NCBI GenBank assembly: GCA_039930045.1
Contig: JBDSQB010000010.1
Location: 204,175 to 268,174 of the forward strand
Direction of reading: 5' to 3'
Source: Chthoniobacterales bacterium
GTDB taxonomy: Bacteria > Verrucomicrobiota > Verrucomicrobiia > Chthoniobacterales > DASVRZ01
DNA length: 64,000 bases
Below the pieces are notes generated by a model. It was given only the letters and a program-made list of their open reading frames with translations, was not told the DNA's origin and searched no databases. The position numbers and the translations under genes were made by a program. Each line of letters opens with the position of its first letter. Positions within the stretch are counted from its first letter, which is position 1. This document shows, in pieces, positions 1 to 64,000 of this stretch.

Positions 1-47
1 TCCGCTACGTCGAGTTTTTTAGTGGGCTTTTGCATACCAGAAAACAT
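1..47 (-). CDS. Possible 5' end of a minus-strand gene leaving the window
   Basis: The reverse strand is open from an ATG at 47 (or a second ATG at 35) to the window edge and reads MFSGMQKPTKKLDVA. Fifteen codons are too few to identify a product. It would be divergent from the gene starting at 107. The lysine-rich start looks plausible but is not proof of a gene. Confidence 0.2.
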   Translation of the reverse strand, partial: MFSGMQKPTKKLDVA

Positions 48-106
48 GGCGTTAAACGCACGGACATCACGCTGCCGTGGAAACGGTGGAAACGGCAGGG
101 GTCCCT

Positions 107-604
107 ATGAGCACTCCCATCGACAAATCCGCCGATCTGTCTGGCCGCATTTTAGCCAGGCTGAAGGCGCGATTTTATGCAGGACATGAGAAGCTGTATT
201 TTCAGGAGCTGGCCATGCTTCAGCAGGCGATCTCGTTGCCCGCTGTCTATCTGGAGGAGCGCAGTCGCGCTTTGCCAGCCGAGAGGCTGGAGTCCATTTT
301 GCTGACGGTGATTCGCGGCATTGTGGAGAATGCCCGCCCGGAGGATATCCACAGTTTTGGACGTTACTTTTTGAAGGCCGTGCAGACGCACATGAACCAT
401 CACGGCGAGGAATATCTGGCTGCCGCGAAGTCGTATCAAAGCGTGCTGGAACATCAGCTCATGGGCTTGCGCAAGGTCGGTGAAAAGGCGTTGCCCTTCG
501 ACAAGACCTGCGAGTCGCTCGCCGCTGCTCACAAGGTGCTGACGCAAAAATCTGGCCGGAAAAAGGCGCAGAAAACGCAATGCCACCAGATCGATCTTCT
601 ATGA
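107..604 (+). CDS. Hypothetical protein, accessory region
   Basis: A 165-residue, mainly helical, soluble-looking protein with no signal peptide or membrane segment. I chose the ATG at 107 (MSTPIDKS) rather than the in-frame ATG at 77, because the extra ten residues are low-complexity and sit on a GGAAACGG duplication. The C-terminus is basic (SGRKKAQK). I do not recognise the family. It lies just upstream of a small sigma-like HTH gene and a phage-type adenine methylase, so it probably belongs to the same accessory or prophage-derived segment. An antisense frame over the same bases is judged a shadow. Confidence 0.6.
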   Translation: MSTPIDKSADLSGRILARLKARFYAGHEKLYFQELAMLQQAISLPAVYLEERSRALPAERLESILLTVIRGIVENARPEDIHSFGRYFLKAVQTHMNHHGEEYLAAAKSYQSVLEHQLMGLRKVGEKALPFDKTCESLAAAHKVLTQKSGRKKAQKTQCHQIDLL

Positions 605-637
605 ATCCGGTATGCGTCGAGTCGCAACATTCATGGG

Positions 638-829
638 TTGAAGAGTCGGGATCGAATCGATCTGGGCTTGGCCATTTCGCGCACGCGGCTGCAACGAAAT
701 CAGACGGTGTCGTTGGCCAGCCTCGCGGCCTATTGCGACTGCCATCCCTCGACCATTCTGCGCATCGAGCGCCGTGCCCTGGCGAAGGTCAGAAAAGCAA
801 TGGAAGCCGAGTGGCGTGCCATGCTTTGA
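638..829 (+). CDS. Small sigma-70 region 4-like HTH DNA-binding protein
   Basis: A 63-residue protein. Its second half (SLASLAAYCDCHPSTILRIE, then RRALAKVRKAM) matches the helix-turn-helix of sigma-70 region 4, where a recognition helix is followed by the typical ERRALAKVR tail. There is no region 2, so it is not a full sigma factor. The start is a TTG at 638; the frame is closed by a stop at 602, so only a few alternative starts exist. The stop at 827-829 is two bases from the ATG of the adenine methylase, which indicates translational coupling. Proteins of this size usually serve as regulators in phages and integrated elements; that role is inferred. Confidence 0.55.
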   Translation: MKSRDRIDLGLAISRTRLQRNQTVSLASLAAYCDCHPSTILRIERRALAKVRKAMEAEWRAML

Positions 830-831
830 GG

Positions 832-1599
832 ATGAAACGCATTTTACCCGTTCTCCGCTGGCCCGGTGGCAAAAGCCGCCACCTCAAAACGCTCCTGCCC
901 ATGATCCTGCCGCACGAGACCTATGTGGAGGTGTTTGCCGGTGGCCTCGCTGTTCTCCTGGCTAAAGAGAAGTCGAGCCGCGAGGTGATCAATGACACGA
1001 ATGAGGATCTGGTGTGTTTCTACCGCAACGCCCGTTTCCATCTGCCTGCGCTCCTGGATGAGCTGGATGGATTGAATGCCAGGGCGGAGTTTGATCGCGC
1101 TCGCGACTCGTTGCCTGCCACGGAGATCCAGCGTGCGGCCCGGTGGTTTCTCCTGAATGCGATGTCCTGGGGTGGCAAAGGGGAAAATTTCGGCCTCGGG
1201 AGCGCTGCTGTGTCGCGCCAGGGGAAGCTGGATCGGATCAAGGCTCTCAGCGCCCGTCTCGACCGGGTTGTCGTGGAAAAGCTCGACTATCGGAAATGCC
1301 TCAAGGCCTACGACCGGGTGAACACGTTTTTCTTTATCGATCCGCCGTATTTGAACTGCGATCCGGGCGCGTATGAAGGCTGGAACGTGGAGCAGATGCA
1401 GGAGCTGGCAGCGGCGATTCTGAAGCTGAAGGGCCAGTGGGTATTGACGGTCGATGACAGCCCGGAGAACCGGGAGATCTTCACGGAGCACGAGCTGCTG
1501 GGCACGGTGATCCGCAACCAGCTCAACAACTGCCGCAAGGGAGAGGTGAAGGAAATGCGCGAGCTGATCATTCGTCCGCTTCGGAGGCCGGAAGCATGA
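832..1599 (+). CDS. DNA adenine methylase, D12 class (Dam-like)
   Basis: A 255-residue N6-adenine DNA methyltransferase that transfers a methyl group from S-adenosylmethionine to adenine in duplex DNA. The N-terminus has the D12-class signature RWPGGKSRHL (residues 9-18). FAGG at 35-38 is the SAM-binding motif, and the catalytic DPPY motif is at residues 170-173. I chose the ATG at 832 because a longer in-frame opening from 580 has no family similarity before it. The gene is coupled to the HTH gene ending at 829. No partner restriction enzyme is adjacent, so it may be an orphan or phage-type methylase. The target sequence cannot be read from the protein. Confidence 0.85.
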   Translation: MKRILPVLRWPGGKSRHLKTLLPMILPHETYVEVFAGGLAVLLAKEKSSREVINDTNEDLVCFYRNARFHLPALLDELDGLNARAEFDRARDSLPATEIQRAARWFLLNAMSWGGKGENFGLGSAAVSRQGKLDRIKALSARLDRVVVEKLDYRKCLKAYDRVNTFFFIDPPYLNCDPGAYEGWNVEQMQELAAAILKLKGQWVLTVDDSPENREIFTEHELLGTVIRNQLNNCRKGEVKEMRELIIRPLRRPEA

Positions 1600-1771
1600 C
1601 GCCGTCTGCACCACGTTTGATGAGCAGCCGTCTCGCCGCGCCGATGACCATGACGCGCTCCTTGCCATCACCAGGCACGCTGGCTATGTGTGGACGCAGA
1701 TCGATGACCTGCCCTTTAATGTTTACCTTTTTAGACAGACCGATGCTCGCCAGCCACTCGGCTGCGGTCAT
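1568..1771 (-). CDS. Hypothetical small protein, convergent with the methylase
   Basis: A 67-residue minus-strand frame starting MTAAEWLASIG and ending PASEADE, overlapping the last 32 bases of the methylase gene tail to tail. Composition is protein-like, with balanced charge and no low complexity. I do not recognise a family. It could also be chance, since it is short and the overlap is unusual. Confidence 0.35.
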   Translation of the reverse strand: MTAAEWLASIGLSKKVNIKGQVIDLRPHIASVPGDGKERVMVIGAARRLLIKRGADGVMLPASEADE

Positions 1772-2173
1772 GCGGGCGTTCTGCCAACTCAGGTCATGTC
1801 AGTGCGGATCATCGCAGAAAAAAGGGTGTGCAGGCGCGATTCTGCATGGCTGCAAGCGGCTTGCAAGAACTCTGAGCCACAGCCGCGATTCGTTCTCATA
1901 CCTATTTCATTTGGCCGTTTCTGGCCTTTTTTGTCTCAAACCGGCGATTCGCGATTCTGTCCTTCGTAAGTCACTGATATTCGGCTTGTTCCGGGCTATT
2001 CCGGCCTGCTTCGGCGATTCTTAAATCCCTCTGCGGGGAACAGTCAGGAGAGTCTTTTCGCGTGAGTGATCATTAAAAACCTTTTTAAGCCTTGTTTTTG
2101 GGTTCAACGCGCCAATAGACTTCGCTCCCGTCCATCATTCACCCGCAACCACCACCTCAAAATCCACATCACT
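1772..2173. other. Intergenic region, no gene recognised
   Basis: About 400 bases without a convincing gene. It is AT-richer than its flanks and contains five copies of GCGATTC between 1836 and 2020, listed separately. It has several C/T-rich stretches and TTCCGG-type words near 1990-2005. The plus-strand frames through it have poor protein composition. Confidence 0.5.
1836..2020 (+). repeat. Five direct copies of GCGATTC (iteron-like)
   Basis: The heptamer GCGATTC occurs at 1836, 1885, 1944, 1951 and 2014, all in the same orientation. The two central copies are back to back. The other spacings (49, 59 and 63 bases) are not a fixed multiple of a helical turn. Five copies of one heptamer in 185 bases are far more than chance. 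They may be binding sites for a protein of the accessory element, such as a replication initiator, integrase or the small HTH protein; this is inference. Confidence 0.5.
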
Positions 2174-2890
2174 ATGAACGACCGAGAAACCGCCCGTTAC
2201 GACATGTTTGGCCGCGTGACCACCTTTGGCACCGACAACTCCGCCGACTTTGCCCCCGGCAGCAACGCCCTGGGCCATTTCGCCAACCTCACCCGCATCA
2301 TCGCCGAACTCGACCTCGCCAAAGCCGGGCAACTCGGCGGCGGAGTCACCGCCAAATCCGTCCTCATCGACGCCCTGCGGCTCGACGTGCAAAACATCCG
2401 CCGCACCGCCGTCGCCATGGATCAGGATGCACCCGGCCTCGCCGACCAATTTCCCGCCGTGGCCTCGCCCTCCCAGGCCGACCTCATCACCACCGCCGAC
2501 GCCTACCTCGCCCTGCTCGCGCCCGCGCCGAACGACACCCCCGCGCAACTCGCCGCCAAGACCGCCCTCGCCGCCCGCTTCATCGCCAACGAACTCCCCG
2601 CCGACTTCGTGCAAGACCTCGTGGACGACCGCAAAGCCATCGACGGAGCGAAAGACGACGTCGAGAGCGTGGACAACGACGGAGTGGAAAACACCAGCGC
2701 CGTGGGTCGCCTCATCAAAGCGGGCATGAAAGAGGTCAACTACCTCGACGCCATCATGCACAACAAATACAGCCGCAACGCCGACAAACTCCGCGCCTGG
2801 CTAAGCGCCAGTCACATCGAACGCACCGCACGGAAGAAAAAAGAAGACATCGGAAATCCCACGGGCGGCACCGGCACTCCCAATAGCTAA
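2174..2890 (+). CDS. Conserved hypothetical protein typical of Verrucomicrobiota
   Basis: A 238-residue soluble protein starting MNDRETARYDMFGRV. The end shows the pattern YSRNADKLRAWLSASHIER followed by a basic, Gly/Thr-rich tail. From memory this matches a family present in many verrucomicrobial genomes, often in several copies and without known function; I cannot confirm that here. It has no signal peptide and no membrane segment. I chose the ATG at 2174 rather than 2066 because the upstream residues are basic and compositionally unlike the rest. Its strong GC bias contrasts with the AT-richer genes that follow. Confidence 0.65.
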   Translation: MNDRETARYDMFGRVTTFGTDNSADFAPGSNALGHFANLTRIIAELDLAKAGQLGGGVTAKSVLIDALRLDVQNIRRTAVAMDQDAPGLADQFPAVASPSQADLITTADAYLALLAPAPNDTPAQLAAKTALAARFIANELPADFVQDLVDDRKAIDGAKDDVESVDNDGVENTSAVGRLIKAGMKEVNYLDAIMHNKYSRNADKLRAWLSASHIERTARKKKEDIGNPTGGTGTPNS

Positions 2891-2946
2891 GGGTTTCCCA
2901 CTGATCTACCCAAGCGGAAAGTAATCTCTCCCACTTACCCACCATT

Positions 2947-3339
2947 ATGCCGATTGATTTCAGTAACATCCCAATCGGTAGTAAGTGGGATCGGCCAACT
3001 CTGGCAAAATTGTGGGGATACAAAACTTTCAATGCCATCGCCCGAGGTGTAATTACACCGGCGAAGCAGAACGTCATCATTCTGTATGTAACCATCGTGA
3101 AGCAGGAAGGATCAGTGCAATATGCCGACCAGTTAGATGGAAAAAAACTATTTTGGGAAGGCGAGGACAAAAACGGCAGCGACGACAGAATCAAGAACGC
3201 GGCAGCAAACGGAGACAGAATTCACCTTTTTCACCGTGAGCGACATCACTCGCCATTCGAATATATGGGAACAATGAACTTGGTTTTCTGTGAGAACGTT
3301 ACAGGTAAGCCCAGTAAATTTGAGTTTCGTTTACACTGA
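2947..3339 (+). CDS. DUF3427-like domain protein, first gene of a defence-type operon
   Basis: A 130-residue single-domain protein. It reads WDRPTLAKLWGY (14-25), AIARGVITPAK (30-40), KLFWEGEDKNGSDDRI (67-82) and IHLFHRERHHSPFEYMG (92-108). This pattern resembles the domain found at the C-terminus of DUF3427 helicase-type restriction proteins and in stand-alone proteins of restriction islands. By analogy with SRA-like folds it might read modified or foreign DNA, but that is speculation. The stop is 27 bases before the next gene and the three genes 2947-4779 run in one direction, so they look like an operon. Base composition is clearly AT-richer than the housekeeping genes, consistent with horizontal transfer. 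Confidence 0.6.
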   Translation: MPIDFSNIPIGSKWDRPTLAKLWGYKTFNAIARGVITPAKQNVIILYVTIVKQEGSVQYADQLDGKKLFWEGEDKNGSDDRIKNAAANGDRIHLFHRERHHSPFEYMGTMNLVFCENVTGKPSKFEFRLH

Positions 3340-3366
3340 TAGGTTCGCATCTAGCACGCTGGCTCC

Positions 3367-3828
3367 ATGAATTCGCGAGATAAGAATCTCTTAATCATTT
3401 GGGAGCAGAAAAAAATTCCTATTGTTTACCGCCAAGGCGGTGCCAAACCATTGCTGATCCGCCTGCCTTTTGCCCGTGACAATCGTGCTTGGTTAAAAGA
3501 AAGACCTCGTCAAAAGGAGCCGCAATTTTTGGAGAACTACAAGTGCTGGGAAATACCGAAAAGTCGTTTCGAGGAAATCGTAGAAAAATCGATTCTCCGC
3601 TACAAACAAGTTTATGTCATTCAACCTTATAGAAAGCACGAGGTTTGTGCGCCAAGTTGTATGAATGCTTCTGGTTTCGAATGCGAATGCTCGTGTTTGG
3701 GAGCTAACCATGGTCGAGGCAATCAAGGTAACTGGTTTGAAATAGCCGAGACTTTATCCGTCAGGTGGAGTGAGCGAGAATACGCATGCAGGCTAATTAC
3801 CCAAAAAAGCGACAGTATGATTCAATAA
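3367..3828 (+). CDS. Cys-rich conserved hypothetical protein of the same operon
   Basis: A 153-residue protein with a compact metal-site-like cluster at residues 94-115: CAPSC, then ECECSC, then GANHG. That gives Cys94, Cys98, Cys106, Cys108, Cys110 and His115. The N-terminal part has a GGAKPLLIRLPFARDNRAWL stretch and a conserved-looking KCWEIPKSRF. I recall similar proteins in integrative elements of many phyla, without known function. It is not a standard zinc finger. It lies 27 bases after the DUF3427-like gene and 21 bases before the Shedu-like nuclease, so it probably works with them. Confidence 0.6.
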   Translation: MNSRDKNLLIIWEQKKIPIVYRQGGAKPLLIRLPFARDNRAWLKERPRQKEPQFLENYKCWEIPKSRFEEIVEKSILRYKQVYVIQPYRKHEVCAPSCMNASGFECECSCLGANHGRGNQGNWFEIAETLSVRWSEREYACRLITQKSDSMIQ

Positions 3829-3849
3829 CTCTACAACTGTGTCTCGAGT

Positions 3850-4779
3850 ATGCCTCGCCATGATTACAACTGGTTAGAGAGAATCAATCGTTATCAACCA
3901 ACTGACCCCGCTCTCCCGTGGTCATGGCTTTCAAAAACCGATATAGTTCAAAGAATCCTTTTCCAATGGAACTCACTGTTGCAAACACCAAACATTGCAG
4001 AGCGTAAACTTACTGAATTTCTAAAACGAAATGCCGGGCTCTTCTTTCATTTTGAAAATCAATATCCCTTTGCTCTAAGCGAAATACGTTTGGGATCGCA
4101 TTATGCGATTGATTTTGCGCTAGCTGATGATCGTTGGAGTGATGGCACGTTGTGGTCACTAATTGAAATTGAGTTACCTTCAACTCCACCTTTCAATAAA
4201 GATGGCTCAAAGAGCATGCGCCTGAGCCGTTCGCTAGATCAAATCGAACACTGGCGGAGTTGGCTAAAAAGATGTTGCCGAATGACCCAGGAACTTTTCC
4301 CATGCAGTAGATGGAATCCTGAGGCATACCTCAAATTTATTATTGTCATCGGGACTCGAGAAAATTCATCGAAGTGGATAGAGAGACGAAATGAGCTTTC
4401 CAAGGACTACGGTGTTGAAATCAGGAGCTTCGACTGGTTAACCGATTGTTTGAAACGCGGAACCAAATGGATAAATGATACAAGTCATTGGGAAGCTCAT
4501 GACCAGGGCCCATTTGCACCTATGGTTGCAAACGCTTTAGGAAATCCATTGTATGAGGCTTTTACACATGTTGAATGGAAAGAAACCATTCGGGAGTGCT
4601 GCAACTGTGATCGTATCATGGATCTGAATGCTGACGTGATTTTGAAGCATCGGCACAATAGTGAGGTCTTCAAAGAATTTTCAGAATTTTGCCAAGCTAG
4701 GACCGAGGAATATGCCATTTGGAAATACAAACTAATATCCAATTCACTCTCTGATTCGAAGGATCTCCGTTTTTTATAA
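3850..4779 (+). CDS. Shedu-like (DUF4263) nuclease
   Basis: A 309-residue protein. Residues 50-140 fit the Shedu/DUF4263 nuclease core: AERKLTEFLKRNAGLFF (50-66), HYAIDFAL with Asp88, LIEIELP with Glu106 and Glu108, then a Gly-Ser segment and a LDQIEHWRSWLK helix with Gln131. Shedu proteins are single-component anti-phage nucleases of the PD-(D/E)XK superfamily. In the usual D-ExK pattern a Lys would stand where Glu108 is, so either this subfamily uses ExE or the alignment is imperfect. The C-terminal half (150-309) is not recognised; it has a Cys pair at about 256-258 (RECCNCDRIMD). It is the last gene of a three-gene operon. A DUF4263-related nuclease is likely; the exact activity is inferred. 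Confidence 0.65.
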   Translation: MPRHDYNWLERINRYQPTDPALPWSWLSKTDIVQRILFQWNSLLQTPNIAERKLTEFLKRNAGLFFHFENQYPFALSEIRLGSHYAIDFALADDRWSDGTLWSLIEIELPSTPPFNKDGSKSMRLSRSLDQIEHWRSWLKRCCRMTQELFPCSRWNPEAYLKFIIVIGTRENSSKWIERRNELSKDYGVEIRSFDWLTDCLKRGTKWINDTSHWEAHDQGPFAPMVANALGNPLYEAFTHVEWKETIRECCNCDRIMDLNADVILKHRHNSEVFKEFSEFCQARTEEYAIWKYKLISNSLSDSKDLRFL

Positions 4780-4892
4780 TCGCTCTTAACATGTGCAACT
4801 AGCGGTACGCCAAATGAGCGAGCAGGAACACTTGGGACACATGGTTTCCGAGCCTACTGGAGAATCTGCGGATGACCAGACAGGGTGCGGTC

Positions 4893-6152
4893 TTATTCCA
4901 GGACCATGTGATAGTGCAGGTCGGCACGAGCTTTGCGATCTCCGCGGCAGCGTGGTCGGCTGCAATACCAACGCCGCCAACCTGGGCCGCTCTTCAAGGA
5001 CATCGTCGCGCTGCATCTGGGACATGTCGGTGTGAAGATGTTCACCTCTTCCTCAAATTGTTTAACCCACTGATTGACCCGAAAGAGGTTTTCGCCGGGT
5101 CGAGTGACCTCACCGATCAACCGCAGCAACTGAGTGCGGTTGATCATCTCGATATCTTTACCTTCGGCAAACTGGAGTCCGGGCTTGGTGTATTCGCCAC
5201 TCGTAATGAAAATGGCGCGGGTGCTGCGTTCTGCCATGTGGACTCCGAAGAGTTCGCGGATTTCTTCCACTTTCACGGGGTCCTTTCGATGTTTGCATTG
5301 CACTAACACTTTCTCGCTTCCGCGCGTGAGAGTGACATCGATTCCGCCATCCGGACCCAGGCCACCGCTGATGGCAACCTCCCATCCCTGACGCTGATAG
5401 ATGAGCCCAATGAGGAGTTCGAATTGTTCCCAAGTTAGGGAATCCAGCGTGAGTTTCTCGTTGAAGGAACTCGGCTCCGGAACATTCGCGGGTAACGGTG
5501 GCGGTAATGATGAGACTTTTTGCTGCCGGCCCCACTTTCCTTTTGTGAACGCCGCGACGAGAAGCGCTGCGATAGCTAGGAATATGGCGATTCCGTTGGG
5601 TCTGGAGCTACTGGGTTGATTCGAAGTGCGAACAGGTGTTGTCGCATAGGGAGTCGAGAGAGGTGTTTTCCTCTCTTCTGGAGCGGCGTGAGAGGGATAG
5701 CTAGTAACAGAACGAGCTAATGGGGCTGGTGTGGTTGAAGGAAGAGCGGAGTTAGGCTTGTATCTGCCACCGGAGAACCGAAGCACACGAGGAAACTTCG
5801 GATCGTAAACGGCCATCGCGTAGTCGGACCGCATCCAGTTCCTGACTTTCATGCCAGCGAAACCGATCTGCTTCCATGTTTCTCCTGTGCTTTGGATTTT
5901 CAGGAGTTGCTGGATGTCCGTTTCGGTGAGCGGATCGAGCTTGGCATAGGTAATGGAAGCAATTTTTTCGTTCGTAAATTGCACGTCGATGATCCACGAG
6001 TCCCTCCGGTATTGAGCCGAGTGCGTGGAATGATCTTCCGTGAGCGGCTGACCTGAAGTGGCGACTAGCTCGTTCATGGATTGTCCTAGCTGAATGGCTT
6101 GCGAGGCCGAAATACTCGCCAAGAGCGCGCAAGTTAGAAGGACGTGTTTCAA
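4893..6152 (-). CDS. Membrane-anchored Mrr-type endonuclease with C4 zinc finger
   Basis: A 419-residue protein with an unusual build. Residues 1-19 look like a signal peptide (MKHVLLTCALLASISASQA). A periplasmic-type domain follows to about 135, then a Pro/Ser/Thr-rich linker. One membrane segment lies at 187-203. The Mrr-like catalytic domain is at about 238-350, with GPDGGIDV (Asp272) and QCK (Gln285, Lys287) as the PD-(D/E)XK-type site. A topoisomerase-type C4 zinc finger closes the protein (Cys377, Cys380, Cys397, Cys402). The nuclease would face the cytoplasm. Mrr-family enzymes cut methylated or otherwise modified DNA. It is convergent with the Shedu-like gene and lies just downstream of the PLD-type gene on the same strand. 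Confidence 0.8.
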   Translation of the reverse strand: MKHVLLTCALLASISASQAIQLGQSMNELVATSGQPLTEDHSTHSAQYRRDSWIIDVQFTNEKIASITYAKLDPLTETDIQQLLKIQSTGETWKQIGFAGMKVRNWMRSDYAMAVYDPKFPRVLRFSGGRYKPNSALPSTTPAPLARSVTSYPSHAAPEERKTPLSTPYATTPVRTSNQPSSSRPNGIAIFLAIAALLVAAFTKGKWGRQQKVSSLPPPLPANVPEPSSFNEKLTLDSLTWEQFELLIGLIYQRQGWEVAISGGLGPDGGIDVTLTRGSEKVLVQCKHRKDPVKVEEIRELFGVHMAERSTRAIFITSGEYTKPGLQFAEGKDIEMINRTQLLRLIGEVTRPGENLFRVNQWVKQFEEEVNIFTPTCPRCSATMSLKSGPGWRRWYCSRPRCRGDRKARADLHYHMVLE

Positions 6153-6158
6153 AAGAAA

Positions 6159-6878
6159 CTAAGGTTGAAGCGTTTCCGGCCAGACAAAGTAGGGGCCGAA
6201 CTTCTGACTCATCTTAAATTCGCCGCCAGCTTGTTTGCCTTTTTCGGTGAGGTAGTCTTTGCCTTCGCGTTTCTCGAGGATGCCGCCATTGGTGAGTTTT
6301 TCGAGTAGTTCACCGGTTTTAAGCCCGAGCTTCGCAGCCAGTTTGGAGGTGCTGAGTTTGTTGTTTTTGTCGCCCGCATCTGCCGAGGGCGAGGCGCTGG
6401 AGGTGGAAGGTTCATCTTCCTGATCGCGGCTGACTTTTTCCAAGGTGATGCGGATCTCGTCGCTAATGCGGATGATGCGCTGGGCTTCGTCGTAAGCATC
6501 GCGGTAGAGTTCGCTGTCCTCGCTGCGCTTGATGAGAATGCCCATCTCGTTGTTATTGATCTGGCTGAATTCGTAAAGGTTGAGGCTGGTGACGATGCAA
6601 AGCTCTTCGTTGAGGTAGCACTTGGCGTGGAGGTTTTTGCAGAAGCTGGTGCGGACGAAGGAGAGTTCGCGCAGCCAGTTGATTTCCTCGGGCTGGAGTT
6701 CGTTTTTGCCATAAACGATGCGGATGTCGATCTTGAGGCGGTTTTTGTCTTCCAGCAGCTCCTTCATCCGGTCGTTGAGCTTGAGGAACGGGCTGATGAG
6801 GATGAGGCGGTCGCGGGCGTTCTTGACCAGTTCCTCCAGAAAGTAGTTCGTCGCGCTGGTGTTGAGGAATTTGGCCAT
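6159..6878 (-). CDS. Phospholipase D-like domain protein (putative nuclease)
   Basis: A 239-residue protein. The N-terminal half is a PLD-like domain (residues 9-140) with one HxK motif, LHAKCYL, giving His84 and Lys86, followed by the SLNLYEFSQINNNEMG segment typical of small PLD-type nucleases. Such single-motif proteins usually dimerise to build the active site. The C-terminal half has a Ser-rich linker and a winged-helix-like tail (TSKLAAKLGLKTGELLEKL). I chose the ATG at 6878; the longer frame to 7031 runs through the antisense of a Vsr remnant. It lies six bases before the Mrr-type gene on the same strand and so may be cotranscribed. Its start overlaps a duplicated segment also present at 7860-8089. 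Confidence 0.75.
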   Translation of the reverse strand: MAKFLNTSATNYFLEELVKNARDRLILISPFLKLNDRMKELLEDKNRLKIDIRIVYGKNELQPEEINWLRELSFVRTSFCKNLHAKCYLNEELCIVTSLNLYEFSQINNNEMGILIKRSEDSELYRDAYDEAQRIIRISDEIRITLEKVSRDQEDEPSTSSASPSADAGDKNNKLSTSKLAAKLGLKTGELLEKLTNGGILEKREGKDYLTEKGKQAGGEFKMSQKFGPYFVWPETLQP

Positions 6879-7080
6879 AAGCTCATTAAAGCAGACTGAG
6901 TGCCAAGACGAAGCATTCGCTTTGCCGAAGACGAATGCGGAGTTTTGGGAGAAGAAGCTGGGGAAGAATCGGGAGCGGGATTTGTTAGTCACGGCCACGT
7001 TGCAGGAGAAAGGCTGGCGAGTGTTGCGCATCTGGGAATGCGATCTAGCTAAAAAGAATTGGGAGACGGTGTTGGCCCGG
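6853..7080. repeat. Direct repeat, copy 1 (gene start plus Vsr remnant)
   Basis: This segment is clearly homologous to 7860-8089. Both begin GCGCTGGTG, contain the reverse complement of a gene start (TTTGGCCATA) and continue into a Vsr-like 3' part. Identity is high but not perfect, with many third-base changes and one single-base length difference near the junction, so the duplication is old. The two copies bracket a PEP-CTERM gene. Confidence 0.8.
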
Positions 7081-7113
7081 TTCAGGAGCGCTCTGGACGT
7101 TCTTGAGCTGTGA
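6895..7113 (+). pseudogene. Vsr-like endonuclease remnant, copy 1 (C-terminal part)
   Basis: The plus strand encodes LPKTNAEFWEKKLGKNRERD, then LQEKGWRVLRIWECDL, which match the C-terminal part of Vsr (very short patch repair) endonucleases: the LPKTN-EFW block and the GWRVLRIWEC block. A full Vsr protein has about 60-80 further residues with the catalytic Asp and a zinc site. Those are absent, because the bases upstream are the start of the minus-strand PLD-type gene. I see it as a truncated gene. A short functional DUF559/Vsr-like protein is possible but unlikely without the catalytic residues. Confidence 0.7.
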
Positions 7114-7159
7114 TTCGCCCCGCCAGAGCGGGAACGGAGTCGAGACGAGGTGGTTTGAC

Positions 7160-7885
7160 TCAGGCCGGACGCCGACGATGCAGGGCGAGAGCCAAACCAC
7201 CGAGGCCGAGCAGCGCCCAGGTGGCGGGTTCTGGAACGGCAACGCTTCCGATGACGCCATTCGAGAAGTCGTAGGCGTTAGGGTCCAGGTCGGTTGTGGG
7301 AGTGTAGTTATACTCACCGGAGGTATTGGCGTTGAAGAACTCGTTGCCATTGTTGCCTGCTGGACTGCCGACCGAATTAGCACCTGCCGTTGTGGAGTTG
7401 TAGGCTTGTCCGCCGCCAATCGGCATCACATTCAAGAAGTAGGTTCCGGGAGCGAGAAAGATGTTCAGCCCGCTCATTTCAATGATGAACTCATCCATCG
7501 TAAAGGCATGTCGTCCGGTCGCGGTCTGGGTCACAGCCGTGGTGCCGCTAAAGGCCAGCGTGCCTCCGTCGCCAGAGGAAACGCCAGTGCGGATCTCGTA
7601 GCTCGCCGTAGTCGCGCCGAAGTTCATGAAGTTCACCGAGTAAAGTCCGCTGACTGTCCATCCCGAGGGGTCGGTCACGTTGAAGTCGCTGAAAACGCGC
7701 GCATACGCATCATTACGGAAAGCGTCGGTGCCGTCGAAGTCGCCATTATACCAAAGTGATCCGGCCAGTGCTAGCGCCTGGGCAGAGGTGGTGAAGGCGA
7801 TGGCTGCCAGCGAGGCGGCAGCCAGCCATGCGACACGCGCGCCAACGGTTTTCTTAGTTGCGCTGGTGCTGAGGAGTTTGGCCAT
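7160..7885 (-). CDS. Secreted PEP-CTERM protein
   Basis: A 241-residue exported protein. Residues 1-36 form a signal peptide with a long n-region and a hydrophobic core (VAWLAAASLAAIAFTTSAQA). The C-terminus carries a PEP-CTERM sorting signal: VPEPATW, a hydrophobic helix (ALLGLGGLALAL), then HRRRPA. Such proteins are processed by an exosortase, which is not in this window. The middle part looks like a beta-rich extracellular domain. The first residues MAKLLSTSAT match the start of the PLD-type protein (MAKFLNTSAT) because both lie in the duplicated segment, so this gene seems to have received its start codon and n-region from the duplication. Confidence 0.75.
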   Translation of the reverse strand: MAKLLSTSATKKTVGARVAWLAAASLAAIAFTTSAQALALAGSLWYNGDFDGTDAFRNDAYARVFSDFNVTDPSGWTVSGLYSVNFMNFGATTASYEIRTGVSSGDGGTLAFSGTTAVTQTATGRHAFTMDEFIIEMSGLNIFLAPGTYFLNVMPIGGGQAYNSTTAGANSVGSPAGNNGNEFFNANTSGEYNYTPTTDLDPNAYDFSNGVIGSVAVPEPATWALLGLGGLALALHRRRPA

Positions 7886-8089
7886 AGCCCTGTTTCAAGC
7901 AAAGCGAGTGCCAGACCGAAACATTCGCCGACCTCGAAGATGAATGCGGAGTTTTGGGAGAAGAAACTGGGAAAAAACAAGCAACGCGATGCGCTGGTGA
8001 CGGCGACGTTGCAGGCGAAAGGCTGGCAGGTGTTGCGAATCTGGGAGTGCGATCTGGCGCAAAAAAACTGGCCAGACGTCGCGGCTCGG
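7860..8089. repeat. Direct repeat, copy 2 (gene start plus Vsr remnant)
   Basis: Second copy of the segment at 6853-7080. It holds the start of the minus-strand PEP-CTERM gene and the 3' part of a Vsr-like gene on the plus strand. Relative to copy 1 there is one extra base just before the shared AATGCGGAG, which breaks the upstream reading frame of the Vsr part. Confidence 0.8.
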
Positions 8090-8128
8090 GTGAAGCGAGC
8101 CACAGGCTCGACGCTACACGGTTTTTAG
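7940..8128 (+). pseudogene. Vsr-like endonuclease remnant, copy 2
   Basis: A 62-codon frame starting MNAEFWEKKLGKN, with LQAKGWQVLRIWECDL, the same C-terminal Vsr blocks as the remnant at 6895-7113. The upstream part is missing and a one-base difference disrupts the frame before the ATG. The tail after ARVKRAT diverges from copy 1. It is probably non-functional. Confidence 0.65.
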
Positions 8129-8137
8129 CGCTGGCGG

Positions 8138-8470
8138 TTAATACACCGGCACGGTCGGGTCGATCTCGGCGGACCAGGCGTCGATGCCGCCGGTGAGGTT
8201 TTGCACGTGGGTGTAACCGAGGTTTTGCAAATAGTCGGCGACCCGCGCGGAACGCATCCCATGATGGCAATGGACGACGATGGGGGTCGTGAGCGAGGGG
8301 ATGGCAAAACGGATGCGAGCCGGGATGTCGGCCATCGGGATATGGATGGAACCCGCGATGTGGGCCGTGGCGACTTCGTCGGGTTCGCGGACGTCGAGCA
8401 GGACCGGACTGGCGGCGGATGCACGCTGCGCGGCGTAATCGGCCACGCTCAGCTCGAAGGGGAGCGGCAT
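8138..8470 (-). CDS. Rhodanese-like domain protein
   Basis: A 110-residue single-domain rhodanese. LLDVREPDEVATAHI (24-38) is the CH2A motif. The active loop is VHCHHGMRS, with Cys68 as the persulfide-carrying residue. GGIDAW near the end is also typical. It would move sulfur or act as a redox or phosphatase-like module in the cytoplasm; the substrate is unknown. The ATG at 8470 is five bases after the stop of the L,D-transpeptidase, so both are probably in one transcript. Confidence 0.85.
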   Translation of the reverse strand: MPLPFELSVADYAAQRASAASPVLLDVREPDEVATAHIAGSIHIPMADIPARIRFAIPSLTTPIVVHCHHGMRSARVADYLQNLGYTHVQNLTGGIDAWSAEIDPTVPVY

Positions 8471-8474
8471 GGGT

Positions 8475-9083
8475 TTAGTGATGCAACTCGACCGGGGTGC
8501 CGAGGCTGACATTGCTGTAAAAAGTATCGGCCATGAAGGCGGGCATGCGGATGCAGCCGTGCGAGGCGGGGTAGCCGGGGAGGAAGCCGGCGTGCATGCC
8601 GACGCCACCGGTGATGCGCATGAAGTGCGGCATGGGCGCACCCTTAAAGTGGGAGCCGGGCGGTTTCGGATCGCTGATGGCGACGTTGGCCTTGACCACG
8701 TTGCCGGCGTCATCCACAAAATCGCCGTAGAGATTGGAGGCGTGATCGGGGTCTTTCTGGACGATCTTGTAGGTGCCGGTGGGGGTATTGTGGCCCTCGC
8801 GACCGGAGGAAATCTGCGAGACGCCGACGAGTTGGTCGCCCTTGTAGAAGTAGGCGCGCTGTTCGCTTAGAAAAATCTTCACGCTGGGCGAGCCGCTGAC
8901 GTTGTCGCCATCCCAATAGGAGACAGGGTCGTATCCGCCGCCGGCTGCTGCGGGCTTGTGGACGGAGACCTGGCCGTTGAGGTATTCGGTTTCGCGGGAG
9001 GCGAGCCGGGAATCGTAAGACTGGCAGCCCGCGAGAAAGAGAGCCGCGCCGGCCAGAAGGATGGAGACTGAAGGGATCCGCAT
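8475..9083 (-). CDS. L,D-transpeptidase (YkuD) lipoprotein
   Basis: A 202-residue lipoprotein. A signal peptide ends in the lipobox LAGC (Cys20). The YkuD catalytic domain covers about 66-201, with the signature SHGCIRM and nucleophile Cys177; His164 upstream fits the family. These enzymes make 3-3 peptidoglycan cross-links or attach proteins to peptidoglycan in the periplasm. It precedes the rhodanese gene on the same strand and follows the amidase gene, so the three form a cell-wall-related group. Confidence 0.85.
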   Translation of the reverse strand: MRIPSVSILLAGAALFLAGCQSYDSRLASRETEYLNGQVSVHKPAAAGGGYDPVSYWDGDNVSGSPSVKIFLSEQRAYFYKGDQLVGVSQISSGREGHNTPTGTYKIVQKDPDHASNLYGDFVDDAGNVVKANVAISDPKPPGSHFKGAPMPHFMRITGGVGMHAGFLPGYPASHGCIRMPAFMADTFYSNVSLGTPVELHH

Positions 9084-9153
9084 AGGTGTTTTTTAAGGGA
9101 AGGGGTGACTAGAGCCTAACTCGCATGGGTCGTCAACGGCGGCGTGGAAACAC

Positions 9154-10413
9154 CTAGCGCTGGAGCGGGAGCCAGGGCGCGTGGCTATCGGCGGAGGCGA
9201 GAAATGGAAAATGGCCGGTGACGAATGGCCGGAGCGCGGGTTGTGGATCGCCCGGCGGGGCGCGCAGGGTGAGGGGAGCCATCGGCACGGCGGGAGTGGC
9301 GGCGGGCGCGACCGAGAGCAGATGCGGCTGCGAGTTGGGTTCCATTTCATTATTCACCCCGGCCTCGTGATCCTCGCGCAGGGTGATCTTCGTTTCGATG
9401 GAACGATTGTAGTCGGCGAGACTCTTGGGCGGCTTGTGGAGGGTGGCGAGGAGTTTGTAATCGCTGATCCCCTCCGCGATGGCGCTCGCGATGTCGTCCC
9501 GATGCGTGTCGGTGGCGATGGCGCGCGCCTCCATGGGGTTGGTGAGAAAGCCGCATTCAATAAGGATCGCCGGAACGCGGGCGGTGCGAATGACAGCAAA
9601 CCGCGCCCGCTTCAAGCCCCGGTCGATCTCGTGCAAATGGCCCATGAGCGCCGTGTGCACGGAGCGGGCCAGCGCGAAGCTCGCCATGTCCAGCTCGTGC
9701 CCCGGCTCCTCGCGCAGGCTGGCCCACGTGATGAAATCGTCATTGGTCGAGGGAGCGCCGCGCGGGGCGATGCTAAAAACCTCGATGCCAGTGGCGGCGT
9801 CGCCTTGCTGGGAGGCATTGAAGTGGATGCTGACGAAGATGGAATTGGGAATGGAGTTCGCCACCGCCGGGCGGTCGTGCAGTGGCAGAAAGACATCGGA
9901 GTTGCGGGTGAGCACGACCTTGTAACCGCCATCGACGAGCTTGTTTTTCACCCGGCGCGCAATATCCAGGGCGAAGGTTTTTTCGTAACCGAAACGGCTC
10001 ATCGCGCCGCCGTCGTGTCCGCCGTGACCCGCATCGAGCACGACCGTGGTGACATTCGAGAGACCCTTGATGATCGCCGGGCGCATGGCGGGTTCGATGG
10101 TTTTCGCCACGTCCATCCGGGAAATGAGCCATTGGTCGCCGCTCACCAACGCCGGGAATGACAGCCAGATGCGGACGCCATTGATGGCGCATTCCCGGCT
10201 GTTGGCGCGGAAATCGAGCACGCCCTTGGTGCCCCGGAGCCGGGTTTGATTCGGCTCATCGCCCTCGATATTGGCGAGACCGTAAAAGTCGCGCAGGCAG
10301 CGCAGCGGAATGTATTGGCGTCCGTTCGCGGTGACGATTTCCCAAGTGGCTGCCTGCACCGGGAGCGCCATGAAAAACACCAGCGCCAGCCAGGCGAGAG
10401 TCCGGGGTTTCAT
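9154..10413 (-). CDS. N-acetylmuramoyl-L-alanine amidase (AmiC/Amidase_3 type)
   Basis: A 419-residue secreted zinc amidase that cleaves the bond between N-acetylmuramic acid and L-alanine in peptidoglycan. Signal peptide at 1-21 (VFFMALPVQA). An N-terminal domain (22-115) resembles a copper-amine-oxidase-N type wall-binding module. The catalytic domain (about 122-335) has DAGHGG (His130), YEKTF (Glu144), SIHFNAS (His197) and IECGFLTN (catalytic Glu286). A Pro-rich tail follows. The ATG at 10413 is preferred to one at 10434 because it starts directly with a standard signal peptide. No clear ribosome binding site is visible for either. Confidence 0.88.
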   Translation of the reverse strand: MKPRTLAWLALVFFMALPVQAATWEIVTANGRQYIPLRCLRDFYGLANIEGDEPNQTRLRGTKGVLDFRANSRECAINGVRIWLSFPALVSGDQWLISRMDVAKTIEPAMRPAIIKGLSNVTTVVLDAGHGGHDGGAMSRFGYEKTFALDIARRVKNKLVDGGYKVVLTRNSDVFLPLHDRPAVANSIPNSIFVSIHFNASQQGDAATGIEVFSIAPRGAPSTNDDFITWASLREEPGHELDMASFALARSVHTALMGHLHEIDRGLKRARFAVIRTARVPAILIECGFLTNPMEARAIATDTHRDDIASAIAEGISDYKLLATLHKPPKSLADYNRSIETKITLREDHEAGVNNEMEPNSQPHLLSVAPAATPAVPMAPLTLRAPPGDPQPALRPFVTGHFPFLASADSHAPWLPLQR

Positions 10414-10473
10414 GAGTGACGCCGCATTTTGCATTGAAAGAATACTGACACGCTCTAAAACTCAACGAAATCC

Positions 10474-10878
10474 ATGCGCGTTCGTCCCTTATGTTTGTTC
10501 AGCGGCGTTTTTCTCCTCCTCGCCGCGAGCCTTGCGGCCGCTGATTCCACCGCGCTTTATCTCCTCGACGGCACCGTGGTGCGCGGGGAAATCGTCGATC
10601 GCGACGCCCAGAGCGTCCAGATGAAGACGCCGAAGGGCGTGGTGAAAGTGAAAACCGCCGGGCTGCGTCCGATCTCGCGCCAGCAGCTCAAGCTCGCTCC
10701 CGAGGAGGAGAAAACCAGCACGCCGGAGATGGAGGCCCTCCTTGCGCAGATGGAAAAAGTGATCGCCGAAAACGCCTCGCTCAAGCAGCAGGTGGAATCC
10801 CTCAAACGCCAGCTCGCCAAACCGGTGAGTGCCGTGCAAGTCGCCTCACCCGCGGAGGGACCCGCGGCGAAGCATTAG
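10474..10878 (+). CDS. Exported coiled-coil protein, function unknown
   Basis: A 134-residue protein with a signal peptide (1-23). A short beta domain (residues 24-68) reads like the small modules LLDGTVVRGEIVDRDAQSVQ found at the start of several exported proteins. A coiled coil follows at about 80-115 (EMEALLAQMEKVIAENASLK). A related N-terminal module appears at the start of the PilB-like ATPase at 45386-47290. It is divergent from the amidase gene. A periplasmic scaffold or adaptor role is only a guess. Confidence 0.65.
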   Translation: MRVRPLCLFSGVFLLLAASLAAADSTALYLLDGTVVRGEIVDRDAQSVQMKTPKGVVKVKTAGLRPISRQQLKLAPEEEKTSTPEMEALLAQMEKVIAENASLKQQVESLKRQLAKPVSAVQVASPAEGPAAKH

Positions 10879-10941
10879 CCGTTTTTTCCGATAAAAGAGT
10901 CAACGAAAGCGCCTCTGCCCCTGTCGAAAGACCTAATTTCC

Positions 10942-11748
10942 ATGTTACAAATATCCCCTTTGCGGAATCGGGTCCTCATCGTCGGCGGCGTCCTGCTGCC
11001 CCTCATCGTCCTTTGCGGACTCGCCATCTGGTCGCGCGAATCCTCCCGCGAACTCGTCAAATCCTCCCGCTGGATCGTCCATACGCATCGCACCGAGCGC
11101 GAGCTGGAGAAGGTCGAAAGCGAAGTCCTCAATGCCGAGCGCCTCGAACGCGGCTACCTGCTCACCCAGGAGCCGGGCGATTTGCGGGAATACGCCGCCG
11201 TCACCCGGCATGTGCCGTCGAGTTTGGTCAATTTGCGCGGGATGGTGCGCGAAGAAACGGGCCAGGAGCAGAATTTCACCCGGCTCAATCTCGCGGTGAC
11301 CCGCCATTTGCAGAAGCTGGATCAAGCCATTTCCCTGCAAAGCGCCGGGCACCATGCCGAGGCCGTCGCCACCGTCGGCAGCCCCGGCAATCGGGCAACG
11401 GGCCGGGAAGTTTTGCAGGCTGTGCCCGCGATGTTGCAGCAGGAGGAAAGCCTCCTCCAGTCGCGTGAAAATCACCTCTCGGCTGAAGTTATTCGCAACG
11501 AGCACCTCGCGCTCTGGATCGCCGGCGTTTACCTCGTTCTCGCGGGCGGCATCGCCTGGATGCTCTGGCGCTGGGCGAAACTGCGCCACCTGATCCGGGT
11601 CAGCGCGTGGTCGAAAACCGTGGAGGTGGACGGGGAATACCTCAGCTTCGAGGAGTATCTGCAAAAGGTCTATCGCGTGGACAACCGGCCCGGTGCGGCG
11701 ATGGTTTCCCAGCTGGCGGACGAACTGGACCCGCGCCGCCGGTTTTGA
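10942..11748 (+). CDS. CHASE3-type membrane sensor protein without output domain
   Basis: A 268-residue protein with an N-terminal membrane helix (11-30), a periplasmic helical domain (about 35-185) and a second membrane helix (about 190-208). The periplasmic part (ERELEKVESEVLNAERLERG, then YLLTQEP) is typical of CHASE3 ligand-sensing domains. The usual kinase, cyclase or methyl-accepting output is missing. Only about 55 cytoplasmic residues follow, without a known motif. The stop overlaps the panE start by one base, suggesting coupling, which is an odd pairing. Confidence 0.7.
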   Translation: MLQISPLRNRVLIVGGVLLPLIVLCGLAIWSRESSRELVKSSRWIVHTHRTERELEKVESEVLNAERLERGYLLTQEPGDLREYAAVTRHVPSSLVNLRGMVREETGQEQNFTRLNLAVTRHLQKLDQAISLQSAGHHAEAVATVGSPGNRATGREVLQAVPAMLQQEESLLQSRENHLSAEVIRNEHLALWIAGVYLVLAGGIAWMLWRWAKLRHLIRVSAWSKTVEVDGEYLSFEEYLQKVYRVDNRPGAAMVSQLADELDPRRRF

Positions 11749-12665
11749 TGAAGATCGCCATCGTGGGTTCTGGCGCGGTCGGCTGTTACTACGGCACGCG
11801 GCTGCTGCAATCGGGAAATGACGTTCGCTTCCTCATGCGATCCGACTTGGAGACGGTTCGGCGCGACGGGCTGCGGATCACCAGCCCGGACGGCGACGTG
11901 CATTTAATAGACGCGCCTGCCTTCAGCTCGACGGCGGAAATCGGCGCGGTCGATCTGGTTATCATCGCGCTGAAGACGACGGCGAATGACGTTTTGCGGA
12001 CTTTGATTCCGCCCTTACTCGGCCCGGAAACGATCCTGCTCACGCTCCAGAACGGACTCGGCAATGAGGAATTTCTCGGCCAGCACTTCGGGCCGGAGCG
12101 CATTCTTAGCGGGCTGTGTTTCGTCTGCCTCACCCGCACCGCACCGGGCGTCATCGAGCATTATGGCCACGGCGGCGTCGCCTTGGGCGAGGCGAATGGA
12201 CCCTCCACGTCCCGCGCGCGGCGAGTCGTCGAAGCGTTTCAAGTCGCCGGGATCGACTGCCGCCTCGCCGAAAACATGCCTTGGGAACGCTGGCGCAAAC
12301 TCCTCTGGAACATCCCTTTCAATGGCCTCTCCATCGCCGCCGGCAAGGCGACTGTGGAAGATTTGCTTGGAACTCCGCTCTTGAAAACTCAGGTCGAGGC
12401 TCTCATGCGTGAAGTCCTCACTGCCGCCGCCGCGCTCGGCTACATCATTCCCGAAAACACCCCGGAAAAGGAAATCGCCCGCAGCCTCGACATGGGGCCG
12501 TATCGTCCGTCGAGTCTGGTCGATTTCGAGCGCGGCCTGCCCGTCGAAGTCGAGGCGATCTGGGGCGAACCGTTGCGCCGCGCCCAAGCCGCCGGAGCGA
12601 GTGTGCCGCGACTGGAATTGCTCCACGCGCTCCTCCAGCACGTGACCAAAACAGAGTCGAGTTAG
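11748..12665 (+). CDS. panE: 2-dehydropantoate 2-reductase
   Basis: A 305-residue NADPH-dependent ketopantoate reductase of the pantothenate/coenzyme A pathway. The Rossmann motif is GSGAVGCYYG (8-17). LQNGLGNEE (about 106-114) and the KLLWNIPFN segment near 185-193 are typical of ApbA/PanE. The ATG overlaps the preceding stop (TGATG). The downstream fusion gene starts six bases after its stop. ApbA-family members with other 2-keto acid substrates exist, so the symbol is a best guess. Confidence 0.8.
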   Translation: MKIAIVGSGAVGCYYGTRLLQSGNDVRFLMRSDLETVRRDGLRITSPDGDVHLIDAPAFSSTAEIGAVDLVIIALKTTANDVLRTLIPPLLGPETILLTLQNGLGNEEFLGQHFGPERILSGLCFVCLTRTAPGVIEHYGHGGVALGEANGPSTSRARRVVEAFQVAGIDCRLAENMPWERWRKLLWNIPFNGLSIAAGKATVEDLLGTPLLKTQVEALMREVLTAAAALGYIIPENTPEKEIARSLDMGPYRPSSLVDFERGLPVEVEAIWGEPLRRAQAAGASVPRLELLHALLQHVTKTESS

Positions 12666-12671
12666 AATCCC

Positions 12672-15600
12672 ATGGCCCCCAAGAAACCACACACGCGTTT
12701 CGTGTTTCAAGATCCCTGGGGCAACCGCTGGCCACGTTTTCGGCGGCTCGTTATCCTCTGCGGCGTCCTCATTTTTCTCTCGCTCGTCGTCTTCATCCAG
12801 TCGCTTCTGTTGCAGCCCGATCTCGCGCTGCCGAAGTCTGTGCGCCACTTGAAAGGCCAGCTTTCCGCCTTCAAAAATCCACCGCCGCCCCCGCTGCCGA
12901 CTCGGGACTTTAAGCATTTCCTCCAGACCCATTCGACGATCAAGCCCGTGCCGCACATGCCGCTGCGACCGACCCAGGAAATTCGTGCCGGTTTCTACGT
13001 AAAGTCGAATCCCTACAGCATTCTCTCCCTCGAAAAACACGCCGCGAAACTCACCCACGTCTGCACCGACTGGATGTCGGTCGTCGATGGCAACGGGCGG
13101 CTCGTATTCGACCGCGACCCGGCTGTGATCGATCTCACGCAGCGCAACAAGCTCGCGCTTTTTCCCACGCTGAACAACCTCCAGGACGACGCCTGGCAGC
13201 CCGAGGCCATCGAGGGCCTGGCCAATGGACCGCAACTCCGGCGCGACCAGTTTTTCACCCAGGTTTTACGCGAACTCGACGATGTCGGCGCCAGTGGACT
13301 CATCCTCGATTGGGAAAGTCTCGACCCGACTTATCAGGACGAAGTCACGCAACTCATCACCCAACTGGCCGACGCGCTGCACGCCAAAAATCGCGAGCTG
13401 TGGCTGACCGTTTCTGTGGGCGACGACGCGAAAGTCTTCGATCTCGACACGCTTTCCGGGGTCGTGGATCACTTCGTCGCCGCGCTCTCGGATGAGGACT
13501 CTGAAACTGACGAGCCGGGTCCGGTCGCGGGCCAGGATTGGGTGGAAAATTGCCTGAACGAACTCAGCGATTTCGGCGCGCCCGGCCAATGGATTGCGGC
13601 CTTGGGCAACTACGGCTACGACTGGGCCGCAGGCGAAAAAACGGCGGAAACGATCACCTTCGCCGACGCCATGAGCCGCGCCAGTTTCTCTGGAATCGAC
13701 TCGGTAAAACTGGAACCACCGCTCTACAATCCGACGTTTTCCTACTACGAGGGACCGATCACGCATACCGTCTGGTTTCTCGATGGCACGACATTTCTGA
13801 ATCAACTGCAAGTCGTCCGCAAAATGAAATGGGGCGGATTTGCCATCAACTCGATCGGCTCCGAAGACCCGGCGATCTGGTCCGTCATCGGCTTTCCCGC
13901 CGCCCCGCAAACGTCCGATCTCGCTACCATGACCCGGCTGCCCGCCAGTGACACCGTGACTAATGTGGGTCGCGGGGAAATCGTCTCGGTCGATCAATCG
14001 AAGGAAGCCGGACAGCGCACAGTTACGGCCACAGAGGACGGACATTTTGCCTCCGTTTACACGGATTTTCCCACGTTCCCGACACTCTATCATCAGGGCG
14101 GTGCCGATCCGAAAATGGTCAGCCTCACCTTCGACGACGGGCCTGATCCGCGCTGGACGCCGCAGATCTTGGACATCCTGAAAGCGCGTGGATTAAAGGC
14201 GACGTTTTTCCTCGTCGGCAGCCAGGCGGAAAAATGTCCGAGCTTGGTTAGACGCATTCTCGCCGAAGGCCACAACCTCGGAAATCACACCTACACCCAC
14301 GCCAATCTTGGCGTCATTTCCGAGGCGCAGATACGATTGGAACTCAACGCCAGCCAGCGTCTGATCGAGAGCATAACCGGATATTCCACCACGCTTTTTC
14401 GTCCGCCTTACAACGCCGATTCGCAGCCCTCCAGCACAGCGGAACTCATCCCGCTCTCCATCGCCGAGGATTTGAATTACCTGATCGTTCTGGAAAATAT
14501 CGACCCCGAGGATTGGGCAAAGCCGGGGATCGAAGAAATCGTGGATCGCGTCCGGCAAAACCGCCATTTGGGTAACATTGTTCTCTTGCACGACGCCGGC
14601 GGCGACCGCTCGCAAACCGTGGCCGCGCTGCCGCAAATCATCGACTATCTCCAGCAGCGCGGCGACAAAATCGTCCCGCTCGAAACGCTCCTCTCCATGT
14701 CGCACGCCGACATCATGCCGAAGGTCTTGGGCGACAAACAGGGTTTTTCCCGAATGGTGAGCGGAGTCGGATTCGACCTCCTGCGTTACACCGCCGAGTT
14801 CCTCTGGGCCTTCATGATTGTGGCCACAGTGCTGGTCGGCTGCCGCACTTTGGTGACCGCCGTTTTGGCCGCGCGGCATCGTCCTAACATTCCGTCCGGC
14901 AGCGCTAGTTTTCATCCGCCTGTGACCGTAATCATCGCCGCTTACAACGAGGAAAAAGTCATCGCCGCGACGTTAGCATCCGTGTTAGACACCGACTATC
15001 CCGGCGACGTCGAAATTCTCGTGATCAACGACGGCTCGAAAGACGCCACGAGCGACGTGGTTAGGAACATGTTAGTCAACGAGCCGCGCATCCGCCTTAT
15101 CGAGCAGGCTAACTCCGGGAAATCCATCGCGCTGCAAACCGGCGTCGCCGCGTCCGCGAGTGAGATCATTATCTTCCTCGATGCCGACACGCATTTCGAG
15201 CCGGGGACGATTCGCCACCTCGTCATTCCGCTGGCCGACGAGGAAGTTGGAGCCGTCTCGGGTCACGCCAAAGTCGGCAACCTCCGCTCCTTTATCGCGC
15301 GTTGTCAGGCGCTCGAATACATCTGCGGTTTCAACCTCGACCGCCGCGCCTATGCGAGTCTGAATTGCATCACCGTCGCACCTGGAGCGATCAGCGCATT
15401 TCGCAAATCCGTCATTGAGGAAGTCGGCGGAATCAGCACCGACACGCTTGCCGAGGACACCGATCTAACATTGGCTCTGCACCGCTCCGATTGGAAGGTG
15501 GATTACGCTCCCGGTGCCATCGCCTGGACCGAGGCGCCGGAAACTTTTCGCACCCTGGCGAAGCAACGTTTCCGCTGGGCTTTTGGCACGCTGCAATGTC

Positions 15601-16001
15601 TTTGGAAACATCGCGACCTTGTTTTCAATCCGCGCTTCCATGCACTCGGACTCTTCGCCTTGCCGAGCGTTTGGTTTTTCCAAATCTTGTTAGTCGCCAT
15701 CACGCCGCTGGTCGATTTGTATCTGCTGATCTCGCTCTACTTTGGCAACGCCGGAGTCGTGCTGCCCTACATGTTAGTCTTTCTCCTAACAGACTTCATT
15801 CTCGCCGCTGTCGCCTGCTGGATGGAGCGCGAACCGCTCTGGAAAGCGTGGATCGTTCTACCGATGCGCTTCATTTATCGGCCGCTTTTTAGCTGGGTGA
15901 TTTGGAAGTCCATCTTCCAGGCTTTGCGTGGCGTCCTCATCGGCTGGGGCAAGCTGGAACGCACTGCGTCGGTCACCCTTCACCGCCCGACCACTCCATG
16001 A
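12672..16001 (+). CDS. Three-domain GH18-like / polysaccharide deacetylase / glycosyltransferase 2 fusion
   Basis: A 1109-residue membrane protein with three enzyme modules. After a cytoplasmic start and a membrane helix (24-47), residues 100-420 look like a GH18-type domain with GLILDWESLD around Asp213 and Glu215. A NodB deacetylase domain follows (about 480-690) with LTFDDGPDP (Asp488, Asp489) and the metal-site HTYTH at 539-543. After a helix near 700-725 comes a family 2 glycosyltransferase (about 748-985) with DADT and the processive motif KQRFRW near 963, then C-terminal membrane helices. Similar architectures occur in several phyla and recall the PgaB/PgaC pair for poly-N-acetylglucosamine. 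It probably makes and trims an exported amino-sugar polymer. Confidence 0.85.
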   Translation: MAPKKPHTRFVFQDPWGNRWPRFRRLVILCGVLIFLSLVVFIQSLLLQPDLALPKSVRHLKGQLSAFKNPPPPPLPTRDFKHFLQTHSTIKPVPHMPLRPTQEIRAGFYVKSNPYSILSLEKHAAKLTHVCTDWMSVVDGNGRLVFDRDPAVIDLTQRNKLALFPTLNNLQDDAWQPEAIEGLANGPQLRRDQFFTQVLRELDDVGASGLILDWESLDPTYQDEVTQLITQLADALHAKNRELWLTVSVGDDAKVFDLDTLSGVVDHFVAALSDEDSETDEPGPVAGQDWVENCLNELSDFGAPGQWIAALGNYGYDWAAGEKTAETITFADAMSRASFSGIDSVKLEPPLYNPTFSYYEGPITHTVWFLDGTTFLNQLQVVRKMKWGGFAINSIGSEDPAIWSVIGFPAAPQTSDLATMTRLPASDTVTNVGRGEIVSVDQSKEAGQRTVTATEDGHFASVYTDFPTFPTLYHQGGADPKMVSLTFDDGPDPRWTPQILDILKARGLKATFFLVGSQAEKCPSLVRRILAEGHNLGNHTYTHANLGVISEAQIRLELNASQRLIESITGYSTTLFRPPYNADSQPSSTAELIPLSIAEDLNYLIVLENIDPEDWAKPGIEEIVDRVRQNRHLGNIVLLHDAGGDRSQTVAALPQIIDYLQQRGDKIVPLETLLSMSHADIMPKVLGDKQGFSRMVSGVGFDLLRYTAEFLWAFMIVATVLVGCRTLVTAVLAARHRPNIPSGSASFHPPVTVIIAAYNEEKVIAATLASVLDTDYPGDVEILVINDGSKDATSDVVRNMLVNEPRIRLIEQANSGKSIALQTGVAASASEIIIFLDADTHFEPGTIRHLVIPLADEEVGAVSGHAKVGNLRSFIARCQALEYICGFNLDRRAYASLNCITVAPGAISAFRKSVIEEVGGISTDTLAEDTDLTLALHRSDWKVDYAPGAIAWTEAPETFRTLAKQRFRWAFGTLQCLWKHRDLVFNPRFHALGLFALPSVWFFQILLVAITPLVDLYLLISLYFGNAGVVLPYMLVFLLTDFILAAVACWMEREPLWKAWIVLPMRFIYRPLFSWVIWKSIFQALRGVLIGWGKLERTASVTLHRPTTP

Positions 16002-17182
16002 AGAAGCTCCTTATTTTCTTTCTAGCCATTGGCGCGGGATGCAAGCCAGAGTCGAATGTTAGTCCGCCCAAAACTAACATCCCGCAGACGCTCTCCGTTC
16101 CGGCGACTGGAGCTTACACCGGAGCCTACATCGACTTCGGCGACAACGAGGACGACGTCACGCTGGACAAGATTGAGTCGTTTGAAAAACTTGTCGGCAA
16201 ACATCAAGCCATCGTCGCTTCTTCTAGCTATTGGGGCGAACAAACCTTCCCGACGACTAACATTCAAATCATTGTTAGTCACCAGAGCATTCCGCTGATT
16301 TTTTGGTCGCCCTGGGACAAGCCTTACGATCAGGACATCATCGCGAAAAATGGCCCGGATCGTTTCAATCTCAACGCCATCAACGAAGGAAAATGGGACG
16401 CCTACATCGACGCCTGGGGCGACGCGGCCAAGGCGATTGGAAATCCGATGTTCGTCTCTTTTGGCAACGAGATGAACGGTAACTGGTTCCCGTGGTCTGG
16501 GAAGTTTTACGGAGGGAAAGATCCCGTTCCCGGCTCCACGCCAGAGGCGAATCCAACTCCGCTTCCGGGGTATCACGTGCCCATGCCGTCGCCGTGTTAT
16601 CCACCGGTTGGACCGGAGATTTACAAGCGCGCCTTTCGACACGTGGTGGACCGCGTGCGGGCTAGGGGAGCGAGCAATGTTCTCTGGGTTTTCCATGCCA
16701 ACAACTACGCCGAGCCCAACGATCTCTGGAACGTGATGGCCCAATATTACCCCGGTTCCGACTACGTGGACTGGCTCGGGTTGAGCGTCTATGGCGAGCA
16801 ATTCAATGGCGTGGATGCGTTCTCCGATTTCGCGCCGCTGTTCGACTGGCCGGTGACGGAAATTCACGCGCTCGACCCGAGCAAACCTGTGATGTTAGCC
16901 GAATGGGGAGTGGGCGAATTTCCGAAGGAAGGCAGCAAGGCGCTGTGGTTTAAGGAAGCCTTCGACGCGATGGAGCGAAAACCGTTTCTGAAGGCCGCCG
17001 TCTTCTGGCACGAGCGCTGGCAAAACGTCGACGACAGCTACAGTAATCTCCATGTGAATTCGACTCCGGAGGCGCTCGCCGCTTATCGACAAGGCGTGGC
17101 CGGCGCGCATTGGCTGGATCGTCCGCAACTCCACGCGGCTGACATAAAAACACATTCGCCTGCAACTCCGAAAAACGATTAG
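15998..17182 (+). CDS. GH26-like glycoside hydrolase lipoprotein
   Basis: A 394-residue exported lipoprotein; the signal peptide ends in IGAGC with Cys15. The fold looks like a family 26 hydrolase: FGNEMNGNW with a likely acid/base Glu near residue 158, and MLAEWGVGEF with a likely nucleophile Glu near 300. GH26 enzymes include beta-mannanases and related endo-glucanases. The ATG overlaps the stop of the polysaccharide-synthase fusion (ATGA), so the hydrolase is probably translated with it and may cut or release its polymer. The substrate is not known. Confidence 0.75.
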   Translation: MKKLLIFFLAIGAGCKPESNVSPPKTNIPQTLSVPATGAYTGAYIDFGDNEDDVTLDKIESFEKLVGKHQAIVASSSYWGEQTFPTTNIQIIVSHQSIPLIFWSPWDKPYDQDIIAKNGPDRFNLNAINEGKWDAYIDAWGDAAKAIGNPMFVSFGNEMNGNWFPWSGKFYGGKDPVPGSTPEANPTPLPGYHVPMPSPCYPPVGPEIYKRAFRHVVDRVRARGASNVLWVFHANNYAEPNDLWNVMAQYYPGSDYVDWLGLSVYGEQFNGVDAFSDFAPLFDWPVTEIHALDPSKPVMLAEWGVGEFPKEGSKALWFKEAFDAMERKPFLKAAVFWHERWQNVDDSYSNLHVNSTPEALAAYRQGVAGAHWLDRPQLHAADIKTHSPATPKND

Positions 17183-17187
17183 TTAGT

Positions 17188-17922
17188 ATGTCCGGTCCGC
17201 AACTTGCCACGAATGTTCACTCGCGCATCACGAGCGCGATTCTGGACGCGGTCGGCCACATTCCCGACACCGAGGAACAGCGCAGCCGCACGCCGCTGGA
17301 ACGCGCGCGGCAGATCGCCTCGGCCTCCGCGGTAAAAGCCGCGCTCGCCGCCAGCGCACTCTCCGCGCCTCCCGGTTTGGCCGGAATGCTGACGCTTCTG
17401 CCCGAGCTGATGACCATCTGGCGGCTGCAAACGAAAATGGTGGCCGACATCGCCGCCGTTTACGGGCAAAAGGCGAAACTCAGCCGCGAGCAGATGCTTT
17501 ATTGCCTCTTCCGGGCGACCGCCGCGCAAGCCGTCGGCGCGCTCGTGGTGATCGTCGGAGAAGGCGTGCTCGTGCGGCGTCCGACTTTGATCGTATTGCA
17601 AAATATCGCGGGCAAGATCGGAATCAAAGTCAGCCAGCGGTTGCTCGGCAAAGGCATCGCCCGCTGGCTGCCGGTCGTCGGCGCACTCGGCGTCGGAGCC
17701 TACACGTATTATGAAACGGGCCAAGTCGCGCAGACGGCGATCGAGTTGTTTGAGAAAACCATCGAAGTCGAATCCGAGGTCTTGCCGCTGCCCGAAAAGC
17801 CGAAGCGCACCAGAAAACCAGCAGCGAAAAAAGCGGCTCTGAAGAAGGAAAAGGAGCCCAAAGAGCCGAAGCCCAAACGCGCAAAACGTTCCCCCAAGAA
17901 AGCGGAGAAGCCAGAGAGCTAG
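17188..17922 (+). CDS. EcsC-like membrane-associated protein with Lys-rich tail
   Basis: A 244-residue protein starting five bases after the GH26-like gene. Residues 45-85 (PPGLAGMLTLLPELMTIWRL) and a hydrophobic patch near 155-172 resemble the EcsC family, but the match is weak. The last 50 residues are strongly basic and low-complexity (KPKRTRKPAAKKAALKKEKE), similar to tails that bind nucleic acid or anionic polymers. Function unknown. Confidence 0.5.
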   Translation: MSGPQLATNVHSRITSAILDAVGHIPDTEEQRSRTPLERARQIASASAVKAALAASALSAPPGLAGMLTLLPELMTIWRLQTKMVADIAAVYGQKAKLSREQMLYCLFRATAAQAVGALVVIVGEGVLVRRPTLIVLQNIAGKIGIKVSQRLLGKGIARWLPVVGALGVGAYTYYETGQVAQTAIELFEKTIEVESEVLPLPEKPKRTRKPAAKKAALKKEKEPKEPKPKRAKRSPKKAEKPES

Positions 17923-18001
17923 CGGTGAACGAGCCGACTGGAACGGCTCAAGTTTTTCTTTGGTCATCGCCGGAATCTTGTGACATCGTTTCCACCCCGC
18001 G

Positions 18002-18481
18002 ATGAAAGTCTATACTCCCCTGGAAGACGTCGAGCCGGTCGTGGCGATCCTCTCGCAGATCTCGTTTCTCGGCGGAGTCTCCGATGCCCAGCGCGACCAG
18101 ATTTTTCCGCTGCTGGAGATGGGATTTTTTAAGAAAGGCGAATACGTCACCCGGCGCGGTGAGGAGCCGTCGCACATTTATATCATCAAAAGTGGCCGCA
18201 TCGACCTGCTCATCACCGACCACGAGGTGGAGGTGAAAAAACGGGAATTTAACGTCGGCAACTGCTTCGGCGAGGCGGCCATGCTTTCCATGATCAACAA
18301 CACCGCGTCCTTCGTCGCCGCCGAGGACACGGAACTCATCATGCTTTCGCGCCGCGCCCTGAATCGCCTGCGCGGCAGCGACCCCGAGGTCTTCGCGATT
18401 CTCGTGCTCAATCTTGCGCGCGAACTCGCCCGCAAACTCCAGTATTCCGACGACATCCTGCTCCGCACGAGCACGAGGTGA
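18002..18481 (+). CDS. Cyclic nucleotide-binding domain protein (single domain)
   Basis: A 159-residue protein consisting mainly of one Crp-type cyclic nucleotide-binding fold. FFKKGEYVTRRGEEPSHIYI and VGNCFGEAAML are the beta-roll and the phosphate-binding cassette. The usual Arg of a cAMP site after the FGE motif is replaced (AAMLSMINNTAS), so ligand binding is doubtful. No DNA-binding HTH follows. It may be a regulatory subunit that acts by protein contact. It stands upstream of prmA with a 53-base gap. Confidence 0.75.
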   Translation: MKVYTPLEDVEPVVAILSQISFLGGVSDAQRDQIFPLLEMGFFKKGEYVTRRGEEPSHIYIIKSGRIDLLITDHEVEVKKREFNVGNCFGEAAMLSMINNTASFVAAEDTELIMLSRRALNRLRGSDPEVFAILVLNLARELARKLQYSDDILLRTSTR

Positions 18482-18534
18482 GGCGCTGAAATTTCCCGGC
18501 TGGCGGGCGGCGGCGGGATCGTTCAGCATCGCTC

Positions 18535-19347
18535 ATGCACGTCTGGTCGGTCACCTGTCTCCCAAAAAATCTCGATGAAACGCTCCTGCGGCTGGCCCAT
18601 TGCGATGCAACTCGACTCGTCGTCACCCGCACACCGGGGAAACAGCGGCAGACCATCCAGTATTTCGCGGAAACCCGGGACGAGGCGACTTCGATTCAAA
18701 TGGAACTCGGCTCAGGCGACGTCGCCGAAGTCAGCGACGCGTGGAAAACCGCCCTGCCAGCGCACGCGCCGATCCGGATTCGCGACCGATTTCTGATCGT
18801 CGAAACGACTGGCGCCGACCCTCGCGAAATCGTCATTCCCGCCGGACTCGCCTTTGGCACGGGCGATCATCCGACCACGGCGAGTTGCCTGCGATTGCTC
18901 TGCGATGTGGCGAAAAATTTGGGAGGCAAAAAATGGAGCCTGCTCGACGTTGGCACCGGCTCGGGTTTGCTCGCCATCGCCGCTCGCAAACTCGGCGCGA
19001 GCCCTGTGGCCGGGTTCGATTACGATCCATTTTCCATTCGCACTTCGAAGGAAAACGCCCGCGCCAACGCCGTTCGCGGCATCCAGTGGAGCCAGCAGGA
19101 TTTGCTGAAATTTGCAGCCGAGTTCCAATACGATGTCGTCGCGGCGAACATCTTCAGCGAACTGTTTCTGGCGAGTTGGAGTCGTATCCGACCTACGATC
19201 ACGCCCGGAGGATGCTTCATTCTCTCGGGCATTTTGCGTTTCCAGGCCGACGATTGCCGCGCGGCGATCACGCAGGCTGGATTCGAGATTCTTCGCGAAG
19301 TTCGCTTGGGAAAATGGGTCACTTTTCTGGCTGAAGCAGGGAAATAG
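18535..19347 (+). CDS. prmA: Ribosomal protein L11 methyltransferase
   Basis: A 270-residue SAM-dependent methyltransferase. PAGLAFGTGDHPTTASCLRL (about 102-121) is the PrmA signature. LLDVGTGSGLLAIAARKLGA is motif I, and VVAANIFSELFL is motif IV, with the family's N-I in place of NPPY. It trimethylates ribosomal protein L11 in the cytoplasm. Length is slightly below the usual 290-300 because the N-terminal domain is short. The ATG at 18535 follows a GC-rich spacer without a clear ribosome binding site. Confidence 0.85.
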   Translation: MHVWSVTCLPKNLDETLLRLAHCDATRLVVTRTPGKQRQTIQYFAETRDEATSIQMELGSGDVAEVSDAWKTALPAHAPIRIRDRFLIVETTGADPREIVIPAGLAFGTGDHPTTASCLRLLCDVAKNLGGKKWSLLDVGTGSGLLAIAARKLGASPVAGFDYDPFSIRTSKENARANAVRGIQWSQQDLLKFAAEFQYDVVAANIFSELFLASWSRIRPTITPGGCFILSGILRFQADDCRAAITQAGFEILREVRLGKWVTFLAEAGK

Positions 19348-19390
19348 TTCGCCAAGGTTCCTGCCGGTCTCTACACCAGTCACGTAAGTT

Positions 19391-19741
19391 ATGAATTATC
19401 TCGTCCATTCTTTCATCGCCATCCTCGTTCGCGTGAGCGGCAACACGCTGGTCTGCGACGAGGGGACGGAGATCGAGGATTTATTCAGCGACGAGTTCGA
19501 CACGCTCGACTTCGAGCTGGCCAAGTGCGCCTTTGAGGCCACGCACAAAGTCATCTTCCTCGAGCCCGGCGACGATGAGGAATCGGAGGAATATCTCCAC
19601 TTTTCCATCGAGGATTACATCGAGAAATGCGTCAATCCCGCCGAGCAAAACGACCCGCTTTTCATCACCGAGCGTTTTCTGCTTTTCCAGGAGGCACTGG
19701 AGGATGCGCTCGACAACGACGAGGAAAACTTTGACCGCTAA
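19391..19741 (+). CDS. Acidic hypothetical protein
   Basis: A 116-residue, strongly acidic, soluble protein (EEYLHFSIEDYIEKC near 77-91; tail ALDNDEENFDR). It has three Cys residues but no pair. There is no signal peptide. I do not recognise a family. Codon use is like the neighbours and it sits between prmA and nuoB in the same direction, which supports it being real. Confidence 0.65.
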   Translation: MNYLVHSFIAILVRVSGNTLVCDEGTEIEDLFSDEFDTLDFELAKCAFEATHKVIFLEPGDDEESEEYLHFSIEDYIEKCVNPAEQNDPLFITERFLLFQEALEDALDNDEENFDR

Positions 19742-19790
19742 AGTTTCTTTTCCTTGCCTCGTGGCGTAGGATTCCTACGATAACTTTTTT

Positions 19791-20330
19791 ATGGAAACAC
19801 TCGCTCCAGCCGATCATCCCAGCGCCGCCTACGACTCCAAGGTCGAGGGCAACGTGATCTTTACCAAACTCGACTCCGCCATCAACTGGATGCGCAAAAA
19901 CTCCCTCTGGCCCATGCCGATGGGACTCGCCTGTTGCGCGATCGAGCTCATGGCCACGGGCGCGAGCCGGTTCGACATTGCCCGCTTCGGAGCTGAGGTC
20001 ATGCGATTTTCCCCGCGTCAAGCCGACGTCATGATCGTCGCCGGCACCGTCACCTATAAAATGGCGCTCGCCGTCAAACGCATCTGGGACCAAATGCCCG
20101 AGCCCAAATGGTGCATCGCCATGGGTGCCTGCGCCTCCAGCGGCGGCATGTATCGCAGCTACGCCGTCCTCCAGGGGATCGACCAGCTCATCCCGGTCGA
20201 TGTCTATGTTTCCGGCTGCCCTCCGCGGCCCGAGGCGCTCCTGGAGGGTCTTATGAAATTGCAGAACAAGATCATGACCGAATCCTCGTCTCACGAGCAG
20301 AAAGAAGAGTTCTTCGCCTCCCTTTCTTAA
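19791..20330 (+). CDS. nuoB: NADH-quinone oxidoreductase subunit B
   Basis: A 179-residue subunit that holds iron-sulfur cluster N2 of respiratory complex [11 protein letters not shown] supplies the tandem Cys pair. [10 protein letters not shown] and [10 protein letters not shown] supply the other two Cys ligands. Length fits the family. nuoC follows with a five-base gap. The other complex I genes do not follow, which is unusual. Confidence 0.92.
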
Positions 20331-20335
20331 ACACC

Positions 20336-20908
20336 ATGAAACTCGCCGACGCTTCCGCCGCCCTCGCGAAACAATTTGGCGCCGCCCTCCTTCACACGAA
20401 GGAATTTCGCGGCGAGACCACGCTTCTCTTCACTGCCGAAAGCATCAAACCCGCGCTGCAGTTTGCCAAGGAAACCCTCGGGTTCGACTTCTTACTCGAC
20501 ATCAGCAGCGTGGATAATTTCGGCGACGAACCGCGTTTCGAGATCGTCTATGAAATCTATTCGCTGACCACGCACCTCCATCTGCGGCTGAAATGCACCG
20601 TCTCCGAGGACCATCTTTCCGTGCCGACGATCACCGACCTTTGGGCGACGGCCGACTGGCACGAGCGCGAGATTTACGACATGATGGGGATCAAATTCGA
20701 CGCGCATCCCGATCTGCGCCGCATCCTCATGTGGGACGGCTACCCGTTTTTCCCCTTGCGCAAAGACTTCCCGCTCGCGGGCCGTCCCAGCGAAATGCCC
20801 GACGTCGCCTTCACAAAATCCGCCCCGCTGGCTGGTGGACCCTTCGTCACCTCGCCCAGCACCGCCACCGCCAAAGACCGCGAACCCCGCGCCAAAGAAC
20901 AGCGGTAA
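20336..20908 (+). CDS. nuoC: NADH-quinone oxidoreductase subunit C
   Basis: A 190-residue subunit of the peripheral arm of complex I. The diagnostic block is WHEREIYDMMGIKFDAHPDL, followed by RRILMWDGYPFFPLRKDFPL. It is a separate NuoC, not fused to NuoD. The C-terminal tail (SPSTATAKDREPRAKEQR) is basic and poorly conserved. The ATG at 20336 is chosen because the longer frame runs through nuoB. nuoD is expected next but is absent. Confidence 0.9.
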   Translation: MKLADASAALAKQFGAALLHTKEFRGETTLLFTAESIKPALQFAKETLGFDFLLDISSVDNFGDEPRFEIVYEIYSLTTHLHLRLKCTVSEDHLSVPTITDLWATADWHEREIYDMMGIKFDAHPDLRRILMWDGYPFFPLRKDFPLAGRPSEMPDVAFTKSAPLAGGPFVTSPSTATAKDREPRAKEQR

Positions 20909-20973
20909 AAATCAGACAGACCGCGCGCCGCATTTTTTAGTTTGCAGCCGGTGGCGAGGGCATAAAGTCCGGG

Positions 20974-22146
20974 ATGGCCGGACTCGTGATCAAACCTCGC
21001 TCGCAGATTTTACATGGACACGACTGGGTTTACGCCAGCGAGGTGCTAAAGGCGTTTGGCGATCCGCAGGATGGCGATGTCGTGTCGCTGAAGGACGGCA
21101 AGGACCGGCTGCTCGGCTCGGCCATTTATAACAAACGCTCGCAAATCGTCGCGCGGCGTTTTTCTCGTCAACGCCAGGAGCTGGACCTCGATTTCTTTAC
21201 CCGGCGCATCCGGCAGGCGGTGGAATATCGCGAGCGGCGCGGCGTGCGGAGCGACCTTTGCCGGCTCGTCTGGAGCGAGAGCGACGGGCTGCCCGGCGTC
21301 ATTGTGGATCGTTATGGCGCGACGCTCGTTCTGCAAACACTCACCCTTGCGATGGATCAGCGGAAAAATCTCATCGTCGAAGCTCTGGTCGCCGTCGTGA
21401 ATGGCATTTCCGGCATCGTCGAGCGCAACGAAAGTGGCTCGCGCAAGGCCGAGGGACTCGAGTTGCAGTCGGGTCTGCTCTGGGGCGACGCGCCGGTGCC
21501 GAGAGTATTTGAAATGGCGGGAGTGAGCTTCGAGATCGACGCCGGAGCCGGGCACAAGACGGGGTTTTATCTGGACCAGGTGGAAAATTACAGCCGGGTG
21601 GCAGAGGTCTCTTACGGACGGCGCGTGCTGGATTGTTTTAGCAGTCAGGGCGGATTTGCGCTGGCTTGCGCAAAAGCGGGCGCGGGCGAGGTGCTGGCCG
21701 TCGAAGTGAGCGGGGACTTGTGCAACAAGATCGAGGCCAACGCGCGGCGCAATGAACTGAAAGTCAAAGCCTTGGAAGCCAATGTGTTCGACTTCCTCAG
21801 CACGCAAACGCGCTCGGGTTCGACTTACGATTTGATCGTCCTGGACCCGCCGTCGTTTGCCAAAGGGAAGGGAAAAATCGACGACGCGCTGCGGGGTTAC
21901 AAAGAGATCCATCTGCGGGCGCTGCAACTCCTCGCGCCTGATGGAATGATCGCGACGTTTTCCTGTTCGCATCACATGACTTCCAGTCTTCTCAACGAGG
22001 TGATCGTCGATGCGTCGAACGATGCGAAACGTTCCGTGCGCCAGATCGCGACCTACAGCCAGGGCCTGGATCATCCGATCCTGCCGCATCTGCCGGAGAC
22101 GCATTATTTGCACGGCGTCTTGTTGGAAGCGATGCGCGGACGTTAG
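20974..22146 (+). CDS. rlmI: Class I SAM-dependent rRNA (cytosine-C5) methyltransferase, RlmI-like
   Basis: A 390-residue protein. An N-terminal PUA-type domain (about 1-75, LVIKPRSQILHGHDWVYASE) and an EEHEE-like segment precede the methyltransferase domain. VLDCFSSQGGFALACAKAGA is the SAM-binding motif and LIVLDPPSFAKGKGK is motif IV. SCSHHM near the end carries the catalytic Cys. By family it makes m5C in 23S rRNA. Related RlmI/RlmL-type enzymes cannot be fully excluded. Confidence 0.8.
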   Translation: MAGLVIKPRSQILHGHDWVYASEVLKAFGDPQDGDVVSLKDGKDRLLGSAIYNKRSQIVARRFSRQRQELDLDFFTRRIRQAVEYRERRGVRSDLCRLVWSESDGLPGVIVDRYGATLVLQTLTLAMDQRKNLIVEALVAVVNGISGIVERNESGSRKAEGLELQSGLLWGDAPVPRVFEMAGVSFEIDAGAGHKTGFYLDQVENYSRVAEVSYGRRVLDCFSSQGGFALACAKAGAGEVLAVEVSGDLCNKIEANARRNELKVKALEANVFDFLSTQTRSGSTYDLIVLDPPSFAKGKGKIDDALRGYKEIHLRALQLLAPDGMIATFSCSHHMTSSLLNEVIVDASNDAKRSVRQIATYSQGLDHPILPHLPETHYLHGVLLEAMRGR

Positions 22147-22164
22147 ATGAAAGCGGTGGTTTTT

Positions 22165-22277
22165 CTTCGGGAGCGCACGCGTCTCGCGTGTTCCAGCGGG
22201 CGTCCCGTCCGATGGCTTTCACCGAGCTTCCCGGCGAGACGCCGGCAAGGACACGCCAGACGCGTGCGCTCCCGAAG
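22165..22277. repeat. Long inverted repeat element
   Basis: The left arm at 22165-22194 (CTTCGGGAGCGCACGCGTCT followed by CGCGTGTTCC) is repeated in inverse at 22249-22277 with one mismatch and one deletion. The 54-base centre is itself GC-rich and partly self-complementary. A half element with the same core is found at 35810-35837. It has the look of a dispersed REP-like or non-autonomous element rather than a simple terminator, although it may also stop transcription after rlmI. Confidence 0.7.
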
Positions 22278-22280
22278 CCT

Positions 22281-23987
22281 ATGAGCTCCAGCATTCAATC
22301 CGTTCCATTTTTGGTGCAGATGGGTCGGACGAAGTGGCTCATCCTGCTGGCGTTTTTCAGTCGAGTTAGAACGCAATCACGCCTGCTAACCGCCGTGTTA
22401 GGAACCTTCCTCGCGGGCTACCTCGCCGCGGCGTACTTCCTGTTTTATCAGGGGCTGCACTTCGTCAACGGCTTCCCACTCGTCGGCACACTCATCTCGC
22501 AGCGCATCCTCTATCTGCTCTTCGCGTTCTTCTTCCTGATGTTAGTCTTTTCTAACATCATCATCGGCTACAGCACGCTCTTCCGAAACCGCGAAACGGC
22601 CTGGCTCCTCACCTTGCCAGTCGATCACCGCGATGTCTTGCAATGGAAATATCTGGAATGCCTCGCCGTATCGAGTTGGGCCTTGGTCTTTCTCAGTGCG
22701 CCGCTGCTGCTGGCCTACGGACGACTCTACGAAGTCGGCTGGAGCTTCTATCTATTCATGCCGCTGCTTTACCTGCCGTTCCTCATCATCCCGGCGGCGC
22801 TGGGCGTGTTCGGCATTTTACTAACAGTTAGAATCCTGGCGCATCCTTGGCTTGGAAAAGCATTGCTAACCTTGGCGTTGCTGGTCGCCGCAATTGCCAT
22901 TTTCAGAATCCAACCTAACTCCGCCGACGCCGTAACAGGCGCTGACAGCATGATCTTTGAAAAACTCCTGCGCAACTCCCGGCTCGTCATCAGTCCCTGG
23001 CTGCCGAGCACGTGGCTGGTGCAATCGCTCCTGAGTTGGCGTGATGGAACGCAGGGCACGGCCTGGTTTTATTTCGGCGTCTTGTTGAGCAACGCAATGT
23101 TAGTCCTGCTCGCCGGCGTGGCGGGTTTCAGCCGGCTCTTTTACGGCAGCTACGGCGCGGCGATTCGCCTGCAAGCCGCGCGCCAGGCGGCGAGGGGAAG
23201 GGCCATTGCGATGCAACTCCCCTGGACGGAACGGCTCGCGCGCGTGCTGCCGTTGGACCGTCAATTTTCCGCGCTGGTCTTAAAGGACGCCCGCATCTTC
23301 TGGCGCGATCCGGCGCAATGGATTCAGTGCGTCATCTTCTTCGGTTTGCTGGCGTTGTATTTTGCGAACTTGCGCAACTCCAAACTCGACTTCGATAACC
23401 CTTTCTGGCCCACGCTCATCGGTTACCTGAACCTCGCCGCCGCCTCGCTCACCCTGTCCACGCTGACCACGCGTTTCATTTTCCCGCAGTTCAGCCTCGA
23501 GGGAAAACGCCTCTGGATTCTCGGCTTGGCTCCACTCGGGTTGGAACGTGTCGTGCGCCAGAAATTCTGGACCAGCGCCAGCGCCGCCGCCGTGGTGACG
23601 ATTCCGCTGATGATCCTCTCCGGCGTTATTCTCGGGCAAAGCGTCGGGCGCGTCCTGTTCTTCATCGGCGCGGCGATCTGCATGGGCACGAGTCTTTCCG
23701 GGCTCGCTGCGGGCCTTGGGGCGATCTTTCCGAATTTGAAGGAAGATAACCCAACGAAGATCGTTTCCGGCTTCGGCGGCACGCTTTGTCTGGTCGGGAG
23801 TTTTCTCTACATCCTCGTCTTCATTCTCCTGATCGCGCTGCCCGGAATGCGCGAGGTGATGGACCCCGCAGGCCGTCCCGGACGCTGGACGGACGCCTTG
23901 ATCGGAGTTGCATTGCTATGGACGGCGCTGAATACGTTTTTTCCCCTCTGGCTCGCAGAAAAAAGGGTGAAAAATCTGGAGTTTTAG
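22281..23987 (+). CDS. Putative ABC exporter membrane protein
   Basis: A 568-residue integral membrane protein with about 12 hydrophobic segments, arranged in two halves around a cytoplasmic loop at about 290-335 that is rich in Arg and Ala. It contains SLEGKRLWILGLAPLGLERVV, a pattern seen in large ABC-2-type permeases that work with a separate ATPase. No ATPase gene is adjacent. The ATG at 22281 is preferred because the region upstream is the inverted repeat element. The substrate is unknown. Confidence 0.7.
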   Translation: MSSSIQSVPFLVQMGRTKWLILLAFFSRVRTQSRLLTAVLGTFLAGYLAAAYFLFYQGLHFVNGFPLVGTLISQRILYLLFAFFFLMLVFSNIIIGYSTLFRNRETAWLLTLPVDHRDVLQWKYLECLAVSSWALVFLSAPLLLAYGRLYEVGWSFYLFMPLLYLPFLIIPAALGVFGILLTVRILAHPWLGKALLTLALLVAAIAIFRIQPNSADAVTGADSMIFEKLLRNSRLVISPWLPSTWLVQSLLSWRDGTQGTAWFYFGVLLSNAMLVLLAGVAGFSRLFYGSYGAAIRLQAARQAARGRAIAMQLPWTERLARVLPLDRQFSALVLKDARIFWRDPAQWIQCVIFFGLLALYFANLRNSKLDFDNPFWPTLIGYLNLAAASLTLSTLTTRFIFPQFSLEGKRLWILGLAPLGLERVVRQKFWTSASAAAVVTIPLMILSGVILGQSVGRVLFFIGAAICMGTSLSGLAAGLGAIFPNLKEDNPTKIVSGFGGTLCLVGSFLYILVFILLIALPGMREVMDPAGRPGRWTDALIGVALLWTALNTFFPLWLAEKRVKNLEF

Positions 23988-24033
23988 CCGCCGACTTCTA
24001 TCATGCTGCGAAGTTCGCCGCCTCACTCACTTT

Positions 24034-24660
24034 ATGCCCGATTATTCCAACCCTTACGGACACTCCGACCAAGACCTGAATCTGCCGGACCCTGATTTGG
24101 ACACCGGCGCCATGCTCGATTCGCAGGTGCAGAAAGCGCAGGAGCAACTGCTCGCCCTGCGTCGTCAGGCAGACCAGATCGAGAAACAAAAACGCGAGCT
24201 GGAAGACCTCAGTCAGCGTCAGGAAGAGCTTGAGCGCGGTCGCAACGACATGATCGAGAAACTCAGCCGCTCACTCACGATCATCGAGCGCGAAGCCGTC
24301 GAGGCCGAGCGCCGGGTCGATCATCTGCGGAACACGCACGAGGCCTTTTCCCAGCACCTGGATTTGCTGGAAAGCATCAATCCGAAAACATGGTCGCCCA
24401 CCGACCTCGGCAAGGAGCTTTCCAAGGCCCAGAGCGACGTCGAGGACGCCCGCGCGGTTTATTCCAAAAACCGCGCCAAGATTGGACTCGAAGCCGCCGA
24501 GTCATCGGGTGGCAACGCCTCCATCGCCAGCTACGTCGGCGAGACGGGCGAGGCCCAAGGCTTTCTTTATTGGCTGAACGCCGGGTTCGCCTTCACCCTG
24601 CCGCTGCTCGTGCTCGGCCTCATCGCGCTCATCGTTTACTTCATCCATTCCGCCAAGTGA
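24034..24660 (+). CDS. Coiled-coil protein with C-terminal membrane anchor
   Basis: A 208-residue protein with a long coiled coil (about 28-110; KQKRELEDLSQRQEELERGR) and one membrane helix near the end (LNAGFAFTLPLLVLGLIALI). It has no signal peptide, so it would be tail-anchored with the coiled coil in the cytoplasm. Its stop overlaps the next gene's GTG start (GTGA). I do not recognise the family. Confidence 0.7.
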   Translation: MPDYSNPYGHSDQDLNLPDPDLDTGAMLDSQVQKAQEQLLALRRQADQIEKQKRELEDLSQRQEELERGRNDMIEKLSRSLTIIEREAVEAERRVDHLRNTHEAFSQHLDLLESINPKTWSPTDLGKELSKAQSDVEDARAVYSKNRAKIGLEAAESSGGNASIASYVGETGEAQGFLYWLNAGFAFTLPLLVLGLIALIVYFIHSAK

Positions 24661-25040
24661 AACGCCGTCCCGCCTCGAAAAAACCGACCTCGGCGAAGTC
24701 CTCGCCATTCAACCACGTCCAGCGCCAGCTTGCCGATACTGAGGCCAAACTGAAGCGCGACATGGAAACTCTGGAGCGCCAGATCAGCGAGGCCCCCGCG
24801 CGCAAGCAGGAGCAACTCCGCCGCCAGGCCACAGAGATCATGCGCCGCCACGAGCAGACTCGAGGGTCCGATTTCTTTTCCTCCATCCCCGACAAGCGGG
24901 CCTACCAGCTCAACACCACCATGACGGCCCCGCGCGGCCGCCGCAAAGGCGAGAAACGCGCCGCGCAATATCAGTTTCTCGCGCTGATGGTTCTTCTCGC
25001 GCTGGCGATTTTCTTCGTCTTGAAGATGCTCCCTTGGTAG
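24657..25040 (+). CDS. Small coiled-coil, tail-anchored protein
   Basis: A 127-residue protein with a basic N-terminus, a helix at about 20-65 (LKRDMETLERQISEAPARKQ) and a C-terminal membrane helix (FLALMVLLALAIFFVLKMLP). The start is a GTG at 24657 overlapping the stop of the previous gene by four bases. The frame is open much further upstream, but only in the shadow of that gene. The pair shares topology and may form a complex. Function unknown. Confidence 0.65.
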   Translation: MKRRPASKKPTSAKSSPFNHVQRQLADTEAKLKRDMETLERQISEAPARKQEQLRRQATEIMRRHEQTRGSDFFSSIPDKRAYQLNTTMTAPRGRRKGEKRAAQYQFLALMVLLALAIFFVLKMLPW

Positions 25041-25048
25041 AAAAATTT

Positions 25049-25336
25049 ATGAGCCAGCCCGACTTCGACGTCCGCCACATTGCCCATCTCGCCCGCATCG
25101 AATTGACCGATGACGAGGCCACTCAATTTCAATCGCAGATCGGCCATGTGCTCGAATACGTCGCCAAAATGCGCACCGTCGATGTCACCGGCATCGAGCC
25201 CACGGCCCACGCCTACCCGATTTACAACGTCTTTCGCGAGGACGTGCCGCGCGACTGGTTCACGCCCGCCGAGGCGCTGGCGAATGCACCGCATCAGGCC
25301 AATCAACTCTTCGTCGTCACCAAGGTTCTCGAATAA
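25049..25336 (+). CDS. gatC: Asp-tRNA(Asn)/Glu-tRNA(Gln) amidotransferase subunit C
   Basis: A 95-residue GatC protein. VRHIAHLARIELTDDEATQF and the tail HQANQLFVVTKVLE match the family. It stabilises the GatCAB complex, which amidates misacylated Glu-tRNA(Gln) or Asp-tRNA(Asn). gatA follows four bases after its stop. gatB is not in the window, so the complex is encoded at two loci or gatB lies elsewhere. Confidence 0.9.
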   Translation: MSQPDFDVRHIAHLARIELTDDEATQFQSQIGHVLEYVAKMRTVDVTGIEPTAHAYPIYNVFREDVPRDWFTPAEALANAPHQANQLFVVTKVLE

Positions 25337-25340
25337 ATAA

Positions 25341-26783
25341 ATGCACACGCTCACCATCGCCGGTCTGCGGCGCAAACTCGTCGGTAGGGAAGTCACGGCC
25401 ACGGAAGTCATCGAAGCCCTCGCCAGCCGCATCCAGTCGGTCGATCCGCAGGTCCAGGGATACCTCTCTTACTCGATTGAAAACGCGCTCGCGGAAGCGA
25501 AAAACGCCAACCTCGATCTCCCGCTCGGCGGCGTGCCGATCGCGATCAAGGACGTCATCGCCGTCCAGGGCGAGCAAAACACCTGCGCCTCGAAAATCCT
25601 CGAAACTTATCGCGCTTCCTTCTCGGCCACCGTCATTCACAAGCTGCGCGCAGCGGGTGCGATTCCCTTCGGACGCTGCAATCTCGATGAGTTTGCGATG
25701 GGTTCCTCCACGGAAAATTCCGCCTACCAGAAAACCAAAAACCCATGGGAATTGGATCGCATTCCGGGTGGTTCCAGCGGCGGCTCGGCGGCGGTCGTGG
25801 CGGCGGATGAAGCGTTTGCCTCGCTTGGCTCCGACACCGGCGGTTCCATTCGCCAACCAGCGGCGCTTTGTGGCTGCGTCGGGTTAAAGCCGACTTACGG
25901 ACGCGTCTCGCGTTTCGGCCTCACCGCCTTTGCCTCCTCTCTCGATCAGATCGGACCCTTCGCCAAAACCGTGGAAGACGCCGCGCTCGTCCTCAACGCC
26001 CTGTCCGGTCTCGATCCGCTCGATTCCACTTCGCTCGACATTCCCGTGCCCGATTTCACCGCCGACCTCGGCAAAGACATTCGCGGAATGCGGATCGGAC
26101 TCCCCAAAGAATATTTCATCGCTGGCATCGATCCCCAAGTCGAACGCGCCGTGCGCGCTGCCGTCGATCATTACGCTTCGCTCGGGGCCGAGATCATCGA
26201 TGTTTCGCTCCCGCATACTGAGCACGCGGTCGGCGTTTATTACATCATCGCGACCGCCGAGGCGTCGGCCAATCTCGCCCGCTTCGATGGCGTGCGTTAC
26301 GGGCATCGCTCGAAGTCGGGTCAGGGTCTGCTCGAGCATTACCTGAAAACCCGCGCCGAAGGCTTCGGCCCCGAGGTGAAGCGCCGCATCATTCTCGGCA
26401 CCTACGTTCTCAGCTCCGGCTACCACGACGCCTACTATTTGCAGGCGCAAAAAGTCCGCACCCTCATCCGGCGCGACTTCACCCAGGCCTTTGAAAAAGT
26501 GGACGCGATCATCTGCCCGACATCGCCGACGCCCGCCTTCAAGATCGGGGAAAAATCCAACGACCCGCTCGCGATGTATCTCGCCGACATCTTCACCATC
26601 GCCACGAATCTGGCCGGTCTCCCCGGTCTGAGCCTCCCCTGCGGATTCGCCGAGGTGGACGGCAAACACCTCCCCATTGGAGTGCAACTTCTTGGGAAAT
26701 CCTTCGACGAAAGCAACCTCCTCCGCCTCGCCCACGCCTACGAGCAGACGACGGAATGGCACAAGGCCCGTCCGGCGTTGTAA
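25341..26783 (+). CDS. gatA: Asp-tRNA(Asn)/Glu-tRNA(Gln) amidotransferase subunit A
   Basis: A 480-residue amidase-signature enzyme. The catalytic Ser-cisSer-Lys triad is visible: Lys in PIAIKDVI, cis-Ser in GSDTGGSIRQPAA and the nucleophile Ser in the same segment. The Gly-Ser-rich GGSSGGSAAVVAA lies just before. It releases ammonia from glutamine for GatB. The C-terminal block FTIATNLAGLPGLSLPCGF is family-typical. Confidence 0.93.
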   Translation: MHTLTIAGLRRKLVGREVTATEVIEALASRIQSVDPQVQGYLSYSIENALAEAKNANLDLPLGGVPIAIKDVIAVQGEQNTCASKILETYRASFSATVIHKLRAAGAIPFGRCNLDEFAMGSSTENSAYQKTKNPWELDRIPGGSSGGSAAVVAADEAFASLGSDTGGSIRQPAALCGCVGLKPTYGRVSRFGLTAFASSLDQIGPFAKTVEDAALVLNALSGLDPLDSTSLDIPVPDFTADLGKDIRGMRIGLPKEYFIAGIDPQVERAVRAAVDHYASLGAEIIDVSLPHTEHAVGVYYIIATAEASANLARFDGVRYGHRSKSGQGLLEHYLKTRAEGFGPEVKRRIILGTYVLSSGYHDAYYLQAQKVRTLIRRDFTQAFEKVDAIICPTSPTPAFKIGEKSNDPLAMYLADIFTIATNLAGLPGLSLPCGFAEVDGKHLPIGVQLLGKSFDESNLLRLAHAYEQTTEWHKARPAL

Positions 26784-26848
26784 GCCGCTTTCTTATGTAA
26801 ACGCCTGAGTTGCAGGCAGACGCGCGCCGGTTATCTTGGGTTCCCCCC

Positions 26849-27775
26849 ATGAAACGTCTTCTGTCTCGTCTCGTCCTCGTCTGGCTGGTTGTTCTCCAAG
26901 TCGCATCGGTTTATGCCGACAAATGGACCACGCTGAAGGACTGCAAACTCGTCCGCTCCGAGTATGGCGACGGCGACAGTTTCCACGTCTATGCCGCGGG
27001 CACCGACTACATCATTCGCCTCTATTTCGTCGATTGCGCCGAGACGAACGACAGCTACCCCGACCGCGTGGAAACGCAGGGTGCTTACTGGAAAATCGAC
27101 ACTAAGAAAACATTGGAACTCGGCAAGAAAGCGGAGGAATTCACCAATCGGAAACTGTCGAAGCCCTTCACCGTCATCACCCAGTTTCTGAACGCTCGTG
27201 GGGCGAGCAACCAACCGCGCTACTACGGATTTGTCTATCCCGAGAACGGCAAGGAAATCCTCCAGGAACAGCTTGTTGCGAACGGTCTGGCGCGAGTCTT
27301 CGGCATGAACACGCGGCTGCCCGACGGACGCGACGTGGACGCTTTTCACCAGCAATTGACGCGGCTCGAAGACAAGGCGAAGTCGCAACATCTCGGCGGC
27401 TGGGGCGGAAAAGAAGCCGTCGAAGTGAAAGCCCCGACGAACGACGATTTCTTCAACCGCGCCCGCGCCCTATCCAAGGCCACGCCGCTGCCAACACCCG
27501 CACCGACGCCCACTCCAGCGACCGTGACGGCCACACCGCAGGTCCCGGCGAAAACGACCGGGCCGAGGTTGTCGCCCAACGGGTCGAGTTTGGTAAATAT
27601 CAACACGGCATCGGCGGAGGAAATCAACACCCTGCCGAAGATCGGCGACGTGCTCACCCAGCGGATCATCGCCGGTCGCCCTTACAAAACCGTCAGCGAC
27701 CTGATGATGGTGAAAGGCATGAAGTCCTCGATCATGGACGCGATCACGCCCCGAGTCACCGTGGACGGGAACTGA
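26849..27775 (+). CDS. Secreted nuclease: SNase-like domain plus helix-hairpin-helix
   Basis: A 308-residue exported protein. Signal peptide at 1-23. A staphylococcal-nuclease-type domain (about 30-185) contains GDGDSFHVYAAG and IIRLYFVDCAETN, with the typical Arg/Asp/Glu pattern. A Thr/Pro-rich linker (about 210-245) precedes a ComEA-type HHH domain (VNINTASAEEINTLPKIG) that binds DNA non-specifically. It may degrade extracellular DNA or process it during uptake; this is inferred. The ATG at 26849 is chosen because it opens the signal peptide. Confidence 0.8.
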   Translation: MKRLLSRLVLVWLVVLQVASVYADKWTTLKDCKLVRSEYGDGDSFHVYAAGTDYIIRLYFVDCAETNDSYPDRVETQGAYWKIDTKKTLELGKKAEEFTNRKLSKPFTVITQFLNARGASNQPRYYGFVYPENGKEILQEQLVANGLARVFGMNTRLPDGRDVDAFHQQLTRLEDKAKSQHLGGWGGKEAVEVKAPTNDDFFNRARALSKATPLPTPAPTPTPATVTATPQVPAKTTGPRLSPNGSSLVNINTASAEEINTLPKIGDVLTQRIIAGRPYKTVSDLMMVKGMKSSIMDAITPRVTVDGN

Positions 27776-27780
27776 GATAA

Positions 27781-28040
27781 TTCATATCGAATTTCTCCGA
27801 AGCGGGCTTGCAGTGCTGCACAAAGCATTCGGAATTTCCCAAGTGCCATTTGCAGGACTGCACAGTGCCTTCGGAATTTTCCGAACACGGTTTGCAGGGC
27901 TGCATGGTGCGTTCGGAGTTTTCCGAATGAGGTTTGCAGTGGTGCGCGGTGTCTTCGGAATTTCCCGAAGGGGATTTGCAGAGGCGCACAGTGGATGCGG
28001 GAGTTTTCCGAAAGGAATTTGCAGCCTTGGTTGGGCTGCC
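27781..28040. repeat. 42-bp tandem repeat array 1
   Basis: Five full units of exactly 42 bases start at 27807, 27849, 27891, 27933 and 27975, flanked by partial units. Each unit has TTTGCAG, a TGCAC-like word and a near-palindrome of the type TTCGGAATTTTCCGAA. Units differ at many positions, so the array is old. It fills the gap between the convergent ends of the secreted nuclease gene and the synthase gene. The period is 14 codons, so frames stay open through it, but nothing suggests translation. A related array lies at 53730-54060. Confidence 0.85.
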
Positions 28041-28052
28041 AGCGATTTTTTC

Positions 28053-29243
28053 TTAATCTCCCGCGACTTCCAAGGGAATGGGGCAGAGGCGGGCGAGGGC
28101 TTCGCAGAGGGCGTCGATCTGCTCTGTGGTGTGGAGGGCGTTGACGGTGATGCGGAGTCGGGCAGCACCCTTCGCGACGGTTGGGTAACGGATCGCTGGA
28201 ACGTGGAAACCTTCCTCAAAGAGCGACCTCGCCAGGAGCAGGGCGTCTTCTTCGCCGCCGACGATCCAGGGGAGAATCGCCGAGCCGGCGGCGGGATAAT
28301 TGGGATCGATCTTGCGCAGGGCTTTTTCGAGGTGGCGGATGTTTTGCCAGAGAGCCTTGCGGCGTTCGTCCCCTTCGGGGGAGGCGACGAAGTTCACCGC
28401 TGCCGTCGCCGCTGCGGCCAGCATCGGAGGGACGGCGGTGGAAAAGATGAAACTCCGGGCGCGGTTGACCAGGAGTTCGATCATCACGCGGCTGGCACAA
28501 ATGTAGCCGCCGCTGACGCCGAGTGCCTTGCTCAGCGTGCCCATTTGCAGGTCGATCTTGCTGGCGACTCCGAGCTTTTCGGCGAGTCCGCGTCCGTGCG
28601 CGCCGAGGATGCCGACGGCGTGCGCCTCATCGACAAGCAGGTAGGCCTGGTATTTCTGTTTCAAGGCGACGATTTCCACGAGCGGCGCGTGGTCGCCGTC
28701 CATGCTGAAGATGGATTCGGTGATGATGAGCACGCGGCTCTCGGGATGATTTTCGCGGGCCCATTCGAGGTGGCTTTCGAGTTTGCCGAGATGATTGTGA
28801 GGGAACACGCGGACGACGGCCTGGCTCAACCGCGCGGCGTCGATCAGGCAGGCGTGGGCGAGTTTGTCGATAATGATGACATCGTGTTTGCCGACGAGCG
28901 ATTGGACGGCTCCGAGGGCAGCGGCGTGACCGCTGGAAAAGGTAAGCGCGGCCTCGGTGCGCTTGAAGGCGGCGAGCGTTTTCTCCAACTGGATGTGCGG
29001 CGTGAGCGTGCCGCAAACCAACCGCGACGCGCCGGCTCCGACTCCGTATTTTTCCAGCGCAGCCTGAGCCGCCTCGACGAGAACCGGGTCGCTGGCGAGG
29101 CCGAGGTAGTCGTTGGAGGAAAAATTCAGCAACCGTTTGCCAACGAGCGCGATTTCGTTGCCCTGCGGTGTGACGATTTCCCTCAAACTCCGATGGAGCG
29201 AGCGCGAACGAATCTCGGCGAGCTGTTCGGCGACGGTGATCAT
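28053..29243 (-). CDS. Aminotransferase class I/II, 8-amino-7-oxononanoate synthase-like
   Basis: A 396-residue PLP enzyme of the alpha-oxoamine synthase family. NDYLGLASDPVL near 44-55, the PLP-site DEAHAVG and the lysine-bearing GTLSKALGVSGG are present. The family includes BioF (biotin), Kbl and serine palmitoyltransferase-like enzymes. BioF fits best on length and on the N-terminal part, but no other biotin gene is near. It overlaps no other gene and its start is three bases after the stop of the LOG-family gene, so both are probably cotranscribed. Confidence 0.75.
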   Translation of the reverse strand: MITVAEQLAEIRSRSLHRSLREIVTPQGNEIALVGKRLLNFSSNDYLGLASDPVLVEAAQAALEKYGVGAGASRLVCGTLTPHIQLEKTLAAFKRTEAALTFSSGHAAALGAVQSLVGKHDVIIIDKLAHACLIDAARLSQAVVRVFPHNHLGKLESHLEWARENHPESRVLIITESIFSMDGDHAPLVEIVALKQKYQAYLLVDEAHAVGILGAHGRGLAEKLGVASKIDLQMGTLSKALGVSGGYICASRVMIELLVNRARSFIFSTAVPPMLAAAATAAVNFVASPEGDERRKALWQNIRHLEKALRKIDPNYPAAGSAILPWIVGGEEDALLLARSLFEEGFHVPAIRYPTVAKGAARLRITVNALHTTEQIDALCEALARLCPIPLEVAGD

Positions 29244-29246
29244 GAT

Positions 29247-30305
29247 CTAACTCCCGAGCAATCGCTGGACGGTCGGGACCACGTCCTCGAGCTTCGTCAC
29301 TTCGGTGTAAAAGCCCTGGCCGCCCGCCGCTTCGAGCAGTGGGAAAAGCGGACCCCAGAAGCGGGTGCCGTCTTCCATCAGGCGGTTGAAAATGATCACC
29401 GGTTTGCCTTCCATGATCTTCGAGTTTTGCTGGTGCAAAATGAGGAGCGCGAGCAATTCCTGAAACGTCCCTGCGCCGCCGGGAAAGATGACGAACGCCT
29501 GCGAACGCTGGATCATGACCTCCATGCGCAGGTAAATATCGGGCCGCGGCCAGAAGCAACTGATGCCATCGGGCAGCCCCTCGAGTTCGATAATGTGCGG
29601 GACGTTGGAACCGCCGCTCCAGCCGTTGGCCTCGATCGCGCCGCGAACGACGGAACCCATGACGCCGCTGTTGCCCGCGCCGGAAATGCAGCCGAGCCCC
29701 GCGTCGGCGAGGGCTTTGCCGAGGAGGTAGCCGTCGTTGATGACTTCGGGTGTCTTGATGCTGGCGGAGCAGAAAACGCAGACGTTTTGCGGCGGCATTC
29801 CGATAACGATGTCCTCGGTCGCATCGGTCGGAGCGCAGTCGTCAATCGGATCGGACTCGAGTCTGTTTTCGCCGATGACCGGGTCGTTTTGGAGCCATTC
29901 GATCACTTCCTGAGCCGACTTCACCGGGATGAGCAGCTCGCGATATTCCTGGCGGATCATCCCCGTGACGTGCAGGTGATCCATGAGCGCGTAATACATT
30001 CCCCAGGAACCGTCCTCGTCGAGCACGAGAGTCGGTTTTCCATTCAAATGCGGGTCCTGCGTTTGGTAGCCGACGAGCACGGAGGTGGCTTTAAACATAT
30101 CCTCCAGCGTTGCGCCGGGCGTGAAGACGAACGCATCGGACTCGATGATTTTTTTTTCAATATTCCGCAGCGTGATGCGCTGGTCGCCATTGGCATTGTA
30201 AATATCCCAGCCCGCGCGGAAGAGAAGATAGAGCAAACGCGAACGCACCTCGCGCTGGGGATCGTCTTTTCCCTTCAGCCGACCAGAAAATCTAACAATA
30301 GGCAT
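29247..30305 (-). CDS. LOG/TIGR00730-family protein with two Rossmann-like halves
   Basis: A 352-residue protein. The second half (about 165-345) is a LOG-type nucleotide phosphoribohydrolase with VFCSAS, GAGNSGVMGSVVRGA and the diagnostic PGGAGTFQEL. The first half resembles a related fold with TPGATLEDMF at the equivalent place, but the PGGxGTxxE motif is lost. LOG proteins cleave nucleoside monophosphates to base and ribose phosphate. A duplicated, partly degenerate form may bind a ligand in the first half. Confidence 0.75.
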   Translation of the reverse strand: MPIVRFSGRLKGKDDPQREVRSRLLYLLFRAGWDIYNANGDQRITLRNIEKKIIESDAFVFTPGATLEDMFKATSVLVGYQTQDPHLNGKPTLVLDEDGSWGMYYALMDHLHVTGMIRQEYRELLIPVKSAQEVIEWLQNDPVIGENRLESDPIDDCAPTDATEDIVIGMPPQNVCVFCSASIKTPEVINDGYLLGKALADAGLGCISGAGNSGVMGSVVRGAIEANGWSGGSNVPHIIELEGLPDGISCFWPRPDIYLRMEVMIQRSQAFVIFPGGAGTFQELLALLILHQQNSKIMEGKPVIIFNRLMEDGTRFWGPLFPLLEAAGGQGFYTEVTKLEDVVPTVQRLLGS

Positions 30306-30497
30306 ACTCGGGGAGAAAAGAGCAAAGCGCCTAGAGAATCAAGAGCGCAAATCGCCACTTCCACCAAAGCACGTTCGATCGAAGCTGGAGCCTCGTAAAG
30401 CCAATCGACGGAACGTCAACCCATAAGTGACTTCAAGAGATTTCAATGACGGCGAGCGGTGCTTCCCCTTGTCAGAAACCACATTTTGATTGGTTGC

Positions 30498-30526
30498 TTG
30501 ACAGTATTTGCACGGATCTCATACAC
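30498..30526 (+). promoter_or_regulatory. Candidate sigma-70 promoter for the giant PEP-CTERM gene
   Basis: A perfect TTGACA at 30498-30503 is followed after 16 bases by CATACA (30520-30525), a weak -10 match. Transcription would begin near 30532, downstream of the ATG at 30527 and upstream of the ATG at 30554, which supports the later start. Confidence 0.35.
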
Positions 30527-30553
30527 ATGAACAACCGAACCCCCTGTTGTACT

Positions 30554-33500
30554 ATGAAGCAACCGCGTTTTAAGAAATTCGGGAAGGCACCTGTAGCGAC
30601 CCGCGCTCTGCGCTTTCTCCTTCTCGTCACTCTCACCACTCTACAGCACGCCCGCGCTGCTTCCGATGCCCAGACGGGCACAAACGGAGCCAATGGTAAT
30701 CCGCCGGGTGACGGCACTGGTGCTTCCGCTGTCGCGATCAGCGGCGATTCGGTCAATTCGGCCGCAGCCACAGGCGGTAAAGGTGGAAATGGCACTGCCA
30801 ACCCTTCGCCGGGCGGCAGTGGCGGAGCGGCCAGCGCAATTTCCGAAACCAAAGGTGCGTATGCTGCCGCAACGGCTCTTTCCTCTAGCAGGGGAGGTGC
30901 AGGAGGAGATGCCAACGGGGGTAATTCAGGAAAGGGCGCCGATTCGACCGGCTCAGCAAACGCGTCTTCCTCTGGCAGCAGTGCCAATGTCTATTCCTCG
31001 TCCAATGCCCAAGGTGGACTTGGTGGGACGGTAATTGGAGGGTCGGGAAATGCCGGAGCAGGCGGTTCCGCCAGCAGCCATTCGACTTCCAATGCGAGCG
31101 GGCCCGGCGGTGCCATTCAGGTCTACGACATTGCGTATGGAGGCGTCGGGGGCGGCATTCTTCAGGCCAGTGGAATTTTCGGAAATGGGGGCAGCGGCGG
31201 TGCCGCTTCCTCTTCAGCGGAAGGCTCTGCCACCAACGCGATCTTCACCAACTCCATCAACGCGGCAGCGAATGGCGGCATGGGCGGAGTGGGCCAGGGA
31301 GCCGGAAACAAAGGTGGAAATGGAGGTGCCGCAGCGGCCACTGCTCACGCCTCCAGCATGACTGGATCCAGTTTCACCCTTTTCTCCAATGCCACGGGCG
31401 GTGGCGGCGGAACCGGCTTTTTCGGCGCCAACGGCGGTGCCGGGGCAGGCGTTTCTGCCACTGATACCGTTAGCGGTTCCACTGCGGGGCTGCTCAACCT
31501 GACTCAATTGACCACAGGTGGACACGGCGGCAGCACTGGTGGCGGTGGAACGGTGGGAGTTGCCGGAAACGCCACTTCCGTTCTCCATGCCGCCAATGCA
31601 GGGGGTGGAAACCTGACCGCCAACACCACAGTCTCTGGCGGTGCAGGCGGCTCCGTCCTGAGTGGCACCGGAATTGCCGCAGGCAAGGGGGCCAACGCCA
31701 GCAACACCCTCACGGCAGATTCCAACCAAAGCGGCATTACGATGGAACTCAACGGAGAAGCCATCGGCGGCGGGGGCGGTTATGTTCATTACAACGGCAC
31801 CACAGGTAAGGGAGGTGCGGGAGGGACTGCCACCAGCCATTCTTCCGTCACTTCCACAGGGAGCGAAGGCGGGGAGATCCGGATTCACGATTTTGCCACC
31901 GGCGGTTCTGGCGGCGGAGTGATTCTCGGTGCTACCGGCAGTGGAGGAAACGGGGGCAACGGGACTTCGGAAGCTACGGCCAGTAGTGTTGCATCCACCG
32001 TTCCTTTTTCGGGTCTCAACGCCATTGGCGTTGGCGGCGTTGGCGGACAAGCCTCCGGTGTAGGAAATAGTGGCGGCAGCGGCGGCTTTGGATCCGCCAC
32101 TGCGGAAGCCACCAGCTCCGGCGGAGCCAACCTCGATGTACTTGCCAGCAAGGTCGGCGGCAGCGGGGGACTGGGGCTCGGCGGCGCTAATGGCGGAAAT
32201 GGAGCTGCCGCCACAGCCAGCAATATTGTCAGTGGGTCCACCTCTGGATTACTAAGTCTGCATCAGGGGTCCACTGGAGGTGCGGGCGGAGGCGTGTCAG
32301 CGACTGGGGCAATAGGAAATGTTGGTCTGGCAGGTTCCGCTAACTCCACTCTCAACGCCACAAATCTCGGTGGCGGAAGCCTGATCAGCGAGAGTACAGC
32401 CACAGGCGGCGGGGGCGGGAACATCACCGGTGGGACAGGAGCGATGGCGGGAAATGGCGCAGGGGCAGTTAATCGAGTGACAGCGGTTTCGGGCACGAAT
32501 TTTGGTCGGGTGGAAGCCTATGGAAGGGCTTATGGCGGATACGGTGGTGCCGTGCAGAACAGCGGGGCGAACGCCAGCGGTGGAAATGGTGGCAATGCAA
32601 ATAGCGCGTCTTCAGCCACTTCCTATTTCAGCAGTGGCAGCCTGCGCGTGGATGATTTGGCGATAGGCGGCAGCGGTGGTCATGTGGGCCTTGGTGCCGT
32701 GGGCAGCGGCGGCAACGGGGGACTGGCGAATGCCAGAGCAACGGCCACCACTGGGTTTGCAGCGGCTGGTGAATTTAGCGACGGAATCCTGGCGACTGCC
32801 TTGGGAGGCCATGGCGGTGATGGATTTGGGGCGGGGAAAAGAGGTGGGAACGGCGCAAGCGCCTTTGCAACCGCAGAAGCTACCAGCACGGAAGGAGCTT
32901 TTTTAAATGTTTCTGCTAATCGGGTGGGCGGTGGAGGTGGTTTCGGCCGTGGTGGAGCGAACGGTGGAAATGGAGCGATTGTTTCTGCTACGAATACGGT
33001 CTCCGGCTCGACATCGGGCTTTTTGCAGTTGCGGCAAAGTACCACCGGCGGCTTCGGCGGCGGTGTCTCTCCGGCAGAAACTTTAGGAGCCCTAGGCACC
33101 GCAGGAACTGCGAGTTCGACTCTCCACGCCGCCAACCCTGGTGGTGGCAGTATCGCTGGATTTGGAAGCGCCCAAGGCGGCACCGGCGGTTCCATCGAAG
33201 GCGGCGCCGGCACAATCGCTTCGGCGGGAGGCAAGGCAGTGAATACTTTGACCTCGAGTTCCAATGCAAACAACGTCGCTGTTGAAGCTTACGGTTCTGC
33301 TGTGGGAGGCGTCGGAGGCTCAGTGCGAAATCTCAACACCACGGGCAATGCCGGTGCGGGCGGCAGCGCTTCCAGCAATTCCACCCTTTCTTCCAATGGT
33401 GTCGGCGGCGCTCTCCGCCTGAACGACTCCGCGATTGGAGGAACAGGCGGCAGCGTAATTTTCGGCGCTTCTGGCAGCGGCGGCAACGGTGGAACTGGAA

Positions 33501-35467
33501 CGTCCACGGCCAAAGCGAACAGCGTGTCTGCCTCCACGGCTGGCACCCAGGGCATTATCGCACGTGGGACCGGTGGCAATGGCGGCACTGGCTCCGGCAA
33601 CGGGAAAAAAGGTGGTAACGGCGCTGCTGGCGTGGCGACCACGAACGGAAATAGCTCCGACGGCGCGTCGCTCGATTTATATGGCATTCGAATCGGCGGC
33701 ACTGGCGGCTATGGAAACAACGGAGCCAGCGGTGGCAATGGAGCTGGCCTGACTGGAGAAGATTTCGTTAGCGGTTCCACCAGCGGCACCCTTTCCCTTC
33801 ATCAGACAGTCCTCGGAGGAGGAGGAGGCAGTTTCTCTGGCATCGGATCCGCGACCGCAGGCACAGCTGGAGGTGGCGTTTCCACCCTGCACGCTTCGAA
33901 TTCTGGGAGTGGCAGCATCATTGGCTACAGCACCGCTCAGGGCGGAAACGGGGGCATTCTCAACTTCGGTTCAGGCGAAGTAGCGGGAAGCGGAGGGCGA
34001 GCTGCCAATATCCTCACTGCAACCTCGTCGGAAAACGGCAAAGCCGTTGAAGCTTACGGCGCTGCCCAAGGCGGCTCTGGCGGCTCCGTCAGCACAAGTA
34101 CCGCGACCAGTAACCCTTTTGGCAATGGTGGCAATGGTGGCACGGCCAACAGCATTTCATCTATCACCTCAAGCGGGCTGGGAGGAACGATTACCCTTGT
34201 TGATTCCGCTCGGGGCGGCAACGGTGGCAGTGCCAACTCCAAAACTTTTGGTAGCGGCGGTAATGGCGGCTCTGCAACTTCCACTGGAAACGGATCCACC
34301 AATACCGCTACTACTCAGGCAATCGGTGGCTTCGATGCCATAGCCACCGGCGGCAGCGGGGGCAGGGGATACGGTGCGGGCAAGCACGCCGGCAATGGAG
34401 CGGCTGCCACGGCAAACGTCACCGCCTCCAGCTCGGGAGGAGCATTCCTTAGAATCTCTGCTTTAGCCAGAGGCGGCACCGGCGGCGTGGGATTTAATGG
34501 AGCAACAAGCGGGGCCGGAGGAAATGCGCGTGCCACTGCCGATGCAAGCACCAGCAGGATAGGCACCGCCGTGGCTTCCGCAGTCGGAGGCTATGGGCAG
34601 GCCGGAAGCACGGCAGGAACGGCTATCGCTCGCGTCAACAGCCGCGTGTCCGGCGGAACCGTGCGAGCGACAGCCGCTTCATCTTCAGCCGGTCTGGTAA
34701 GAACGGTATCAGCGGCTGCTCAAATCTACGTGCGCACAGACGCCTCCGTTGAGGCGCGCACGGGCATCGGCAGTGCGAATCCTTCGCGTTCGCTCGGCAA
34801 CGGCCTGGAAAGCGCCAGTTACGCCATTGGCCTGCCCACCGCAGCCAACGTCCAACAAATCGTTGCCTCCAATCCAAACGTCGCTTCCCATCTCGATGTC
34901 AACGGCTCCGGCACCATGCTCGGGCTCGTCCTCTTGCAAGGCGGCCATTCCTCCGCACCCAGCGGGTCGCAGACGGCCACCTCCTCCGCCTCCTTCAGCT
35001 TGGATCTCGCCCAATTACCCTCTCTCGATCACCTCAAAGTCGGCCTGCTCGATCCGCTCAGCACAGGCAATGGGTTTTCCACGCTCCAATTCACCGTCAC
35101 CGTCGAGGGCTCCATTGTAGAATCGAGAAGCTTCACGAGCCTTGCTCTGGCCGGAGCTTATTTCAATGACCAGACGCTCGACTTTGGCGACATTGAAGCA
35201 GGCGTTACGGGCTATCTTGACATCAGTTTTGCGCTATCGGTAACAACACAGGCGCAGCCCGACAGCTACAGCATCAATCTGCTTTTTGCCAACGTCTCGG
35301 AAGTCAATGGATTCGCGCCCGTTGCGTTTCGTCAGTCCTTCGATGCCGTAGCCGTTCCCGAGCCTTCCACTTTGGCGCTCCTCATCTCCACTGGCGTCCT
35401 ACTTGTCTCTCTCCGACAGCTTGCTTGGTCCGTGAAAAAGCGATGCCGAGCGGGAATCTCGCGCTGA
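30554..35467 (+). CDS. Giant glycine-rich surface protein with PEP-CTERM signal
   Basis: A 1637-residue exported protein. A signal peptide (about 1-35) is followed by some 1300 residues of Gly/Ser/Ala/Asn-rich sequence with the recurring word GGSGGNGG. Large internal repeats are visible: VSGSTAGLL, VSGSTSGLL, VSGSTSGFL and VSGSTSGTL occur at DNA positions 31469, 32228, 32999 and 33768, a period of about 256 codons. A non-repetitive C-terminal domain of about 250 residues follows. The protein ends with VPEPSTL, a hydrophobic helix and a basic tail, a PEP-CTERM sorting signal. It probably forms a repetitive fibre or biofilm matrix component. ATGs at 30446 and 30527 are possible alternative starts. 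Confidence 0.8.
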   Translation: MKQPRFKKFGKAPVATRALRFLLLVTLTTLQHARAASDAQTGTNGANGNPPGDGTGASAVAISGDSVNSAAATGGKGGNGTANPSPGGSGGAASAISETKGAYAAATALSSSRGGAGGDANGGNSGKGADSTGSANASSSGSSANVYSSSNAQGGLGGTVIGGSGNAGAGGSASSHSTSNASGPGGAIQVYDIAYGGVGGGILQASGIFGNGGSGGAASSSAEGSATNAIFTNSINAAANGGMGGVGQGAGNKGGNGGAAAATAHASSMTGSSFTLFSNATGGGGGTGFFGANGGAGAGVSATDTVSGSTAGLLNLTQLTTGGHGGSTGGGGTVGVAGNATSVLHAANAGGGNLTANTTVSGGAGGSVLSGTGIAAGKGANASNTLTADSNQSGITMELNGEAIGGGGGYVHYNGTTGKGGAGGTATSHSSVTSTGSEGGEIRIHDFATGGSGGGVILGATGSGGNGGNGTSEATASSVASTVPFSGLNAIGVGGVGGQASGVGNSGGSGGFGSATAEATSSGGANLDVLASKVGGSGGLGLGGANGGNGAAATASNIVSGSTSGLLSLHQGSTGGAGGGVSATGAIGNVGLAGSANSTLNATNLGGGSLISESTATGGGGGNITGGTGAMAGNGAGAVNRVTAVSGTNFGRVEAYGRAYGGYGGAVQNSGANASGGNGGNANSASSATSYFSSGSLRVDDLAIGGSGGHVGLGAVGSGGNGGLANARATATTGFAAAGEFSDGILATALGGHGGDGFGAGKRGGNGASAFATAEATSTEGAFLNVSANRVGGGGGFGRGGANGGNGAIVSATNTVSGSTSGFLQLRQSTTGGFGGGVSPAETLGALGTAGTASSTLHAANPGGGSIAGFGSAQGGTGGSIEGGAGTIASAGGKAVNTLTSSSNANNVAVEAYGSAVGGVGGSVRNLNTTGNAGAGGSASSNSTLSSNGVGGALRLNDSAIGGTGGSVIFGASGSGGNGGTGTSTAKANSVSASTAGTQGIIARGTGGNGGTGSGNGKKGGNGAAGVATTNGNSSDGASLDLYGIRIGGTGGYGNNGASGGNGAGLTGEDFVSGSTSGTLSLHQTVLGGGGGSFSGIGSATAGTAGGGVSTLHASNSGSGSIIGYSTAQGGNGGILNFGSGEVAGSGGRAANILTATSSENGKAVEAYGAAQGGSGGSVSTSTATSNPFGNGGNGGTANSISSITSSGLGGTITLVDSARGGNGGSANSKTFGSGGNGGSATSTGNGSTNTATTQAIGGFDAIATGGSGGRGYGAGKHAGNGAAATANVTASSSGGAFLRISALARGGTGGVGFNGATSGAGGNARATADASTSRIGTAVASAVGGYGQAGSTAGTAIARVNSRVSGGTVRATAASSSAGLVRTVSAAAQIYVRTDASVEARTGIGSANPSRSLGNGLESASYAIGLPTAANVQQIVASNPNVASHLDVNGSGTMLGLVLLQGGHSSAPSGSQTATSSASFSLDLAQLPSLDHLKVGLLDPLSTGNGFSTLQFTVTVEGSIVESRSFTSLALAGAYFNDQTLDFGDIEAGVTGYLDISFALSVTTQAQPDSYSINLLFANVSEVNGFAPVAFRQSFDAVAVPEPSTLALLISTGVLLVSLRQLAWSVKKRCRAGISR

Positions 35468-35541
35468 GAAACAACTTTACTCTTGTCCTGTCGAGGCTGG
35501 TCGGCGAAAAGAGGCGTTCCCAAAATCGTTATCCATCGCCT

Positions 35542-35784
35542 ATGAAAGCCACCGTCGTCGTCATGCCCAAAGCCTCCGTGCTCGATCCCCAGGGAGTCGC
35601 TGTGAAAAATGCAGTTCACTCCCTCGGCCTCACCTCGGTGACCGGCATTCGCATCGGCAAAACCATGGAAATCGAACTCGACTCACCGCTGGACGCCGCC
35701 GGTGAAAAACAACTCCACGCCATCTGTCGCGACTTGCTTTCCAATCCGGTGATCGAAGACTACCGACTGGAGATCGGGGAATGA
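35542..35784 (+). CDS. purS: Phosphoribosylformylglycinamidine synthase subunit PurS
   Basis: An 80-residue PurS protein (VVVMPKASVLDPQGVAVKNA, then LGLTSVTGIRIGK). It bridges PurL and PurQ in the three-subunit FGAM synthase. It leads the purine operon; purQ starts 73 bases later, the gap holding a small repeat element. The ATG at 35542 is chosen because upstream codons lack family similarity. Confidence 0.9.
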   Translation: MKATVVVMPKASVLDPQGVAVKNAVHSLGLTSVTGIRIGKTMEIELDSPLDAAGEKQLHAICRDLLSNPVIEDYRLEIGE

Positions 35785-35809
35785 GGCGGCCCTTCTTTGG
35801 GACGCAAAA

Positions 35810-35837
35810 GGGAACACGCGGGACGCGTGCGCTCCCC
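35810..35837. repeat. Half copy of the inverted repeat element of 22165-22277
   Basis: GGAACACGCGGGACGCGTGC followed by GCTCCCC matches the right arm of the long inverted repeat near 22.2 kb. It sits in the purS-purQ gap. The word ACGCGGGACGCGT forms a small hairpin by itself. It indicates a dispersed family with several copies in this genome. Confidence 0.6.
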
Positions 35838-35857
35838 AGACAAACACTCGCTTTGCT

Positions 35858-36538
35858 ATGAAATTTGCCGTTATTCGTTTTCCCGGGTCGAACTGCGATC
35901 AGGATTGCCACAACTCCATCGCTGCCATCGACGGCGCGACTGCCGAATACGTCTGGCATAAGGACACCTCCCTTGACGGCTTCGATGCCATCGTGTTGCC
36001 GGGTGGTTTTTCCTATGGAGATTACCTGCGTTGCGGCGCCATCGCCCGGTTTTCGCCCATCATGCCCGCCGTCAAAGAAGCCGCTGCCGAGGGGAAACTC
36101 GTCATCGGCATCTGCAACGGCTTCCAGATTTTGTGCGAAGCCGGGCTGCTCCCCGGTGCGCTGGTTCGCAATGAAAAACTCCACTTCGTCTGCCGCGACG
36201 CGCTCCTCAAAGTCGAATCGACTGCCACTCCGTTCACGAATTTGTGCAGTGTGGGCGACATTTTGAAAATCCCCGTCGCGCATGGCGAGGGACGCTACAC
36301 CGCCGACGCGAAAACCCTGGCCGACCTCAACGAAAACCAGCAAGTCGTGCTGCGTTATTCCGACGCCAATCCCAACGGCTCCATGGAGGCCATCGCGGGT
36401 ATCTGCAACGAGGCGCGCAACGTTTTCGGCCTCATGCCGCATCCCGATCGCGCCACGGAAAAACGCCTCGGCAGCGACGACGGACTCCTCATTTTCCGCT
36501 CCATGCTGGCCTTCCACGCAGAATCGAGTCTCACTTAA
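35858..36538 (+). CDS. purQ: Phosphoribosylformylglycinamidine synthase subunit PurQ (glutaminase)
   Basis: A 226-residue class I glutamine amidotransferase. FPGSNCDQD is the PurQ start. [11 protein letters not shown] carries the nucleophile Cys. GLMPHPDRA near the end has the catalytic His. It feeds ammonia to PurL. The stop overlaps the purL ATG region: TAA at 36536-36538 is directly followed by ATG at 36539. Confidence 0.93.
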
Positions 36539-38734
36539 ATGGAAACCGCCATCACACCCGAAGTCATCGCCAAACACGGCATCACCCCCGACGAATACAC
36601 CCGCATCCAGGGCATCTTGGGGCGCGATCCCAATTTTACTGAACTCGGCGTCTTCTCCGTGATGTGGAGCGAGCACTGTTCCTACAAAAACTCCAAACCC
36701 GAGCTGCGGAAATTCCCCACGAGCGGCCCGCGCGTGCTGGTGAAGGCGGGCGAGGAAAACGCTGGCGTCATCGACATTGGCGACGGCTGGGCGGTGGCGT
36801 TCAAGATGGAATCGCACAACCACCCCAGCGCGGTGGAGCCCTTCCAAGGCGCGGCCACCGGCGTGGGCGGGATCATTCGCGACATCTTTACGATGGGCGC
36901 GCGCCCGGTCTTTTCGCTGAACTCGCTGCGGTTCGGGCCGCTGACAGACGCGCATAACCGCCGTCTTTTCGCGGGAGTCGTCTCTGGTATCGCCCATTAT
37001 GGCAACTGCATCGGCGTGCCGACCATCGGCGGGGAGATTTATTTCGACGAAAGCTACAACGGCAACCCGCTGGTGAACGTCTTTTGCCTCGGCGTCCTCC
37101 GTCACGAGGAAATCGCCCGAGGCGCGGCCAGCGGAGTCGGCAACCCGGTTTTCTACGTTGGAGCCGAGACGGGTCGCGATGGATTGGCCGGGGCTGCGTT
37201 TGCCTCGCGCGACCTCACCGAGGAAAGCAAGGAAGACCGTCCCGCCGTGCAGGTGGGCGATCCATTCAAAGAGAAATTACTGCTGGAGGCGTGTCTGGAA
37301 TTGCTCGCCAGCGGTTGCGTGGCCGGCATCCAGGACATGGGCGCGGCGGGGTTGACCTGTTCCACCTGCGAAACCGCCAGCCGTGGCGACACGGGAGTCG
37401 AGATCGATCTGGCCCTCGTGCCGAAGCGCGAAACCGGGATGACTCCCTACGAAACGCTTCTCAGCGAGTCGCAGGAGCGGATGCTGATTATTGTCAAACT
37501 CGGCGAGGAAGACGCGGTGAAACGTATCTTCGAGAAATGGGATTTGCCCTACGCGCACGTCGGATTCGTCCGCGACGACGGCATGATGCGGGTGAAGAAT
37601 CACGGCGCGACCGTGGTGGAAATTCCCGCGAAGAAACTGGCCGACGACGCCCCGATTTACGTTCGCGAAGTGTCGCCGCGTCCGATTCCCGCTCCTTACA
37701 AGAACAGCGATTTGCCGCCAACCGACTTGCATTCCGCTCTGCCGACGTTGCTGGCGGACCCGAGCATTGCGTCGAAAGAATGGGTCTGGACGCAATACGA
37801 TCACATGGTTCGCAACGGCTGCGTGGTGCGTCCGGGTTCCGACGCGGCGGTTTTCTACATTCGCGAGGCGGATAAATTTGTGGCCTCCACGAGCGACTGC
37901 AACAGCCTCTATTGCGCGCTCGATCCGCGTGAGGGTGCCAAAGCCGCCATCGCCGAAGCCGCTCGCAACCTGGCTTGCTCGGGTGCGGTTCCGCTCGCGG
38001 TGACGGACAATCTCAATTTCGGCAACCCGCACAATCCGGAGAATTTCTGGCAACTCCAGCAGTGCGTCGAAGGTCTGGCCGAGGGCTGCAACGCCTTCGA
38101 TGTCCCGGTGACGGGCGGCAACGTGTCGCTTTACAATCAAAGTCCCGCCGGAGCCATCGACCCGACGCCGACCGTCGGCATGGTCGGCCTGATCGCGTCG
38201 GAAAAGCACATCACCACGCAGCACTTTCAATCGGCTGGCGACGTTATTTTTCTCCTCGGCGACGCGGGTTACGAAATGGGCGGCTCGCATTTCTTGAAGG
38301 TGCTCCACGGCAAAAAGGAAGGCCTCCCGCCGCGAGTGGACTTTGGGAAGGAACGCGCTATTCACGACGCGCTGCGCAGCCTCATTCATATGGAACTCGT
38401 CCGCAGCGCCCACGATTGCAGCGAGGGCGGACTGGCCGTGGCGCTGGCCGAATCGTGCTTCGCCAACAGTCTCGGGGCCACAGTCGAGTTGCAGTCGAAT
38501 GAGTCGGATGCGGTCGCGCTGTTCAACGAGAGCCAGGCCCGCATCGTCTTCACCAGCAGCGAGGCGAACGCCGCCGCCGTCCTTGATTTCCTCGAGCAGA
38601 ATGGAACGCAAGTCACCCGTCTCGGCGTGGTCGGCGGTAGCGAATTGAAGATCACCGCCCAAGCCAGCTACGCATGGCCAGTGGCCGATTTGTCTGCCGC
38701 GTGGAAAAACAGCATCGGTCGCGTGATGCAATAA
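36539..38734 (+). CDS. purL: Phosphoribosylformylglycinamidine synthase subunit PurL
   Basis: A 731-residue small-type PurL, as expected where PurS and PurQ are separate. [15 protein letters not shown] and [20 protein letters not shown] are the family signatures of the AIR-synthase-like ATP-binding halves. [11 protein letters not shown] and [13 protein letters not shown] are also present. It converts FGAR to FGAM with ATP. It directly follows purQ. The next gene, purF, starts after 39 bases. Confidence 0.95.
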
Positions 38735-38773
38735 CGGCGAACTGAGTTAGGTTCTTTTCTAACAAATTATTCT

Positions 38774-40237
38774 TTGAGCACCCACGATTTCAAACACGAA
38801 TGCGGCGTCTTTGCCGTCTATGGACACCCGAACGCGGCGATTCTGACCTATTACGGATTGTTCGCGCTCCAGCATCGCGGACAGGAAAGCGCGGGAATTA
38901 TCACCGCCACGGAGCCCGGTGCGCCGTTCATCATGCACAAGGACATGGGGCTGGTTTCCACGGTTTTCTCCGCTCCCGAATTGGAGAAACTCAAGGGCAC
39001 ACGCTCCATCGGGCACGTCCGCTACTCGACCACGGGCTCCAGCACATTGATCAATTCGCAGCCGCTGGCGATCAACTGCCAGCGCGGCCAACTCGCCATC
39101 GGGCACAACGGCAACTTGATCAACGCCGCTGCCCTGCGCGAGGAACTCGAGTCACGCGGCTCCATTTTCCAGACCACGGTCGATAGCGAAATCATCGTTC
39201 ATCTCCTCGCACAGCCGAACAAAAACGGGGAGAGTCCGCTGGCGGCTTTGCGGCGGTTGGAAGGCGCATTTTCGCTAGTGATCATGAGCGAGGAAGAGAT
39301 CATCGGCGTGCGCGATCCGTTTGGTTTCCGCCCGTTGTCGCTCGGAAAACTGGACGGCGCTTACATTCTTTCCTCGGAGACTTGCGCGTTTGATTTGATT
39401 CATGCCGAATTCGTTCGCGAGGTTGAGCCAGGTGAGGTCGTGATCATCAATGCAGACGGCGTGCGCTCGGAGTTTCCCTTTCGCGAGGTGGAAAAAAAGG
39501 CGTTCTGCATGTTCGAGTACGTCTATTTTGCGCGGCCCGACAGCATCATTTCCAACGTCAATGTGAGCAAAGTCCGCACCCGCATGGGCCGCGAACTCGC
39601 CAAGCTGCATCCCTGCGAGGCCGACATCGTGGTGCCTGTGCCCGACTCGGGGAACTATGCCGCGATGGGTTTTTCCGAGGAGTTGAACATTCCTTTCGAG
39701 CACGCGTTTGTGAGAAATCATTACATTGGCCGGACGTTTCTCCAGCCGACGCAGTTGATCCGAGATTTTAACGTTCGGGTGAAACTCAACCTCATCAAAG
39801 AGGCCGTCGATGGAAAACGCGTCGTCGTCGTCGATGACAGCATCGTTCGCGGCACGACGGCCAAGGCGCGCGTGATCAATCTGCGCGAGGCGGGCGCGAA
39901 GGAAGTCCACATGAGAATCAGTTGTCCGCCGCACAAATTTGCCTGTCATTACGGCATCGATTTTCCCGATCCGGGCAAGTTGCTGGCCAATCAGCTAACC
40001 TTGGACGAGATCCGCGAATATCTTGGTGCAGACAGCATCGGCTATCTCGATGTCGCCGGCATGGTGAAGGCGACCGGACTGCCGGAAAATGATTTTTGTC
40101 TGGCGTGTTTTACCGGCAACTATCCGATTCCGTTCGATCCCGAGCTGGATAAATTCATCATGGAAAAACGCCGCAGCCAGTCGCGGTTTCTCTCCAACGG
40201 CGTCGGTCAGCAGGAGCTTTTTGCCAGCAAATCATGA
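38774..40237 (+). CDS. purF: Amidophosphoribosyltransferase
   Basis: A 487-residue PurF of the Bacillus type. The start is a TTG at 38774; the N-terminus reads MSTHDFKHECGVFAVYGH, where the Cys before GVF becomes the catalytic residue after removal of a short propeptide. The PRPP-binding motif VVVVDDSIVRGTTAKA and Cys residues typical of the 4Fe-4S type (SCPPHKFACHYG and CLACFTGNYP) are present. It catalyses the first step of purine synthesis. It overlaps purM by four bases. Confidence 0.94.
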   Translation: MSTHDFKHECGVFAVYGHPNAAILTYYGLFALQHRGQESAGIITATEPGAPFIMHKDMGLVSTVFSAPELEKLKGTRSIGHVRYSTTGSSTLINSQPLAINCQRGQLAIGHNGNLINAAALREELESRGSIFQTTVDSEIIVHLLAQPNKNGESPLAALRRLEGAFSLVIMSEEEIIGVRDPFGFRPLSLGKLDGAYILSSETCAFDLIHAEFVREVEPGEVVIINADGVRSEFPFREVEKKAFCMFEYVYFARPDSIISNVNVSKVRTRMGRELAKLHPCEADIVVPVPDSGNYAAMGFSEELNIPFEHAFVRNHYIGRTFLQPTQLIRDFNVRVKLNLIKEAVDGKRVVVVDDSIVRGTTAKARVINLREAGAKEVHMRISCPPHKFACHYGIDFPDPGKLLANQLTLDEIREYLGADSIGYLDVAGMVKATGLPENDFCLACFTGNYPIPFDPELDKFIMEKRRSQSRFLSNGVGQQELFASKS

Positions 40238-41271
40238 GTGTTAGAAAACCCACCGCCAAAGTAAAAGCCTACGCCAAAGCCGGCGTCGATGTGGACCTCG
40301 GCAACCAAGTCAAAAGTGGCATTCATGCCAAGGTCAGCAAAACGCACGGGCCCAATGTTCTGGGAAAAATCGGTGGCTTCGGCGGTTTGTTCCGGGCGGA
40401 TTTCGGAGGGATGAAAGAACCGGTTCTCGTCTCCAGCATCGATGGCGTCGGCACGAAATTGAAGATCGCCTTCGCGGTTGGCCGCCATGACACCGTGGCT
40501 CAGGATCTGGTGAATCATTGCGTGGACGACATCGCGGTGATCGGAGCCAAACCGCTTTTCTTTCTCGACTACATCGGCTCGGGGAAACTCGATACTAAGG
40601 CCTTTGATCAGATGCTCACTGGCTTCACAAAAGCCTGTCAGGCAGCGGGTTGCGCCCTGATCGGCGGCGAGACGGCCCAGATGCCCGGGATGTATCAACC
40701 CGGCGAATACGATCTCGCCGGCTGCATCGTCGGCGTCGTGGATCGTGAGAAAATGCTCGACGGTTCGCGCATCGAAAAGGGCGACATTGTTATCGGACTC
40801 GCCTCCAACGGGTTGCATACGAATGGCTACTCGCTCGCCAGAAAAGTGCTCCTCTCCGGGCGCGGTGCCTACAAGCTCGACGACCGCATCGAAGGCACGA
40901 AACTCACCTTGGGCGAGGAACTTTTGCGCGTGCACAAAAACTATCAGCCGCTGATGGCTTCCCTGCCGGACGGCGTTCTGAAAGGCGCCGCGCACATCAC
41001 TGGCGGCGGATTGCTCGACAATCTTCCCCGCGTGCTGCCGAAGACGCTGAACGCCCGAATCGACTCCAAGTCGTGGACCGTGCCAGCGCTCTTCCAATTG
41101 ATTCAAACTCGCGGCAAAATCGATCCGCTGGAGATGTATCAAGTCTTCAACATGGGCATCGGTATGACGCTCGTCGTTTCTCCCGAGGACGCTCCCGCCG
41201 TCCTAAAGGCGACCAAGGGCAAACGCATCGGCGAGATCGTTTCCGGCAGCGGCGTGGTCGAGATCGTTTAA
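40234..41271 (+). CDS. purM: Phosphoribosylformylglycinamidine cyclo-ligase
   Basis: A 345-residue AIR synthetase. YAKAGVDVDLGNQV at the start, SSIDGVGTKLKIAF, CVDDIAVIGAKPLFFLDYIG and GGETAQMPGMY are family signatures. It closes the imidazole ring to form AIR. The ATG overlaps the purF stop (ATGA). It is the last recognisable gene of the purine operon. Confidence 0.94.
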   Translation: MSVRKPTAKVKAYAKAGVDVDLGNQVKSGIHAKVSKTHGPNVLGKIGGFGGLFRADFGGMKEPVLVSSIDGVGTKLKIAFAVGRHDTVAQDLVNHCVDDIAVIGAKPLFFLDYIGSGKLDTKAFDQMLTGFTKACQAAGCALIGGETAQMPGMYQPGEYDLAGCIVGVVDREKMLDGSRIEKGDIVIGLASNGLHTNGYSLARKVLLSGRGAYKLDDRIEGTKLTLGEELLRVHKNYQPLMASLPDGVLKGAAHITGGGLLDNLPRVLPKTLNARIDSKSWTVPALFQLIQTRGKIDPLEMYQVFNMGIGMTLVVSPEDAPAVLKATKGKRIGEIVSGSGVVEIV

Positions 41272-41344
41272 GTCGGTGCCTAATTCAGCCTGATTCCACG
41301 AAATTACTGGTGATGAGCCACTATTTTCGTATTCTGTCGGGGCA

Positions 41345-43018
41345 TTGATCGCGTTTCGTCCAGCAATCGTCGATTGTCTCCGAAATTATCGCAGGCCGGA
41401 TTTTTTTGCGGATCTGTCTGCCGGGCTCACGGTGGGAATTATAGCTCTGCCGCTGGCCATCGGATTTGCCATCGCGTCGGGAGTGACGCCGCAACAAGGT
41501 CTCTGGACAGGTGTCATCGCGGGGATGGCGGTGGCATTATTCGGCGGTTCGCGCTTTCAGATTGCCGGGCCGACTGGAGCGTTCGTGCCCGTGCTTTTCT
41601 CCATTGTGGCCGCGCACGGTTACAACGGTCTCGCCCTCGCCACACTAATGGCCGGAGTAATGTTGATCATTCTCGGGGTGCTGAAGATGGGTCGGCTGCT
41701 TAAATTTTTCCCGTATCCTGTGATTGCGGGGTTTACGAGTGGAATCGCCGTTATTATTTTCTTCGGGCAGCTCAATGAATTTCTCGGGCTCGGACTGAAA
41801 ATGCCAGAGCACGTGCCTCATCAGATCGCTGCCCTAGCGTCTCATCTGGGCGGCATCAATTTCTATGCGCTGGCCACCGGGGCACTGGCACTGGCCATCC
41901 TGATTTTCTGGCCGCGCCTCACCAAACGCATTCCGGCGAGCATTGTGGCGGTTATCGTTACAGCTCTAGTGGTCAAATTAGGCCACTGGCCAGTGGCCAC
42001 CATCGGGAGCAAATTTGGTGGCATTCCCGCAGGACTGCCGGGCTTTCATTTTCCTGCGATCACGCTGGATGCCATGCGCGACCTGATGGTGCCTGCATTT
42101 ACGATTGCGGCATTGGGTGCGATCGAATCGCTGCTTTCGGCCGTCGTGGCGGACGGCATGGCGGATACCCGGCACGATCCGAATCAAGAGCTTTTTGCCC
42201 AGGGCATTGCCAATATTTTATGTCCGATGGCGGGCGGCATCGCGGCCACTGGGGCGATTGCCCGGACGGCAGCCAACATCCGCAGCGGGGCGCGAAGCCC
42301 TGTCGCCGGAGTAGTCCATTGCCTGGTCTTGCTGGTGGTGGCGCTCGTGGCGGCACCCTTGGCGGGTTACATTCCACTGGCGGCACTAAGCGCCATCCTG
42401 CTCCTGGTCGCGGCTCGCATGGTGGAATGGCATACGGTGATTGAGCTTTGGCGCGGCCCGAGAAGTGATTTCGCGGTCATGCTGGCGGCCTTCGGCTTAA
42501 CCGTAATTTTCGATCTCACCATCGGCGTCGGGGCAGGTCTAATCATGGCGGTGATGCTCTTCCTGCGCCAGATGGAGGAGGTGTCGCATATCCGGTTGGT
42601 CACTCAGGAAAGCGAACCTGAGGGAGAGGGAAGCCACGGGATTCGTGGGAAAGACGTGCCTGAAGGAGTCATTCTTTTTAGGATCGAGGGGCCGCTCTTT
42701 TTCGCAGCCGCAGAGAATCTGGAGCAGGCCTTGCGCCTTTCTGGTGGTGAGCCAAAAATCGTGATTTTTCGAATGCGCAACGTCCCGGCAATGGACGCAA
42801 GCGGCCTGCATGCTTTTGAAGTAGCCATCGGAAAATTGCACCGCGACGGGGTGAAAGTTTTCCTGACGGCCGTGCAGCCGCAACCGATGAAGGTGATGTT
42901 TGAATCCGGGTTGATGGACCGTCTCGGCCCCCAAAAATTCTGCGCGGATACTGATGAAGCCCTTGCCCGCGCCCGCCGGATATTGGCGGAGGAAAATGCG
43001 GTGGCGGTTGTGGGCTAG
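41345..43018 (+). CDS. SulP-family anion transporter with STAS domain
   Basis: A 557-residue protein with about 10-12 membrane segments. FFADLSAGLTVGIIALPLAI is the SulP signature at 20-39. A C-terminal STAS domain (about 435-545) has the expected AMDASGLHAFE loop. SulP proteins move sulfate, bicarbonate or other anions; the substrate is unknown here. The start is a TTG at 41345, 73 bases after purM; no in-frame ATG exists upstream within the gap. Confidence 0.85.
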   Translation: MIAFRPAIVDCLRNYRRPDFFADLSAGLTVGIIALPLAIGFAIASGVTPQQGLWTGVIAGMAVALFGGSRFQIAGPTGAFVPVLFSIVAAHGYNGLALATLMAGVMLIILGVLKMGRLLKFFPYPVIAGFTSGIAVIIFFGQLNEFLGLGLKMPEHVPHQIAALASHLGGINFYALATGALALAILIFWPRLTKRIPASIVAVIVTALVVKLGHWPVATIGSKFGGIPAGLPGFHFPAITLDAMRDLMVPAFTIAALGAIESLLSAVVADGMADTRHDPNQELFAQGIANILCPMAGGIAATGAIARTAANIRSGARSPVAGVVHCLVLLVVALVAAPLAGYIPLAALSAILLLVAARMVEWHTVIELWRGPRSDFAVMLAAFGLTVIFDLTIGVGAGLIMAVMLFLRQMEEVSHIRLVTQESEPEGEGSHGIRGKDVPEGVILFRIEGPLFFAAAENLEQALRLSGGEPKIVIFRMRNVPAMDASGLHAFEVAIGKLHRDGVKVFLTAVQPQPMKVMFESGLMDRLGPQKFCADTDEALARARRILAEENAVAVVG

Positions 43019-43084
43019 CCGTGACGAGTTTCGCTTCATCTACCAGTTGTAGTTCGCCCGAAATACGCTAAATAATTCACCCGC

Positions 43085-44449
43085 ATGTTTTCCTTACTCG
43101 CTGACAAACTTCAGGACGTTTTTAAGGACCTCCGCGGCCAGGGCGCGATCACGGAGACAAACATCAACGACGCCATGCGCCAGGTGCGACTGGCCTTGTT
43201 GGAGGCGGACGTGCATTTCCAAGTGGCGAAGGATTTTATCGCCCGGGTGAAAGAAAAAGCATTGGGTCAGGACGTTCTCCGCAGCGTCTCGCCGGGACAA
43301 CAGATCGTCAAAATTTTTCAGGATGAACTAACCACTCTGCTTGGCGGCGACGCGGCCCCGCTGAATCTGGAAAAGCCGGGTCGCATTCTTATGGTCGGCC
43401 TCAACGGCGCGGGCAAGACGACTTCCTCGGCCAAGCTGGCGAAACTACTTAAGAAGCAGGGCAAAAATCCCGTGCTCATCGCCTGCGACTTGCATCGTCC
43501 TGCGGCCATCGAGCAACTCGCCACGCTGGCCGCTCAGGTCGGAGTGCCAATGTTTCGTCCGCAGCCGGGTGAAACGGATGTCATCAAAGTCGCCCGCGAA
43601 GGCGCAGCTTGGGCCCAGGCGCAGAACGCCAATGTCGAGATTTACGACACCGCCGGACGCCAGGAAATCGACGAGCCGCTAGTGCAGGAACTCAAGCGCG
43701 TCCGCGATTTTCTCCAGCCGGGTGAGGTTCTACTCGTGGCGGATTCCGCGACCGGCCAGCAAGCGGTCAGTGTTGCCACGCATTTTCACGAGGCGCTCGG
43801 TCTGACTGGACTCGTGCTCACCAAACTCGACGGCGATGCTCGTGGAGGCGCGGCGCTTTCCATGCGGGAAGTGACCAAGCAGCCGATCAAATTCGCAGGC
43901 GTCGGTGAGAAACTGGACCAGTTTGAGGTCTTTGTTCCGGATCGTCTGGCGGGCCGCATTCTCGGCATGGGCGACATCGTGGGTTTGGTCGAAAAAGCCG
44001 CCGAAGCCATCGATCAGGAAGAAGCCGCGCGGATGGAAAAGAAGCTGCGCACAGCGACTTTCGACCTGAATGATTTCCTTGGTACCTTCAAAATGATTAA
44101 AAAGCTGGGCCCGCTTGAAAATCTACTTGGCATGTTGCCCGGCATGGGTAACCTTAAAGGCTTTTCCGTTGACGAAAAACAAATGAAGCGGGTCGAAGCC
44201 ATCGTTTTGTCGATGACTTTGCAAGAGCGGGCGAAGCCGGACATTTTGAATGCCCGACGACGTCAGCGAATCGCCCGTGGGAGTGGAGTGACAGTCACTG
44301 AGGTGAACACGCTCCTCACCCAATTTGGTCAGATGCAGAAAATGATGAAGAACATGGGTAACATGAAGAAAATGATGGGCGGTGCTGCTGGAAAATCCGG
44401 CAGGATGCCCCAAATGCCTTCGGGGAACCCATTCAAGAATTTTAGATAA
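43085..44449 (+). CDS. ffh: Signal recognition particle protein Ffh
   Basis: A 454-residue SRP54 GTPase that targets membrane proteins co-translationally. G-domain motifs: GLNGAGKTTSSAKLAKLLKK, DTAGRQEID and TKLDGDARGG. The C-terminal M domain is Met-rich (MQKMMKNMGNMKKMMG) and binds SRP RNA and signal peptides. rpsP follows, which is a common arrangement, but rimM and trmD do not. Confidence 0.95.
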   Translation: MFSLLADKLQDVFKDLRGQGAITETNINDAMRQVRLALLEADVHFQVAKDFIARVKEKALGQDVLRSVSPGQQIVKIFQDELTTLLGGDAAPLNLEKPGRILMVGLNGAGKTTSSAKLAKLLKKQGKNPVLIACDLHRPAAIEQLATLAAQVGVPMFRPQPGETDVIKVAREGAAWAQAQNANVEIYDTAGRQEIDEPLVQELKRVRDFLQPGEVLLVADSATGQQAVSVATHFHEALGLTGLVLTKLDGDARGGAALSMREVTKQPIKFAGVGEKLDQFEVFVPDRLAGRILGMGDIVGLVEKAAEAIDQEEAARMEKKLRTATFDLNDFLGTFKMIKKLGPLENLLGMLPGMGNLKGFSVDEKQMKRVEAIVLSMTLQERAKPDILNARRRQRIARGSGVTVTEVNTLLTQFGQMQKMMKNMGNMKKMMGGAAGKSGRMPQMPSGNPFKNFR

Positions 44450-44481
44450 ACCCGCAAATCCCAAGTTAAGAAAATACAGTT

Positions 44482-44748
44482 ATGGCAGTTTCCATTCGTT
44501 TACGTCGTGAAGGTTCCCTGAACCATCCTTTCTACCGCATTGCAGTGGCCGATTCCCGCAGCCCGCGTGATGGCAAATTCATTGAGTTGATCGGCACTTA
44601 CGACACCAAAAAAGCCGGTGACAACGTTACTCTCGACCTCGCCCGTGCAGAATACTGGCTCTCCGTTGGCGCCCAGCCGAGCGACACCGTTCGCAGCATC
44701 ATCAAGAAAGAGCGCGTCAAGTCTGCCGCCGCTCCGGTCGCCGCCTAA
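44482..44748 (+). CDS. rpsP: 30S ribosomal protein S16
   Basis: An 88-residue S16 protein; [20 protein letters not shown] and [15 protein letters not shown] are diagnostic. It follows ffh by 32 bases and is closed by a terminator. Confidence 0.95.
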
Positions 44749-44782
44749 GCTCTCCGCTCTTCGGAGCTTTTCATAAAACGCA

Positions 44783-44816
44783 GGGTGTCTCGCAAGGGAC
44801 GCCCTCGTTTTGTTTT
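44783..44816 (+). terminator. Rho-independent terminator after ffh-rpsP
   Basis: GGGTGTC at 44783-44789 pairs with GACGCCC at 44798-44804 around an eight-base loop, followed by TCGTTTTGTTTT. A second weaker hairpin (CTCCGCTCTTCGGAG) lies just upstream. It separates the plus-strand genes from the convergent cvpA gene. Confidence 0.75.
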
Positions 44817-44819
44817 AAC

Positions 44820-45389
44820 TTACTTCCAGCGGACTTCCAATGCACTCTGCGGAGTGGATCGCTGGCCGACAGGCAGCAAAGTATGCGACGGAGAATCCGC
44901 TGTGACATGCGTCAGACGGGTTTCCACGGAGCGATAGATGAGGGTGGGGAGCCGATGAATCGGCAGCAGAAGCTTCGTTTCATCGTAGCTGGAGAGAACG
45001 CTCGGAATGTTCAAGGTCAGGCTCAAGAGCATGGCCGAAGCTAGAACGACGGCGTTGCCAGCTCCAAAGAGAAACCCAGCAAATCGCTCTAATGGAATGG
45101 GATAGGCGGGAATGAAGTCGTTGTTGAGCGTCTTGATCCCGATGAGTGGCGGCATGACGACCAAGACAAAAATTCCCCAGAATGCGGCGAAGGCGACTTG
45201 CTCTGGACTCACGGAGATTTGAGCGGCGAGGAAGTCGGTTCCCAAATACCAAAACCGAATCGCCGCGATGAAGCCGAGCAACCCGAGGCACAATCGTGCG
45301 AAAGCCCAGAATAGTCCTTCCTTCGCTCCGTGCATTCCACCGTAAACGATAGCCACCAAGGCCACGATGCTGATACCGAGTTCAATCAT
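44820..45389 (-). CDS. CvpA-family membrane protein
   Basis: A 189-residue protein with four hydrophobic segments. The N-terminus (ISIVALVAIVYGGMHGAKEG) and overall pattern match the CvpA/colicin V production family. The C-terminal 50 residues are hydrophilic. It overlaps the ATPase gene upstream by four bases (its ATG lies over the stop region), so both are one transcript. Its role is not well defined in the family. Confidence 0.7.
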   Translation of the reverse strand: MIELGISIVALVAIVYGGMHGAKEGLFWAFARLCLGLLGFIAAIRFWYLGTDFLAAQISVSPEQVAFAAFWGIFVLVVMPPLIGIKTLNNDFIPAYPIPLERFAGFLFGAGNAVVLASAMLLSLTLNIPSVLSSYDETKLLLPIHRLPTLIYRSVETRLTHVTADSPSHTLLPVGQRSTPQSALEVRWK

Positions 45390-47290
45390 GTCGCTTCCTT
45401 CACTTCAGAAATCGTGGTGATGCCGAGGAGCACCTTCGTTGCGCCATCCTCGCGATAAGGCCGGAACCCATTTTGGCGCGCCATCGTCAGGATATCTTCC
45501 TGACTCGCGCCCTGCTGCACGGCCTGGCGCAGACCATCATTCAAGACTAGCACCTCGAAAATTCCCGTGCGTCCGCGGAAGCCGGTTCCCTCGCAATCGG
45601 GGCAGCCGGCTGACTCGTAAATAGTCGCGCCCGGTTCCCATTCGATGCCGATGTCGATGAGTTCCTCTCCCGTGCTGGTCACGGGGTTGCGGCATTCGGG
45701 GCAAAGCACGCGGACCAAGCGCTGGGCCACGAGCATGATCAAAGCCGACGCCATCTGGGAACGCTCCATGCCCATTTCCTCGAGTCGAATCAAAGTCGCG
45801 ATGGAGTCGCGCGTGTGCAGCGAGGTGAAAACCAAATGGCCGGTTAGCGCGGCGCGAATCGCCACCGTCGCGGCCTCGGCATCGCGCATTTCGCCGACGA
45901 GAATCACGTCCGGGTCCTGCCGCAAAATCGAGCGCAGGCCCGACTCGTAAGTCGTTCCCGCCTTCGGAGCGACCGGGATTTGCGTGGCTCCAGGAAGCTC
46001 GTACTCGACCGGGTCCTCAATGGTCATGATGTTGAGTTTTTCGCGATCTAGCCGGCTCAACGCCGCGTAAAGCGTGGAGGTTTTTCCAGAACCCGTCGGG
46101 CCGGTGACAATGATCATCCCCGCGCGTGAACGGATGGTGCGGTCGAAGACGCTTTCCAGATCGGCGGACATGCCGACTTGATCGAGGCTGAGCAGGCCTC
46201 CTTTGCGATCGAGGATGCGGATGACGATTTTCTCGCCATGAATCGAATTGGCCGTGGCTACGCGAAAATCCACCTCGCGAATGTCGGTCTTCACATGGAA
46301 ACGCCCGTCCTGCGCCTTGCGTTTCTCAGCAACGTCAATCCCGGCGAGCGACTTGAGTGACGTGATCAATCGAATGCCTTCCGTCGGACCGAGGACGCGA
46401 TGTTCGGCCAACTGACCGTCCACCCGGAAACGCACGCGGCAGAGTTCCTCCTGGGGCTCGATATGAATGTCACTCGCCCGCTGCACGACCGCCGCCTCCA
46501 AAATTTCGCGGGCGGTTTCGAGACCGGATTCTTTCTTGCCCAAGGTCGAAACGGTCTGGCTGGTTTCATCGACAAACCGCAGCCCGATGCCCTGGCCCTT
46601 GGGTTGTTCGTTGCGATTTTTGAAGGAAAACAGAGGACGCTTTTTCGCGGCGGCAGCGATGTCTTCCTTTCCGCCGTAGGCTTTTTTGTTCCTGCCGACG
46701 AGGGCGTTGACGGCTAGAAAAAGCAGGAAGCCGACCACGGGCAGCAAAAACACAATTGAGTTCCAGAGCCATGCGGGCTTGGAACGGCGGTTCATCTGGT
46801 GCTGCACCCAGACGAGATGCGTCAGATAAAGCAAGATCGCGAGGAAGATGCCGCCGAGTTTCCAATCCATTTCGTGGCTGTGCTGGTAAACAGGATGCGG
46901 CGCAGGCGTCTTGATAGGAGCGGATAAAATGGGAGTCGCGACGCGTGCGGGCGCGGGAGTTTCTTCGGCCACCACCGACGGTTTTTCAATGACTTCAGGA
47001 GTCGCGGTCGGCTCAGGCGTCGTCTCGACTAGCTCAGGCGCGGGCGTGGCGGCCGGCGGCGGATTGTCGAATGGCTGCCCATCGACTGTCGCGATCTGCA
47101 CGCCTTGGAGGGTGATTTCGCCAAACGAGGTGTGCATTTTCAGCGTCGTCGGCGTGCGGCGCAGAATGATGACTTTGCTGTAGTGCGCGCCATTTTTCAG
47201 CACGATCTCGGCGGCTTGGGAACTGAGTTCCGAGCCAATGACCAGCCCAAGGATGAGAGCCAGTCGGCCCGGAATTTGCATGGCTTGCAT
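45386..47290 (-). CDS. GspE/PilB-type ATPase with signal peptide and membrane segments
   Basis: A 634-residue protein. The C-terminal 400 residues are a type II secretion/type IV pilus assembly ATPase: IVTGPTGSGKTST (Walker A), DPDVILVGEMRD (Walker B), an Asp/His-box region and a C4 zinc module (CPECR and CPDCEGTGF). The N-terminus is unusual. It has a signal peptide, a small domain like that of the exported protein at 10474-10878 (IVLKNGAHYSKVIILRRTP), a Pro/Thr-rich linker and two membrane helices near residues 140-195. Normal PilB/GspE proteins are cytoplasmic and carry an N-terminal N1/MshEN domain instead. The ATG at 47290 is chosen over a TTG at 47317 and an ATG at 47281. Confidence 0.85.
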   Translation of the reverse strand: MQAMQIPGRLALILGLVIGSELSSQAAEIVLKNGAHYSKVIILRRTPTTLKMHTSFGEITLQGVQIATVDGQPFDNPPPAATPAPELVETTPEPTATPEVIEKPSVVAEETPAPARVATPILSAPIKTPAPHPVYQHSHEMDWKLGGIFLAILLYLTHLVWVQHQMNRRSKPAWLWNSIVFLLPVVGFLLFLAVNALVGRNKKAYGGKEDIAAAAKKRPLFSFKNRNEQPKGQGIGLRFVDETSQTVSTLGKKESGLETAREILEAAVVQRASDIHIEPQEELCRVRFRVDGQLAEHRVLGPTEGIRLITSLKSLAGIDVAEKRKAQDGRFHVKTDIREVDFRVATANSIHGEKIVIRILDRKGGLLSLDQVGMSADLESVFDRTIRSRAGMIIVTGPTGSGKTSTLYAALSRLDREKLNIMTIEDPVEYELPGATQIPVAPKAGTTYESGLRSILRQDPDVILVGEMRDAEAATVAIRAALTGHLVFTSLHTRDSIATLIRLEEMGMERSQMASALIMLVAQRLVRVLCPECRNPVTSTGEELIDIGIEWEPGATIYESAGCPDCEGTGFRGRTGIFEVLVLNDGLRQAVQQGASQEDILTMARQNGFRPYREDGATKVLLGITTISEVKEAT

Positions 47291-47372
47291 GAATGCTATA
47301 AATCCGGGGCGAGTCAAACTTTGGCCGTTTTATTTTTAAGCGAACCGCCCAGCCATTGGAATCAGACCCGGC

Positions 47373-48494
47373 TCACTTTTTCTTTTTATCTTCGGGTCCC
47401 GTGCCCGCTGAATTGCCGAGATCCTGTTCCTCCGGTGGAAGAAATGGACGGAACCGGCTCTTGTCGATTGCTTTCATGTAGGCTTCATGCGGCGAGACGT
47501 TGCCTTGCTGGAGATGGAACCAGATGGCGTCGTCCATGAATTGCATGCCCTGGCCCTTACCGCCGACGATCACGTCCTGAAGCTTTTGCGTGGCACCTTC
47601 ACGAATGATCGCCGACACGGCGCTGGTGGAAACGAGGATTTCGTTGACGGCGACACGACCGCCACCGGCTTCGGCGGTTTTCTTCAAAAGAAGCTGCGCC
47701 ACGACGCCTCGCAGCGAGGCCGAAAGCATCGTGCGCACCTGCGATTGTTGATCCGCTGGAAACACGTCGATTAGGCGGTCCACCGTTTTGCGGGCGTTGT
47801 TGGTATGGAGCGTGCCGAAAACGAGCAATCCTGTTTCCGCCGCCGTTAGTGCGAGAGAAATCGTCTCCAAATCGCGCATTTCGCCGACGAGAACGATATC
47901 CGCATCCTCGCGCAGGGCGGCCTTCAACCCCGCCGGGAACGTCGTCGCGTGCTCGGGCACTTCGCGCTGGGTGATGATGCTTTTTTTGTTCACATGCACG
48001 AACTCGATCGGCTCCTCGATGGTGATGATGTGCCGGTTAAAGTTGGTGTTGATGTAGTCGATCAGCGCGGCCAGCGTGGTCGATTTGCCAGAGCCAGTCG
48101 GGCCGGTGACGAGAACGATGCCACCGCGGATGTTGCCAAACTCCTTAACCACCTGCGGGATTCCGAGCTGCTCGAGCGTCGCGATTTTCGTGGGAATGAG
48201 GCGGAAAACGGCTCCGTAGCCATTGGTTTGCTTGAGGAAATTGCAGCGAAAACGCGCGTCCTCATTCATCTCGTAAGCGAAATCGAAGTCGCCTCTCTCC
48301 AAAAACAGCTCCCAGCCTTTTTGCCCGCAAATCTCGTGGAGCATAAACTCGATTTCCTCGTGGCTGAGGACTTCCTCGCGAATGGACATGACGTCGCCAT
48401 GCCGGCGAATTTTTGGCGGCTGCCCCTCGCCGAGATGCAAATCGGACGCGCCAGCGGTGATGAGATATTGAAAAAACTGATCGATGTAAGCCAT
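47373..48494 (-). CDS. pilT: PilT-type pilus retraction ATPase
   Basis: A 373-residue ATPase. ASDLHLGEGQPPKIRRHG is the N-terminal PilT domain. LVTGPTGSGKSTTLAALIDY is Walker A. DIVLVGEMRDLETISLALTA is Walker B with the Asp/His-box. LVFGTLHTNNARKTVDRLID is also diagnostic. It powers retraction of type IV pili. The C-terminal Lys-rich tail is short. It is next to a second PilT-type gene (14-base gap). Confidence 0.9.
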   Translation of the reverse strand: MAYIDQFFQYLITAGASDLHLGEGQPPKIRRHGDVMSIREEVLSHEEIEFMLHEICGQKGWELFLERGDFDFAYEMNEDARFRCNFLKQTNGYGAVFRLIPTKIATLEQLGIPQVVKEFGNIRGGIVLVTGPTGSGKSTTLAALIDYINTNFNRHIITIEEPIEFVHVNKKSIITQREVPEHATTFPAGLKAALREDADIVLVGEMRDLETISLALTAAETGLLVFGTLHTNNARKTVDRLIDVFPADQQSQVRTMLSASLRGVVAQLLLKKTAEAGGGRVAVNEILVSTSAVSAIIREGATQKLQDVIVGGKGQGMQFMDDAIWFHLQQGNVSPHEAYMKAIDKSRFRPFLPPEEQDLGNSAGTGPEDKKKK

Positions 48495-48507
48495 GGGTCG
48501 GGGGAAA

Positions 48508-49623
48508 TTATTTCTTAAAACGGGACATGTGGAGGCGGACGTTTTGCTTGTCCTCGGCGCGAGCCATTAATTCCTCGCCCGTGATGGTGCCGGACTCCCA
48601 GAGTTCGATGAGCGAGTCGTCCATCAGTTTCATGCCGAGTTTTTTACCGGTCTGGATAATGCCGGGGAGCATGAACGTCTTCGACTCGCGGATGACGTTG
48701 CCGACGGCGGGCGTGTTGACGAGAATCTCGAGGGCCAGGGCGCGTCCGGTGCCATCGGCTTTGGGCACGAGTTGCTGCGAAATAATGCCGCGCAACGACT
48801 CGCTCACCATCGTGCGAATTTGGTCGCGCTGATCATTTGGAAAGACATCGAGCAAACGGTCGAGTGTGCGGGCCGCGTTGGCGGTGTGCAGCGTTCCGAG
48901 CACCAAGTGGCCCGTTTCCGACGCCGTAATCGCGAGGGAAATCGTTTCCAAATCGCGCATTTCGCCGACCATGATGACGTCCGGATCTTCGCGCAGCGCC
49001 CCGCGCAACGCCGCTGCAAACGACTTCGTGTGCGTGTGCACCTCGCGCTGAGTCACATGACAGCCTTTCGAGCCAAAAACGTATTCGATCGGGTCTTCCA
49101 GCGTGATGATATGGTCGTGCCGTGCGGCATTGATTTCATCGACAAGCGCCGCCAGCGTCGTCGATTTTCCCGAGCCGACCGAACCGGTGACGAGAACGAG
49201 CCCATTATGATACTGGGTGAGGAGTTTCAGATTTTCCGGGAGCCCGATTTCGTCCATCGAACGCACGCGGGAGTAGATAATTCGGAAAACCAGATCGAGT
49301 CCGAGCCGGTGCCTCACGACGCTCGTGCGAAAACGGCCATGCTCGTTTTTGTAGGCAAAATCCACGTCGCCGCGTTCCGTGAGCTGCACTTTTTGCGCCT
49401 CCGTGAGAAATCCCATGGCCAGCCGCTCGGTGTCGGCGGCGGACAGGCGCGGCGCTTGCAGCCAGATCGGTTCCAGGTTTCCAAATCGCCTCCAGGTCGG
49501 CTGGCTGTTGACGCCCAAATGAACGTCGGATGCACCGGATTCGATGCCGATCATGAGATATTGATCGACGTGAGCGAGATTGGTTTCCTCGGAATGCGTG
49601 GGGAGAGTAGGGGAATTCACCAT
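48508..49623 (-). CDS. Second PilT-type ATPase (PilT/PilU paralogue)
   Basis: A 371-residue ATPase related to the PilT encoded next to it. GIESGASDVHLGVNSQPTWR at the start, VTGSVGSGKSTTLAALVDEI as Walker A, DVIMVGEMRDLETISLAI as Walker B, and LGTLHTANAARTLDRLLDVF are visible. Two adjacent PilT-like genes recall the PilT/PilU pair. The ATG at 49623 is chosen since the frame upstream lies inside the oppositely oriented helicase gene. Confidence 0.88.
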   Translation of the reverse strand: MVNSPTLPTHSEETNLAHVDQYLMIGIESGASDVHLGVNSQPTWRRFGNLEPIWLQAPRLSAADTERLAMGFLTEAQKVQLTERGDVDFAYKNEHGRFRTSVVRHRLGLDLVFRIIYSRVRSMDEIGLPENLKLLTQYHNGLVLVTGSVGSGKSTTLAALVDEINAARHDHIITLEDPIEYVFGSKGCHVTQREVHTHTKSFAAALRGALREDPDVIMVGEMRDLETISLAITASETGHLVLGTLHTANAARTLDRLLDVFPNDQRDQIRTMVSESLRGIISQQLVPKADGTGRALALEILVNTPAVGNVIRESKTFMLPGIIQTGKKLGMKLMDDSLIELWESGTITGEELMARAEDKQNVRLHMSRFKK

Positions 49624-49713
49624 CACACGGACTGTAACGAGCGACGGCTCAAATTGAAGTGGAAATGTGCATGCGCTTTCATTTCTTTCCGCCTGACTTA
49701 AGCTGGAAACCCC

Positions 49714-52700
49714 ATGATCGCCCTCACTGAACGCATTCTCAATGACGCCGCTGGCTGGCAGGTCATGAAAATGGCCAAGGCGCTGCTGGAAACGAATCGC
49801 GTCATCAGCGCGCACTACGCGCCGCCCATTCTCAAGGGCTTGGTGAAAGAGGGAAACACCGAGTATCGCGCCGGGCTCAAAGTCACCACCGCCACTAATA
49901 TCGAAAACCTCTGCTCCTGTCGTCCGTCGCGGGATTTTGGGCAGATTTGCGCGCACTCCATCGCGGTCGGACTCGCCACGATCCGTCCCGCTCCGGCGGC
50001 TCCGACACCTATCCAGCCGGTCGAAAAAGTTGAAACGCGTCCTTTCCCATTTATTGAAGGCTCTTTTACCGACCCGCGCTGGATCGAGTTGCATTTGGTT
50101 CTGGGGCCGAATTTCCGAGCTGGCTTGGACAAAAACGAGATCACCATCGGAGTCGAAGCGGCGAGGGGAAATCAAAGGACTTTGGTTCGAGCCTTGGGTT
50201 TTGCAGAGCCATGGACCTGCTCCAAACGCGATTGGGCCATTCTCCGGGCGATCTACGACTTCTGCGGCACGGAACCACCCGGCATGTTGCTCTGCAACCG
50301 GCGACAATTCGGCTCCATCCTCAATGCGGGAAAAGGCTTTGATCGACTGACAGTCGCCCGTCGCGAAAAGATGATAGTTAATCCGAATTCAATTCGCCGC
50401 GAGCTGATGGTCAATGAAACTTCTGATGACGAAATAACGTTCAAACTCGACTCACAAAAAAGCGATTACCTGTTACTCGATGAAGGGGTGCAATGGTCTC
50501 TGTCCGAGATGACATGGCAGGCGATGGAACCTCTGCTTCCGCCCGCTTATCAAATCCTTTTTCGCCAACAGGTGGAGATTCCTTCAGCGGCTGCTGAAAC
50601 CTTCAGAACCCGCGAGCTGCCGACTCTGCAAAATCTGTTTGGTGTAAATGAAGTGTCATCCATAACTGAGGTCGAAAAAACGGCTGTTCCTGCCTTTGAA
50701 TTGACCTTGGAAGGCAGCTTCAATCAGCTGCAACTGGTTCTGAAAGTCATCTATGGAAACCAAGTGATTTCATACGGAAGTCATTCATTTATAACAGAAT
50801 CGCATGTGGTCGTGGATGGGAAACGCTTGAAACGTCATCACGCGGCCGAGCAATCTATCATTGAGTCTTTGAAGGCAGCAGAATTCGGCGCGGTGGACGC
50901 AAATTGTGTGATGAATCTTCGCGGCGAACACGCGGTTCTTCGCTTCTTATCCACACAACTGCCACACCTCCAAAAGAAGGCCGAAGTGCAACTCGGACCT
51001 CGCTTAAAAACTCTTCTGGGACGAGCGGAAGTCGTCCGTCCGAAACTGGAAATTCAAAGCAGTGGCGAAAACTGGTTTGATCTTTCTGTGGAGATGACGA
51101 GTCAAGTTGGGAGTAGTTACACAGGAGCGGAAATACAGAAGCTCCTCAATTCAGGGAAAACCTACGAGAAACGCGCGAATGGCAGCGTGGTTCTTTTCGA
51201 TGTGGGAGCCCTTAGCGAGCTTCAAGAAGTACTCCGCGACTGCGAGCCGCAACAGCGCCAGCTAGGCTCGTATCGCATTGGAAAGATGCACGCCGGATTT
51301 CTCCAATCGACTTTGGGCGAGCAACTCAGCGGCAGTCCTGCCACGCTCCAGAAAGTTGACGTGTCGATCCCAGTCGAGTTGCAGGGCATTCTCCGGCCCT
51401 ATCAGACGGAAGGCGTTCAGTGGATGCATTTCCTGGCTGGGAATCATCTCGGCGGCATCCTGGCTGATGAAATGGGGTTGGGAAAAACTCTGCAAACCCT
51501 GGCTTTTCTCCAGTCTTCTGGAGGTCGATCCTTGGTAGTTTGTCCCTCCTCATTGGTCTTTAACTGGGAGCGGGAGGCGAAGAAATTTACGCCGACGCTG
51601 AGAACACTTGTCATCGAAGGAAATCAGCGCGCGCCGCTCTTTGCCAAGATTAACAATGCAGACTTGGTGATTACGAGTTACGCGTTGCTTCGTCGGGATA
51701 TTGCTCGTTATGAACAGCTAGCGTTTAAATCGGTAATTTTGGATGAGGCGAATCACATCAAAAACCCCGATACGCAGAATGCACTGGCTGCGCAGAAGAT
51801 TCGAGCGGATCATCGCTTCGCCTTGACTGGCACTCCCGTGGAAAATTCCGTGCGCGATGTCTGGTCGCTGGCCAATTTCATCCTGCCCGGTTACCTCGGA
51901 CGACGCGACGATTTCAAAGATCGCTATGAAGCTCCCATCCAGCGTGGCGGTGCTCCAGAGGTGCAGCGGCGGCTGGCGAATCGTTTGCGTCCGATCATGC
52001 TGCGCCGACTCAAGAAGGACGTGGCCAAGGACCTTCCAGAGCGTCTCGAGCAGGTCGCCTGGGTCGATCTTTCCGATTCACAGAAATCGGTTTATCGCGA
52101 GCTTTTGGAGCAGGGCCGCCGGAAAATTGAGGAAGCCAGCAATGAGAAGAATGTGGGTAAGAGTCGCATGGCCGCGTTGACGGCTTTGCTGCGACTGCGG
52201 CAGGCGTGTTGCGATTTGCGGCTGCTTGGATTGGAAAAACCAGAGGACGCGTCATCCAAACTCGAGATGCTCGACGAACTCGTCCAGGAAGCCATCGACG
52301 GCGGTCATCGCGTGCTGGTTTTCTCGCAATTTGTCACCATGCTCAAGCTGATCGCCGACCGCATGACGGCGGCGGAAATCCCGTTTGCCTATCTCGACGG
52401 CTCCACTCGAGATCGCGCAGGCGAGGTCGATAAATTCCAGAATAGCGACACGTTGCCGCTCTTCCTCATTAGCCTCAAAGCCGGTGGCGTCGGCCTCAAT
52501 CTCTCCGCCGCCGACACCGTCATCCATTTCGATCCGTGGTGGAATCCGGCCGTGGAAGCCCAGGCCACCGACCGCGCCCATCGCATAGGACAAACCCGCG
52601 TCGTCACATCCTACAAACTCATCGCCCGCAACACGGTGGAGGAAAAAATCCTCTCCCTCCAGCAGCGCAAACGTGACATCATCGACGCCACCGTTGAGAG

Positions 52701-52758
52701 CGAAGAGCCGACTTTCGGTGCACTCAGTCTGGACGAGATCCGCGATCTAATGAGCTAA
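49714..52758 (+). CDS. SNF2-family helicase with SWIM zinc finger
   Basis: A 1014-residue protein. An N-terminal SWIM motif (NLCSCRPSRDFGQICAHSIA, CxC and CxH) is followed by a poorly conserved middle. The SNF2 ATPase starts near 570 with LADEMGLGKTLQTLAFLQSS (Walker A), VILDEANHIKNPDTQ (motif II, DEAN) and LTGTPVENSVRDVWSLANFI. The C-terminal helicase domain has GGVGLNLSAADTVIHFDPWW and DRAHRIGQTRVVTSYKLI. Bacterial members act in DNA repair or remodelling; the exact role is unknown. It stands alone, divergent from the PilT genes. Confidence 0.88.
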   Translation: MIALTERILNDAAGWQVMKMAKALLETNRVISAHYAPPILKGLVKEGNTEYRAGLKVTTATNIENLCSCRPSRDFGQICAHSIAVGLATIRPAPAAPTPIQPVEKVETRPFPFIEGSFTDPRWIELHLVLGPNFRAGLDKNEITIGVEAARGNQRTLVRALGFAEPWTCSKRDWAILRAIYDFCGTEPPGMLLCNRRQFGSILNAGKGFDRLTVARREKMIVNPNSIRRELMVNETSDDEITFKLDSQKSDYLLLDEGVQWSLSEMTWQAMEPLLPPAYQILFRQQVEIPSAAAETFRTRELPTLQNLFGVNEVSSITEVEKTAVPAFELTLEGSFNQLQLVLKVIYGNQVISYGSHSFITESHVVVDGKRLKRHHAAEQSIIESLKAAEFGAVDANCVMNLRGEHAVLRFLSTQLPHLQKKAEVQLGPRLKTLLGRAEVVRPKLEIQSSGENWFDLSVEMTSQVGSSYTGAEIQKLLNSGKTYEKRANGSVVLFDVGALSELQEVLRDCEPQQRQLGSYRIGKMHAGFLQSTLGEQLSGSPATLQKVDVSIPVELQGILRPYQTEGVQWMHFLAGNHLGGILADEMGLGKTLQTLAFLQSSGGRSLVVCPSSLVFNWEREAKKFTPTLRTLVIEGNQRAPLFAKINNADLVITSYALLRRDIARYEQLAFKSVILDEANHIKNPDTQNALAAQKIRADHRFALTGTPVENSVRDVWSLANFILPGYLGRRDDFKDRYEAPIQRGGAPEVQRRLANRLRPIMLRRLKKDVAKDLPERLEQVAWVDLSDSQKSVYRELLEQGRRKIEEASNEKNVGKSRMAALTALLRLRQACCDLRLLGLEKPEDASSKLEMLDELVQEAIDGGHRVLVFSQFVTMLKLIADRMTAAEIPFAYLDGSTRDRAGEVDKFQNSDTLPLFLISLKAGGVGLNLSAADTVIHFDPWWNPAVEAQATDRAHRIGQTRVVTSYKLIARNTVEEKILSLQQRKRDIIDATVESEEPTFGALSLDEIRDLMS

Positions 52759-52768
52759 CCCCCTTCCT

Positions 52769-53581
52769 ATGCAACCTCGCAAAATCCACCTCGTCCCCAT
52801 CGTTCTCGCCATCGCGTTTATCGCCTTCAAATACTTCTCGGCGGAGAAATTTGTCAATCCCGAGACCGGCGAAGCGCACCGCGTCGGCATGTCGGAGACG
52901 ATGGAAAGCCGGCTCGGGTTGCAGTCGTATCAGCAGGTTTTATCCGAGGAACACGTCGTCAGCAGTGGACCGGAAGTCGCATTGGTAAAACGCGTCGCCG
53001 GGCGGCTGGCCGGTGCGACCGGTGACGCCGCGAAGAATTTTGAATGGGCCGTCAGCGTGGTGCAGAGCGATCAGGTGAATGCCTTTTGTCTGCCCGGTGG
53101 CAAGATCGTCGTTTACACCGGGATCCTCCCCCTCACGCACGGCGAGGCCGGACTCGCGACCGTTATGGGACACGAAATGGCGCACGCGACCTGCCGACAC
53201 GGATCGCAACGAATGCTCCAGAGCCAGCTCATGCAGGCCGGAATGATGGGCGCGCAATTCTCCATGTCCGATCTGGATTACGACAAACAACGCACCGTTA
53301 TCGCCCTACTCGGCGGCGCGGCGCAATACGGCGCGATCCTGCCCTTCTCTCGTGGACACGAGACCGAGGCGGATCGCGTCGGCCTCACCTACATGGCGCG
53401 CGCCGGATACGACCCGCGAGAAGCCATCGAATTCTGGAAACGCATGTCGGCTGTCGGCGGGAAAAAGCCACCGGAGTTTGCCTCCACTCACCCCGCCGAC
53501 GCCACCCGCGTTGCCAACCTCGAACGCCTGCTGCCCGACGCCTTGAAAATCTACGAGGCCAGCCAAAAAGCCCCGCGCTAG
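52769..53581 (+). CDS. M48-family membrane-associated metalloprotease
   Basis: A 270-residue protein with an N-terminal membrane helix (7-24). The zinc motif is VMGHEMAHATCRHGS (HExxH). The third ligand is in SRGHETEADRVGLTYMA. FCLPGGKIVVYTGILPLT is the family's lead strand. It resembles Oma1/LoiP-type proteases that act in envelope quality control. It starts ten bases after the SNF2 gene. Confidence 0.85.
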   Translation: MQPRKIHLVPIVLAIAFIAFKYFSAEKFVNPETGEAHRVGMSETMESRLGLQSYQQVLSEEHVVSSGPEVALVKRVAGRLAGATGDAAKNFEWAVSVVQSDQVNAFCLPGGKIVVYTGILPLTHGEAGLATVMGHEMAHATCRHGSQRMLQSQLMQAGMMGAQFSMSDLDYDKQRTVIALLGGAAQYGAILPFSRGHETEADRVGLTYMARAGYDPREAIEFWKRMSAVGGKKPPEFASTHPADATRVANLERLLPDALKIYEASQKAPR

Positions 53582-53729
53582 GTTCCCATCGGAGCGAATG
53601 GCCCCCGCGCTCACCCTGGAGGGAAGCGGGCCCTCGCTGTGACCCCCAAACCCCACACAGGCACTGACGGCCGCAGTGCAATGGCCACACTTATTTTTAA
53701 GAAAAGGTAGGAAGTACATTCCCAGTTGA

Positions 53730-54060
53730 GTTGCAGGCGATTCTGGAGATGGGCGGCCCGGTCGCGATGCCTCGCCGCACGGTGCCTACGGCCCATCGCG
53801 AGTGCCGCATCGCCTCGCTGCACATTGCAAATGGGCACCGGGAGAACCCCATCGCCCCGCTGCATGCCGCAAATCGTCATCGGGAGAGCCGCAACGACCT
53901 GCTGCACGGCGCAAATGGCCATCGCGAGCACCTCATCGCCTCGGTGCAAGCTGCCACGGAGCATCGGGAGAGCCGGGGAGCCCTCGCTGCACGGATTTCC
54001 AGGACGCCGGAGCCTCCCATCGCCCCGCTGCACGGTGCCAGGGGGCATTTGGGCATCGGA
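53730..54060. repeat. 42-bp tandem repeat array 2
   Basis: The word GCTGCA or a variant recurs at 53774, 53817, 53859, 53901, 53943, 53986 and 54027, with spacings of 41-43 bases. Units also share GCAAAT and CATCGSGAG-type words. In reverse complement the unit begins like that of array 1 (ATTTGCNNNNTGCA) and has a similar centre (GGGNTTCTCCCGAT versus CGGANTTTTCCGAA). It lies between two convergent genes, as array 1 does. The whole gap 53582-54259 (678 bases) shows no convincing gene; the part after 54060 is non-repetitive. Confidence 0.75.
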
Positions 54061-54259
54061 AATGGGGTTTTGGGGAGGTTTACGGGGCTGGGAGGAGGTG
54101 AATGGGCCTTTTGGGAACAGATGTTCGGTTGTCGATTCGGAAAACTTGCAAGTTGTTCGAGACAGACGGTTGTTCCCGATTCGTTCCAAAGGAAACCGGA
54201 TGCATGGTGGAGGGTACCAAACCACGGGGGCGTTCTCTTTGAAAATGTGCAAGGCTCGT

Positions 54260-54931
54260 TCAGGCAGAGCCCTCAGCTTTGGTAAGCTCTAAATCTTCAA
54301 CTACTCTATCCACGGATCCTTTAATGTGACTTGTCGCAAAGGCTTGGCATTCCCGATAGAGCCTTTCCAGTTCCTCGTGCAAAGAATCTCGGCATTTAAG
54401 CCCCATGAGGGTGGATTTTTCATACTTGGCGCGGAACTCCAGAATACTTGTGAGCGAACTTCTCAGATTCGTCTGTCTCTCTTCAAAGTTCGGCCAAATT
54501 AATTTCCAATATTGGCATGTCTTGCAGGTGTTCTCGCACTTCAATGAATCATGCGAGAGAAAGGATGCCCATCCGCTGGATGCGAGTTTGAGTTCACGCA
54601 GTTGATCGTCACGACGCTTCTCGTTGTTACATCTCTTGCAGGAGACGATCACGTTGCCTGGAATATGAAGACCTGCCCTAAACCGGTTCATACCATCAAG
54701 GTGCTCGACTGAGGCACGATCTGGTTCCAATGGATTGCGACAGTAGCAACAACTAGAACCAAATCTTACGGATACGGCTTCTGCGTAATCGGAATCAGCC
54801 ACATTCATCTGAAGCAATGTAGAGATTTTTCGACTGACCTCATGAAGAAACATGCTGACCAGCTTATTGGCCACATCGGACTTCGCACGAGAAGTTGCCT
54901 TCCGAAGATAAGCTGATGTTTCGAAAGCCAT
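54260..54931 (-). CDS. HNH endonuclease domain protein
   Basis: A 223-residue protein. The HNH core is at about 60-105: CCYCRNPLE, SVEHLDGMNRF (His77), GNVIVSCKRCNNEKR (Asn93, Cys98, Cys101). The rest is mainly helical and unrecognised. Its start overlaps the stop of the XRE regulator (TGATG), so the two are coupled. HNH enzymes act as restriction or homing nucleases; the specificity is unknown. Base use is AT-richer than the housekeeping genes. Confidence 0.75.
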   Translation of the reverse strand: MAFETSAYLRKATSRAKSDVANKLVSMFLHEVSRKISTLLQMNVADSDYAEAVSVRFGSSCCYCRNPLEPDRASVEHLDGMNRFRAGLHIPGNVIVSCKRCNNEKRRDDQLRELKLASSGWASFLSHDSLKCENTCKTCQYWKLIWPNFEERQTNLRSSLTSILEFRAKYEKSTLMGLKCRDSLHEELERLYRECQAFATSHIKGSVDRVVEDLELTKAEGSA

Positions 54932-55191
54932 CAGTCTGGTTTGGTGATACCGAGAAGCCAGTTCACATCCACTTTTAAGACCAACGCCAAAGCTTTTACC
55001 TCAAAGTCAAAAGCACAACGATTTCCGCCTTCTACTTTGGCTAGAGCCACACGATCCAACTGAATCCCTTCTCTGGCCAATCTGCCAGAGAGCTGATCCT
55101 GCGTTAAGGGAGGAGTGAATTGCAGGCGGGCCTCTTTTACTCGCAAGCCAATGATGTTGCGAGTTTCAGTTTTTTTGGGGCGGTCTGCCAT
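54931..55191 (-). CDS. XRE-family HTH transcriptional regulator
   Basis: An 86-residue single-domain regulator. TQDQLSGRLAREGIQLDRVA, then LAKVEGGNR fits a Cro/C1-type HTH (about 29-57). It precedes the HNH gene in the same transcript and is divergent from a two-gene unit. A palindrome upstream (55224-55242) is a likely operator. This layout resembles controller-type regulators of restriction-modification systems. Confidence 0.8.
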   Translation of the reverse strand: MADRPKKTETRNIIGLRVKEARLQFTPPLTQDQLSGRLAREGIQLDRVALAKVEGGNRCAFDFEVKALALVLKVDVNWLLGITKPD

Positions 55192-55223
55192 GCGCCAGTG
55201 AGTAGCAGAAATGGCATGATGCA

Positions 55224-55259
55224 GTGTTCGTTAAAAGAACACCTTGCAAACAGTTGTTC
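55224..55259. promoter_or_regulatory. Palindromic operator between divergent genes
   Basis: GTGTTC at 55224-55229 and GAACAC at 55237-55242 form a perfect 6-bp inverted repeat with a seven-base centre. A third half site, TGTTC, lies at 55255-55259. The site is in the 85-base gap between the XRE gene and the plus-strand gene at 55277, so the regulator may control both directions. Confidence 0.6.
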
Positions 55260-55276
55260 GGCTGCCTAATTAGCTG

Positions 55277-55609
55277 ATGCGGCTTTCTTTCTGCCAAATG
55301 TGTGGGGCTATCAATGGTGACGCATGGCAGACGTGCCCTGGTAAAAATGTGATTCTTTCTTCTAGGCCACGCTCTAGTTTTGAAACATGGATTCTTTGTA
55401 ATGAATGCAACGAAGGGCTTCAGAGCACCGCTCTACCAAAGCCAGACCGCGTGCATCTTCTCGCTCAAATCCGCGGCTCGACGATTGATGACCAAGAAGC
55501 GGTATTGGATTGGTTATTGCGTAAGTTTGGCAAGGTTGCTAAGAATAAAACGAGCATTGATGGTCGCCGGAATACCCTGAAAACGAATGACACGTGCGAA
55601 CCTGAATGA
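55277..55609 (+). CDS. Small Cys-rich (zinc-binding) protein
   Basis: A 110-residue protein with two likely metal knuckles: FCQMC (Cys6, Cys9) and LCNECNEGLQ (Cys41, Cys44). A helical part follows (IDDQEAVLDWLLRKFGKVAK). The CxxC-N pattern recalls half of an HNH fold, but no catalytic His is obvious. It overlaps the next gene by 23 bases. Function unknown; its position suggests a partner of the nuclease. Confidence 0.6.
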   Translation: MRLSFCQMCGAINGDAWQTCPGKNVILSSRPRSSFETWILCNECNEGLQSTALPKPDRVHLLAQIRGSTIDDQEAVLDWLLRKFGKVAKNKTSIDGRRNTLKTNDTCEPE

Positions 55610-56084
55610 GCATCTCCTTTCTAAGGATTTAGCAATGAATGTGATTGATGAAGTCGTGGGGCTTGCTTGTCACTGCCATTGCAAGGGATGGGCCGCAGGC
55701 AAAGATGTAGGGGCACAAACCAGACGCTCGAATACGGTATGCCGCGCCTGGCAGGAGGAAGTGAAAGCGAAGTTCCCCGACCGCTTTCACCCCGAGCACC
55801 GGCTGAACAAAACAGGCCGGAGCCAGCAAATTGACCTAGTGGATTTAGAAGATCGCGTCGCCTACGAACTCAAGTCTTCACCGAACAACGTCCATATGGA
55901 AATCTATCGCGATGTGTTCAAGGCTTTGGTTTTCAATCGACGCAATCCAGATGTCGCAGTTCGCACACTGGTCTTCATTGCACCGGCGGCAGGCTTAGAG
56001 AAGCTGGGCAAGGATTTTCCGAACGATATCGCCGCCATCGCAGCCGAGTTGAAGCTAGATCTTATTTTAAGACCAATCGGGTGA
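55587..56084 (+). CDS. PD-(D/E)XK nuclease-like protein
   Basis: A 165-residue protein. GRSQQIDLVDLEDRVAYELK contains Asp83, Glu94 and Lys96 in the spacing of a PD-(D/E)XK active site. A His/Cys-rich segment (ACHCHCKGW, 28-35) precedes it. Size suits a small type II restriction enzyme. The ATG at 55587 overlaps the previous gene; an in-frame ATG at 55635 is an alternative. No methylase is adjacent, so if it is a restriction enzyme the protection must come from elsewhere, perhaps the adenine methylase at 832. Confidence 0.6.
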   Translation: MTRANLNEHLLSKDLAMNVIDEVVGLACHCHCKGWAAGKDVGAQTRRSNTVCRAWQEEVKAKFPDRFHPEHRLNKTGRSQQIDLVDLEDRVAYELKSSPNNVHMEIYRDVFKALVFNRRNPDVAVRTLVFIAPAAGLEKLGKDFPNDIAAIAAELKLDLILRPIG

Positions 56085-56203
56085 GTAGTGGCAACCGCCT
56101 CGAAGTGAAATGCCATTAGGTTGAGGGCGGGGCCCCGCTCGTTGTTTTTTCACTCCTCGAAAACTGCCAGCGAGAATGGTCGCTCCGTGGCAGGTTCACC
56201 GTT

Positions 56204-56842
56204 ATGGACAAGCATCTCTGGCTCGAGCTCATTGGCTATGCGGCATCGGGCATTATCGCGGTGTCGTTGATGATGAGTTCCATCCTGCGCCTGCGCCTGA
56301 TCAACTCGGCGGGCGCACTGATTTTTCTGATTTATGGACTTCTCATCGGGGCTTATCCGGTGGCGGTGTTGAATGGGATCATCGTGGTGGTGAACGCGTT
56401 TTACCTTTGGAAAATCTTCCATACGCGCGAATATTTTAAGCTGCTCGTCCTGCATCCCGAGTCGCAATACCTGCCGTATTTCCTGAACTTCTATCGTGAG
56501 GAAATCCGACGGGTCGTGCCGGATTTCACCTATCAACCGCACGCGAATCAGCTCGCACTCTTCATTCTGCGGGACGCGGCGCCGGTGGGGGTATTCATGG
56601 CCGACGTGGAATCGGGCGGGGTGTTGCGGGTGTTGCTCGATTTTGTGATTCCGCAATATCGCAGCTTGAAGATGGGGCGTTTCCTCTTTGTGGAGCAGGC
56701 GGATTTCTTCCGGGAACGCGGGGTGCGGGAAATCATCATTGCCCCGCAAACTGTGGAGTTTGGCGATTATCTGGCCAGAGTGGGGTTCGAATCGGCCCCG
56801 CACGGATTATCGTTCACCTTCCGCTACGCGAATACGCCGTAA
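56204..56842 (+). CDS. YgjV-like membrane domain fused to a GNAT acetyltransferase-like domain
   Basis: A 212-residue protein. Residues 1-70 have three membrane helices and resemble the YgjV family (ELIGYAASGIIAVSLMMSSI). Residues 85-205 fit a GNAT fold: a beta strand, then VIPQYRSLKMGRFLFVEQAD in the place of the acetyl-CoA binding helix. The CoA loop R/QxxGxG/A is imperfect. A membrane-bound acetyltransferase is the likely reading. Confidence 0.65.
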   Translation: MDKHLWLELIGYAASGIIAVSLMMSSILRLRLINSAGALIFLIYGLLIGAYPVAVLNGIIVVVNAFYLWKIFHTREYFKLLVLHPESQYLPYFLNFYREEIRRVVPDFTYQPHANQLALFILRDAAPVGVFMADVESGGVLRVLLDFVIPQYRSLKMGRFLFVEQADFFRERGVREIIIAPQTVEFGDYLARVGFESAPHGLSFTFRYANTP

Positions 56843-56881
56843 CTCGACGGCGTTTCTCTGGTCGAAGGCCCACGCTGAAGT

Positions 56882-57028
56882 TTACGGCGGAGAAAGCGGG
56901 GCGAGGGGAGGCTTGACGACGTAGCCCTCGGCAACGACGTGGTCGCCTTCTTTGATCGTGCGGCGCGTGAGGCAGCCGCTGGTGCAGAGGGCGATGAGAA
57001 CGAGGAGGAGAAGGGCGATGCGGGTCAT
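56882..57028 (-). CDS. Small lipoprotein
   Basis: A 48-residue protein. A signal peptide ends in the lipobox LCTSGC; the mature part reads CLTRRTIKEGDHVVAEGYVV and is Pro-rich at the end. The ATG at 57028 is chosen as the start of the signal peptide. Such small lipoproteins have no known common function. Confidence 0.55.
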   Translation of the reverse strand: MTRIALLLLVLIALCTSGCLTRRTIKEGDHVVAEGYVVKPPLAPLSPP

Positions 57029-57089
57029 GGCATTCTCTATTCGCGGGCCGGGGGCGCTCAGCATGTAAGGCAAAATGCCTCAGAACCTT

Positions 57090-57551
57090 CTACCGTGAAT
57101 AATGCAGGATCTGGAATTTCTCGGTTTCCCGAATGATCGAGACTTGGGGGAAATCGTGCTCGAAGGGGGGCATGAAGGTGTCGCCCTCGGCTTCGGTGGG
57201 GAGTTGGGTGACGTAGAGGCTGGCGCAGCGGGGGAGCATCTGCGCGTAGATTTCGCTGCCGCCAACGATGTAAACGGGGGTGTCGATGGTGGCGGGATCG
57301 AAGGCGGCGAGGTCGGGGATCATTTCCACACCGGCGATCTCGGCGGTGCGGGAGACGACGAAGGTGCGGCGGCCGGGCAGGGGGCGTCCGATGGAGTCGT
57401 AGGTTTTGCGGCCCATGAGGAGGGCGGCGCCCATGGTGCGTTCTTTGAACCAGCGCAGGTCTTCGGGCAGATGCCAGGGGATGGTGCCGTTGGCACCGAT
57501 GACGCGGTTGCGCGACATGGCGACGATGGCGGAGAGGTTGGGCGCGATCAC
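57090..57551 (-). CDS. folA: Dihydrofolate reductase
   Basis: A 153-residue DHFR that reduces dihydrofolate with NADPH. AIVAMSRNRVIGANGTIPWH is the N-terminal signature and LPEDLRWFK, MGRKTYDSIGRPLPGR and VYIVGGSEIY are family blocks. No ATG precedes the conserved start. I use the GTG at 57551, but a TTG at 57575 is possible. It follows thyA on the same strand; ThyA makes the dihydrofolate that FolA reduces. Confidence 0.9.
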   Translation of the reverse strand: MIAPNLSAIVAMSRNRVIGANGTIPWHLPEDLRWFKERTMGAALLMGRKTYDSIGRPLPGRRTFVVSRTAEIAGVEMIPDLAAFDPATIDTPVYIVGGSEIYAQMLPRCASLYVTQLPTEAEGDTFMPPFEHDFPQVSIIRETEKFQILHYSR

Positions 57552-57563
57552 GGCGGGGCGGGA

Positions 57564-57637
57564 GTTAGACGACAATGGGAGCCTTGATTTTAGACGGCGA
57601 TAGGCGCCATGGTTTAGACGGCGATAGGCGCCTTGAT
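57564..57637 (-). repeat. Three tandem copies of the thyA 3' end
   Basis: On the minus strand, ATCAAGGCGCCTATCGCCGT plus CTAA (the end of thyA, copy 1, 57613-57637) is followed by ACCATGGCGCCTATCGCCGT plus CTAA (copy 2, 57589-57613) and by a third more diverged copy (57564-57588) reading ATCAAGGCTCCCATTGTCGT plus CTAA. The three stop codons lie at 57614, 57590 and 57565. The duplicates lie between thyA and folA. Confidence 0.85.
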
Positions 57638-58408
57638 CGCCGGATGCGGGTCGTAGTTTTCCAAGGTGAAATCCTCGTAGCGAAAGGCGAAAATATCTTT
57701 TACAGCGGAGTTCAATCGCATTCTGGGCAGCGAACGCGGCTCGCGGGAAAGCTGCTCGTGGACTTGGTCGAGGTGGTTCCGATAAATATGCAAGTCGCCG
57801 AAGGTGTGGACGAACGTCCCGGGCTCCAGATCGGTGACTTGGGCGACCATCATCAGGAGCAGGGCGTAACTCGCGATGTTGAAGGGCACGCCGAGAAACA
57901 AATCCGCGCTGCGCTGGTAGAGCTGGCAGTGGAGTTTGCCCTCGAGCACGACGAATTGAAAAAGCGCGTGACACGGCGGGAGCGCCATCTGGCCGACCTC
58001 GCCGGGATTCCATGCGGAAACGATGAGGCGGCGGCTGTCGGGGTTGCGGCGGATTTGCTCGACGACGTTGGCGATCTGGTCGATGTGGCGTCCGTCGGCG
58101 GTGATCCAGTCGCGCCATTGGGCTCCGTAAACGCGACCGAGATCGCCGTTTGCGTCGGCCCATTCGTCCCAGATCGTGACCTTGTTTTCCTGCAAGTAAC
58201 GGACATTGGTGCTGCCTTGGAGAAACCAAAGCAACTCGTGAATGATCGAGCGCAGGTGGACTTTTTTCGTGGTCAGGAGCGGGAATCCATCCGCCAGGTC
58301 GAAGCGGGCTTGGGCACCGAAAACGCACAAGGTGCCCGTGCCGGTGCGATCTTCCTTGGGCGTGCCGGTCTCAAGGACGAGCCGGAGTAAATCGTGGTAG
58401 GCCTTCAT
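57614..58408 (-). CDS. thyA: Thymidylate synthase
   Basis: A 264-residue ThyA, the same length as in E. coli. The catalytic Cys is in [21 protein letters not shown] and [20 protein letters not shown] are conserved blocks. It makes dTMP from dUMP with methylene-tetrahydrofolate. The C-terminus AIKAPIAV is the invariant family end. The oxidoreductase gene upstream ends four bases before it. Confidence 0.95.
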
Positions 58409-58412
58409 AACT

Positions 58413-59504
58413 TTAGGCTGGCACCGCCGGTCCCACGGGCAGGGCGGCGCTGAGGTCCACATGGCGGAGTTCCACCTCGCGTCCGATGCGTGCGCTTTCG
58501 TAGATCGCGTCGAGGATGCGCATGATTTCCACGCCTTCGCTCGCTCCGCAGTCGGGCTCGAAATCCTCCCAGATCGATCTCAGGAAATGTGACTGCGCCG
58601 TCTCGCTGGTCTCGGGATATTTCAGCGGCACGGTCTTCACCATTGCGCCGTTTTGCTCGTTGAAAATGCAGACGCTGGTGTCGCGATAGTCGTAAGTCAC
58701 GCTGGAGAGGCCGCCTTTCGTGCCGCTCATTTCGAGATACGTTTTCTCGCGCTCCTCGAAGTTCAGCGCCCAGCTCACCTCCAGAACCATGCTCGATCCG
58801 TCGTCGAATCGAATCAAAGCCGAGGCCAGATCTTCCACGTCGAATTCCTTTTTTTGCTCCTTCGCCAGCGCCTGCCCGATGTGGGCAAACGTGCTCGCGG
58901 AAACCGTCACCACCTTGGGATTGCCGATCAGCCAGCGCGCCAGATCGAGCATATGGACGCCAAGATCGATCAAGGGACCGCCACCGCTCATTTTCTTCTG
59001 CCCAAACCACCCGCCGAAGCGTGGCATCCCCCGCATTCGCCGCCAGCCGGCGCTCGCGTAATAGACCGTGCCGAGGGTGCCGCTCTTGATCACGTTGCGG
59101 AAAAACTGATGCTCCGGACGAAAGCGCTGGTTGAAATGAATCATGAACTTCTTCCCCGACGCGCGCACTTTATCCCGCATCAACTCGGCCTCGGCGGTGT
59201 TCATCGCCATCGGCTTCTCGCACATCACATGCAGACCGCGATCCAGCGAGGCGAGCGTCATTTCCTTATGCAAAAAATTTGGCACCGCCAGCGACAAGGC
59301 GTCGATGTCGGCCTTCTCGATGAATTCCTCGAAAGTCGTGAACCGCTGCGGGATGGAAAACTCATTGCCGACCTGCTCGAGCAGAGTCGCATTCTGATCG
59401 CAGATCGCCTGGCAGACGCAATTCTCCACCTTTTTGTAGTTCAGCAGATGCGCGCGGCCCATTCCGAGGCCGACCACGCCGATCTTGAGAGGTTTGTCTG
59501 ACAT
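58413..59504 (-). CDS. Gfo/Idh/MocA-family oxidoreductase
   Basis: A 363-residue NAD(P)-dependent oxidoreductase. [20 protein letters not shown] is the Rossmann motif; [10 protein letters not shown] holds the family EKP motif with the catalytic Lys. [20 protein letters not shown] is the C-terminal domain signature. The substrate is probably a sugar derivative but cannot be named. It precedes thyA and may be cotranscribed, though with no obvious pathway link. Confidence 0.85.
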
Positions 59505-59603
59505 GCGGCGATCACGATGTCGAAGAGTCGGGCGAGAGACAAGTCTGCGGGCTGAATAATTCCGTCCCTTGTCTTTTTCCGCAGAGTCCCTTTCAATCAA
59601 AGG

Positions 59604-60401
59604 ATGGACCCGCAGCCGCTGCTCATCGACACGCAAAACCAGCCCGATCATCGCAAGATCGCGATCGACCGCGTCGGCATTACGAATTTGCGTTACCCGT
59701 TGCAGATTCGCGACCGCGGCCACAGCCTGCAAAGCACCGTCGCCACCTGCGCGCTCACCGTCGATCTGCCGCACCAGTTCAAGGGCACCCACATGAGCCG
59801 GTTCGTCCAGGTGCTCAACGCCCACGGACCCGTCCTGCACGTCGAAAACATTCACGAAATTCTCCAGACCCTCGTTGCCCGGCTGCACTCGGAAAAGGCC
59901 CACGTCGAGTTTGTCTTCCCGTATTTCATTGAAAAGAAAGCCCCTGTCACCGCCGCGCCCGGTCTGATGGATTACGAGGTGAAATTCAACGCCAACTACG
60001 AAAATGGCCGGATCGACTTCGTGGTCACCGTCATCGTTCTCGTCACCACACTTTGCCCGTGCTCCAAGGCGATCTCGGCCCATGGCGCGCACAATCAGCG
60101 GGGGAAAGTGACCTTCGCCGTCCGCTCCAAACACCCGATCTGGATCGAGGACCTCATCTCGCTGGTCGAGGCGTGCGCCAGCAGCGAACTTTACAGCGTG
60201 CTCAAGCGTCCCGACGAAAAAGCCGTTACCGAACGCGCCTACGACAACCCGGTTTTCGTCGAAGACCTCGTTCGCAACATCGCCGCCCGCGCCAACCTCG
60301 ACCCGAACATCACCTGGTATCGAGTCGAGGCCGAGAACTACGAATCCATCCACAGCCACAACGCCTACGCGCTGATCGAGAAGCCGCAGATGGCAATGTA
60401 A
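59604..60401 (+). CDS. folE2: GTP cyclohydrolase FolE2 (type IB)
   Basis: A 265-residue enzyme that converts GTP to dihydroneopterin triphosphate, the first step of folate synthesis. The family signature FKGTHMSRFVQ and the Cys-bearing LVTTLCPCSKAIS (metal and active site) are present. FolE2 is the zinc-independent alternative to FolE. It is divergent from the oxidoreductase-thyA-folA group, which places folate and thymidylate genes together. Confidence 0.9.
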   Translation: MDPQPLLIDTQNQPDHRKIAIDRVGITNLRYPLQIRDRGHSLQSTVATCALTVDLPHQFKGTHMSRFVQVLNAHGPVLHVENIHEILQTLVARLHSEKAHVEFVFPYFIEKKAPVTAAPGLMDYEVKFNANYENGRIDFVVTVIVLVTTLCPCSKAISAHGAHNQRGKVTFAVRSKHPIWIEDLISLVEACASSELYSVLKRPDEKAVTERAYDNPVFVEDLVRNIAARANLDPNITWYRVEAENYESIHSHNAYALIEKPQMAM

Positions 60402-60404
60402 CTC

Positions 60405-61160
60405 GTGTCTCGTTTCGCAAAAGTTTCCCTCGGCGTAGGGATCGTCGCCTTCTGGGCGGTGATGACTGGCTGGCTCGTGCGCACGACTTGGAATGATGGC
60501 AACGCCCCGTTTTCCGACATGCCGCCGCTGCTCGTCTTCCGTCAGGTGCTGAAACACGAGGTCGCCTCCAGCCTCGGCATTTATCGCGGGCAAAAACGCA
60601 TCGGCAGCGTCAACGTCACCCCTGTCCACAACCCGTCGGACTCCGTCAGCCTCGACGGCAATTTGGTCATCCCGCAGGACAGTGGCAAACCTGAGACCTA
60701 CAGCTTTTCGCTGCGCTTCGACTTGGAGCACAATCAGCTTAAACCCGAGACGATCCAGCTTCGGCTCAGCCGCCGCCAGCCGCCGCTTAATGCGCTCATC
60801 GAAGTCCTGCTCGCCTCGCAAAAAGTCCGTTACAACATCCGCAACGGCGACCTCGACCTCGGCACCCAAGAACTGCCTCTCACCGGCGGCGGCCTCGCCA
60901 TGCTCGCGCCAGCACTCGCCGGATTCCCGCCGATGCCGATGGAACCCGGCGCACTTTGGAAAACCATCGAGTGCCAGGCAAATCGCGCCAGCATCGTCAT
61001 TCGCGGCGAGCGGATGGACGGCTATCGCATCAAACTTTCCGGCGCCGGCCTCACCGCCACCGCAACTTTGGGGCAACTCGGCGAGATATTCGTCCTCCGC
61101 ACCAGCACCGAGTATCATCTGTTGGCTGACGGCCTCGATACGAAGAAATATCTCCCGTGA
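60405..61160 (+). CDS. Hypothetical membrane-anchored protein
   Basis: A 251-residue protein with an N-terminal membrane helix (7-24) and a large beta-rich outside domain (LVIPQDSGKPETYSFSLRFD). The start is a GTG at 60405, three bases after folE2. I do not recognise a family. The next gene begins 71 bases after its stop. Confidence 0.6.
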   Translation: MSRFAKVSLGVGIVAFWAVMTGWLVRTTWNDGNAPFSDMPPLLVFRQVLKHEVASSLGIYRGQKRIGSVNVTPVHNPSDSVSLDGNLVIPQDSGKPETYSFSLRFDLEHNQLKPETIQLRLSRRQPPLNALIEVLLASQKVRYNIRNGDLDLGTQELPLTGGGLAMLAPALAGFPPMPMEPGALWKTIECQANRASIVIRGERMDGYRIKLSGAGLTATATLGQLGEIFVLRTSTEYHLLADGLDTKKYLP

Positions 61161-61231
61161 GTCGAGTGAAAGTGGAATCCAAGTCGCAAAAAAAGCATTG
61201 TCTGCCCACGATTATTTCACTAAAAAACTCC

Positions 61232-61957
61232 ATGACCCCCAAGCTGCTCGGTGCATGTTTTCTTTTGGCCACCACCTTTAGCGTTTGCGCTGCCGGCCCC
61301 GATCTGGATCACGACGGCATCCCGAATCGCTTCGATCGCGACGTGGACAACGACGGCATCCCGAATCGTCTCGACCCGAATATCGACGGAGGTTTCTGCC
61401 GCAAAGGCCCATTGAGAGGCCACTACATCGGTGATCATCTGAAAAATAATTCCCGTCACGAGCACGACATGGACGGCGATGGCATTGTCAATTCCCGCGA
61501 CCGCGACATGGATGGCGATGGCATTCGCAATGAGGATGACTCAGACGCCAATGACGATGGAGTGGATGACTCGCTGGAGAGCGGTGATTTAACAAAAAGC
61601 GGCGTAGGCACACTTACCTTAAGCGGAAATAACACTTACACAGGTGGAACGACCGTCAGCGCAGGAACGCTGACGCTGGCTGGATCGGGCTCCAGCTCAG
61701 GAGTCATCAATACTAACAGTTCAGTTACGGTTGGCAGCGTGACCACGTTGCTGTTGCCTCACGGCACCATCACGATCACCACCCCCATCACCTTCGAGAT
61801 CACGACGGCGATAATTGCCAACGGCACCACCATTTCCATCCCTGAAGATTGGACTGCCCATGGCGGTGTCCTCGTTTACCAAGGCACCAGCTACACGACC
61901 AATGCCGACATCATCGCCGCGGGACTTCCGGTGACGTTTCGGCCTGCGACCAATTAG
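61232..61957 (+). CDS. Secreted protein with calcium-binding TSP3 repeats and one autotransporter-type strand repeat
   Basis: A 241-residue exported protein. Signal peptide 1-20. Residues 22-115 contain Asp-rich repeats (DHDGIPNRFD, DNDGIPNRLD, DGDGIVNSRD, DGDGIRNEDD, NDDGVDD) as in thrombospondin type 3 calcium sites. Residues 120-160 (GTLTLSGNNTYTGGTTVSAG) are an autotransporter-associated beta-strand repeat. No beta-barrel or PEP-CTERM end follows, so how it is attached is unclear. The ATG at 61232 opens the signal peptide. Confidence 0.7.
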   Translation: MTPKLLGACFLLATTFSVCAAGPDLDHDGIPNRFDRDVDNDGIPNRLDPNIDGGFCRKGPLRGHYIGDHLKNNSRHEHDMDGDGIVNSRDRDMDGDGIRNEDDSDANDDGVDDSLESGDLTKSGVGTLTLSGNNTYTGGTTVSAGTLTLAGSGSSSGVINTNSSVTVGSVTTLLLPHGTITITTPITFEITTAIIANGTTISIPEDWTAHGGVLVYQGTSYTTNADIIAAGLPVTFRPATN

Positions 61958-62063
61958 TTTACCTGCCCATCCCAGGGCCAGATTTGCACGGCCAGACGCA
62001 TTGGGATAAACGAATAATCTTCGGGATCCAGTAGCGCTGACTTCCATTCGACTCTCCCCGAGT

Positions 62064-62810
62064 ATGTTGCGAAACTTCCAGAACCTCCACGGCTGCTCAC
62101 TGGCCGCCTCCGATGGCGAAATCGGCAAAGTGCAGGAAATCTACTTCGACGACCAGCATTGGAAGGTGCGTTACTTCGTTGTCACCACCGGCTCCTGGCT
62201 CACCGGTCGCGAAGTCCTCATCGCTCCGTCCGTCATCGAAGGCATCGACGAGACCCACCGCTCCCTCGCCGTCCACCTCAGCCAGGAGGAAGTCCGCCAT
62301 TCGCCCCCGGTCGAAGCCGACAAACCCGTCTCCCGCCAATACGAGGAGCAGATGTATAAATACTATGGATGGGACCCTTACTGGAGCATCGCCGACAGCG
62401 GTATTGGCTTCGGAATATCGCCCATGGGTGTGGGCGCAGCCGCCTACCCGGAAAACATCACGCCTCCACCGCCGATCACCACGCATTTGCGCAGTAGCGA
62501 CGAGCTCAAGGGCTATCGCATCCATGCCAACGACGGCGAACTGGGCAAAGTCGAGGACTTCATCATCGACGACAAAACCTGGCACATCCGTTACCTCGTC
62601 ATTCGCCCCGGCCACTGGCCCACGCAGCGTCACGTCTTGCTCGCGCCGGAGTGGATCGAAGGCGTCTCCTACGAGGGAGCCGAAGTCGTGGTGAACCTGC
62701 CTTCCTCCCGCATCGAGGACGCCCCGGAATTTAACCTGCCGATCACCCGCGAATACGAGGATCGCCTGCACGCCCACTACGAGCGCCCGGCCTACTGGCT
62801 CCGAAGGTAA
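62064..62810 (+). CDS. Double PRC-barrel domain protein
   Basis: A 248-residue protein with two PRC-barrel domains: residues 5-75 (SDGEIGKVQEIYFDDQHWKV) and about 143-213 (NDGELGKVEDFIIDDKTWHI). The two copies are clearly related. PRC-barrel proteins bind RNA or membrane complexes; stand-alone ones in soil bacteria are linked to stress. The linker between the domains is Gly/Pro-rich. Confidence 0.8.
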   Translation: MLRNFQNLHGCSLAASDGEIGKVQEIYFDDQHWKVRYFVVTTGSWLTGREVLIAPSVIEGIDETHRSLAVHLSQEEVRHSPPVEADKPVSRQYEEQMYKYYGWDPYWSIADSGIGFGISPMGVGAAAYPENITPPPPITTHLRSSDELKGYRIHANDGELGKVEDFIIDDKTWHIRYLVIRPGHWPTQRHVLLAPEWIEGVSYEGAEVVVNLPSSRIEDAPEFNLPITREYEDRLHAHYERPAYWLRR

Positions 62811-62945
62811 ATCCGGGAAAACTGTCGGGGCAGAAGACGGTATCCGAGCCTCGAACGACAGCTGGAACCTAAAAGTCTCTCCGACTTTCGGATTCATATC
62901 CCGCTTCTCACCGAAACCCGTCCCGGGTTAATCTGTCGGCCAGTC

Positions 62946-64000
62946 ATGCCAGACCCGCTCGAAACCCATCCGCCGCCCAGCTTCGGCGAGGCATTTCGCT
63001 TCTGGCTCAAGCTGGGTTTCATCAGCTTCGGCGGACCCACGGGTCAGATCGCCATCATGCACACCGAACTCGTCGAAAAACGGCGCTGGATCAGCGAGGC
63101 GCGATTCCTCCACGCGCTGAATTATTGCATGATCCTCCCCGGCCCCGAGGCGCAGCAACTCGCCATTTACATCGGCTGGCTGCTGCACCGGACTTGGGGT
63201 GGAATCGTGGCCGGCGCGCTCTTCGTGCTGCCCTCGGCCCTGCTGCTTTGGCTGCTCAGCGTCATTTATGTAATGCATGGCAGCGTCTGGTGGATCGCCG
63301 CCATTTTCCACGGACTCAAACCCGCCGTGCTCGCCATTGTCGCCGCCGCCGTTCTGCGCATCGGAAAAAAAGCGCTGAAAAACGAACTCATGTGGGCCAT
63401 CGCCCTTCTCGCTTTCGTCGCGATCCATTTCTTTCGCGTGCCGTTTCCGTTCCTAATGCTCGCCGCCGCCGTGATCGGACTCCTCGGCAGCCGCTGGCAA
63501 CGGGAGAAATTTCTCGTCGTTCCCGGACACGTCCAGCCAGACGCAATTCTGGATGAAAACCACACCCGGCCCTCACTCGCCCGCGCCCTGCGAGTGATCC
63601 TCGTCTGCGGACTCCTCTGGTGGGTGCCCGTTTTTCTGATTCGACTCTGGCTCGGCTCAGAGCACGCGCTGGCTCGCGAAGGAATCTTCTTTAGCCAGGC
63701 GGCGATGGTCACTTTCGGCGGCGCGTATGCCGTCCTGCCTTACGTCGCGCAGCAGGCGGTGGAGAATCATCAATGGCTCACCGCTCTTCAGATGCTCGAC
63801 GGTCTGGGTCTCGCCGAGACCACGCCGGGGCCCCTCATCATGGTCCTGCAATTCGTCGGCTTCGTCGGCGCATGGAATCAACCCGGCACCCTGCCGCCGC
63901 TTGTCGCTGCGACCTTCGGCGCGTTGATCACCACCTGGGCCACGTTTGCCCCCTGCTTCCTCTGGATCTTTCTCGGCGCGCCCTACATCGAGCAGCTCCG
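62946..64000 (+). CDS. chrA: Chromate transporter (ChrA family), 3' end cut by the window
   Basis: At least 351 residues, open to the window edge. FWLKLGFISFGGPTGQIAIM is the CHR-domain signature of the first half; VTFGGAYAVLPYVAQQAVEN begins the second half, so this is the long, two-domain type. PGPEAQQLAIYIGW is also typical. ChrA proteins export chromate by proton exchange. Many hydrophobic segments are present. The ATG at 62946 lies 135 bases after the PRC-barrel gene. Confidence 0.85.
   Translation, partial: MPDPLETHPPPSFGEAFRFWLKLGFISFGGPTGQIAIMHTELVEKRRWISEARFLHALNYCMILPGPEAQQLAIYIGWLLHRTWGGIVAGALFVLPSALLLWLLSVIYVMHGSVWWIAAIFHGLKPAVLAIVAAAVLRIGKKALKNELMWAIALLAFVAIHFFRVPFPFLMLAAAVIGLLGSRWQREKFLVVPGHVQPDAILDENHTRPSLARALRVILVCGLLWWVPVFLIRLWLGSEHALAREGIFFSQAAMVTFGGAYAVLPYVAQQAVENHQWLTALQMLDGLGLAETTPGPLIMVLQFVGFVGAWNQPGTLPPLVAATFGALITTWATFAPCFLWIFLGAPYIEQL

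Follow-up and report, generated by a model that had tools for sequence, protein, structure and literature searches.

Shedu types I and II are described as single proteins, and type I carries a regulatory domain fused before the nuclease (PMC12409362), this domain being N-terminal (PMC12409362, PMC12137116), and the activity of V. cholerae Shedu is abolished by K557A (PMC12137116). No match for Shedu and an SRA domain together was obtained in the open-licence PubMed Central literature, and among the matches listed there no title or beginning of an abstract mentioned a multi-gene Shedu. In this study, a window of 64,000 nucleotides (the whole stretch of DNA analysed) from a Chthoniobacterales bacterium was found to contain a three-gene cassette resembling both Shedu and the SRA-type type IV enzymes (SauUSI, ScoMcrA, TagI, MspJI, AbaSI and PvuRts1I). 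Like Shedu (SduA, DUF4263), the product of its third gene matches SduA_C over the curated cut-off as well as PADLOC SduA, but it is a protein of 309 aa without a fused sensor, has an E-x-E site and is encoded third in a gene run rather than by a single gene. Like the SRA-type enzymes, the product of its first gene has the same predicted reader fold, and with SauUSI it shares the DUF3427 relationship, but it is a separate 130-aa reader that lacks both a helicase and a PLD domain, and the neighbouring gene of a nuclease family is a Shedu-family one. The features of the cassette are as follows:

2947..3339, + strand: ORF1, 130 aa, DUF3427-like and free-standing, with a predicted SRA fold for reading modified cytosine
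3367..3828, + strand: ORF2, 153 aa, protein with a Cys5His cluster, from a defence-associated family that the libraries searched do not name
3646..3711, + strand: codons of the Cys5His cluster of ORF2, residues 94-115, C-x3-C-x7-C-x-C-S-C-x-G-x2-H, invariant columns
3850..4779, + strand: ORF3, 309 aa, short SduA_C/DUF4263 protein of the E-x-E branch, without fused sensor
4111..4173, + strand: putative active-site codons of ORF3, D88 to E108, E-x-E replacing E-x-K according to the alignments

All three ORFs are intact from start to stop, with start codons consistent with the starts of full-length relatives, and the gaps of 27 bases (ORF1/ORF2) and 21 bases (ORF2/ORF3) bear out the tight run given in the preliminary description, as the composition does its statement that all three genes are AT-richer than the flanks. 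With GC contents of 45.3%, 43.5% and 42.3%, respectively, ORF1, ORF2 and ORF3 together span 1.8 kb at 43.5% GC, the lowest in the window (mean 58.1%): of 622 segments of 1833 bases sampled in 100-base steps across the window, not one was as GC-poor. A codon model gave 41 genes of 390 bases or more, with a mean GC of 59.2% and a minimum of 53.7%; this model was trained on the window, is biased to typical genes and missed ORF2 and ORF3. Between positions 1900 and 5200, neither promoter-like sites in a consensus scan (3 vs 2.7 expected) nor terminator-like sites (2 vs 4.4 expected) were above chance. Since GC is nearly equal in the three genes, joint acquisition is the simplest reading, and the cassette probably arrived as a single piece, though separate AT-rich sources are conceivable instead.

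A Mu-like prophage, recognised by eye, lies just upstream (G000:C10:182514-204000 and window 1-1771; L114, L115), with leftward late genes, a transposase-like ORF (194899-196707) and rightward early genes up to a D12 methylase; portal-like and endolysin-like ORFs were likewise recognised by eye. The D12 methylase gene (580-1599, by Pfam) is the last of the prophage-region genes before the trio, and a GC-rich 274-aa ORF without Pfam match stands between them. Downstream, adjoining the trio, the - strand (4893-7031) has an ORF for an Mrr-like nuclease (PF04471, 1e-25) directly next to a PLD-like one; the PLD-like ORF has weak similarity to DISARM DrmC. On the + strand, two short and nearly duplicate fragments, at 6900-7113 and 7940-8128 and thus about 1 kb apart, resemble Vsr-type endonucleases by eye. 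These surroundings bring in the chief rival of the split restriction system that we favour, namely that the three are chance neighbours in a defence island, a solitary Shedu gene, a solitary SRA gene and a Cys5His gene each captured beside the Mu-like prophage and doing no joint work. The prophage directly upstream and the adjoining Mrr-like and PLD-like genes are in keeping with such captures, but the single strand, the intervals of 27 and 21 bases between the genes and the common low GC are not, and overall we consider chance neighbourhood unlikely.

The distribution of the three genes bears on the same question. In a set of 387 same-phylum genomes, sampled evenly out of a larger group, 4 have the Shedu branch, 3 have the Cys protein and 2 have the SRA protein. 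Apart from the window's genome, none in this set has even two of the three genes, which speaks for chance neighbours. A Shedu-domain gene starting 510 bases past ORF1 on the same strand was likewise a pairing not seen elsewhere among the 387. A search of 147 relatives with ORF3 yielded, besides, only two distant Shedu, and a Cys match was present in 5 of 384 same-class genomes, a set overlapping the same-phylum one; no Shedu or SRA gene was near the Cys loci of G331, G693 and G735. No length recurred among the longest contigs of the 6 Shedu, 7 SRA and 27 Cys relatives, viral contig scans with the Shedu alignment, the SRA alignment and P0002 gave no confirmed match, and PDB sequence searches with the three family alignments gave chance-level matches or none. 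A conserved operon was considered and dropped, as no second instance was found in the genomes searched, and for lack of a second example the cassette is not regarded as an established system. The preliminary description had held that rarity of the three homologues together would speak against it, and this proved true in part: only 1 of 387 genomes has more than one gene, yet the Cys gene, though mostly next to others, stands beside Shedu in two other lineages. The trio gives the appearance of portable modules brought together recently, not of a system conserved for long.

For ORF1, the predicted structure is a clean SRA fold whose top Foldseek match is SauUSI, a DUF3427 enzyme. ORF1 itself had no Pfam match, and DUF3427 (PF11907) was matched by 2 of the 8 members of its family alignment (best 5.9e-7). 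With the SRA model of ORF1 and the Shedu-domain score of ORF3, the gene identities noted earlier are firmer than had been claimed. On the strength of the model, ORF1 is predicted to be an SRA-type reader domain as in modification-dependent restriction enzymes. No ORF1 relatives were found in the plasmid and phage records searched. A homologue in a same-phylum genome is an SRA-HNH_2 fusion (L116 5415-6440, - strand), in which a reader homologous to ORF1 is coupled to a nuclease domain, differing from the trio in being a single polypeptide with an HNH nuclease. Because a relative of ORF1 is such a fusion, the sensor-plus-nuclease logic is supported, and the fusion argues against chance neighbourhood; the sensor, adaptor and nuclease arrangement suggested in the preliminary description gains in this respect and loses by the rarity of co-occurrence.

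ORF3 matches SduA_C (DUF4263) over residues 51-197 with 36.4 bits (Pfam cut-off 27) and PADLOC SduA with 9e-18, and has no NCBIfam match; the earlier assignment to a Shedu-like nuclease therefore stands as to the domain, but the canonical catalytic Lys is a Glu. D88, E106, E108 and Q131 are invariant among 7 aligned relatives, and E-x-E takes the place of E-x-K, with the Asp kept, in all 7 close members (ORF3 included) and all 6 distant relatives aligned; E-x-K is present in an Agrobacterium Shedu and in the solved SduA 8ti8. The Agrobacterium Shedu matches the solved SduA, whereas a sequence search of solved structures with the ORF3 family alignment gave no match. ORF3 and 12 branch relatives thus lack, in the PD-(D/E)xK site, the catalytic Lys of characterised Shedu nucleases, and ORF3 departs from the single type I protein with a sensor domain before the nuclease, since SduA_C begins as early as residue 51 of 309, so that an N-terminal regulatory domain would hardly fit in. 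Because of the active site, canonical Shedu membership is not claimed, and by its sequence ORF3 is a Shedu-domain protein of a variant branch.

ORF3 might alternatively be a catalytically dead Shedu relative with a DNA-binding or regulatory role, the cassette blocking or reporting without cutting. The uniform E-x-E (7/7 close and 6/6 distant relatives), the fact that the Lys further along is not invariant, and the abolition of V. cholerae Shedu activity by K557A (PMC12137116) would all agree with this. On the other hand, D88, E106 and E108 are kept in 13 of 13 aligned proteins, unlike a decayed site. BamHI is an active enzyme with E-x-E. A dead ORF3 is judged very unlikely, and ORF3 would likely cut DNA.

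Relatives of the ORF3 branch were found beside other genes, none of them in the phage records searched. In G211, a gap of 5 bases separates a type III Mod-Res pair from the short E-x-E Shedu gene behind it; the Res protein retains by eye its own PD..EYK motif (EcoP15I match 9.9e-5), and this locus (L089 4973-10144) is possibly a three-gene type III variant. A short Shedu-branch gene overlaps a membrane-protein-like ORF in G189 and precedes one by 24 bases on a Leptospira plasmid, while no evident partner gene was seen beside the Shedu-branch genes of G038 and G103.

ORF2 had no match in Pfam, PADLOC or NCBIfam and weakly matched PHROG 6842 (function unassigned) over the cluster (6e-5). C94, C98, C106, C108, C110 and H115 are invariant across a 28-member alignment, in which the cluster reads C-x3-C-x7-C-x-C-S-C-x-G-x2-H-G, and the conserved-looking Cys/His cluster pointed out previously is thus confirmed. 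In 90 distinct rows the cluster is kept where covered, with a single replacement of the H; this conservation is partly by construction, because genome and viral loci were retrieved by peptide patterns from the cluster (CECSC..), which was not the case for the 28-member alignment. The cluster likely binds metal. The AF2 model has a pLDDT of 87, and Foldseek against PDB gave no match at E up to 0.001; MutS domain I, the XPB N-domain and an Alba-like DNA-binding fold are at most candidate folds.

Relatives of ORF2 were found at 54 loci of a species-genome collection and on 19 viral contigs, 21 plasmids and 7 Streptomyces phages, 16 of the 21 plasmid and 2 of the 7 phage records being examined. 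On one strand in Agrobacterium sp. T29, a Shedu gene, a gene for a 1620-aa PDC-M54A ATPase and a Cys5His gene follow each other, the last after a gap of 39 bases, and in Mesorhizobium LNHC252B00 a Cys5His gene and an interrupted Shedu gene lie convergently within about 150 bases. The Agrobacterium run is like the trio in having Shedu and Cys5His genes on one strand, and unlike it in its 485-aa E-x-K Shedu with a long N-terminal region, in its ATPase and in that an SRA gene was looked for there and not found. Cys5His genes were also found adjoining a DpnII-MboI REase gene, about 10 bases after a NERD gene, next to HNH genes in L052 (scoring over the cut-off) and L067 (just below it), in a fusion with Endonuclease VII on a Streptomyces plasmid, and near helicase and DnaQ-like exonuclease genes in the Streptomyces phages JustBecause and Satis (L117, L118).

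These neighbours suggest a further alternative, in which Shedu and Cys5His form a functional pair, the latter a portable nuclease adaptor or controller, and the SRA gene is independent or a later addition. The recurrence of Cys5His beside Shedu in two further lineages, which also counts against chance neighbourhood, its proximity to DpnII-MboI, NERD and HNH genes and its fusion to Endonuclease VII speak for such a pair, as does a search of the Cys loci that turned up no SRA relative. Against it, the Mesorhizobium Shedu gene is convergent and not in the same operon, the Agrobacterium genes are separated by the ATPase gene, the SRA gene heads the same gene run in the window, and the neighbours of Cys5His are very diverse and often not nucleases, a diversity that chance neighbourhood would predict. 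We regard two modules as quite improbable.

Any SduA_C gene was present in only 5 of 50 Cys-bearing genomes, as a direct neighbour in 1 of those 5 (these 50 correspond to the 54 genome loci less L015, L053, L055 and L057). A Shedu model from alignment A1 found no Shedu near 73 Cys loci, a negative limited to the E-x-E branch because A1 missed the E-x-K Shedu of L105 and the L005 gene, both recovered with broader queries. Cys5His genes often adjoin defence genes: the comparison of proximal with control ORFs gave p = 0.007 (one-sided Fisher), which is only a rough guide, since defence Pfam names were chosen after viewing and each is reported for one unspecified member. This test used ORFs of at least 150 aa and scanned 39/39 proximal and 39/61 control ORFs; L001, L015, L056, L062, L063 and L073-L076, being self, redundant or weak, had been removed in advance, the controls omit L017, L033-L035, L037-L040, L051 and 13 after L053, and viral loci are consequently represented among the proximal ORFs but not among the controls. 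The Cys5His family is a defence-associated module, apparently a portable one, across bacterial chromosomes, plasmids and Streptomyces phages.

Several Cys5His loci deserve separate mention. A second copy in the window's genome (L086 6120-6589; G000:C16:276119-276567) is split over two frames, and no Shedu or SRA relative was found within the 12.5 kb read around it. A run of 223 aa, 402 aa (HTH and IrrE), about 108 aa and Cys5His proteins recurs in L033, L034, L035, L037-L040, L048, L055, L065 and L066; by eye it mostly adjoins AbiEi/AbiEii-like genes, and it looks like part of a mobile element. Upstream of the Cys5His gene in G331, two ORFs recognised by eye (L087 3629-6053), one HhH-glycosylase-like and the other resembling a sugar-kinase/nucleoside-deoxyribosyltransferase fusion, possibly form a further defence cluster, and in G693 (L131 8032-12729) Cys5His lies near antirestriction-like and ABC-three-component-like ORFs by eye.

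We infer a joint function of the trio from the observed order and composition of the genes, from their families and predicted folds and from what lies next to their relatives, and tentatively, at somewhat less than even confidence, read it as a split modification-dependent restriction system. The SRA protein of ORF1 would recognise 5mC, 5hmC or a similarly modified cytosine by flipping the base out of phage or plasmid DNA entering the cell, the Cys5His protein of ORF2 would bind DNA or bridge reader and nuclease, and the Shedu protein of ORF3, without the fused sensor of type I, would then cut. A more far-reaching proposal, which we put forward as doubtful, is an SRA-guided Shedu, a modification-dependent restriction system split into parts, in which a free base reader and a portable Cys5His adaptor command a sensorless E-x-E Shedu nuclease in trans, the adaptor being common to many defence nucleases that are not related to each other (Shedu, DpnII-type, NERD, HNH and Endonuclease VII). 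If a sensorless Shedu branch works with separate readers, this would account for the re-aiming of a single nuclease core and tie Shedu to modification-dependent restriction, and the function of Cys5His, once shown, would bear on many defence islands together.
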